A DNA stretch of 36,527 nt, taken from contig CALXXL010000021.1 of the NCBI GenBank assembly GCA_944392655.1, forward strand, positions 1 to 36,527, in the 5' to 3' direction. Source of the DNA: an uncultured Victivallaceae bacterium (GTDB taxonomy: Bacteria; Verrucomicrobiota; Lentisphaeria; Victivallales; Victivallaceae). The notes under the pieces are model-generated. The model worked only from the letters and a program-made list of their open reading frames with translations. It was not told where the DNA came from and did no database searches. Position numbers and translations under genes: made by a program. Every line of letters begins with the position of its first letter. Positions within the stretch are counted from its first letter, which is position 1. Below, one piece after another: positions 1 to 36,527 of the stretch.

Positions 1-78
1 TTTTAACTTACAATCCTATAATTATAATATAAAAAATTAAAAAAAACGATTTTTTTTATAAAAATCCGCTTTTTTTAT

Positions 79-120
79 TTGCAATTGGAAAAAAATGGAA
101 TATTTTGGAATAGAAAGGAA
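79..120 (+). promoter_or_regulatory. mraZ promoter with four 10-bp-periodic TGGAA-type repeats
   Basis: TGGAA occurs at 86-90, 96-100 and 106-110, with AGGAA at 116-120, so four 5-mers are separated by exactly 5 bp. A promoter-like pair, TTGCAA (79-84) and TATTTT (101-106) with 16-bp spacing, overlaps repeats 1 to 3. MraZ of E. coli is known to bind direct repeats of TGGGN with 5-bp spacers upstream of its own gene. The same geometry just before this mraZ suggests an autoregulatory site with a changed core. The repeats are read directly; binding and the exact promoter are inferred. Confidence 0.6.
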
Positions 121-146
121 AAGGTTGATAATCCAAAGGTTTGCCG

Positions 147-632
147 ATGTTGCCGTTTTGTGGACAGGATCGTTGCGTGATAGATGCCAACGGGCGGATA
201 AAGTTGAGTCCGCGTTTGATCGGGGATTTTGCCCGTCAATGTAATGGTGAAGTTGTGTTATACTGTCTGCCTGAAGGAGCCATCGCGATCTATCCGGAAG
301 CTGTGTTTGTGGAGATGCGGGAAGCCTCGGCACGATCGTTATCTGATGTTGGCACTAGCCTGATACGCCGCCGTGAATTGCGTCGCTTTGGTGCGATGAC
401 ATTGCCGGATAGAATAACTCAGCAGGGACGATTGACTATTCCTACGGGATTTCGTGATTTTACCGCATTGCAGCCTGGTACTGAAGCGTTTGTTGTGGGC
501 GTTGAGATCGGCGCGGAAATCTGGAATGCGGAACGCTGGAAGCGTGAAATGGATATTGTAAACGGTCATCTTGAACAGAAGGGGTTGGAAGAGATGGCTG
601 CGGATTTAAGAAATACAGGTAATTTACAGTAA
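147..632 (+). CDS. mraZ: MraZ transcriptional regulator (double SpoVT/AbrB fold)
   Basis: This is a DNA-binding regulator that in most bacteria heads the division and cell wall (dcw) cluster and represses it. Both half-domains are visible: DANGRIKLSP near residues 13-22 and QQGRLTIP near 92-99, followed by a GVEIGAEIW segment typical of the second copy. The 161-residue length is close to the usual 140-155. I chose ATG147 because AAAGG lies 7 bp upstream; a TTG at 141 would sit directly on that ribosome site. The usual partners rsmH, ftsL and ftsI are absent; the next gene, 13 bp on, is a small membrane or exported protein. Four periodic repeats in the promoter suggest self-regulation. Confidence 0.9.
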   Translation: MLPFCGQDRCVIDANGRIKLSPRLIGDFARQCNGEVVLYCLPEGAIAIYPEAVFVEMREASARSLSDVGTSLIRRRELRRFGAMTLPDRITQQGRLTIPTGFRDFTALQPGTEAFVVGVEIGAEIWNAERWKREMDIVNGHLEQKGLEEMAADLRNTGNLQ

Positions 633-645
633 GGGGAACTGGAAA

Positions 646-927
646 ATGATGGATGTAAAACATAGTTTGGGATTTAAGTTGGCAGTATTTGGAATTCTGG
701 CGGTGTCGATGGTACTTCTGCCGGGCGCTATCTCCGGGGCGTCTGCGGAGAGTGCAGAGATGACTGTGGCAGTAAATGAAGCGGTAAAATCCATCAATTG
801 TGTATCAGCGGAAGTTGCTGCGGAAAATCGTGCTGAATTTGTGGAGTTTGGGAAAGACAATCCTTTGTTTGCACTTCAAATGAATGCTCAGAAGTTTGAA
901 CCGCGTCATCATAATTTATGGAAATAA
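646..927 (+). CDS. small exported or membrane-anchored protein of unknown function, downstream of mraZ
   Basis: I do not recognise this 93-residue protein. A short polar start is followed by a hydrophobic stretch (about residues 10-30) and an SGASAES-like sequence that resembles a signal peptidase site, so it is either secreted to the periplasm or held by one membrane segment. The remainder, about 55 residues, is Ala/Glu/Asn rich with a single cysteine. It starts 13 bp after mraZ, with AAGGGG as ribosome site, and ends before a strong terminator, so it is the only partner in the mraZ transcript. Its size and topology recall FtsL, which normally lies near mraZ, but I see no convincing heptad coiled coil. 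A second ATG at 649 is equally possible as start. Confidence 0.6.
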   Translation: MMDVKHSLGFKLAVFGILAVSMVLLPGAISGASAESAEMTVAVNEAVKSINCVSAEVAAENRAEFVEFGKDNPLFALQMNAQKFEPRHHNLWK

Positions 928-978
928 ATAAAGTATTTTTATAGTTTATAATTTTCCGAATTCTCTCTTTTATATCAA

Positions 979-1022
979 AGGATGCGAAATTGTTCTGCCT
1001 GCAATTTCGCATCCTGCTTTTT
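979..1022 (+). terminator. intrinsic terminator after the mraZ operon
   Basis: A perfect 14-bp stem (979-992 with 1002-1015) encloses a 9-nt loop and is followed by CTTTTT (1017-1022). It separates the mraZ unit from the efp promoter. Confidence 0.85.
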
Positions 1023-1036
1023 AATGGTAAAATTGC

Positions 1037-1065
1037 TTGAAAACAAGAGTTTTTGGTGTTATATT
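1037..1065 (+). promoter_or_regulatory. efp-epmA promoter (sigma70-like, extended -10)
   Basis: TTGAAA (1037-1042) is followed 17 bp later by TATATT (1060-1065). A TG at 1057-1058 forms an extended -10 element. The start codon of efp is about 40 bp downstream of the expected start point. Confidence 0.6.
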
Positions 1066-1106
1066 AATTAAATGTTATCAATTCAAAACAGGAGATTTAT
1101 AAATTT

Positions 1107-1673
1107 ATGTACAGCGCATCTGATTTACGCAAGGGCTTGAAGATTGAGATCGACGGTGCTCCGTGGGTCATTACTGAATTTGAATTCTGCAAACCGGGCA
1201 AAGGTACAGCCTTGTACCGTTGCCGTATGAAGAACATGATTACCGGAATCGGTATGGAAAAAACCTATCGTCCGACAGATAAGATCGATAAGCCGGACTT
1301 GGAAGAGATGGATACATTCTACTCTTACTGTGATGGTCACAACTACGTTTTCAGTAACGCTGAAACCTATGAAGAATTGCATGTAAGTGCGGAATTCCTC
1401 GGCCGGAACGTATATTTCCTGATGGAAAACGATCCGTGTCACTTCCTGCTTTACAAAGGCGAACCGATTGAAATCACTCTGCCGACCTTTATTGAAAAGA
1501 CTATTACTGAAACTGAACCGGGCGCTCGCGGCGATACAGCTACGAACGTGCTTAAACCGGCTAAAGTTGACAATGGCTATGAAATCCAGGTTCCGCTTTT
1601 CATCAATATTGGCGACGTGGTTAAGATTGATACCCGTACCGGCGAATATGCCGAACGTGTAAGCAAGGCGTAA
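1107..1673 (+). CDS. efp: translation elongation factor P
   Basis: EF-P binds the ribosome between the P and E sites and rescues stalling at polyproline stretches. The protein is 188 residues, the normal length, with the KOW-like N-terminal domain and two OB folds. The tip loop reads KPGKGTA, placing the modifiable lysine at residue 32, equivalent to Lys34 of E. coli. The ribosome site AGGAGA lies 11 bp before the ATG. The next gene, 30 bp downstream, encodes the lysyl-lysine ligase EpmA. Together with the lysine at the tip this indicates beta-lysylation rather than the arginine-rhamnose or unmodified types. Confidence 0.97.
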   Translation: MYSASDLRKGLKIEIDGAPWVITEFEFCKPGKGTALYRCRMKNMITGIGMEKTYRPTDKIDKPDLEEMDTFYSYCDGHNYVFSNAETYEELHVSAEFLGRNVYFLMENDPCHFLLYKGEPIEITLPTFIEKTITETEPGARGDTATNVLKPAKVDNGYEIQVPLFINIGDVVKIDTRTGEYAERVSKA

Positions 1674-1703
1674 ATCATCAACTGTTTAAGCTGTCGGTCG
1701 GTT

Positions 1704-2615
1704 ATGGACGTTATCTCAGCGTTGGCGCAGAAGCGCGCATGTCTGGAGAAGCGTGCATTACTGGCACAGGCATTGAGGGACGGTTTCCGGCATTTCGGAT
1801 TTCTGGAAATTGATACTCCGTCCCTGATACCCGCTCCGGCGCAGGAGGAATTTATCGAGACGATTCCTGCGGGGAGCGGGTTTTTGCGTCCCAGCCCGGA
1901 ACTGGAGATGAAACAGCTGCTGGCCGCTGGGTACAAACGGATTTTCCAATTCGGTCCATGCTGGCGCGCCGGAGAGCGGGGGCGTAAGCACAGCGAAGAG
2001 TTTACCATGCTCGAATATTACGCTGCCGGTTTTGATTACCGTAAATTAATGGGGCTTACCTGTGAAATACTGGCAGAAGCGGCAATACGGGTTAATGGTT
2101 CACTTACATTAAATTATCAGGGGGAGGAGATAGATTTTTCTCCGGAATCCGCTGAATGGCTGACGGTAGCTGATGCTTTCAATCGTTACAGTCCTGTTGC
2201 TCTTGACGATGCTCTGGCGCAGGATAGATTTGATGAAATCATGGTTGTAAACATCGAACCGCAGTTGGGGCGCGGACATCTTACATTTCTTGCCGATTAT
2301 CCGGCATCGCGTGCGGCATTGGCACGCCGCAGCGCCTTAAATCCTGATGTGGCTGAACGCTGGGAGCTGTATATTGCCGGGATAGAGCTGTCTAATGCCT
2401 TTTCTGAGCTTACAGATGAGAAAGAACAGCGGCAGCGCTTTGCCGAGGCCGCCGCATTCCGTTGTGCGCATGGCATGAATAACTATCCTGAGGCAGAAGC
2501 GTTTTTTGCTGCACTTCATGCCGGATTGCCGGAATCCAGCGGCAATGCACTAGGTTTTGACCGTCTGGTCATGATTTTTACTGATTCCGACAATATTGAT
2601 GCGGTAAAGTTCTAG
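1704..2615 (+). CDS. epmA: EF-P beta-lysylation enzyme EpmA (class II LysRS paralogue)
   Basis: EpmA attaches (R)-beta-lysine to the tip lysine of EF-P. It resembles the catalytic core of class II lysyl-tRNA synthetase without the anticodon domain. Class II motif 2 spans about residues 81-106 (FQFGPCWRAGERG, then HSEEFTMLEYY). The family segment GIELSNAFSELTDE and motif 3 (GNALGFDRLVMIF) are near the C-terminus. At 303 residues it is slightly shorter than E. coli EpmA (325). The ribosome site is weak, suggesting translation coupled to efp. EpmB, the lysine 2,3-aminomutase that makes beta-lysine, is not in the window. The gene ends 3 bp from the convergent aldehyde dehydrogenase gene. Confidence 0.93.
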   Translation: MDVISALAQKRACLEKRALLAQALRDGFRHFGFLEIDTPSLIPAPAQEEFIETIPAGSGFLRPSPELEMKQLLAAGYKRIFQFGPCWRAGERGRKHSEEFTMLEYYAAGFDYRKLMGLTCEILAEAAIRVNGSLTLNYQGEEIDFSPESAEWLTVADAFNRYSPVALDDALAQDRFDEIMVVNIEPQLGRGHLTFLADYPASRAALARRSALNPDVAERWELYIAGIELSNAFSELTDEKEQRQRFAEAAAFRCAHGMNNYPEAEAFFAALHAGLPESSGNALGFDRLVMIFTDSDNIDAVKF

Positions 2616-2618
2616 AAA

Positions 2619-3980
2619 TTATCGGCATACGAGCCGGATAAGCAATTTTTGAATTGCGTTGAATGGCGGATAACGCAATGGCAATTCCCACAGCGGTTTT
2701 TTCAAAATAGAGCGATAGTGGGTAAAAGTGTCAAAAGACCATCTGCCGTGATATGCTCCGGTTCCACTGGCTCCTACTCCACCGAATGGGATGGTAGCAG
2801 AGGCTAACTGCATAATAGTGTCGTTTATCGCCATATTTCCGAAAGAACACGCCCGGAGGAATTTTGATTCCTCATTGGCTGATTTGGAAAAAAGATACGC
2901 GGCCAATGGTTTGGGCTTGGATTTTAAAATCACGATCGCCTCTTCCAGAGAATCAAAAGTAAGTACAGGAAGTATCGGACCGAATATCTCCTCTTGCATA
3001 ATGGGTGATTCCCAATCCACCATATCGATCATGGTTGGTGCGATATAACGTTCGTTTTTATCCCACTCGCCACCACAGATCAGCCGTCCGGTTGAGATTA
3101 ATTTTGACAGCCTTTCAAAATGATAGTCACTGATAATCCTGCCGAAATTACCACTTTCCTGCGGATTTTCACCATAAAACTGTTTTATATACAACCGTAT
3201 TTTTGCCGTCAATTTGTCTTTTATTGCACTGTGGACATAGAGAAAATCCGGCGCTACGCAGGTTTGGCCGGCATTCAGAAATTTCCCCCAGGCGATACGT
3301 TTTGCCGCCACGTCCAGGTCGGCCTCTTCGGTAACGATACAGGGGCTTTTGCCACCGAGTTCCAAAGTTACCGGCGTCAGATTTTCTGCGGCCTTCATCA
3401 TGATTTTTCTGCCCATTACAGTACCGCCGGTAAAGAATACATAATCATATTTTTCTTTCAGCAGTTCATCCCATGGGGCTGAAGTTGCAGTTATTACCCC
3501 CGGCATTTCCAGGCGGTCAATTAACTCTTTTATTACCGCACTTGAGTGTGTGGCATAGTCCGGTACCCGCAAGACAGCGCAATTACCCGCGCTTATTGCG
3601 CCTATCAATGGATCCAGCGATAACAAAAAGGGGTAGTTCCAGGTTGCACCAATGAGTACGACCCCATACGGCTCTGGAGATTGCCATGCGATACCTGGCA
3701 GATTAAAGGTTCCAGGATTAAGCAATTTCGGCCTGGCCCAACTTTTTACATGACGTATGGCATAACGCAAAGAGCTGTAAAGCAGTGCCAGTTCACAAGT
3801 CAGCGCCTCTTCCTCCGACTTATGCAGGTCAGCCGCCAGCGCGTTAAGAATCTGCTGTTTATTGTCATGCAGCAGAACGAGCAGTTTTTTCAGAATCTGT
3901 CGTCTGGTCTTTACCGGCTTCAGCGTTCCAGAGGTTGCGTTACGGCGTAATTCCTGCAGTTGATTTTGCCAATCACTCAT
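2619..3980 (-). CDS. aldehyde dehydrogenase, ALDH3-like
   Basis: NAD(P)-dependent aldehyde oxidation is expected. The protein is 453 residues from ATG3980 (a TTG two codons upstream is possible). Catalytic features are present: Asn115 in WNYPF, the cofactor loop FFTGG near 182-186, Glu207 in LELGGKSP and nucleophile Cys241 in AGQTCVAPD. The compact N-terminus and C-terminal tail fit the class 3 type (fatty or aromatic aldehydes), but the substrate cannot be read from sequence. The cofactor motif usually written LKPSE reads LRVPDYA here, replacing the conserved lysine with Arg138. It is the last gene of the minus-strand alr-rny group, 12 bp after alr. Confidence 0.9.
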   Translation of the reverse strand: MSDWQNQLQELRRNATSGTLKPVKTRRQILKKLLVLLHDNKQQILNALAADLHKSEEEALTCELALLYSSLRYAIRHVKSWARPKLLNPGTFNLPGIAWQSPEPYGVVLIGATWNYPFLLSLDPLIGAISAGNCAVLRVPDYATHSSAVIKELIDRLEMPGVITATSAPWDELLKEKYDYVFFTGGTVMGRKIMMKAAENLTPVTLELGGKSPCIVTEEADLDVAAKRIAWGKFLNAGQTCVAPDFLYVHSAIKDKLTAKIRLYIKQFYGENPQESGNFGRIISDYHFERLSKLISTGRLICGGEWDKNERYIAPTMIDMVDWESPIMQEEIFGPILPVLTFDSLEEAIVILKSKPKPLAAYLFSKSANEESKFLRACSFGNMAINDTIMQLASATIPFGGVGASGTGAYHGRWSFDTFTHYRSILKKPLWELPLRYPPFNAIQKLLIRLVCR

Positions 3981-3992
3981 ATCCAATCACCG

Positions 3993-5111
3993 TTAAACAT
4001 AAATTCGTTTTACCCTGGAGCCAAAGGAACACAGTAGTTCGTAAGCATGGGTGCCTTTCAGTTGGGCCCACTCTTCCAGCAATATTGAGTTCTCACCCTG
4101 AGTTCCGATACAGACTACTTCATCACCGCATTTTGCTTCCGGAACTTCGTCCAAAAGTACGGTGGTATAGTCCATCGACAGTCTGCCGAGAATCGGGCAG
4201 AATTTACCGTTAATCAAAACATATCCGCGGTTAGACAGCGCCAGTGGCAATCCATCGGCATATCCGGCAGCAATGGTGCCGACAATAGTGTTTTTTCTGA
4301 GTTTATAGGTTCTGCCGTAGCCGATTGTCGCTTCCGCAGGAAGTTTGCGTACGGCGGCTAAACGGGTCTTCAGCTCTACCACGCCTTGCAAATCCATGGT
4401 ATGGGCTACTTCGTTATCGCAGTAACCATATAAATTAATACCCGTGCGAACCATATTGAAAGGTGCTAAAGTGCTTGCCGGAAAGTTGTTGATAGCATCG
4501 CTGGCGGCCATGTGCCGTTCAACAAACGTCATGCCGTTTTCCTGAAGAGAAGCGATCAATTGTTTAAAACGTTCGATCTGCAACGCAGTAAAAGAGTCAT
4601 ATTTACTGTATGCGACCGGGCAGTGGCTGAAGATGCCGAACGGCGTCAGGTTAGAATATGTCTTCAGTTTTAATATCTGGGGCAGGGCGGTCTCATAACG
4701 GAAGCCCAGTCTCCCCATGCCGGTGTCGACGGCGATTTGAATACGGATATTTTTGTTTTGCCGTGCCGCTTCCGCGTTCAATCTTTCCGCTCCCTCAAGA
4801 TCACATACCGGGCAGATGATATCGTTGGCAACTGCAGCCTCAATTTCGCCGGGCAAAAGGTTGCCGAGGATACGGACGGGCAGGCCGAGACCGGTCAATT
4901 CCAACGCCTCGTTTACCTCTGCCACACCGAATCCTGCCGCTCCGCATCCTGCCAGCAACTTTGCTATTGGCCGGACGCCCAACCCGTATGCATTGGCTTT
5001 TAAAACAGCCACAACTCCTGCCGGAGTTACTCTTTCGGCAATTGTTTCAAAATTATGCCGCAATTTTGCCAGACTTACTTCCAGCCTGACGCGACTCTCC
5101 TGAGTATTCAC
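3993..5111 (-). CDS. alr: alanine racemase
   Basis: This PLP enzyme interconverts L- and D-alanine for peptidoglycan. The PLP lysine is Lys38 (VAVLKANAYGLG), and the second catalytic base Tyr265 sits in TIGYGRTY, followed by GRLSMDYT. At 372 residues it is full length. The start is GTG at 5109-5111, with GAGG about 8 bp upstream. The gene lies 21 bp after rny and 12 bp before the aldehyde dehydrogenase, so it is probably co-transcribed with both. Confidence 0.97.
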   Translation of the reverse strand: MNTQESRVRLEVSLAKLRHNFETIAERVTPAGVVAVLKANAYGLGVRPIAKLLAGCGAAGFGVAEVNEALELTGLGLPVRILGNLLPGEIEAAVANDIICPVCDLEGAERLNAEAARQNKNIRIQIAVDTGMGRLGFRYETALPQILKLKTYSNLTPFGIFSHCPVAYSKYDSFTALQIERFKQLIASLQENGMTFVERHMAASDAINNFPASTLAPFNMVRTGINLYGYCDNEVAHTMDLQGVVELKTRLAAVRKLPAEATIGYGRTYKLRKNTIVGTIAAGYADGLPLALSNRGYVLINGKFCPILGRLSMDYTTVLLDEVPEAKCGDEVVCIGTQGENSILLEEWAQLKGTHAYELLCSFGSRVKRIYV

Positions 5112-5132
5112 TTTTTCGCCTCAAAATCAGAT

Positions 5133-6683
5133 TTATTTTGCGTATTCTACCGATCTGGTTTCCCGGATAACGGTAATTTTTATTTGTCCTGGATAATTCA
5201 TTTCTTTTTCGATTCTCTGACAGATATTTTTTGCCAGCATCTGAGCTTCGCCCTCGGCGATTTTTTCCGGCAGTACAACTACGCGTACTTCGCGGCCGGC
5301 CTGCAGAGCATAACAGCTTTCCACCCCCTGAAAATCACGGGCGATGGATTCAAGCTGTTCCAGACGGCGCAGATATAATTCAGTGGTTTCACTTCTTGCA
5401 CCTGGACGTGAGGCCGACAGCGTGTCGCATGCATTAATAAGAATGTCGTACGGAGTGACCGGTTCAATTTCCGCATGGTGGGCGGCAACCGCCTGAATAA
5501 CATCTTTGGCTTCATTGTGCCGCCGCAGTATATCGGCGCCAATCTGCGCATGAGAACCTTCAATTTCATGGTCAACCGCCTTGCCGATGTCATGGAAGAG
5601 ACCAATACGTTTGGCTTTCTGTTCGTCCAAGCCAAGTTCTGCCGCTATTATTCCCATGAAATAAGCGGTCTCGAGAGAGTGTTTAAGCACATTCTGGGAG
5701 AAACTGTAACGGTATTTCAGACGGCCGAGCAGGCGGATAACCTGCGGTGAGGCTCCCTGAATACCGGTTTCCAATACGGCAGCTTCTCCGGCAGAGAAAG
5801 CATCTTCTTCGACCTCTTTTGTGATTTTCTTAACCAGTTCTTCTATTCTGGTCGGGTGGATACGGCCGTCAGAGATAAGGCGTTCAATCAGAAGCCGGGC
5901 AACCTCTTTCCTGATCGGATCAAAACATGAAATTACCACTGCTTCCGGGGTGTCGTCAATCAATATATTTACGCCGGTTGCCGCTTCAAGTGCCCGGATA
6001 TTGCGACCTTCGCGACCGATGATTCGCCCTTTCATCTCATCATTGGGGAGGGGAATGGTTGCGGTGGTACGTTCATAAGTACAGTCGGAAGAGTAGCGTT
6101 GAATAGCGTAGGTTAAAATACGGCGGGACTCTTTTTCTGCTTTCTGTTTTGCCTCTTCAAGAATATCACGCACCAGAAGGCCGGATTCATTTTTCACTTC
6201 GTTTTTCAACTTTTCCAGCAATATTTCGCGCGCCTCGTCGCGGCTGAGTTGAGCGACGCGTTCAAGCTGGTCGATCTGCTCAGATATTTTCTTCTGCAAT
6301 TCCTGTTCTCTGTTATTCAGCCGTTCCCTGGTTGCAGTTAACTCTTTACTCTGGCGTTCAATATCCTGCAGCTTGTTGTCGATCTGATCACTTTTGCGTT
6401 CAAGAGCCTCTTCTTTCTGAGTCAGGCGCTTTTCGATATTCTGCTGCTCTTTGCGCCGTTCTTTCAGCTCCTGCTCAACCTCTTCGCGCATTTTTAAAAT
6501 GTCGCTTTTAGCTGAAACCTTGGCTTCGCGCTGGATATGTTCCGCCTCTTTCCTGGCGTCATTTTTAATCTGTTCGGCCAGTTTCCCGGCGGAAGTTTTT
6601 CTTGCCCGCTGAAATATTGCTGCAATAATTAACCCCGCCAGAATACCTCCGCATCCGGCGATAGCGATGTACAAATAATCCAT
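5133..6683 (-). CDS. rny: ribonuclease Y, membrane-anchored endoribonuclease
   Basis: RNase Y initiates mRNA decay at the inner face of the membrane. Domain order is an N-terminal transmembrane helix (about 4-24), a long charged coiled coil (about 30-190), a KH domain with GxxG loop GREG at 223-226, and an HD domain with the metal pair His364-Asp365 and a further His335. Length is 516 residues from ATG6683, preceded by AAGGAAAAAAG. An upstream in-frame ATG would overlap the previous gene. It lies 19 bp after the cyclo-ligase gene. RNase Y rather than RNase E as the decay enzyme fits many non-proteobacterial lineages. Confidence 0.96.
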   Translation of the reverse strand: MDYLYIAIAGCGGILAGLIIAAIFQRARKTSAGKLAEQIKNDARKEAEHIQREAKVSAKSDILKMREEVEQELKERRKEQQNIEKRLTQKEEALERKSDQIDNKLQDIERQSKELTATRERLNNREQELQKKISEQIDQLERVAQLSRDEAREILLEKLKNEVKNESGLLVRDILEEAKQKAEKESRRILTYAIQRYSSDCTYERTTATIPLPNDEMKGRIIGREGRNIRALEAATGVNILIDDTPEAVVISCFDPIRKEVARLLIERLISDGRIHPTRIEELVKKITKEVEEDAFSAGEAAVLETGIQGASPQVIRLLGRLKYRYSFSQNVLKHSLETAYFMGIIAAELGLDEQKAKRIGLFHDIGKAVDHEIEGSHAQIGADILRRHNEAKDVIQAVAAHHAEIEPVTPYDILINACDTLSASRPGARSETTELYLRRLEQLESIARDFQGVESCYALQAGREVRVVVLPEKIAEGEAQMLAKNICQRIEKEMNYPGQIKITVIRETRSVEYAK

Positions 6684-6702
6684 CTTTTTTCCTTCTTTCT
6701 CT

Positions 6703-7293
6703 TCATTTAGCAAAAATATATAAATTTTCCTCTGTCACGGCGCAATCCATCTTCCGGTCATGTTCCTCGGCGGGAATACTCTCCTTGAGCTGGAACTGAT
6801 AAAAAACTCCCAGTATGCGTCCATTGACACCTTTTAGCAAGCGGTCATAAAAACCCTTGCCGCGCCCGAGTCTTACTCCTGATGCATCGAATCCCACACC
6901 GGGGATCACCCAGGCAATTTCGTGAGCCATTTCGTTGGAATCCGCCGCTCTCAAATGCGGCGCCGGCTCGGTAATTCCATATTTTCCGCTTATCAGATCA
7001 CGAGACAGACTGTGAATTTCCGCCAACTCATAATCATGAGATTCGCAGCGGTAACGGGGTAAAAAAATCTTTTTGCCGCAGTTGAATGCCCATTGAACGA
7101 AAGGTTTTAACTCCGGTTCTGAACCGTCGCTCGCATATATGGCGATTTTGGTTATACCGCGCCACAATTCGCCGTTCATAAGACGGTTATTTATGGCGTT
7201 ATCTGCCAGATTGCGCTGTTCAAGGGGAAGGTTTTTACACTTCTCCCGTAATTCTCTGCGTAAGATTTTCTTTTCTTCAGTCGGATTATTCAT
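6703..7293 (-). CDS. 5-formyltetrahydrofolate cyclo-ligase
   Basis: The enzyme (MTHFS family, YgfA/Fau in E. coli) converts 5-formyltetrahydrofolate to 5,10-methenyltetrahydrofolate with ATP. The signature PGVGFDASGVRLGRGKGFYD is at residues 131-150, and the N-terminal KKILRRELR helix is typical. Length is 196 residues from ATG7293, which overlaps the rarA stop by 8 bp and has GGGGG just upstream; the longer reading from an upstream ATG lacks such a site. The overlap implies translational coupling with rarA. Confidence 0.92.
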   Translation of the reverse strand: MNNPTEEKKILRRELREKCKNLPLEQRNLADNAINNRLMNGELWRGITKIAIYASDGSEPELKPFVQWAFNCGKKIFLPRYRCESHDYELAEIHSLSRDLISGKYGITEPAPHLRAADSNEMAHEIAWVIPGVGFDASGVRLGRGKGFYDRLLKGVNGRILGVFYQFQLKESIPAEEHDRKMDCAVTEENLYIFAK

Positions 7294-8644
7294 TCTTAAC
7301 CCCCTGTTTTCGCAGCGAATCAAAGTAATCCAACCGTTCTTTTATTTTCATCTCATACCCGATGCCTTTACCGGGTATGTTATAATATTTTACCGGTACA
7401 CTCATATAGTCCTGAACGGCAAAGCCGCCAGTATCGTGCGGGTAAATATATCCTTTTCCATGTTGATTCTCCTTGCCTCCGGCAGAGTGAGGATCGCGCA
7501 ACGCGTATGGTATTGGCTGAATGCGGTTTTTCTCCACATCTTCCAACGCCTTGTTGATCGCCATATATGAAGCATTACTTTTGGGCGCAGTGGCACAATA
7601 AGTTACCGCCTGAGCCAGAATAATTCTTGCCTCCGGCAAACCGACAAAATCAACCCCCTGCATCGCACTTACCGCCAAGGTCAGCGCCCGCGGATCGGCA
7701 TTGCCTATATCTTCCGAGGCAAATATAACAATCCTGCGGGCAATAAACCGGATATCTTCTCCGGCATTTAGCATTTTTGCCAGATAATATATCGCTGCGT
7801 CCGGGTCGCTGCCGCGCATGCTTTTTATAAATGCGCTGGCGGTGTCGTAATGGCCATCATCACCGTAAGAGGCTATTTTACGCTGAATGGATTCATGTGC
7901 GGTTGCTATGGTGATATGTATGGTACCATCAGCGTTTACCGGGGTAGTGCTGACGGCGAGTTCCAGCGCATTCAATGCCCGTCTGGCGTCGCCCTCGCAG
8001 GCGGTGGCAAGAAAGTCAATTGCGTCATCGTCCACCTGAACCAATCCATCGCTCCAGGCTTTGGGATTGGTTATTGCACGTTCCAGAAGTGTGCGGATAT
8101 CATCTTCAGAAAGCGGTTCAAGTTGGAATACCAGTGAACGGCTCAACAATGCGCCAACTACATAAAACACAGGATTATGGGTGGTTGCCCCGATTAGTCT
8201 TATATTACCGTTTTCAACATCAGGCAGCAGGGAATCCTGCTGGCTTTTATTAAAGCGGTGAATTTCATCCACAAAAAGTATGGTTCTTTTTGAATGCAGC
8301 TGCAGTCTGGTAACGGCGTTAGCCACTTCGCGGCGAATATCAGCCACACTGCTGGTTACACCTGACAGACGGACAAATTCACTGTTTGTAGAATTTGCGA
8401 TAATTTCGGCCAGACTGGTTTTGCCGACACCGGGCGGTCCTGATAGAATTATAGAGCTGAAGCGATCTGCTTCCACTGCTCTCCGCAGGAGTTTCCCCGG
8501 GGCAAGGAGATGCTTTTGCCCCACGTATTCGTCAAATGATTTCGGGCGTAAACGAGCCGCAAGCGGCTGAACATTGGTCCATACCGCAGTATCAATATCA
8601 GAATTTTGCTTATCGAATGCAGAGAGAAAATCCACCTGCTCCAT
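7286..8644 (-). CDS. rarA: replication-associated recombination protein A (AAA+ ATPase)
   Basis: RarA (MgsA) is a clamp-loader-like AAA+ ATPase acting at stalled replication forks. Walker A GPPGVGKT is at about 69-76, Walker B ILFVDE at 122-127 and sensor 1 GATTHNP at 152-158. The C-terminal tetramerisation region carries PYALRDPHSAGG. I chose ATG8644 (452 residues) because the family opens with a short tail before PLAARLRP. In-frame starts at 8674 (ATG with GGGG very close) and 8767 (TTG) would add unrelated residues. A 312-bp spacer upstream separates it from nudC. Confidence 0.95.
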   Translation of the reverse strand: MEQVDFLSAFDKQNSDIDTAVWTNVQPLAARLRPKSFDEYVGQKHLLAPGKLLRRAVEADRFSSIILSGPPGVGKTSLAEIIANSTNSEFVRLSGVTSSVADIRREVANAVTRLQLHSKRTILFVDEIHRFNKSQQDSLLPDVENGNIRLIGATTHNPVFYVVGALLSRSLVFQLEPLSEDDIRTLLERAITNPKAWSDGLVQVDDDAIDFLATACEGDARRALNALELAVSTTPVNADGTIHITIATAHESIQRKIASYGDDGHYDTASAFIKSMRGSDPDAAIYYLAKMLNAGEDIRFIARRIVIFASEDIGNADPRALTLAVSAMQGVDFVGLPEARIILAQAVTYCATAPKSNASYMAINKALEDVEKNRIQPIPYALRDPHSAGGKENQHGKGYIYPHDTGGFAVQDYMSVPVKYYNIPGKGIGYEMKIKERLDYFDSLRKQGVKNE

Positions 8645-8956
8645 TATACACCGTAGCAGCGGATGAGTCGTCATACCCCATAGGGCGACTTTGACCGGAA
8701 AGAGAGAATAATCCCCCTGGATATTTGCATTTATATACAGTCTGCTCTGTAAATATAAAGCAGACAATGCTTTAACCCCATGAAAATCGTCACTGGAGTA
8801 GGGCGACGGTCAACCAACCGCCTTCCTGTTCCATAAATTATATATAAATATATTAAAACGCCAGTCTCCAAAGCGTATCCGCCGGAAACCCGTTGGTATA
8901 AGATATAACGAAATTACTGATAATGCAAAGACGAAACTTTATTTTTTAGTTTTTTT
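8645..8956 (-). other. intergenic spacer between nudC and rarA with a possible rarA promoter
   Basis: No convincing gene is present in this 312-bp stretch. On the minus strand a TATAAT (8842 down to 8837) lies in a very AT-rich tract, but no good -35 sits at the right distance. A weak imperfect hairpin is possible at 8802-8822. If the TATAAT is used, rarA has a leader of about 185 nt. I see no clear terminator for nudC, only T- and A-rich sequence at 8940-8956. Confidence 0.35.
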
Positions 8957-9733
8957 TTAAATATTGCCTTTAAGTTCACCGTTGATCCATGCATTAACAA
9001 TGCCTCGTGCAACAGAGCCGGGCAAGGGGAGCTCCGGCAGATTGTCACGGCGGAAAAATCCGGCATCGACAATTTCAACTCCGTCAGGCGTGACATCTCC
9101 TGACTCGTATTCAGCAATGCAGCCCAGCATAAACGCATTGGGGAAAGGCCAGTTCTGGCTGCGGAAATAACGGATATTGCGTACTTTTATACTGACCTCC
9201 TCCATTACTTCGCGCCGAACAGCATCCTCCATAGTTTCTCCGCCTTCGATAAATCCGGCAATCAGCCCATAAATATTATTACTGAATCTGGCGTTGTGTG
9301 CCAGTAGAATTTCATCATTCTTTAATACCGCGACAATAACCGCCGGATCGAGACGCGGATAAAATGATGCTCCGCATTTTGCACAGTAAAATGCCGGTTC
9401 TGAAGCATGAAGTTCAGTTTTGGTACCGCAGCGGCCGCAATATTGAAAATTCTCCTGCCAGTTGATCAACTGGCGGGCGCGGTTTACTGCCTTCAACATT
9501 GGTGGTTCAAGTTCCGGCTGCCATAAGCGCATATCCTTACTCTCCACCCATTCAGGAATTTCTGTCTGGCAGGTGATTACGGGTTGATCGTCAAGATAGC
9601 CAACAAGCAGTGAATTATCCGGGAGGTTGGAGGTTTCAAAAATTCCTGCTTTGCCGGCATTGAATAAGACCGCAATTGCCGGAAGCCGCAGGTTTTGGAT
9701 TTTCGGGTGAGTCGCATATTTGAAATTTTTCAT
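8957..9733 (-). CDS. nudC: NAD+ diphosphatase / NAD-RNA decapping Nudix hydrolase NudC
   Basis: NudC cleaves NAD(H) to NMN and AMP and removes NAD caps from RNA. A zinc ribbon is formed by Cys99, Cys102, Cys117 and Cys120. The Nudix box runs from about 160 to 182 (GFIEGGE, then RREVMEEVSI), and the NudC signature SQNWPFPNA follows at 192-200. The box has Ser where the consensus has Gly (EExGU), while the metal-binding glutamates are intact. At 258 residues it matches the family. It lies 5 bp after the tatD-like gene and is last in the long minus-strand unit. Confidence 0.94.
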   Translation of the reverse strand: MKNFKYATHPKIQNLRLPAIAVLFNAGKAGIFETSNLPDNSLLVGYLDDQPVITCQTEIPEWVESKDMRLWQPELEPPMLKAVNRARQLINWQENFQYCGRCGTKTELHASEPAFYCAKCGASFYPRLDPAVIVAVLKNDEILLAHNARFSNNIYGLIAGFIEGGETMEDAVRREVMEEVSIKVRNIRYFRSQNWPFPNAFMLGCIAEYESGDVTPDGVEIVDAGFFRRDNLPELPLPGSVARGIVNAWINGELKGNI

Positions 9734-9738
9734 AGCTG

Positions 9739-10512
9739 TTAATCCAGTTGATAGAGTTTTTTACCATTTGCCGTAGTGATAGCCGACAATTCCTCTACCG
9801 GAACAGATTTTTCTTTGGCAATAAAATCTGCGATTACCGGCAGATATTTAGGATGGTTGGTCTTGCCGCGGAACGGTACCGGAGCAAGATAAGGGGAGTC
9901 AGTCTCAATTACCAGGCGGTCCAGCGGGATATATTTGAGTGATTCGCGTATATTATCCGCCTGCTTGAACGTGACCATACCGGTCATTCCGAGAAAACCA
10001 CCGAGTGCGAGAAACTTTTCCACCCATTCCGGTGTTGCCGAGAAACAGTGTATTACGAACCGTCCGCCGTTTGAGGCAAAAGGAGTCAATAGGTTTAATG
10101 CATCTTCATAAGCGGAAAAGCATTCATTTTTATCGCGCAGATGGATAATTGCCGGCAGTTGCCACTCCAATGCCAGGTTGAGAAAATAGTCAAAGGTTTT
10201 AAGCTGTGATTTCCGGTCGGATAGATCATAAAAGTAGTCCAGCCCGATTTCACCTACTGCTTTCAGTTTGGAATGTCCTTTAAATTCCGCAAAACCGGAA
10301 AAATCGCCGTTAGCCGCATCGGCTTCATGTGGATGAACTCCGCAGGCGAACCAGCAATTATTCAGTTCTTCAGCAAAATTACGCACTTTTACGGCAGATG
10401 ATAAATCGCCGCTGACCGCCATAAAAAGGAATTTTATATCATTGGGCAGTTCGCTGGTGAAATCTTTAATATTAATGTCATCAATATGAAAGTGGGTATC
10501 AAACAGTTCCAA
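9739..10512 (-). CDS. TatD-family metal-dependent hydrolase
   Basis: TatD proteins are TIM-barrel metal enzymes, several with 3'-5' DNase or RNase activity. Metal ligands are visible: His7 and His9 (DTHFHID), Glu88 (GEIGLDY), His124 (IIHLRD), His155 (VIHCFS) and Asp205 (ETDSPYLAPVP). Length is 257 residues, as usual. It starts 1 bp after the upstream membrane protein gene and ends 5 bp before nudC. The substrate cannot be fixed from sequence. Confidence 0.92.
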   Translation of the reverse strand: MELFDTHFHIDDINIKDFTSELPNDIKFLFMAVSGDLSSAVKVRNFAEELNNCWFACGVHPHEADAANGDFSGFAEFKGHSKLKAVGEIGLDYFYDLSDRKSQLKTFDYFLNLALEWQLPAIIHLRDKNECFSAYEDALNLLTPFASNGGRFVIHCFSATPEWVEKFLALGGFLGMTGMVTFKQADNIRESLKYIPLDRLVIETDSPYLAPVPFRGKTNHPKYLPVIADFIAKEKSVPVEELSAITTANGKKLYQLD

Positions 10513-10513
10513 T

Positions 10514-12307
10514 TTACAACCTCGATTTCTTTATCTGTTCAAGCGCCTCTTCCGGAGTGCCGTCAAACAGCCAGTTATGCGGGAAACGTTTCCGTGCTTC
10601 ATCCAGGGCATTTTGTGCTGCCGTGGTGTCATGTATGGCGATAGCGTTTTCCAATAGAATTATGTATGGTTCGGGATCACGCGGGGAACGTTCCGCCGCG
10701 ACGCGTGCAAACGAACCGGCTTCAACCGGGCTTAATGGGGTAAGGCGGCGGGCAATCAGCAGATGATGATAAGGTGAGTATGGCCGCAGTTTGTCAAGTT
10801 TATTGAAATTGTGCCGCATATCACGGTTCATTGCTGAGGCATTCGTTACCTGATGGAAGCAATAGTCAGCGTATAATCCATAGCTGAATAACACTATTCC
10901 AGCAATTGCCGGAATTAAAAGTAAGGGATTTCTCCCATGAATATCGGCAGTTGACGACTCTTCTGGTATCAGCAGTAACATTCCTGCGGTCAGCCACATT
11001 GCCATCAGCGAAGGTATCAGTAAATGTATCTCCGCCAATGCGTGAATGGAAAATGCCATAAGGCCGAACGCAATAAGCTGATTTTCCCGTTTTTTAAATC
11101 CGTTTAACCGCCAACATCCGTAAAAAGGTATAATCATAAGCGCAACGATGAGCAGGCCGGAGATGATACCGCATTGCGATGCGAATGTCAGTATCATATT
11201 ATGCGGATCTCTGGGAGCCTCCTCTGTTCCATCATTTTTAGTCAGCATATAGTCAAATTGGAAATTCCCCCAACCGCCGCCGGCAAAAGGATGAGAAAAT
11301 GCCATTTTTGCCGAAGTGGCGGCGTAATCAAGCCTGACCTGCATTGAGCCAAGGCCGCGTTTGGAGTTGGCGATATATAATCCGCCGCCACTGATGATCA
11401 GTGCAATAAGAACCACTGCACCGATTTTTAATTTTAAATTTTTGATTTTCAAGATTGCAGTAAGTGCAATAGCGGCGAGCAGAGCGAGAATTGCGGCGCG
11501 GCTTCTGGTGGTTACAAAAATGAAAATTGCTGCAACACATACAAGTGTGGTAAAAATATTGCGGGAGATTTTTTCCGGAGTAAAATATTTTGCCATTTTT
11601 CCGGCGAAAATAAGCAAGACCGGAGTTCCAAGCAGTATCGCTCCGGCGAGGGAATTGGACAGGTCATATGGCGCACTTGTGCGCCGATCAGCTATTTTAG
11701 CCAGAAGAACAGTGGAAACCTGCTGCCCGGTATCGCGAATATACTCTTCCAGTACAGCGAAGCCTATGAAATATTGGTAAATTGCATTTAAAAACATTAA
11801 TACTATGCCGATTCCCCATCCACTAATTAACCGTATACGGTTGCCCGGAACCGACAGAAATAATTTAACGGCCAGAAGATAGTTTATAAGTCCAAGCAGA
11901 TATTCCAATATCAGAAAACCGGTAGCATACTGCGAGGCGTTGTATAAACCCAGCATAGCGCTTAACCACAGTAGTATAAACAAACCGGAAAAAACAGAAT
12001 CCCAATGATTTTTATCATGCTTCGGTTGCGGTAAAGCAATCCAATTGATGATTAAAGCAATTGCTGATATTATAAAGAAAAATCCATATGGCCATGGATT
12101 TATCAGCCAGCCAATTGCGTCTTCCTGCCACATGCCGGGAATTTCCGGCAACATTATTGACGAGAACTTTAAAGGAATAATTACAGAGAAAAGAGGAAAA
12201 AAAATGCGGGCAAAGCGGGCCCAAAAGCCTCTTTCCCCGCAATCAACCGTTATTGCCGCGGTGGAAGCGTGATTACAATAGTTTGAGTCCCGGCAGGTCC
12301 TGGACAT
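10514..12307 (-). CDS. O-antigen ligase / Wzy-like polytopic membrane protein
   Basis: This 597-residue protein has about twelve hydrophobic segments and a large periplasmic loop typical of the Wzy_C superfamily (O-antigen ligase WaaL, polymerase Wzy and relatives). The family features TTRSRAAIL and a HPFAGGGWGNF...DPHNM loop followed by further helices are present. A soluble C-terminal part of about 110 residues, with helical TPR-like repeats, follows the last helix. The start ATG12307 overlaps kdsD by 35 bp and has GGGG 6-10 bp upstream. Position after kdsD (Kdo synthesis) supports a role in LPS or surface glycan assembly. Ligase and polymerase cannot be told apart here. Confidence 0.82.
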   Translation of the reverse strand: MSRTCRDSNYCNHASTAAITVDCGERGFWARFARIFFPLFSVIIPLKFSSIMLPEIPGMWQEDAIGWLINPWPYGFFFIISAIALIINWIALPQPKHDKNHWDSVFSGLFILLWLSAMLGLYNASQYATGFLILEYLLGLINYLLAVKLFLSVPGNRIRLISGWGIGIVLMFLNAIYQYFIGFAVLEEYIRDTGQQVSTVLLAKIADRRTSAPYDLSNSLAGAILLGTPVLLIFAGKMAKYFTPEKISRNIFTTLVCVAAIFIFVTTRSRAAILALLAAIALTAILKIKNLKLKIGAVVLIALIISGGGLYIANSKRGLGSMQVRLDYAATSAKMAFSHPFAGGGWGNFQFDYMLTKNDGTEEAPRDPHNMILTFASQCGIISGLLIVALMIIPFYGCWRLNGFKKRENQLIAFGLMAFSIHALAEIHLLIPSLMAMWLTAGMLLLIPEESSTADIHGRNPLLLIPAIAGIVLFSYGLYADYCFHQVTNASAMNRDMRHNFNKLDKLRPYSPYHHLLIARRLTPLSPVEAGSFARVAAERSPRDPEPYIILLENAIAIHDTTAAQNALDEARKRFPHNWLFDGTPEEALEQIKKSRL

Positions 12308-13247
12308 CGATCAGCCCCACAACTTTTAAATCATCATCAACCACAATAATGTCATTAATGTGGCGATCCTCAACTAATTTCAAAACTTGAGCCGCAAGAT
12401 CCTCACTTTTCACATAGCTGGGATTTTTGGTCATAACTTCACTCATTTTGCGCGACAGGACATTGATATCTTTTTCCGCGGCACGCCGGAAATCACCATC
12501 AGTAAATATTCCAAGACATTTTCTGTCATGATCAATTACAATAGTTGAGCCGCATCTCGCCTTACCCATTGAATATATGGCTTCGCGAACGGTGCTGTCC
12601 GGATAACAGGTTGCCATGCGGTCATCCTTGCGCATAATATCCGATGCACGCATGGTAACAGCACGGCCAATTGCTCCACCTGGATGGAACCGGCCAAAGT
12701 TTTCCTTTGTAAAGCCTTGAACATCAAGTAGAACCATTGCAAGTGCGTCGCCGAGCGCCAGTAAGGCTGTAGTGGTAGTAGTCGGCGCAAGGTTAAATGG
12801 ACATGCTTCCTGTTCCACTGTCATTGCCACAGTTAAGTCACTTAATTTTGCCAATCTGGATGCCGGTTGACCGGTAATTGCAACGATTTTAATGCCGAGC
12901 CGTTTTGCCGGAGAAATTACGCCTAAAAGTTCATCCGTTTCTCCAGAGTAGCTTAAGGCAAACAGTAGATCTCCAGCCCGGAGAATACCCAAGTCTCCAT
13001 GCAGAGCCTCTACCGGGTGAAGAAATATGGATGGTGATCCGACGCTTGAAAGTGTTGCCGCGATTTTCTTACCGATATAACCGCTTTTCCCGATCCCTGT
13101 AAATACCAGTTTATGGCCGGAATTTAAAGCCTCTCTGGACATTTCCACCATCTTTTCGAAATTGGAATCCAGGCTCTCTTTTACTGTTTTCAATCCTTCG
13201 ATCTCTACATCGAATACCTCTTTTGCCCGTTCAAGGATCGGTTTCAT
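12273..13247 (-). CDS. kdsD: arabinose-5-phosphate isomerase (KdsD/KpsF type)
   Basis: It converts ribulose 5-phosphate to arabinose 5-phosphate, the first step to Kdo for lipopolysaccharide. The SIS domain (about 35-170) carries TGIGKSGYIGKKIA, HPVEALHGDLG and SYSGETDE. Two CBS domains follow (about 205-324: ASDIMRKDD and MSEVMTKNP). Length of 324 residues matches E. coli KdsD. It lies 24 bp after hisG and overlaps the membrane ligase gene by 35 bp. Kdo implies an outer membrane with LPS. Confidence 0.94.
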   Translation of the reverse strand: MKPILERAKEVFDVEIEGLKTVKESLDSNFEKMVEMSREALNSGHKLVFTGIGKSGYIGKKIAATLSSVGSPSIFLHPVEALHGDLGILRAGDLLFALSYSGETDELLGVISPAKRLGIKIVAITGQPASRLAKLSDLTVAMTVEQEACPFNLAPTTTTTALLALGDALAMVLLDVQGFTKENFGRFHPGGAIGRAVTMRASDIMRKDDRMATCYPDSTVREAIYSMGKARCGSTIVIDHDRKCLGIFTDGDFRRAAEKDINVLSRKMSEVMTKNPSYVKSEDLAAQVLKLVEDRHINDIIVVDDDLKVVGLIDVQDLPGLKLL

Positions 13248-13271
13248 TTTGTCTATTCTCCACTATCCTGA

Positions 13272-14120
13272 TTAAAGCCTGCAGGTCCGGATATCAGTAA
13301 CAATGATACCACGGGCGCCGATTTCGTAAAGTTGATCCATAATCTGATTGGCCTCTTTGCGCTTAATCATGGCTACCACAGCTACCCATCCTGGTTTATT
13401 CAGAGGTGAAACGGTTGGTGATTCCAGGCCTGGAGTTACTGCACACGCCGCTTCAAGCAGATTCTGCGGAACGTCGTATTCGACCATGGCATATTCTCTG
13501 GCAACCAGAATTCCACGCAAACGCGCCAGCATGAGTTCTATTTTATGATTATTGAGAACGTCTTTATTACGGGCTATCAAGACCGCTTCAGATTCAAGCA
13601 GTATATCGCCGACGGTTTTCAATCCTGCTTCAACCAGCGTTCTGCCCGATTCCACCACGTCGGCAATAGCATCGGCAACACCTAGACGGATGGATATTTC
13701 CACAGCACCGTCAAGCTTGACGAGTGTTGCTTTAATCCCCATTTTTGCGATATCTCTAGCTACAATATTAGGATAGCTTGTAGCAATACGCAATCCGTCA
13801 AATTTGTCCGGAGTCAAATTGGAATCTTTAGGTACGGCGTAGCGGAATTTTGAATGTCCGAAGTTGAGCGGCAGCAGTTCAACTACATCCGCCATGCTGT
13901 CAACCATCAAATCACGCCCGGTTATACCGATATCAATGATACCGTTGCCGACATACAATGCAATGTCACGCGGACGCAAAAAAACAAAATCAATTTCATT
14001 TACCGCGTCGGTAACAACCAGTTCCCGTCCGTACCGGCTGCACTTGTAACCGGCCTCTTTAAGCAGCTGAACTGCATCTTCAGCCAGCGCTCCTTTATTG
14101 GGTATTGCCACTTGCAGCAT
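13272..14120 (-). CDS. hisG: ATP phosphoribosyltransferase, long form
   Basis: HisG catalyses the first step of histidine synthesis. The N-terminus VAIPNKGAL, the substrate loop GITGRDLMVDS and the PRPP-binding region are present. At 282 residues with a C-terminal regulatory segment (SPLNKPGWVAVVAMIKR ... ARGIIVTDIRTCRL) it is the long, histidine-inhibited form that does not need HisZ. It lies 18 bp after hisE. The other his genes are not in the window, so the pathway is dispersed. Confidence 0.96.
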   Translation of the reverse strand: MLQVAIPNKGALAEDAVQLLKEAGYKCSRYGRELVVTDAVNEIDFVFLRPRDIALYVGNGIIDIGITGRDLMVDSMADVVELLPLNFGHSKFRYAVPKDSNLTPDKFDGLRIATSYPNIVARDIAKMGIKATLVKLDGAVEISIRLGVADAIADVVESGRTLVEAGLKTVGDILLESEAVLIARNKDVLNNHKIELMLARLRGILVAREYAMVEYDVPQNLLEAACAVTPGLESPTVSPLNKPGWVAVVAMIKRKEANQIMDQLYEIGARGIIVTDIRTCRL

Positions 14121-14138
14121 AAAGATTCCTTTCCAAAA

Positions 14139-14402
14139 TTATAAATAGCGGTATACGTCCTTCAAATCCAATTCGCAGTCAATCATCATTACCTGCAAAT
14201 GATAGAGCAGCTGGGATATCTCCTCTGCGGTTTTTTCCCTGCCTTCGTATTCTGCGGCCATCCACACTTCACCAGCTTCTTCAACGATTTTCTTGCCGAT
14301 AAAATGCCTGCCTTTATTCAACTCTTTTACGGTGCCTGAGTTAGGATCCTGCGTTTCCGCCTTTTTTTTCAGTTCTTCAAAAAGCTCTTCAAACGATTTC
14401 AT
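14139..14402 (-). CDS. hisE: phosphoribosyl-ATP pyrophosphatase
   Basis: HisE carries out the second histidine step, hydrolysing phosphoribosyl-ATP to phosphoribosyl-AMP. It is a small all-alpha MazG-like protein of 87 residues. Metal-binding helices are visible in [14 protein letters not shown] and [16 protein letters not shown] chose ATG14402 (GGAAT upstream) over the extended frame start at 14459. HisE and HisI are often fused; here HisE stands alone, directly before hisG. Confidence 0.93.
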
Positions 14403-14459
14403 TTCTATTCCATTCTCAAAGATGTTATTAAGCAATAATATAACCTCTCTTGCTGCCAA

Positions 14460-15407
14460 TTACAACTCAGAGAGCGTCTGCGGCAGAGGAAATGTAACAT
14501 TTTCGATTTTGCTGCCGACTTCAATTGTGGCAGAGAAACCTTTCCGGCTGAGTATTCGCAAAGTATTATCGACCAGTTCCGGCGGGGCGCTGGCTCCGGC
14601 ACTCAAGCCGATAGTTGATATTGATTCCAGCCGTTCAAACGGGATTTCATCAGGCGAATCAATTAAAATCGCCTCGCAACCGGCATTTTGAGCAACCTTG
14701 CATAATTCGCGGGAGTTGGAGCTGTGTTTTGAACCGATAATCAGAACCAGTTCGCTTTGTTCTGCAATCATTTTCACCGCGTTTTGCCGGTTTTCAGTTG
14801 CATAGCATCTGCGGTTGGAAAGAGTTATATCGCCAAAACGTTTTTGCATCTCTTCCAGAACCGGAGCAATGGCGGTATTATTCAGGGTAGTTTGCGTCAG
14901 GGCGGAGATTCTACATCCAGGCGGTGGATTCAGTTTTTTTACATCTTCAGCTGTTTCGGCGACTGCTGCCATTTGCTGATCAGCAATTCTGCCCAGAGTG
15001 CCGATGGTTTCCGGATGTTCCGGATGGCCGATGAGCACAAGGAATTCACCTGCCGCGGTTTTTTTTATCGCCTCGGAGTGCAGGGCGCTTACCAGCGGAC
15101 AAGTTGCATCAATAACAGTAAGACCCCGTTTCCCTGCTTCGTTTTCAACCTCCTTGCTGACGCCATGCGCACTGAAAATGACCACTTCTCCGGCAGGAAT
15201 TTCAGCTATTGAATTGACAAAAATCACCCCTCTCGCGGTGAAATCCTGTACTACTTTAGTGTTGTGAACGATCTCATGAAATACATATACCGGCTTATCC
15301 GGCCTGCGCTGCAAAACCTCTTCAACAATGGCGACGGCGCGTCTTACTCCGGCACAGAATCCGCGCGGAGAGGCCAGAAGAAGTTGTTTTTCCGCGGGAT
15401 TATTCAT
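14460..15407 (-). CDS. ispH: 4-hydroxy-3-methylbut-2-enyl diphosphate reductase
   Basis: IspH makes IPP and DMAPP at the end of the MEP pathway using a [4Fe-4S] cluster. Cluster cysteines are Cys18 (PRGFCAGV), Cys103 (DATCPLV) and Cys201 (NRRCYAT); catalytic surroundings include HPEHPETIGT and TQTTL. At 315 residues it is full length. The start overlaps the lolA-like gene by 8 bp. The oxygen-sensitive MEP enzyme is compatible with an anaerobic lifestyle but does not prove it. Confidence 0.96.
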   Translation of the reverse strand: MNNPAEKQLLLASPRGFCAGVRRAVAIVEEVLQRRPDKPVYVFHEIVHNTKVVQDFTARGVIFVNSIAEIPAGEVVIFSAHGVSKEVENEAGKRGLTVIDATCPLVSALHSEAIKKTAAGEFLVLIGHPEHPETIGTLGRIADQQMAAVAETAEDVKKLNPPPGCRISALTQTTLNNTAIAPVLEEMQKRFGDITLSNRRCYATENRQNAVKMIAEQSELVLIIGSKHSSNSRELCKVAQNAGCEAILIDSPDEIPFERLESISTIGLSAGASAPPELVDNTLRILSRKGFSATIEVGSKIENVTFPLPQTLSEL

Positions 15408-16146
15408 TGATAATTTTCCGGTTCAACACGTCGGTCGGTGGATTTTTCGGATCGAGATTTTCTGCTGTGACATTTTCAAAAACGACTTGAGTACGCCAGC
15501 CCGGTCCGTAAAGTTTTAATTGAGTCGGAACCCAGAAGTCGTTATCGGTTTTTTTGAATTTCTCCACTTCCATTGTCCGTTCCGGATCTATGTCAGTCTT
15601 ATCATTCGGGAAAAATTCAACCTTGACCGGAAAGAGTGAATCCTCCGATATATATGCTCTTGCCATTTCAGCCGACTGGGGATTTTTTAACAGAAAAACC
15701 CGGCAGTCCACCGTCCGGAAACTGCTCTTCGGCTCTTCCGCAAATACGTTCCAGTAGAGGAACGACATGCTTAAATCTTCAGGGCGGATACCAAAATTGC
15801 CAAGAATAGATTGCTGATAGCCTCCATCGCGCATTGGAGTTACCGTGGTTCCTTCATTGCCGGAAGAGTAACTTTGACCGATGTTGTAACCTTCAGCATT
15901 ATTGACGATAATTTGCGACAATCGCCGTTTTTCCGTTAGCATAATACCGAAATAGAGCGGATATTCAATTGTATCGGCACCTTTGCGTAGATGCCGGACA
16001 ACCCCATCCATTTTTGCATAACTTTGCTGTCCGGTCGGCCGTCTTACCTGACTCATAAAAGCAATAGCATCTGGAGCGACAGCGCTTAAAGCTGTTCCGG
16101 CAGCTAGGACAGAGGCGGCAGCAATAACAAAGAAGCGTTTTAACAT
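15400..16146 (-). CDS. periplasmic LolA-like outer-membrane lipoprotein-sorting protein
   Basis: An N-terminal signal peptide (MLKRFFVIAAASVLAAGTALSA) leads into a beta-rich domain of about 225 residues. The region PVKVEFF ... MEVEKFKKTDNDFWVPTQLKL resembles the LolA_like family, often labelled outer membrane lipoprotein-sorting protein, whose half-barrel binds lipid acyl chains. It is not a close match to classical LolA, so the cargo is unknown. The gene overlaps lon by 7 bp and ispH by 8 bp, implying coupled translation. Confidence 0.7.
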   Translation of the reverse strand: MLKRFFVIAAASVLAAGTALSAVAPDAIAFMSQVRRPTGQQSYAKMDGVVRHLRKGADTIEYPLYFGIMLTEKRRLSQIIVNNAEGYNIGQSYSSGNEGTTVTPMRDGGYQQSILGNFGIRPEDLSMSFLYWNVFAEEPKSSFRTVDCRVFLLKNPQSAEMARAYISEDSLFPVKVEFFPNDKTDIDPERTMEVEKFKKTDNDFWVPTQLKLYGPGWRTQVVFENVTAENLDPKNPPTDVLNRKIINE

Positions 16147-18584
16147 TTTTCCTCCTTGTTTTCATCACCGAAAATTATCGGCAATGCCTTTTCAAGCTCA
16201 TCAACCATAATAAATTCCAGAGAGTTGCGTACTTCCTCCGGAATTTCTTCCAGATCTTTCTCGTTTTCTTTCGGCATAATCACAGTTTTGATGCCGGCTC
16301 TCAAGGCCGCCACACTTTTTTCTTTTAATCCGCCAATTGCGGTAACTTTACCGCTTAGCGTGATTTCTCCAGTCATCGACAGGCGCGGCCGCACCCGTTT
16401 TCTGGTGAGTAAAGATACTAATGCCGTAACGATAGTTATACCGGCTGACGGGCCGTCCTTGGGCGTTGCACCATCCGGAACATGGATATGAAAATCGTTC
16501 TGTTCAAATACATCTTTATTTATATTATAATGTCTGGCATGAGCGCGGACATAACTGAATGCAGTTTCCGCACTCTCTTTCATGACATTGCCTAAAGAAC
16601 CGGTGAGTTTCAGCAACCCTTTCCCTGGCATCATAGTAGTTTCTACCGTAAGTATGGTGCCGCCGTAGCTTGTCCATGCCATGCCGATGGCGCATCCGCG
16701 TGCAGGCCGGCTTTTCACTTCGTCCAGAGAATACTTTCTCTGACCGAGCAGTTCATGAACCTCTTTGGGCGTAATTTTGTATTTTGCTTCAGCAGCTGAA
16801 TCACCAGATACAACTTTACGCACGATTTTTCGGCAAATGGATCCGATTACCCGTTCGAGTTCACGCACTCCGGCCTCACGGGTGTAATATGAGATCAGTT
16901 CATCCAGCGCCGCCATGGTAAAGGATATCTGGTTTTTGTTCAGACCGCTTTCCGCAATCTGTCTTTTTACCAGAAACTGTTTGGCAATCATCCGTTTTTC
17001 AGCTCCGGTATATCCGGGCAGGCGGATGATTTCCATACGGTCGAGCAGCGGCGGCGGAATGGTATCAAGAATATTGGCTGTGGCAATAAAGAATACTTTG
17101 CTCAAGTCGTAGTTAAGCTCAATAAAATGATCGTTAAACGCTGAGTTCTGAGCCGGATCAAGCACTTCCAACAGAGCGGATGCCGGATCGCCGCGGTGGT
17201 CACTGCTGAGTTTATCGATTTCGTCAAGCATAAATACGGGGTTGTTCACTCCGACTTTCTTCATATTCTGAATAATTCTTCCCGGCATTGCACCGACATA
17301 TGTCCTGCGGTGGCCTCTTATTTCCGCCTCATCGTGTACCCCGCCAAGAGCCACCCGGATGAATTTCCGGTTCATGGCGCGTGCAATGGATTGCCCCAGA
17401 GAGGTTTTGCCAACACCGGGCGGACCTACCAGGCAGAGAATCGGCGCCTTACCGTCGTTGCGCAGCTTTAATACCGCCAGATAATCCAGAATCCGCTCTT
17501 TTACATCTTGCAAACCATAGTGATCTTCATCCAATACTTTCTGCGCATAATCGATATCAAGTGAAGTGTCGGAATATATCCGCCATGGCAGTGACAGCAG
17601 CCAATCGATATAATTGTAAGCGATGTGATATTCCGGCGACATAGGCGGAATAACTTCGAGTCTTCCAAGTTCTTTGCGTACGGTAGCGATAACTTCGTCC
17701 GGCGCATCCATGAGATTCAGCCGGTTTTCCAGCTCAATTACATCCGGCGTCCGTGAATCTTCACCAAGTTCATTCTGGATTGTGCGCAGTTGTTCCCGCA
17801 GAAAGAACTCCCGCTGCTGCTGTGACAAATTCTGATTTACCTCATTTTGAATATGTATGCCCAGCTGATTGATCTGAGCTTCGCGCATAGTTATCGCGAA
17901 CATGATTTTTGCCCGTTCTCCCAGGTTCGGAGCGGCAAGCACCGCCATCCGTTCGGAGTAGCTCAATCCAAGGGCATCGGCCAGCAGATCAATCTGTCTT
18001 GCCGGATCGGTATAAGAAAGCACCGCCATTTTAACCTCTTCGGAGAGGTTGTTGAGGAACGGTACCAGTTCGGTGAATTTTGCCAGTATCAACTTCATTG
18101 TTGCGGCAACTTCCACCTGATCATACTCCGCCTGAGGCATGGGAGAGTAAACCGCGTTGAAAAATCCGCGCTGATCTTCGCGGATGCTTTTGAGCACAAT
18201 ACGTCTCAAACCGCGAACCAGCAGCCGGACCGAGCCGTCCGGGAAGTTCAGAATCTTGGTTATACGGGCAAGAACCCCTGCTTTGAGTATTTTCCGGTCA
18301 AGGAAGTCAGCTTCGGGAAGCTCAGCATCGGCTATTTCCATAGTACGGACTACGCCGCCTGTGGGAATTTCCGGGAATATGCCGATTTGTCTGTCGCCCA
18401 ACATTACCTTATGCAGCATGGCTACCTGACGGGGATCTTCCACCAGAAGCGAACTCATCACAAAAGGATAGGGGACAATATTTATGCTGTTGAGCAGCGG
18501 AATCTGCATATCGGCGGCAAAATCGCCGACCTTGGCGGAGATATCGCCGGCTACAACTATATTATTATATTTACTGTTGGCCAC
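16140..18584 (-). CDS. lon: ATP-dependent protease Lon
   Basis: Lon is a cytosolic AAA+ serine protease for damaged and regulatory proteins. The LAN substrate-binding domain (about 27-230) precedes the coiled region. Walker A GPPGVGKT is at 387-394, and MLDEIDK (Walker B) lies near 452-458. The proteolytic dyad is Ser713 (PKDGPSAG) and Lys756 (GGLKEK), 43 residues apart as in E. coli Lon. Full length, 814 residues. It is 29 bp after folC. Confidence 0.97.
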   Translation of the reverse strand: MANSKYNNIVVAGDISAKVGDFAADMQIPLLNSINIVPYPFVMSSLLVEDPRQVAMLHKVMLGDRQIGIFPEIPTGGVVRTMEIADAELPEADFLDRKILKAGVLARITKILNFPDGSVRLLVRGLRRIVLKSIREDQRGFFNAVYSPMPQAEYDQVEVAATMKLILAKFTELVPFLNNLSEEVKMAVLSYTDPARQIDLLADALGLSYSERMAVLAAPNLGERAKIMFAITMREAQINQLGIHIQNEVNQNLSQQQREFFLREQLRTIQNELGEDSRTPDVIELENRLNLMDAPDEVIATVRKELGRLEVIPPMSPEYHIAYNYIDWLLSLPWRIYSDTSLDIDYAQKVLDEDHYGLQDVKERILDYLAVLKLRNDGKAPILCLVGPPGVGKTSLGQSIARAMNRKFIRVALGGVHDEAEIRGHRRTYVGAMPGRIIQNMKKVGVNNPVFMLDEIDKLSSDHRGDPASALLEVLDPAQNSAFNDHFIELNYDLSKVFFIATANILDTIPPPLLDRMEIIRLPGYTGAEKRMIAKQFLVKRQIAESGLNKNQISFTMAALDELISYYTREAGVRELERVIGSICRKIVRKVVSGDSAAEAKYKITPKEVHELLGQRKYSLDEVKSRPARGCAIGMAWTSYGGTILTVETTMMPGKGLLKLTGSLGNVMKESAETAFSYVRAHARHYNINKDVFEQNDFHIHVPDGATPKDGPSAGITIVTALVSLLTRKRVRPRLSMTGEITLSGKVTAIGGLKEKSVAALRAGIKTVIMPKENEKDLEEIPEEVRNSLEFIMVDELEKALPIIFGDENKEEKC

Positions 18585-18613
18585 TTTAGTTTTCCTCTCA
18601 ATAAATTAAAGAC

Positions 18614-19900
18614 TCATATATTCAGGGCGGAGTCGTCACCCAGACAATATTGCAGCGCTTCGGCTGCCAGATAGAGCGAACCGGCAATAACTGTCGGGCG
18701 GTGGTCATCATCTAATTTTTTCAATGCTTCCGCCAGATTTACTGCGGTCATAATCTCCAAATCAACGTTATATTCTGCTATTTTTGCCTGCAGCTCATGC
18801 GGAGCCCACGATGGTCTGAATTGATTGGCGATCGGGACAAAAACAATTTTGGCCGCCATTGGAGCAATCAATTGTAATTCCGGCATTACATCCTTGTCTG
18901 CGAATGCACCGAAAATAAAATCTATTTTTTCATTATTATACAATTCGCTAAGAGTCTGGACAAGAGCGGTAACTCCATCCGGATTATGTCCACCGTCAAC
19001 CCAGAGATTCTGGCTGATTTTTTGCATTCTGGCCGGCCATAAAGTTTTGCTTATGCCGTTAAATGCCTGCTGAATATCGAATTTATGCCGTCGGGCCAGA
19101 TATTTTAAAACTTCTGCTGCCAACAGTCCGTTATGGCGTTGAGCCAGACCGGGCAGGGGGATAGTCAAATTATATCCGTCAAAAGTTGTTGTCGAACACA
19201 GTCCTTTGTTGTTCCAGCATGAGAAAGCATTTGTCTCCCGGCATTTTATTAATGTCGAGGCTGACTCTTTTGCACGGTTTTCAATAACGTTCATGGCTTC
19301 ATCCGGCATAATCCCGGCAAAAACAGGTATTCCGGGTTTGATGATCCCCGCTTTTTCCGAGGCTATTTCCGCAATTGTATCTCCGAGATATTTCTGATGA
19401 TCAAGTGCAATATTGGTAATGACAGAGACTTCCGGAGTTACCACATTGGTTGAATCAAGCCTGCCGCCCATACCGGTTTCCAGTACGACAAAGTCAACCT
19501 TTTCATACATGAAATATTTCAGTGCCAATGCGGTAGTCAGCTCAAAATAGGTTACCTTCATGCCTTGTTTTGCGAGCAGACTGGCGGCATCGGCCATTTC
19601 GGACATGATTTTAGCAAAATCGTTTTCGCTTATCGCTTGCCCATTGACCCGGAACCGTTCTCGGATTGAGATTAAATGCGGCGACGAGTAAAAACCGGTT
19701 TTATAACCGCATTCACGCAGACCGCGTTCAATCATGGCGGAGGTCGATCCCTTGCCGTTGGTTCCGGCCACATGGATAAATCTCATGGTGTCAAGATTTA
19801 TACCGGCAGCATCGAATAATGCTTCAGTCTGCTCCAGTCCGAGTTTGATCCCGAACATGGAAAAGGTATCTAAATAATTAAGTGCTTCTGAATAATTCAT
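18614..19900 (-). CDS. folC: folylpolyglutamate synthase / dihydrofolate synthase
   Basis: FolC adds glutamate to dihydropteroate and folates with ATP. The P-loop GTNGKGST is at 46-53. The family segments FELTTALAL, LETGMGGRLDSTN, ITNIALDHQKYLG and WVDGGHNPDG are present. Length of 428 residues is normal for the bifunctional bacterial type. It lies 16 bp after the tolB-like gene and 29 bp before lon. A good ribosome site is lacking, suggesting coupling. Confidence 0.95.
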   Translation of the reverse strand: MNYSEALNYLDTFSMFGIKLGLEQTEALFDAAGINLDTMRFIHVAGTNGKGSTSAMIERGLRECGYKTGFYSSPHLISIRERFRVNGQAISENDFAKIMSEMADAASLLAKQGMKVTYFELTTALALKYFMYEKVDFVVLETGMGGRLDSTNVVTPEVSVITNIALDHQKYLGDTIAEIASEKAGIIKPGIPVFAGIMPDEAMNVIENRAKESASTLIKCRETNAFSCWNNKGLCSTTTFDGYNLTIPLPGLAQRHNGLLAAEVLKYLARRHKFDIQQAFNGISKTLWPARMQKISQNLWVDGGHNPDGVTALVQTLSELYNNEKIDFIFGAFADKDVMPELQLIAPMAAKIVFVPIANQFRPSWAPHELQAKIAEYNVDLEIMTAVNLAEALKKLDDDHRPTVIAGSLYLAAEALQYCLGDDSALNI

Positions 19901-19916
19901 AAAAAACAGGGATGCG

Positions 19917-21116
19917 TCAACGTACCGCTTTAGGAGACCAGCTCGGCATCATCAGCCGGTTTTTGGTCTGCAGCAGCAGTCTGGCATTGCCACTTATGGT
20001 GTCAACAATGTAAAGTGCGGTTTTTCCGCCTGATGTTCTTGCACATACGACATGGCGGCCGTCCGGAGCCCATGATGGAGACTCCCATTCGCCTTCAGCG
20101 GAGGATACGATACGCGGAGCTTCAGCGCCGGTCATATCATTAACCGCCAGCTTGTAACTGCCGTTTACTTTGGCCGAATATACGATTTTATTATTTACCG
20201 ACCAATCCGGAGTTGCGGCTTCGCTGCCAACAGTATTCAGGCGCGTACGGGTTTTTGCCGCAAGATTTACGGTAAACAATTTGGGCACTCTCCCGCCTTC
20301 GTTGGAAACGTAGCAGATGATATCTCCGGCCGGATTCCAGCATGGAGACGCTTCCACCGCATAACCTTTGGTAAGTCTTGTCTGTGATTTGCTGCCGATA
20401 TCTTTAACATACAGCTCCACTGTTTTCTCAAAGCTGCCGACAAAGGCAATGCGTTTGAAATCCGGACTGAACGATACACCAACATTTAATCCAGGAAATG
20501 ATGTCAAAACTCTGGTACTCAGAGGATTGAGTCTGGTTTCAAGGATACTGGTGGATGAGTTGGTATACTTGGTGTAACCGATGCTGGTGGCATCCGGCGA
20601 CCAGGTTGGTTCAACGCACAGAGAGTTGAAGTCGGTAAGTTTCTGAACATCTCCACCGGCAATATCGCAGGTGTATATATTTCTGCGGTTGGCGCCGGTG
20701 TCAACGCAAAATGCTATTTTGCTCTGGCATAGCTCTTTGACATTTTCTTTCGGGAATATAACCGCCAGAACCGCATCCACCACTTTCTTTGCCCCTTCGC
20801 GCGGATTGCTGAAGGTGACGCGGCCGCGAGTTTCTCCGGCTCCGCCAACGGACACTATATATTCGCATGTAGTTGAATTGGCCACACCGCGCAAATCAAA
20901 ATCTGCGCTGCTGGATACCTGTTTGAGCCAGCCGCTGGCTTTTATAAATATCGGCACAAGTTTGTTCAATTCCTCATTGCCGTTTATCCCCATATATTTT
21001 ATAGAGGCTTCGCCACCGGCGCCGGGGGTGAAATTTATAGTGATTGTCTCCACCTGAGCCATAGCGGTGGCTGCGGTAAAGAGAACGGCACACAATAAAA
21101 ACAGTTTTTTCAGCAT
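19917..21116 (-). CDS. periplasmic TolB-like beta-propeller protein
   Basis: A signal peptide (MLKKLFLLCAVLFTAATAMA) precedes an alpha/beta domain of about 110 residues and a WD40-like propeller. The blades show the repeated WSPDATSIGYT, FSPDFKRIAFVG, WNPAGDIICYVS and WAPDGRHVVCA patterns. TolB links Pal and the inner-membrane Tol complex; the domain order here is that of TolB, but no tolQRA or pal gene is in view. ATG21116 is chosen over a GTG three codons upstream. Upstream neighbour paaK ends 25 bp away. Confidence 0.82.
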   Translation of the reverse strand: MLKKLFLLCAVLFTAATAMAQVETITINFTPGAGGEASIKYMGINGNEELNKLVPIFIKASGWLKQVSSSADFDLRGVANSTTCEYIVSVGGAGETRGRVTFSNPREGAKKVVDAVLAVIFPKENVKELCQSKIAFCVDTGANRRNIYTCDIAGGDVQKLTDFNSLCVEPTWSPDATSIGYTKYTNSSTSILETRLNPLSTRVLTSFPGLNVGVSFSPDFKRIAFVGSFEKTVELYVKDIGSKSQTRLTKGYAVEASPCWNPAGDIICYVSNEGGRVPKLFTVNLAAKTRTRLNTVGSEAATPDWSVNNKIVYSAKVNGSYKLAVNDMTGAEAPRIVSSAEGEWESPSWAPDGRHVVCARTSGGKTALYIVDTISGNARLLLQTKNRLMMPSWSPKAVR

Positions 21117-21141
21117 AATAATCACTCTCTCTTTGACGGGA

Positions 21142-22464
21142 TTATTTATTACGGTGGTCGATTACGCGTCTGGCTTTGCCTTCGCTGCGCTGAATGGTCT
21201 GAGGCGCAACGAGTTTCACTTTTACGCGCAGACCGATGGTTCCGGCGATAGCGTCGGTCAATCTCTTCTGCAGAGATTCAAGTTCTCGGATACGGTCAGA
21301 GAAGAGTTCACCGGTAATTTCCACATCCACTTCGATATTATCCATGCCGTTTTCGGTATAAAGAACGATATTGTAGTGCGGCAGAGTTCCATCTACCGAG
21401 AGCAGGGCGGTTTCTATCTGGGACGGGAATACATTTACGCCGCGGATGATGAACATATCGTCCGAACGGCTTGATATGCGGTTGATTCTGCGGATGGTAC
21501 GGCCGCATGCGCATTCTCCCGGTACGATGGATGTGAGGTCGCGGGTACGGTAACGTACCATCGGAATACCCTCTTTGGTGAGTGTAGTAATAACGAGTTC
21601 CCCGACCTCTCCATCAGGCAGAACCTCCAGAGTATCCGGGTCAACGATTTCCGGATAGAAGTGGTCTTCAAATATGTGGAGTCCGGCATGATGTTCACAG
21701 TCGATAGCTACGCCCGGGCCGATAATTTCCGAAAGACCGTAAATGTCAAACGCTTTGATTCCTGCCTCTTCTTCTATACGCTTGCGCATTTCCGGAGTCC
21801 ACGGTTCTGCACCGAATACGCCGACCCGGATTGCCATTTTCCGCATATCGAGTCCCTGTTCCTGCGCAACTTCAATAAGGTGGCAGAAAAAGCTCGGGGT
21901 GCAGCAGATTGCGGTAACTCCGAAGTCATTCATAAGCATAACCTGGCGTTTGGAATTGCCAGCGCTGGTCGGGACAACGGTAGCGCCAAGCGCCTCAACG
22001 CCGCAATGCGCGCCGAGTCCGCCGGTGAAGAGTCCGTAGCCGTACGATACCTGAACGATATCATTTTTGGTAAGACCGCAGCACATGAGCGCTCTTTTCA
22101 TTACTTCGCTCCAGATATTGAGGTCATTCTGGGTATAACCGACTACAATGGGTTTACCGGTGGTGCCGCTGGAGGCGTGCAGACGGACAATTTCGCTCAT
22201 CGGTCTGGCGAAAAGTCCGAACGGGTAATTGTCTCTCAAGTCAGCCTTGATGGTGAACGGCAGTTTGCTTATATCTTCAAGAGATTTTATATCTTCCGGT
22301 TTGACATTGCGTTCATCCATCTTTTTTCTGTATGATGCAACGTTGGCGTAGGTATGCTGTACGGTATGCTGAAGGCGTTTAAGCTGTAAATCACGGAGTA
22401 CATCTTTCTTTAAATAATCTACCGCATTGGCGGAATCAGGCTTCACCATTATATTTTTCTGCAT
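21142..22464 (-). CDS. paaK: phenylacetate-CoA ligase
   Basis: This adenylate-forming enzyme activates phenylacetate or related aryl acids to CoA thioesters. The AMP loop [11 protein letters not shown] is at about 95-105. [34 protein letters not shown] and the C-terminal [19 protein letters not shown] are classic PaaK features. ATG22464 has GGGA upstream, unlike the ATG four codons earlier. Length of 440 residues is normal. In anaerobes such enzymes often work with indolepyruvate oxidoreductase; those genes are not nearby. It is the first gene of a long minus-strand series under its own promoter. Confidence 0.93.
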
Positions 22465-22517
22465 TTTATGTCCCATTGGTTTGAAAGTTTCATTCTCTTA
22501 AATTATACAAAGAAAAT

Positions 22518-22564
22518 AATATAATGGGAGAAAGCGGCTCTTACAAGTTAAAACATCAAGTTAA
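22518..22564 (-). promoter_or_regulatory. promoter of the paaK-to-nudC unit with a direct repeat
   Basis: On the minus strand TTGTAA (22546-22541) and TATATT (22523-22518) are 17 bp apart. On the plus strand CAAGTTAA occurs at 22544-22551 and again at 22557-22564, a perfect 8-bp direct repeat 13 bp apart. One copy touches the -35, and the other overlaps the stop of the upstream phosphatase gene. A regulator site is possible; the promoter assignment is moderate. Confidence 0.45.
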
Positions 22565-24537
22565 TCATAAGTTTTTTGGATCCCGTTAAAGCGTACTGCC
22601 AGCATTGTGATGTCATCATATTGTTCCAGGCCTTCGGCATGTTTGTCAATATCACCGATAATAGAGTTAATGATCTCTGCCGGGGAGGAGCCGGATAGCG
22701 ATTTCAGAGTCTCTTTCAATCGATCAAGCGAGAACTCTTCGCCGGCGTGATTTACCGCCTCAGTTATGCCGTCAGTGTATAAAATCATAGTATCTCCCGG
22801 GGTAAGCCGATATTCATCACAGGCATAAACGTGATCGCTTATCGCCAGTGGTGGCCCTTGAAGTTTGCTGATAGATTTTATCTTGCCGTCTGCCGAGAGA
22901 ATCAGGGGCGGATTGTGTCCGGCATTGGTATATTGAATGGTTCCTTCGGCAAGGTTTATGATGGCAAAAAAATAAGTGACAAACATCATCATATCATTAT
23001 TTTTAGCCAGAGTTCTATTGATCCGGTTTACGATTTCCGCACTGCTTTTTCCCGGAACGGTAATGCCGCGGTGCAGGCTTTGAGTAACCGCCATAAAAAG
23101 AGCCGCCGGGACACCTTTGCCGGAAACGTCGCCGATGGCAACAGCAAGTTCATTCTCGGATATCATAAATACATCGTAAAGATCTCCACCCACCCATTTC
23201 GCGGGGCGCAGCCGGCCGATTGCCTCAATCTCGCCGCCAGCTGTTTTCAATATATCGGCGGATGGTAAAATCCAGTTCTGAATGTCTTTGGCAATTTCTA
23301 ATTCATTTTCAATTTTGTTTTTTGCCGTGGTGGTGATTTTGAGTTCTTCGATATATTGATTGAGAGATTTTAACATCAAACCGAAAGAGCGGTTCAACTG
23401 GCATACCTCATCATCGCCTTTCAAATCCGGCAGGTGAAGATCAAAACGTCCTTCCCCAATCTCTTTTGCCGCGAGATTTAACTGTTGCAGCGGGCGCAAT
23501 GCGCGCATGGTGACGGCAGCGAGCAGAATCATTGCCAGCAATACCGCCGCAGAGGCTAAAAACAGGGCGTGATGCTGTAAATCCTTCAGCGGAGCAAAGA
23601 GTTGTTCCTGGGAGAGCATTACTCCGACAACCCATCCGTTACAAGGTAATTTTGCGTATGCCATGTAATCATTTAATCTTCCTGCGGCATTATAAAAAGG
23701 ATATTCGATACAGTCATTTCCGGAGGTGAAAATCATACGCCAGAATGTCATAAACTCATCGCTGCGGTTCTTGTTGTGCAGCGAGTATTCGCCGATAAAA
23801 CGATCCATCACAACCTTATTGTCCGGGTGGACAACAATTTTTCCGGACCGCGACAGCAGAAAAGGATAACCAACTTCAAATTGAATAATTGAATCCAGAT
23901 AACGGGTAAGGCGTTCAACTGAGATATCAACCGTAACCAATCCGGCAAATTTCTTTTTCCCGTCAGACATTTTTTTGAAGAATGGATATGAGAAAGTGGT
24001 CATTAAAACATTACCGAGACCCTCGTCAAAATAAGGTTCTGACCATGATCCCTTTTCGAGATCGGCATGTTTGTACCAGTCAAATTCAAAATAATTATAG
24101 TTGTCCTCTTCTGAATGCACTGTAATATGCTTATTTTTGCCATTTTCAAAATAGGTGTAAAACATGCAGTATTTCCGGTCGGCATGATGCGCCCATGGCG
24201 CAAAAGCGATACTGGCACCGAAAATTTCCGGCCGCGAACGCTGTAAATCACCGACTGCATCGTCCAGCAGCGAATCGATTTCGTGATCCTTCCAGACGCT
24301 TTCCTCAATGGCAGTGGCCATAACCTTAGCTAAACGTTCCGCTTCGGTCATAATTCCATTCAGCTGGGCGGCACTGGATTCGGTGCTTTTCAGGGCTCTG
24401 GTTCTGATCTCGTTGTGCAGAAAAGTTTTTGCTTCTCGGGTTAAATAAAATACCAGTACAAACAGTACCAGAAGCACAATTGGGGTTATCAGCATTATCT
24501 GGCGTTGGATCAGCGATTTTTTATAGTTGTAACGCAT
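22561..24537 (-). CDS. membrane sensor phosphatase: Cache-HAMP-PP2C (SpoIIE/RsbU type)
   Basis: Domain order in 658 residues: transmembrane helix (about 15-33), an extracytoplasmic dCache-like sensor (about 40-315), a second helix (about 327-347), HAMP linker (350-400), a short coiled coil, and a PP2C-type serine phosphatase (about 440-650). Metal-site motifs are GGDLYDVF, AIGDVSGKGVPAALF, YTNAGHNPP, ILYTDGITEA and QYDDITMLAV. Such RsbU-like proteins dephosphorylate anti-sigma-factor antagonists in response to an external signal. No partner STAS or anti-sigma gene is in the window. The gene starts 8 bp after the hydrolase gene. Confidence 0.9.
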   Translation of the reverse strand: MRYNYKKSLIQRQIMLITPIVLLVLFVLVFYLTREAKTFLHNEIRTRALKSTESSAAQLNGIMTEAERLAKVMATAIEESVWKDHEIDSLLDDAVGDLQRSRPEIFGASIAFAPWAHHADRKYCMFYTYFENGKNKHITVHSEEDNYNYFEFDWYKHADLEKGSWSEPYFDEGLGNVLMTTFSYPFFKKMSDGKKKFAGLVTVDISVERLTRYLDSIIQFEVGYPFLLSRSGKIVVHPDNKVVMDRFIGEYSLHNKNRSDEFMTFWRMIFTSGNDCIEYPFYNAAGRLNDYMAYAKLPCNGWVVGVMLSQEQLFAPLKDLQHHALFLASAAVLLAMILLAAVTMRALRPLQQLNLAAKEIGEGRFDLHLPDLKGDDEVCQLNRSFGLMLKSLNQYIEELKITTTAKNKIENELEIAKDIQNWILPSADILKTAGGEIEAIGRLRPAKWVGGDLYDVFMISENELAVAIGDVSGKGVPAALFMAVTQSLHRGITVPGKSSAEIVNRINRTLAKNNDMMMFVTYFFAIINLAEGTIQYTNAGHNPPLILSADGKIKSISKLQGPPLAISDHVYACDEYRLTPGDTMILYTDGITEAVNHAGEEFSLDRLKETLKSLSGSSPAEIINSIIGDIDKHAEGLEQYDDITMLAVRFNGIQKTYD

Positions 24538-24545
24538 TGTTGTGT

Positions 24546-25361
24546 CTAGGGGTTCCGTGGTTCAGCAGTGAAACTGCCGTTTTGTATAAATGCCAGGGTT
24601 TGCCGGTGTACTTCCTGGTTGAACATCATGAAAGAGTGTCCGCACGGCAGCACAATAAAGTCTCTGGCATTAGGAACTTTGGCTGAATCAATTGTGACAT
24701 GGCGGTCATAACTACCTGCGATTACACCTATTTCATAATTTTCCGGCCAAGGCAGATCATGGATCGGTGAATTGACATCGTCGCTTAAGCCGCGCAGCGG
24801 TTTGACCAGATGATTGGCTGCGCCGGGACAGATCTCCATAATTCTGCGTGCGCTTTCCGAACCGCGATGCGGCGGAGCGAGCATTACGATGCGGTTGAAC
24901 CGTTCGCGCGGAGGATGTTTTTTCTCTGGACTTAGTGCAATTCGTACCAGAATTCCTCCCATTGAGTGGGTTACCAGATTTATTTTGTATCCGGGAAATT
25001 GCTCTGCTATCCGGTTAAGAAATATCCGGAAATCTTCCGCATGGCGGAAAAAGTCATATTTGGTTGTCGGGTAGTCATAAATTACTGCGGTATAACCTTG
25101 TTTTGCAAGAAAACTTGCGAATGAATTCATCACCATCCCCCGGTGGAGCAGACCGTGAATGAGAATGACGATCTCATGGTTGGCCGCAACTCCAGGCGGC
25201 GGATTTTCCACCCGGATATAACGCTGTCGCCCGGCTGCGGCTTTCAGGCCTGCCATGGTATACCGGTTGAGGAAGTTTTTGTCCAGACGGTAGTGGATAA
25301 TTTTCTTTAACAGGTTCATTCTCATAATAATGAAATTTACCACCAAAGTGTTTTTTTTCAA
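24546..25361 (-). CDS. alpha/beta hydrolase, lipase-like
   Basis: A lipase or esterase-type fold of 271 residues. The oxyanion segment ILIHGLLHRG is at 67-75. The nucleophile elbow is THSMGG with Ser133, and the catalytic His242 is in LPCGHSFMMFNQEV. The start is probably TTG25361, 4 bp after a strong GGAGG; ATG at 25325 or 25319 would shorten the protein by 12 or 14 residues and lacks a well-placed ribosome site. A weakly hydrophobic start could associate with the membrane. It is co-transcribed with the sensor phosphatase gene, an unexplained pairing. The substrate is unknown. Confidence 0.82.
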   Translation of the reverse strand: MKKNTLVVNFIIMRMNLLKKIIHYRLDKNFLNRYTMAGLKAAAGRQRYIRVENPPPGVAANHEIVILIHGLLHRGMVMNSFASFLAKQGYTAVIYDYPTTKYDFFRHAEDFRIFLNRIAEQFPGYKINLVTHSMGGILVRIALSPEKKHPPRERFNRIVMLAPPHRGSESARRIMEICPGAANHLVKPLRGLSDDVNSPIHDLPWPENYEIGVIAGSYDRHVTIDSAKVPNARDFIVLPCGHSFMMFNQEVHRQTLAFIQNGSFTAEPRNP

Positions 25362-25379
25362 GAAACCTCCACTCTTTAT

Positions 25380-25428
25380 GCGGTAAAATTGCGGTATGGT
25401 TTGAATTTGTTTTTCAGTGTGATATAAT
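25380..25428 (+). promoter_or_regulatory. promoter of the glutaredoxin-nucleotidase operon, with GCGGTA direct repeat
   Basis: TTGAAT (25401-25406) and TATAAT (25423-25428) are 16 bp apart, and TGA at 25420-25422 gives an extended -10. Just upstream GCGGTA occurs at 25380-25385 and 25391-25396, 11 bp (one helical turn) apart, a plausible activator or repressor site in this divergent region. The repeat is seen; the function is inferred. Confidence 0.55.
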
Positions 25429-25461
25429 ATTTTAAAAATTATTTTCAGGGGTGCGATAAAT

Positions 25462-25728
25462 ATGTTGAAGTTTTACGGTTGGAATCTGTGCCCGCACTGT
25501 CACCGGGCGGCGGAATGGCTGAAAGAACATGGTATTCCGTTTGAGTATTATGAGATTGAGGAACAGCCTGACGAGATTGTCCGCAAAATTGTTGAGGTTA
25601 ACGGCGGAGATGATTGGGTAGTCCCTACATTGGAGTTTGAAGGTAAATGGCGTCCGGGAGAGGTGTTTGACGCAGCAAAACTGGAGCGTGATCTGGCGGC
25701 GTGGGGTATATTTCCCGGGCGCAATTGA
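25462..25728 (+). CDS. glutaredoxin-like thioredoxin-fold protein
   Basis: A complete small thioredoxin fold of 88 residues with the dithiol active site CPHC (Cys10, Cys13) and the cis-proline loop WVVPTLEF. The pattern fits glutaredoxin-like thiol-disulfide oxidoreductases; no signal peptide, so cytosolic. The ribosome site AGGGG precedes the ATG. It is 15 bp upstream of the nucleotidase gene. Confidence 0.88.
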   Translation: MLKFYGWNLCPHCHRAAEWLKEHGIPFEYYEIEEQPDEIVRKIVEVNGGDDWVVPTLEFEGKWRPGEVFDAAKLERDLAAWGIFPGRN

Positions 25729-25743
25729 TATGAGGAGGGAAAT

Positions 25744-26670
25744 ATGGCATTCCCGATTGAAGAAAAACTGGTTGTCGGAGTAGCGTCAAGCGCTCTGTTT
25801 CAACTGGCGGAGGCGGATGAAATTTTTCACCGTGACGGTCTGGCCGCTTACCGTGAGTATCAGCGCAAGCATCAGTATGATGTATTGATGCCGGGAGTGG
25901 CATTCCCGTTTATCAAGCGTCTGTTGAATTTTAACGGACTGTTTCCTGATTCAGAGCCGGTTGAGGTGGTGCTTCTGAGCCACAATGACCCGGATACAGG
26001 GCTTAGAGTGTTCAACTCTATCACTCACTACAATTTAGGGATTGTCCGGGCGGCGTTCACTACTGGAGATTCACCGTATAAATATATACCGGCGTTTAAT
26101 GTGTCGCTGTTTCTGTCGGCCAATGAAAATGATGTCCGCAAAGCGATTAAAGAGGGTTATGCTGCCGGTCAGGTGGTGGAGAGCGCGGCGGCGGATGATG
26201 GCGATGATTTCGGTTTGCGTATTGCATTTGACTTTGATGGTGTTCTGGCGGATGATTCCGCTGAGGCGGTTACAGAAACAGAGGGATTGGCGGCTTTTCA
26301 TGCCAGTGAACGGGCAAATGCCGATACGCCATTGCCTGGCGGACCTTTAGCCAATTTTTTCAAACGGTTGGCCTCATTGCGCAAACTGGAGGATATGGAG
26401 CTGGCAAAGAATCCGGATTACCGCCGTTATCTGCGTACTGCGATTGTTACTGCACGCAGCGCCCCGGCGCATGAACGGATGGTGAATACGCTGAGAACAT
26501 GGGATATTCAGGTTGATGACTCGTTCTTTCTTGGCGGTATGAATAAGGGGCGGATACTTTCAATACTGCGTCCGCACATATTTTTTGATGATCAGAAGTC
26601 GCCGAATCTGGAGGCATCGCGGGAATTCACCCCGTCGGTACATATTCCTTTCGGTGTGAAGAACCGTTGA
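25744..26670 (+). CDS. 5'-nucleotidase, cytosolic cN-I family
   Basis: This 308-residue protein matches the cN-I 5'-nucleotidase family (AMP and other nucleoside monophosphates). Family segments are VGVASSALFQL, SHNDPDTGLRVFNSI, and GDSPYKYIPAFNVSLFLSAN. The HAD nucleophile motif DFDGVLADD has Asp163 and Asp165; IVTARSAPAHER and FFDDQKSPNL supply the later HAD motifs. A strong GGAGGG lies 5 bp before the ATG. It follows the glutaredoxin gene in one operon and ends exactly at the stop codon of the convergent RNB gene. Confidence 0.88.
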   Translation: MAFPIEEKLVVGVASSALFQLAEADEIFHRDGLAAYREYQRKHQYDVLMPGVAFPFIKRLLNFNGLFPDSEPVEVVLLSHNDPDTGLRVFNSITHYNLGIVRAAFTTGDSPYKYIPAFNVSLFLSANENDVRKAIKEGYAAGQVVESAAADDGDDFGLRIAFDFDGVLADDSAEAVTETEGLAAFHASERANADTPLPGGPLANFFKRLASLRKLEDMELAKNPDYRRYLRTAIVTARSAPAHERMVNTLRTWDIQVDDSFFLGGMNKGRILSILRPHIFFDDQKSPNLEASREFTPSVHIPFGVKNR

Positions 26671-28494
26671 CTATGGCAGAATGCGGAAACGCGCACTCAT
26701 AGTTGCCGGTTCGGCAATGATCAGTTGGATTTCCGCTGTTGTGCCAAGTTCCATTGCGGTGCCGCGATTTTTAAATTCATACGCCAGATCCGGGATTATA
26801 AAAGTCTGCCGGTCATCCTGTCTGGCGGCCAGAATTGCTTCGCCGCTCCATTCAGGATGCTGTTGCAAGAAGACCAGAGTCCAGTATTCATTGCATTGAC
26901 GCTCAAGTTTCCTCCGTGCCAGGGCAGCCGGTTCGGAGGCGGCCAGACGATCGTCGATATACTCCGCTGAAAAAGGCTTCAACCCGTTGATTACCCGCCG
27001 CAACTGCTGGTGTGCCAACAGGTCGCCGTAGCGGCGCAGAGGGCTGGTGATTCGGGAATATGGCTCCAGCGCAAGTCCTGCATGGCGCCCGGGAGAAGAA
27101 GATGTCACCCCCGGTTGACATGCTTTGCGCAGTGCGTACATACTGCTTACAGAAGTTCCTCGTTCTTCTGTATCAGGTTCCGGCTGGGTGGTAAACGGCA
27201 TGGGAATATCGTGCTGAACAGCATATCTGGCAACGGCGGAACCGGCGGCAAGCATGGCATTGGCCACAAGTTCACGCACCGGGGTAATACCGATCGGCGT
27301 AATTTGAACTTTGTCATCAACCAGTCGTATTTTAACCTCAGGAAGGTTGATAAACAGTGCTCCGTCCTCCTGCCGTTTATTTTTGAATCTTTCCAGCAGT
27401 GGACGTATCTGAGCGATTGGCGGCGAATTCCAATGCTGTTCGGCGGAAAGATAATCGTAACGGGTAACCCGGATGGTAGAGAGAACCATTTTTTCCAGAT
27501 TTGCGGTACCATCTTCATCTATGTGTATGGCAAAGCTGATGGCTGGGGAGGTATCTGCCAGTCCCAGCCCGAAGATTTCTGTCGCTTTGCGCGGCAGCAT
27601 GTGCGAGATAAGCTCCGGCAGATAGAGGTTTGCTCCGCGTTGAGCCGCCTCATTATCAAGTTCGCTTTCCGGAGTAACAATAGCGGCCGGGTCGGCTACA
27701 TGAACCCATAGGAGGCCGTCGGCAAAGCTGATGGCGTCATCCGGGTCATGACTGTCCGCGTCGTCGATGGCAAGCGCGGTCATATAAGTTAAATCGACTC
27801 TTTCTTCACCGGGAAGTTCGGGAAGATCAGATTCCGGATCGCCGGTTTCAATTTCCATCCGCGATGGCCACGGATCCATAAGTTCATTCCATACACCGGT
27901 TTTTAACAGGAGCGAATGGGCTTTTTCCGGGGTTGATTCAATATTCAGTTCGCGCATGGTTTTACTGTTCTCTGCGGTTCCCAGTGCAACCATCTCCACA
28001 TCGCGCATCATTATCCTGTCTTCCGGGAGGAGGGCATTGGTTTTTATGCGTTCAAGGAATTCCTCACGGGCCTTTCTGGCGTTCTCCTTTTCTGCGATCT
28101 GAGCCAGACTGGCGGCGATGGCATCCGCGTTTTTCGGGGTTACCCCACCGCTGACAGAGCCGGAGAAATAGACTCCATCCTGTAAAATCTGATATGCAGC
28201 GCAACATTCAGCCGGAGCGTATTTCCCGAACAGCAGTTCGGTGAAATCGGCAAAGCTCAATGTCTCTCCGTCCATCAACTCTACTGCTTCATTCAGATCT
28301 GGTTCCGGCGGCATCGGCAGTGGAAATTGCGAAATGGAACCGTTGCCGGGATGGACAAATTCAATATCTTTAAGCCGTACCCGTTTGGAATCCCCGCTGG
28401 CTGTCTTTATTTCAATCTTATCTCCGTCAAGCGCAGTAATCAAAGCGGGTTTGGTTCGATATATTACCAGCGCTCCGGCATTCAGTTTCTCCAT
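26671..28494 (-). CDS. RNB-domain 3'-5' exoribonuclease (RNase II/R family)
   Basis: Processive hydrolysis of single-stranded RNA is expected. The catalytic centre AIDDADSHDPDDAISF gives Asp244, Asp250, Asp252 and Asp253, matching the four aspartates of E. coli RNase II. SRITSPLRRYGDLLAHQQL near the C-terminus completes the RNB core. At 607 residues it is shorter than RNase R. The first ~220 residues do not show obvious cold-shock domains. It follows the isomerase-like gene by 25 bp. Confidence 0.9.
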   Translation of the reverse strand: MEKLNAGALVIYRTKPALITALDGDKIEIKTASGDSKRVRLKDIEFVHPGNGSISQFPLPMPPEPDLNEAVELMDGETLSFADFTELLFGKYAPAECCAAYQILQDGVYFSGSVSGGVTPKNADAIAASLAQIAEKENARKAREEFLERIKTNALLPEDRIMMRDVEMVALGTAENSKTMRELNIESTPEKAHSLLLKTGVWNELMDPWPSRMEIETGDPESDLPELPGEERVDLTYMTALAIDDADSHDPDDAISFADGLLWVHVADPAAIVTPESELDNEAAQRGANLYLPELISHMLPRKATEIFGLGLADTSPAISFAIHIDEDGTANLEKMVLSTIRVTRYDYLSAEQHWNSPPIAQIRPLLERFKNKRQEDGALFINLPEVKIRLVDDKVQITPIGITPVRELVANAMLAAGSAVARYAVQHDIPMPFTTQPEPDTEERGTSVSSMYALRKACQPGVTSSSPGRHAGLALEPYSRITSPLRRYGDLLAHQQLRRVINGLKPFSAEYIDDRLAASEPAALARRKLERQCNEYWTLVFLQQHPEWSGEAILAARQDDRQTFIIPDLAYEFKNRGTAMELGTTAEIQLIIAEPATMSARFRILP

Positions 28495-28519
28495 AAATTT
28501 TCTTCTGGCTGTATTATAA

Positions 28520-29389
28520 TTACGGCAGTGTCAACTCATTTGCCCGAAGGTCAAGCTCCCGGCAGTTTTCCAGATAAAACGCTGCGCGTTCGAGCATATG
28601 GAAGTGATGTTCCGGAGTGATATCACGTTTGGTTATGCCGTTGGGTTTGATGATAGCGGTTTCAAAAATAAGTAGTGGAGTTCCCGGGATGCGGCGGATC
28701 GCATCCATGACTTGCGGCCAGTTCAGCAAACCGATTCCCGGCAGCCAGTGTGATTCATCAATACTGTCATAATCTGACAGATGAAATGTGCGTATGCGGT
28801 TGCGTAACTGGTCGATAAATTCTGGAACTCTTGCCGCGCCGTTTTCAAAGGTCAGGTGGTTGACGTCAAAACAGATTCCGGCTTCTGGGATGCCGTCAGT
28901 AAGGGCGAGAATTTCTTCCGGTGTATTGCCGATACATGTGCGGGGCAGAAGTTCAACATTAAATGACGCTCCGAGTTCGGCGGCTGTTTCAGCAGATTCT
29001 TCAATGACTTTTCTTGTATTGGTTATAAGCAGAGTGCGGTCTTCCGGTGCTATTGGTTCAATACTGGGATGAAAAGTAAAGTGTTTCGGGTGAAGTTGAG
29101 CGGCAGTTTTCATGAAAGATTTAAGAAAATCGATCGCCTCCCGGCATATCTGCAGATCTTTATATTGGAATTTGCCGAAAGGGAAAAATGGAAAATGGAC
29201 AGAGGCAATCTCAATGCCATTCATATTATTATCGCTTTGGATTGCGGCAATCAGGTTTGACAGTTCATCCATAGTCGGTGAATCACTGTATGAAAGCTCA
29301 ATGCGTTTGAATTTGCTTCTGCCGAGAGCTTCGCGCCATTCGGGACATTGAATTTGTGAAACATGAACAGAAACAGCATATTGATACAT
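28520..29389 (-). CDS. sugar phosphate isomerase/epimerase-like TIM-barrel protein
   Basis: A 289-residue AP-endonuclease-2/xylose-isomerase-like TIM barrel. Typical metal-site strands are visible: SVHFPFFPFG, FTFHPSIEPI, NVELLPRT, ICFDVNHLTF, TFHLSDYD and LIFETAI. Members act on sugars, inositols or hydroxypyruvate, and the substrate cannot be inferred. An SD-like CAGGAG precedes the ATG. It leads a two-gene operon with the RNB nuclease. Confidence 0.82.
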   Translation of the reverse strand: MYQYAVSVHVSQIQCPEWREALGRSKFKRIELSYSDSPTMDELSNLIAAIQSDNNMNGIEIASVHFPFFPFGKFQYKDLQICREAIDFLKSFMKTAAQLHPKHFTFHPSIEPIAPEDRTLLITNTRKVIEESAETAAELGASFNVELLPRTCIGNTPEEILALTDGIPEAGICFDVNHLTFENGAARVPEFIDQLRNRIRTFHLSDYDSIDESHWLPGIGLLNWPQVMDAIRRIPGTPLLIFETAIIKPNGITKRDITPEHHFHMLERAAFYLENCRELDLRANELTLP

Positions 29390-29439
29390 GAGATCACTCC
29401 TGAAAATTAATCATTGAACATTGAATTTATCTTTTTTAT

Positions 29440-29480
29440 AATATAATATCCGGAGTGATTAATACAAGAGTTACAACTCT
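29440..29480 (-). promoter_or_regulatory. promoter of the isomerase-RNB operon with adjoining palindrome
   Basis: On the minus strand TTGTAT (29467-29462) and TATATT (29445-29440) are 16 bp apart. A palindrome AGAGTTGTAACTCT (29480-29467) abuts and shares one base with the -35, a usual place for an operator. Confidence 0.45.
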
Positions 29481-29560
29481 GTTTCAGGTATCGTTTTGCC
29501 GCATTTTAAGATTTTCCGCCTGGAAATCCGTAATAAAAATAGAGAGTTGTTGCCCGTACA

Positions 29561-29589
29561 GTACGGCATAACAGATGATTATGCCGCAC
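29561..29589 (-). terminator. hairpin after the CDF exporter gene, without a clear U tract
   Basis: An 11-bp stem (29561-29571 with 29579-29589, one wobble pair) and 7-nt loop begin 12 bp beyond the exporter stop codon on the minus strand. The bases after the stem are not T-rich, so it may be a weak terminator or an mRNA 3' end stabiliser. Confidence 0.4.
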
Positions 29590-29600
29590 TGAGAGAACTG

Positions 29601-30509
29601 TTAGTCTTTCTGCTCATCCGGACATGCGGTCCGTTGAGATTCGAACTCTATTGTTACGTGTTCAATGCCATGTTCTGCCAGTTCTGCGCGCAGGTTTTTT
29701 CTGGTTTCTTCCAGCTTTTGCATATCTTCAAGCACGACGTGTACGGTCATGGCGTTTTCCGTGGTACTTATGGGCCAGATGTGAAGATGATGAACGGAGC
29801 AGACGTTAGGAGCTTCCATAAGATGCGCTTTGATGTTTTCCACCTGGATACCCCCCGGAACGCCATCCATAATCAGGCGGACGCTTTCTTTGAGCAGTCC
29901 CCAGGTTGAGAATAGAATCACTACGGCGATTATCAGGCCTATTATCGGGTCAAGAATGCTCCAACCTGTCCAGAGAATCAGGATACCGGAAAGCACTACT
30001 CCTACTGAAACCATGGTATCCGCCAACATATGCAGATATGCACCTTTTACATTGAGATCATGTTCTTTCTCTTTTATGAAGAACAATACGGTTAAACCAT
30101 TGAATACAACTCCAATTCCTGCGGTTATTATAATCGGCCATCCGCCGACCTCTTCCGGAACAAAGAATTTCCTGATACATTCAGTGGCGATTGCTCCCAC
30201 TGCAAAGAGAAGAATTGCTGCATTCAGTAAAGATGCCAGTACTGTTGCTTTACGGAAACCGTAAGTGTAATTTTGCCGGTATTTTTTTCTGGCCAGCAAA
30301 AATGCGATAAGAGATATAATTAAACCACTGACGTCTCCAAGATTATGCCCCGCATCGGCAAGAAGCCCCATGGAATTGAAAATGAATCCGGCGGTGAATT
30401 CTCCGATGACAAAAAGCGTATTCAAAATAATGCCGAAAAAGAAAGCCCGTCCTTTTACCGCATCAACTGAAATTTCATGATGATGGTGATGATGTTCATG
30501 TTCTGACAT
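29601..30509 (-). CDS. cation diffusion facilitator metal exporter (CzcD/ZitB-like)
   Basis: Proton-coupled export of Zn2+, Cd2+ or Co2+ is expected. The start carries a histidine run (EHEHHHHHHE, residues 3-12). Six membrane segments follow. Metal-site residues are His55 and Asp59 (ADAGHNLGD) and His160 and Asp164 (HMLAD), as in zinc-type members. The cytoplasmic C-terminal domain (about 215-302) contains VHHLHIW. ATG30509 is chosen because AAGGG precedes it. It is the third gene after arsR and the MBL-fold hydrolase, which points to metal-responsive expression. Confidence 0.93.
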   Translation of the reverse strand: MSEHEHHHHHHEISVDAVKGRAFFFGIILNTLFVIGEFTAGFIFNSMGLLADAGHNLGDVSGLIISLIAFLLARKKYRQNYTYGFRKATVLASLLNAAILLFAVGAIATECIRKFFVPEEVGGWPIIITAGIGVVFNGLTVLFFIKEKEHDLNVKGAYLHMLADTMVSVGVVLSGILILWTGWSILDPIIGLIIAVVILFSTWGLLKESVRLIMDGVPGGIQVENIKAHLMEAPNVCSVHHLHIWPISTTENAMTVHVVLEDMQKLEETRKNLRAELAEHGIEHVTIEFESQRTACPDEQKD

Positions 30510-30526
30510 AATATTACCCTTTTTGC

Positions 30527-31312
30527 TTAGAAACTGCATATTTCACCGTCTTCCGGAACCAGAAGACGACTTTGCAAATGATTGGTCTGGATATATTGGC
30601 GCAAATCACTGCGCCATAGTTTTTCATGACCGACGTTGTCCATATGGCTGGCGATTATAACCGCATCCGGAGCATAATCAAGTACCGCTTGCACATCTTC
30701 CAGCCCCATAATAATTCGTCCGAATCCGAGAATCGTTGCCTCCGCCGCGTTTACAACGATCACATCCGGAGAATAGGAGTCGATTGCTCCTTTCACAAAG
30801 TCGCACCAAATTGTATCTCCGGCGAGATATAATGTTTTCTGTTCTTGAGGGTGACGCATAACAACGCCGCAAGCTGAACTGCGTAAATTCATTTTTTCAT
30901 AGAGTAATCCGATATTGCCGGGTTGTCCGTGCAGACAATCGGTTTTAATTAACAGAACTCCCTTATATTCTTCTCCGGCATATTTCAATATCCTGATATC
31001 TGTAAAATCTTTTGTACGCAGCGTTTCCGCATCTGTTTCATCCTGAACAAAAATCGGCATATCCTTGGGGATTTTCTCCATGGCTTGACTGTCAAAATGG
31101 TCGAAATGAAGATGAGTTGCAATAACCGCATCCACATTCAGAATTTCTGAAATCGGCAACGGCAGTTCATTTAATGGACAGCTTAAATCCGGATTGGGAG
31201 ATCCCGGAATAGGAGGAAATGAGCCTTTAGCTCCAAGCCATGGATCTATCAGAAAACGAACTCCGCCGAATGTTACTATTGCTGTTGCACTTCTGATTTG
31301 TTGAAATTTCAT
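30527..31312 (-). CDS. metallo-beta-lactamase-fold hydrolase
   Basis: A 261-residue MBL-fold protein with the metal motif THLHFDHFD (His67, His69, Asp71, His72), LAGDTIWC for the later aspartate and IASHMDNVGH for the final histidine. It resembles the UlaG-like/YtnP-like superfamily; the substrate is unknown. An AGGTGA ribosome site lies 5 bp before the ATG. Its position between arsR and a CDF exporter, 17 bp from the latter, suggests expression under metal or metalloid control. Confidence 0.85.
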   Translation of the reverse strand: MKFQQIRSATAIVTFGGVRFLIDPWLGAKGSFPPIPGSPNPDLSCPLNELPLPISEILNVDAVIATHLHFDHFDSQAMEKIPKDMPIFVQDETDAETLRTKDFTDIRILKYAGEEYKGVLLIKTDCLHGQPGNIGLLYEKMNLRSSACGVVMRHPQEQKTLYLAGDTIWCDFVKGAIDSYSPDVIVVNAAEATILGFGRIIMGLEDVQAVLDYAPDAVIIASHMDNVGHEKLWRSDLRQYIQTNHLQSRLLVPEDGEICSF

Positions 31313-31376
31313 AGTATCACCTGTTTTTTTATTGTTAGATTATTTTATAAAATGCTAAAACGTGTGTTAAAAAATT

Positions 31377-31751
31377 TTAATTGCGCAATTGCAGTAAATG
31401 ATCGATCAGTTTCTGGCGCTGCTGTTCAAATACATTGGCCTGTTCGTCCGGAGACAGTTGTGAAACCTCATCTCTGGCTTCCATGCAATCGATAAGCCAT
31501 GGAATGCAGGGATATGAAAGACTGTAAAAGATATGCTTGCCGCGTTTTTCAAATTTTACCACCCGCGCTTTTTTCAACACATTCAAGTGCTGACTGATGG
31601 CTGAAAACTCCTCATTGGTACCGGCAACAAAGTCGCATACGCACAGTTCTTTGCCGGCCAGATGTTTTACTATCCACAGTCTGGTCGGATGCCCGAGCGC
31701 CTTAAATACCTCTGCCAGGTTTGCAAGTTCTTTCGTTTCGTCGTTTGCCAT
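31377..31751 (-). CDS. ArsR/SmtB-family metal-responsive repressor
   Basis: A winged-helix repressor of 124 residues. LAEVFKALGHPTRLWIVKHL and the recognition helix region AISQHLNVLKKARVV are typical. The sensor motif ELCVCDF gives Cys37 and Cys39, as in As(III)/Sb(III) ArsR proteins (ELCVCDL), while the third cysteine of that motif is missing. Two more cysteines sit in PCIPWLIDC. It probably represses its own operon with the MBL hydrolase and CDF exporter. A 12-bp palindrome (31379-31390) overlaps its stop codon. Confidence 0.92.
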   Translation of the reverse strand: MANDETKELANLAEVFKALGHPTRLWIVKHLAGKELCVCDFVAGTNEEFSAISQHLNVLKKARVVKFEKRGKHIFYSLSYPCIPWLIDCMEARDEVSQLSPDEQANVFEQQRQKLIDHLLQLRN

Positions 31752-31771
31752 AGATCTTTCCTTTTATCATT

Positions 31772-31803
31772 ACATAATATAATTAAATGTTTTCTTATTT
31801 CAA
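31772..31803 (-). promoter_or_regulatory. arsR-operon promoter with possible operator
   Basis: On the minus strand TTGAAA (31803-31798) and TATATT (31781-31776) are 16 bp apart. ACAT (31772-31775) and ATGT (31787-31790), inverted and separated by 11 bp, flank the -10. ArsR-type operators often carry inverted half-sites over the -10, but this match is short. Confidence 0.45.
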
Positions 31804-31898
31804 GAATGATTTTATTTTTTTTTGTAGAAATCAGTATAGAAAAAATTGCTTTTGTTGGAGCAGGATAATAGCAGATGATATGCAACCTGATTTTTTCA

Positions 31899-31932
31899 CA
31901 AAAAAATGCGCCAGATGATTTATCTGACGCAT
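31899..31932 (-). terminator. intrinsic terminator of tRNA-Ala
   Basis: On the minus strand an 11-bp stem (31932-31922 with 31916-31906, one wobble pair) and 5-nt loop are followed by a run of seven T. It ends the tRNA transcript 10 bp after the encoded CCA. Confidence 0.85.
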
Positions 31933-31942
31933 ATAATTTTCA

Positions 31943-32019
31943 TGGTGGAGTATAGCGGACTTGAACCGCTGACCCCCACACTGCCAGTGTGGTGCTCTAG
32001 CCAACTGAGCTAATACCCC
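31943..32019 (-). tRNA. tRNA-Ala, anticodon GGC
   Basis: The 77-nt sequence folds into a full cloverleaf: acceptor GGGGTAT pairing with ATACTCC, D arm, anticodon stem CCACA/TGTGG with loop CTGGCAG (anticodon GGC), and T arm with GTTCAAG. The acceptor has the G3:U70 pair that identifies alanine tRNAs. The 3' CCA is encoded. It is a solitary tRNA with its own promoter and terminator. Confidence 0.97.
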
Positions 32020-32034
32020 GTTTTGATGTAAATT

Positions 32035-32062
32035 AAAATAATCCTTTTTCGGGAAAAATCAA
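32035..32062 (-). promoter_or_regulatory. tRNA-Ala promoter
   Basis: On the minus strand TTGATT (32062-32057) and TATTTT (32040-32035) are 16 bp apart, about 15 bp ahead of the mature tRNA 5' end. Confidence 0.45.
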
Positions 32063-32096
32063 ATGATGGCGGCGAAAAATTCACTTTTTTTTGAGA

Positions 32097-32972
32097 TTAT
32101 TCCGCATCATTGGCCGCGGTGGAGTTGCCGGCACCTTCCGCCCGTATGAAAAATATGTCATAAACCCGCCGTTCGCCTTCGTGGTCGAATTTGCGGTTGT
32201 CAGACGGATAATTCAGGATGCCTTTATCTTTTATGTACATGGTGGAAGAGCCGCCACCGTCCATATTAAGTGCGGCATCGCAGCCAAGCCGCTGCATAAA
32301 ATCGGCCAGATCATAGCAGCTTACGCCGGCAGCGTTTTCTTTAAAGCGTCCATCAAATACGACTAAATACAGGATATTGTCTTCTGTTATGCCAATAGCT
32401 GTACGGTTATGTTTGCCCGGGATATGGTCATAAGTGCCGATTTTGCGATAGATTTCGCTGCCGTTAACCAGAGTAGGAAATCCGGCGCGTGCCATATCAA
32501 CAGCGTTGAAATCCGGAGGCGTCGGAGAAATGGTGATTTCTCCATCCGTCTGGCTGAAGTAGCCGGTACAATCGCCGCCGACTGATCCGGTTGATTCAAT
32601 TGTTCCATCGGCTTTTTTCAGCGCTCCCGCCGGAGAAGACGGGTCTTTCATATTAAAATATCCGAAATTGGTTGCGGCAATCGCATTTGCCTTGCCTGCC
32701 ATTTCGCTCGTAGTGGTGCGGATCTTGTTTTCGCATGCAAAGATTCCAGTTTCAATTGCCGGATTATTGAGATCGGCTTTAATTACAGAGACAATTTGCG
32801 GATCGCCGTAAAGTTCATCAAATGTATATTGATATGCAGTAACGCCATCGGTAAGTTCAAACTTTTCAACAGTGGCAGGCGAGGCAAAATCATTTGGATT
32901 TGCTGCGGCGAATAGAGTAGCTGTGCCGGAAAAGATCATCAAAGGCAGAGTCATGGTGCGGATAAATTTCAT
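32097..32972 (-). CDS. exported phosphodiester glycosidase-domain (NAGPA-like) protein
   Basis: A signal peptide (MKFIRTMTLPLMIFSGTATLFAA) leads into an NAGPA-type domain (the family of the uncovering enzyme of lysosomal targeting; bacterial members remove GlcNAc from phosphodiesters in envelope polymers). Diagnostic segments are AATNFGYFNM, HNRTAIGITEDNILYLVVFDGR and CDAALNMDGGGSSTMYI. Length is 291 residues. ATG32972 follows GAGG by 9 bp. Probable site of action is the periplasm or outer surface. The natural substrate is not evident. Confidence 0.85.
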   Translation of the reverse strand: MKFIRTMTLPLMIFSGTATLFAAANPNDFASPATVEKFELTDGVTAYQYTFDELYGDPQIVSVIKADLNNPAIETGIFACENKIRTTTSEMAGKANAIAATNFGYFNMKDPSSPAGALKKADGTIESTGSVGGDCTGYFSQTDGEITISPTPPDFNAVDMARAGFPTLVNGSEIYRKIGTYDHIPGKHNRTAIGITEDNILYLVVFDGRFKENAAGVSCYDLADFMQRLGCDAALNMDGGGSSTMYIKDKGILNYPSDNRKFDHEGERRVYDIFFIRAEGAGNSTAANDAE

Positions 32973-33020
32973 TTTTTCTTTCCTCATTGTCTTATTAAAT
33001 ACAGATTGCTGTTTATGGTA

Positions 33021-33048
33021 AAAATAACATATATTGAAAGGTTGTCAA
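33021..33048 (-). promoter_or_regulatory. promoter of the NAGPA-like gene
   Basis: On the minus strand a consensus TTGACA (33048-33043) is followed after 16 bp by TATTTT (33026-33021), with TG one base before the -10. Confidence 0.6.
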
Positions 33049-33159
33049 GTTTTGCTTCGCCAGGTTATAAACTCTTTTTGTGGATTTTTTTAATGCAAGG
33101 GGCTAAATTTTGCATGATAAAGTTCGACTGGACGAAATTTTTCCGGTTAATCCTGATGT

Positions 33160-33193
33160 CTGGTTTGGCAAAGCAGCGTATTGGTATTATATT
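33160..33193 (+). promoter_or_regulatory. dtxR promoter with a 17-bp near-perfect palindromic operator
   Basis: TTGGCA (33165-33170) and TATATT (33188-33193) are 17 bp apart. The sequence CTGGTTTGGCAAAGCAG (33160-33176) fits CTGnTTTGnCAAAnCAG, symmetric at every position but two flanking bases and the unpaired centre. It covers the -35. DtxR/MntR-family repressors bind such palindromes on their own promoters, so this is a good autoregulatory candidate. Confidence 0.6.
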
Positions 33194-33290
33194 TTCTCTT
33201 AATAAAACTTCAGCCTGCCGGTATCGAAGTTATTAATAATATTCCGGTTGTTATAAAGAGTATTTTTGCATATAAGGATTCGTTGCGATT

Positions 33291-33983
33291 ATGGAAAAAA
33301 TGCCTATCTCCAGCAATATGGAAGATTATCTGGAAGCGATTTCCGAGATAGTCGAAACCAACGGCCATGCCCATACCAAGGATATTGCGGCCAGAATGAA
33401 GGTAAAGATGCCGTCAGTGACCAATGCGTTGCAGGCGTTAGCTTCCCGTGGATTGATCCGCTATCAGTCACATGCGCCTGTGGTCTTGACTCAGGAAGGG
33501 GCACAGGCTGCTGCGGTTATACGTCACCGGCACGGGGAATTGCGCCGCTTTTTTCATGATATTTTAAAAATAGATATGGTTGAAGCTGACGAAGCCGCCT
33601 GCCGGATGGAACATCTGGTGAATGACCGGGTAATGTCGCGCTTTGTTGCGTTGGCTGAGGCGATACTGGAACGGGAGGATTGCGCCGGGTTGCGGGCATA
33701 TTTGAATGAGTCCATGCCGCAGATATCAGCCGGTATGGAGGAGGAGTTGATTCCTATGAATCAACTGGGGGAGGATGAAGCCGGGGTAATCGTCAAGGTT
33801 GCGGAAAGTCTGCGTGGTGTGCGCCGTTTTGCCGACTTGGGATTGATTCCGGGAACCGAGGTGACAATTGCCGGGTATGCGCCGTTCGGCGATTTGATAC
33901 GTATAAAAGTGCTGGGCAGCAGCCTTTCTCTCCGCAGCAGTGATGCCGGATATATATGGGTGCGACCGGTTGGGAAGAAATAA
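33291..33983 (+). CDS. DtxR/MntR-family metal-dependent transcriptional regulator
   Basis: A 230-residue regulator with N-terminal winged helix (about 5-65), metal-binding dimerisation domain (about 66-145) and C-terminal FeoA/SH3-like domain (about 155-230). Metal ligands can be aligned: Asp12 and Glu15 (MEDYLE) match MntR Asp8 and Glu11, and His81 matches MntR His77. Cys104, Glu107 and His108 (CRMEH) follow the DtxR/IdeR pattern instead of the MntR glutamate. The AAGGA ribosome site is 12 bp away. The glycosidase gene follows within 20 bp. The responding metal, Mn or Fe, is uncertain. Confidence 0.9.
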   Translation: MEKMPISSNMEDYLEAISEIVETNGHAHTKDIAARMKVKMPSVTNALQALASRGLIRYQSHAPVVLTQEGAQAAAVIRHRHGELRRFFHDILKIDMVEADEAACRMEHLVNDRVMSRFVALAEAILEREDCAGLRAYLNESMPQISAGMEEELIPMNQLGEDEAGVIVKVAESLRGVRRFADLGLIPGTEVTIAGYAPFGDLIRIKVLGSSLSLRSSDAGYIWVRPVGKK

Positions 33984-34003
33984 AATTTACAGAGTTGGAA
34001 AAA

Positions 34004-36391
34004 ATGAGAAAGACATTAAATAAGGTAAAGAGTTTTGCCGCATTACAGGAGGTTCCGCTTACCTGTGTTAAACCGGGTGGATTCATAAAAGAGTTTCTCC
34101 TGCGTCAGAAAAGTGGGTTGACAGGAAATTTCTCCAAGCAGGGATATCCATTCAATACTGTGATGTGGGCGGGGAAAATATATGATGTCGGTTTCCGGGA
34201 TTTTGAATATAATGGACGCCGCATTCCGGTTGAACCAATCAACGCATGGTGGCCTTATGAGCAGACTGGTTATCTGTTGGATGGTATAATCCGGCTGGGA
34301 TTGTTGCTGGATGACGATGAGTTTAAAAAATTGTTCGAACAAAACTTGAAATATCTGCTGGATCATCCGGATGAGAACGGTCATTTGGCCTGTAAGGTTT
34401 ACGACCATACTTCAGAGTGGCCGATGGCGGTATTTTTCAAATCGGTAATCGCATATTGCGGAGCCACCGGGGATCAGTCGGTAATAGAGGCGTTCCACCG
34501 TCATTATGCGTCTATGAGTGTCAGTGATCTGGCGGACAGTTTCCGGCATATTATGAATTTGGAAGGCGTGCTGACGGTTTATGCCTGGACGGGAGATCCG
34601 GCACTGTTGGAAAAGGCACTTGCAGCATATAAACGCCACAGTGAATTGAATGAAGTTAAAGAACGCTATGAAGATGAACTGTGGTTTAAAAAAATAGCCA
34701 CCGGGGATCGTCTGGTGATGCATGGCGTGTCGGCCAGTGAGAGTTTGAAACTGCCGGTAATGCTTTATAATGCGACGGGGGATCGTCGCTGGCTGGAACC
34801 GGCAAAACATTTTCTGGACCGGATTTTTGCCGACCATTCTCAGCCTACCGGAATGCCGAGTGCAAACGAATATTTATCCGGACACGATCCGCTGCAGGGG
34901 TACGAGACCTGCGTAATAACCGATTTAACCTGGACCATGGGATATTTTATCATGGCTGACGCCAATGTTGAGTATGCCGACCGGGTGGAAAAGATTATTT
35001 ACAATGCTCTAGGTGGGTCAATTACCAAGGATTTTTCCGGTTTGCAATATCTTTCGGCGGTAAATCAGGTAGTAGCATCGCCGTTCTCCAATAATTCACA
35101 TTTTCTGCGCGGGCGTTCCGCGTGGCGTCAATACCGTCCGAACCATTTTCCGGAATGCTGTCCGGGTAATGTACACAGGACTATGCCGAATTTTGTAGCG
35201 AGAATGTGGATGCAGGATGGCGACGGGGCTCCTGTTGCAGTATTTTTCGGGCCCGGATCGCTTGATTGGGAATACAATGGTATTCCGCTCAAGATTGAAT
35301 CGATTACGGAGTATCCGTTTGATGAAACAGTAAAATTCAAGTTTTCAGTTGATAAGTCGACAGATATGCCGTTCAGTTTCCGTGTGCCGGGCTGGTGCAA
35401 TGGTGCTGAGCTGTATTTGAATGGTAAAAAAGTTGATATGAACCTGACCGCTGGAACATTTGCCAGAATCAGCCGTGAGTGGAGCAATGGCGATGAGTTG
35501 GAACTTCGTCTGCCGATGACTCTGGCGTTGAAACGCGACCGGCAGTGGCATTGGCTGGAGCGAGGGCCTCTGGTATTTGCCTATGACGTTCCGCACGAAG
35601 AGATAAAAGAGAGCGAAGATAAGTTTGCTCCCCGTACTTTCAATCCGACTGGGAACTGGAATTATGCGTTGGATTTGACTCCGGAAACTCTTGGCGAGGT
35701 AAAAGTTATCAAACGCTCCGGCGGTTATCCATACGAATCGCCTGCGCTTGAACTTGAGGTTCCGGTGCGCCGGATAAGCAATTATTCCGAGCTTGATTGC
35801 GCCCGTTATACGCCGCAAGTACCGTTGTTTTTTAAAGTTGATCCGGCACGTGAGTGGATTAAACTGGTTCCGTTTGCAACGACAATAACCAGAATTACCG
35901 CTTTCCCGGTTCCGGAAGAGCGGAGTATGATTCCGGTTATTTCGGTCACCGCGGCCGGACCGTTCCCTTATAACCGCCGCATTCCTTTGGCGGAACAGGT
36001 ATTTGAGCCGGAAAGCTGGCAGGATTATGAATTTATTGATAAAACCAGATCTTATGTGCTGCCGTCTGAAGGCGAGTATTATGATTTGATCCGCCACTTT
36101 AAGGCTTCACACAATGTGCTAGGCTATATGATGTTCCGGATTTGGGCGGATGAGCCCGGGCTTGCGACATTGGCGGTTGGGGTAAGTGACGGCTGTATCG
36201 GCTGGTTGAACGGTGAAAAAGTATTGGAAATAGAACCGATTACCAGTGGTGAATTTATGGAACCATTCTGGTTTGATGTCACTCTTAATAAGGGATATAA
36301 CTTCCTGAAACTGAAAGTGTGTGATTGGAATACACCTGATCAGTACCGTGAGTCGTGGGGGGCCAAAGTAACGGTATTCCGCCGGAAATAG
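34004..36391 (+). CDS. GH127-type beta-L-arabinofuranosidase-like glycoside hydrolase
   Basis: The 795-residue protein has an (alpha/alpha)6-barrel N-terminal part and beta-sandwich domains. The GH127 zinc-thiolate centre is present: Glu301 and Cys303 (GYETCV), then Cys385 and Cys386 (PECCPGN), matching Glu338, Cys340, Cys417 and Cys418 of HypBA1, where Cys417 is the nucleophile. The last ~125 residues form an extra jelly-roll-like domain (FRIWADEPGLATLAVGVSDG, GWLNGEKVLEIEP). No signal peptide is seen, so it acts in the cytosol on imported oligosaccharides. ATG34004 is preferred to ATG33956, which overlaps dtxR. The family also includes GH146 and related activities, so the exact sugar is open. 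Confidence 0.87.
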   Translation: MRKTLNKVKSFAALQEVPLTCVKPGGFIKEFLLRQKSGLTGNFSKQGYPFNTVMWAGKIYDVGFRDFEYNGRRIPVEPINAWWPYEQTGYLLDGIIRLGLLLDDDEFKKLFEQNLKYLLDHPDENGHLACKVYDHTSEWPMAVFFKSVIAYCGATGDQSVIEAFHRHYASMSVSDLADSFRHIMNLEGVLTVYAWTGDPALLEKALAAYKRHSELNEVKERYEDELWFKKIATGDRLVMHGVSASESLKLPVMLYNATGDRRWLEPAKHFLDRIFADHSQPTGMPSANEYLSGHDPLQGYETCVITDLTWTMGYFIMADANVEYADRVEKIIYNALGGSITKDFSGLQYLSAVNQVVASPFSNNSHFLRGRSAWRQYRPNHFPECCPGNVHRTMPNFVARMWMQDGDGAPVAVFFGPGSLDWEYNGIPLKIESITEYPFDETVKFKFSVDKSTDMPFSFRVPGWCNGAELYLNGKKVDMNLTAGTFARISREWSNGDELELRLPMTLALKRDRQWHWLERGPLVFAYDVPHEEIKESEDKFAPRTFNPTGNWNYALDLTPETLGEVKVIKRSGGYPYESPALELEVPVRRISNYSELDCARYTPQVPLFFKVDPAREWIKLVPFATTITRITAFPVPEERSMIPVISVTAAGPFPYNRRIPLAEQVFEPESWQDYEFIDKTRSYVLPSEGEYYDLIRHFKASHNVLGYMMFRIWADEPGLATLAVGVSDGCIGWLNGEKVLEIEPITSGEFMEPFWFDVTLNKGYNFLKLKVCDWNTPDQYRESWGAKVTVFRRK

Positions 36392-36413
36392 AGGTTAGAG
36401 TTCTGAAGCAGAA

Positions 36414-36449
36414 AAACTGCCGTACCGGAAGTCCGGTACGACAGTTTTT
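36414..36449 (+). terminator. intrinsic terminator of the dtxR-glycosidase operon
   Basis: A long stem (36414-36429 with 36432-36447, one mismatch, tight loop) runs straight into TTTTTATTTT. It starts 22 bp after the glycosidase stop. Confidence 0.85.
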
Positions 36450-36469
36450 ATTTTATATAGCTTAAGCGC

Positions 36470-36494
36470 AAAAAAACTACCGGCTGCGCCGGTA
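36470..36494 (-). terminator. minus-strand terminator of a convergent gene beyond the window
   Basis: On the minus strand a perfect 7-bp stem TACCGGC/GCCGGTA (36494-36488 with 36484-36478) with a 3-nt loop is followed after two bases by seven T. It implies a gene on the minus strand to the right of the window. Confidence 0.65.
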
Positions 36495-36527
36495 TGTAGC
36501 CGAATAGCTTCAGCTTAAAGGCGATAT

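Follow-up and report, generated by a model that had tools for sequence, protein, structure and literature searches.

What reads a promoter in which TGGAA repeats recur every 10 bp in front of a gene for an MraZ relative, and does their spelling mark a changed recognition code? The locus lies at the start of the window, by which we mean the whole stretch of DNA analysed here (36,527 nucleotides, contig CALXXL010000021.1 of assembly GCA_944392655.1, from an uncultured Victivallaceae bacterium). MraZ is among the most conserved bacterial regulators, and changes of its recognition code are poorly known. Boxes of the TGGG type are reportedly those of E. coli MraZ, a description attributed to Eraso et al. 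2014.

A second MraZ paralog outside the dcw cluster

The product of the window gene was matched by Pfam PF02381 at 42.4 bits (cut-off 23), through its C-terminal repeat only, and its scores against the NCBIfam MraZ equivalogs were 28.8, 23.2 and 21.2 for cut-offs of 162, 168 and 98. The AlphaFold2 model (pLDDT 89) has the double AbrB-like fold of MraZ and was matched to solved MraZ structures with Z scores of 17.6-18.6 over 137-140 residues, the next other fold scoring 5.8. Among these structural matches are two promoter-bound entries, 9r4j and 9sz7, which are solved promoter complexes of M. genitalium MraZ (Z 17.6-17.8); a literature search found no paper accompanying these 2026 structures. 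Residues D13, G16-R17 and Q93-G94-R95 of the DxxxR and QGR loops are invariant in 31 MraZ2 orthologs.

We located the ordinary dcw mraZ of this genome on contig C3, where mraW/rsmH follows it; the window gene is therefore an MraZ relative but a second paralog, termed mraZ2, and not the dcw mraZ. It is followed by a small transmembrane gene and a terminator instead of mraW/rsmH. In a tree with dcw MraZ proteins of the class and of other classes, mraZ2 forms a separate clade with support of 100/100; this clade sits on a long stem, and the tree fixes neither its attachment point nor a duplication within Lentisphaeria as its origin. The original prediction, made from the letters of the window, had spoken of an mraZ gene, which is correct as to the MraZ family; the equivalog scores, the locus and the tree all speak against the dcw mraZ.

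Of 61 near relatives, the window's own genome included, 50 had the second paralog; one close relative is the Victivallaceae MAG JAQUTL010000016. Across a sample of the phylum, 60 of 289 genomes carried it, all from one class (Lentisphaeria: Victivallaceae and relatives). In our literature search, no paper was found that describes, for this phylum, either MraZ boxes or a second MraZ.

Table 1. Features of the mraZ2 locus (window coordinates), with the pedestal and SEDS genes given by locus or genome position (G000, own genome).
Feature	Position	Strand	Basis
-35 hexamer TTGCAA, weak match	79..84	+	orthologs: TTGNNN 7-8 bp before box 1, fixed register
MraZ2 box 1, TGGAA	86..90	+	sequence; conserved in 50 orthologs
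MraZ2 box 2, TGGAA	96..100	+	sequence; conserved in 50 orthologs
-10 hexamer TATTTT	101..106	+	orthologs: TATAAT, TATTTT or TATATT at box 1 + 15
MraZ2 box 3, TGGAA	106..110	+	sequence; conserved in 50 orthologs
MraZ2 box 4, degenerate AGGAA	116..120	+	ortholog comparison
Probable ribosome-binding site AAAGG	135..139	+	7 nt before ATG 147; sequence, inference
mraZ2, second MraZ paralog, 161 aa (ATG at 147, stop ends at 632)	147..632	+	Pfam, AlphaFold2 fold, tree
Small single-TM or signal-anchored protein, 93 aa, operon gene 2	646..927	+	orthologous loci
Intrinsic terminator closing the operon	979..1015	+	15-bp stem, T-run; -23.1 kcal/mol, z -5.6
efp promoter-like site TTGAAA-17-TATATT	1037..1065	+	promoter scan; marks end of mraZ2 unit
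Pedestal protein genes	L121-L130, L134, L138, L140 (mraZ2 loci); L141-L150, L153-L160 (mostly detached)		
SEDS genes, own genome	G000:C5:51997-53025 (L141); two further on G000:C8		

A conserved box array in fixed register with the promoter

Direct reading of the window confirmed the predicted repeats, which stand upstream of the mraZ2 reading frame at a period of exactly 10 bp (Table 1). A run of three TGGAA or four WGGAA at this period arose in 0 of 20,000 dinucleotide-preserving shuffles of window positions 1-146. The pattern TGGW-N6-TGGW-N6-TGGW has a single match in the 2.34-Mb genome, at window position 86, and a stricter TGGA version likewise has one.

An alignment of regions upstream of the gene in related genomes had been proposed as a check on the original prediction, and it found a TGGAA-type array kept in front of mraZ2 in 50 of 50 relatives (own genome included), with the consensus TGGAATATAA; four NGG boxes were recorded in 48 of the 50, and these counts are not independent because the genomes are related. 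Within the boxes of the 50 orthologs, T occupies position 1 in 96% and A position 4 in 84%, so that the predicted core of TGGAA in place of TGGG is borne out across mraZ2 orthologs. The GG pair is kept at 99%, in contrast to the variable A/T positions, and its spacing peaks exactly at 10, 20, 30 and 40 bp. As to the number of repeats, the prediction of four holds for three TGGAA boxes, and the fourth is degenerate in the window's genus, reading AGG in the window and TGG in nearly all orthologs; one congener (G001) has three boxes only, with no GG at box 4. At the level of the class, a few exceptions were noted, such as G120, which is without a clear array, and G259, which spells TGGTC.

In the mraZ2 set, the -10 hexamer sits between boxes 2 and 3 and shares one base with the latter: the final T of the hexamer opens box 3, as it does in the window. 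The window hexamers are weak (each 4/6) and were not listed by the automatic promoter scan, yet they occupy the same positions as the well-matched hexamers of relatives. With the promoter placed in this register, 76% of orthologs had at least 9 of 12 matches, compared with 0-12% when the register was slid. Because the register of boxes and promoter is fixed among mraZ2 orthologs, the original remark that the operator overlaps the promoter was right, and the overlap is conserved, even though the window's own hexamers are weak.

Two box codes in the same genomes and their candidate readers

The dcw mraZ genes of the same genomes carry an AGG[GT]G-type array in 56 of 56 upstream regions, with A at position 1 in 92% of boxes, and three further dcw mraZ genes of Lentisphaeria have AGG boxes as well. 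Boxes of dcw mraZ from other classes of the phylum read TGGGG, which is the E. coli-like spelling. Where the two codes stand side by side, box positions 1 and 4-5 set them apart in essentially every genome. The dcw loci of these genomes (L033 and relatives) share with mraZ2 the period and the placing upstream of their own gene, but differ in the AGG[GT]G spelling, in a DxQxRxA loop, and in an array that mostly begins right after the -10. Since the dcw mraZ of the same genome uses this other code, the box code is, on comparison of the sequences, paralog-specific rather than simply lineage-specific; a distinct code had been correctly predicted, its assignment to a lineage had not.

The recognition loops were found to shift in step with the boxes. 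The first loop is DxKxRxT in the outgroup, DxQxRx[AST] in the dcw proteins of the class, and DxNGRxK in MraZ2. Its third residue is K in 39 of 41 outgroup proteins, Q in 56 of 56 dcw proteins and N in 45 of 50 MraZ2 proteins, and its seventh is T in the outgroup, A, S or T in the dcw set, and K or R in all 50 MraZ2 proteins. The second loop of MraZ2 reads xQGRxTxP, with the T present in 49 of 50. The simplest reading would be that both spellings derive from an ancestral TGGGG, through a change of the first base in the dcw line and of the fourth and fifth bases in the mraZ2 line, and the distinct spelling suggests that the two regulators were rewired to avoid mutual interference.

Several described MraZ systems offer points of comparison. 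As in E. coli, the mraZ2 array consists of 10-bp direct repeats with a GG core upstream of its own gene; it differs in its TGGAA core in place of TGGG, in a gene outside the dcw cluster, and in extending across both spacer and -10. Mollicutes MraZ sites are AAAGTG[TG]-N3 repeats (PMC8475190, PMC5282649), and MraZ2 has in common with these systems the fold (as predicted), the 10-bp repeats and a four-box promoter, whereas the Mollicutes sites have a GTG core and their protein is a dcw MraZ controlling dcw genes. The B. cenocepacia site comprises four repeats of 10-bp period (7 nt plus 3 nt; PMC7761207), a number and period shared by the mraZ2 array. In Burkholderia, though, the array lies past the -10, covers the transcription start and belongs to a dcw gene (PMC7761207); in position, the dcw arrays of Lentisphaeria are comparable to those of B. 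cenocepacia and E. coli (PMC7761207).

We consider it probable (about 0.83) that the array is the operator by which MraZ2 represses its own gene, and that its spelling insulates it from the dcw MraZ. An MraZ2 ring would set its subunits on three or four TGGAA boxes in a row, which, at one per helical turn, would all face the same side of the DNA. Such a ring would lie over the -10, the spacer that separates it from the -35, and the stretch immediately downstream, and would shut out RNA polymerase, so that mraZ2 and the gene for the small membrane protein, as one operon, would be repressed. Having diverged in their loops and in different box positions, MraZ2 and the dcw MraZ would each find only their own promoter. 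That MraZ2 binds the array as a ring of this stoichiometry, represses instead of activating, and does not cross-talk with the dcw MraZ is inferred partly by analogy: the ring on one face and the exclusion of polymerase are taken from MraZ proteins already described. In E. coli, MraZ is a repressor of its own operon, and in M. genitalium it represses dcw genes (PMC8475190).

One alternative has the dcw MraZ, alone or together with MraZ2, reading the array, which would put mraZ2 in the dcw regulon. The 10-bp geometry and GG core are common to both arrays, and M. gallisepticum MraZ in vitro binds about equally to its own motif and to the look-alike HsdC motif, without an in vivo effect (PMC5282649), so that cross-recognition of this kind has a precedent. 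We nevertheless regard this as unlikely given the differences at positions 1 and 4-5 noted above and the own genome, where the AGGK array occurs only at dcw mraZ and the TGGW array only at mraZ2. Furthermore, no promoter-type TGGA array was found in the 11 relatives without detected mraZ2 (some of these genomes are incomplete), although dcw mraZ is still present in most of them; the scattered pattern matches in these 11 genomes were without A/T-rich interiors, as judged by eye.

Positive control, with MraZ2 activating its own operon from the array, is comparably improbable. Overexpression of M. gallisepticum MraZ was accompanied by higher FtsZ, at least as that result is cited second-hand in PMC8475190, which leaves the sign of MraZ2 regulation uncertain, but boxes that span the promoter from the -35/-10 spacer through the -10 to the start region are an arrangement typical of repression. 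It is very improbable that the array, instead of being a protein operator, is an element of curved promoter DNA or a series of phased A-tracts in which the GG is incidental: A/T-rich box interiors do recur at each helical turn, but it is the GG and not the A/T positions that is conserved, and the array occurs at one promoter in the genome and is absent where mraZ2 is absent. Chance or A-tract periodicity as the source of the array was ruled out by the conservation pattern together with the shuffles and the spacing.

The mraZ2 operon and a linked SEDS and pedestal module

A small protein of the same form follows mraZ2 in 45 of the 50 orthologous loci, by automatic picks of which a few are doubtful. 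This small protein has no Pfam match above cut-off. Across orthologs a conserved C-terminal motif, W..A..NP.L.LR, was noted, which is weak in the window copy. In one family (f3: L009, L017, L024, L070, L077), mraZ2 and the small transmembrane gene are separated by an extra ORF of about 75 aa that has paired CxxC motifs. An operon with efp/epmA was ruled out because a strong terminator and a separate promoter-like site intervene, which places efp (1107-1673) outside the mraZ2 unit; within the downstream stretch examined, efp was beside mraZ2 in 0 other relatives.

Outside Victivallaceae, mraZ2 in many genomes heads an operon in the order mraZ2, small protein, pedestal protein, SEDS protein, which resembles the mraZ-ftsL-ftsI-ftsW order of the dcw cluster, with the small protein being like FtsL by position only. 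In the three pedestal proteins (about 235 aa) tested against Pfam, only PBP_dimer, the class-B PBP pedestal, was matched, and no transpeptidase domain. These pedestal-only, class-B PBP-like proteins range from 219 to 304 aa and adjoin the third SEDS protein where both were read, and the spacing checked is too small to hold a transpeptidase domain. Three SEDS genes are present in most relatives; the third type is distinct from FtsW and RodA, and its presence suggests that the class has a separate system for wall synthesis. We also compared the occurrence of the third SEDS gene and mraZ2: 47 genomes have both, 3 mraZ2 only, 5 the SEDS gene only and 6 neither (Fisher one-sided; p = 5e-4), a value that is indicative only since the genomes are related.

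In the window's family, the pedestal-SEDS pair is present but lies elsewhere in the genome, and no box array was found at these detached pairs. As the array is also single, a wider MraZ2 regulon was rejected for the own genome. It is conceivable, at somewhat less than even odds, that MraZ2 originally governed this second wall module and that the two MraZ proteins became orthogonal through different changes of TGGGG. If so, the third SEDS protein and the pedestal-only class-B PBP would possibly form a glycan polymerase without its own cross-linker.

With the outgroup, the two paralogs supply a natural experiment for decoding MraZ specificity, in which each of three codes pairs with its own loop sequence, and they may likewise serve to show how duplicated autoregulators come to be insulated. 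The linked SEDS and pedestal module hints that MraZ2 may serve a separate, undescribed wall-synthesis system.
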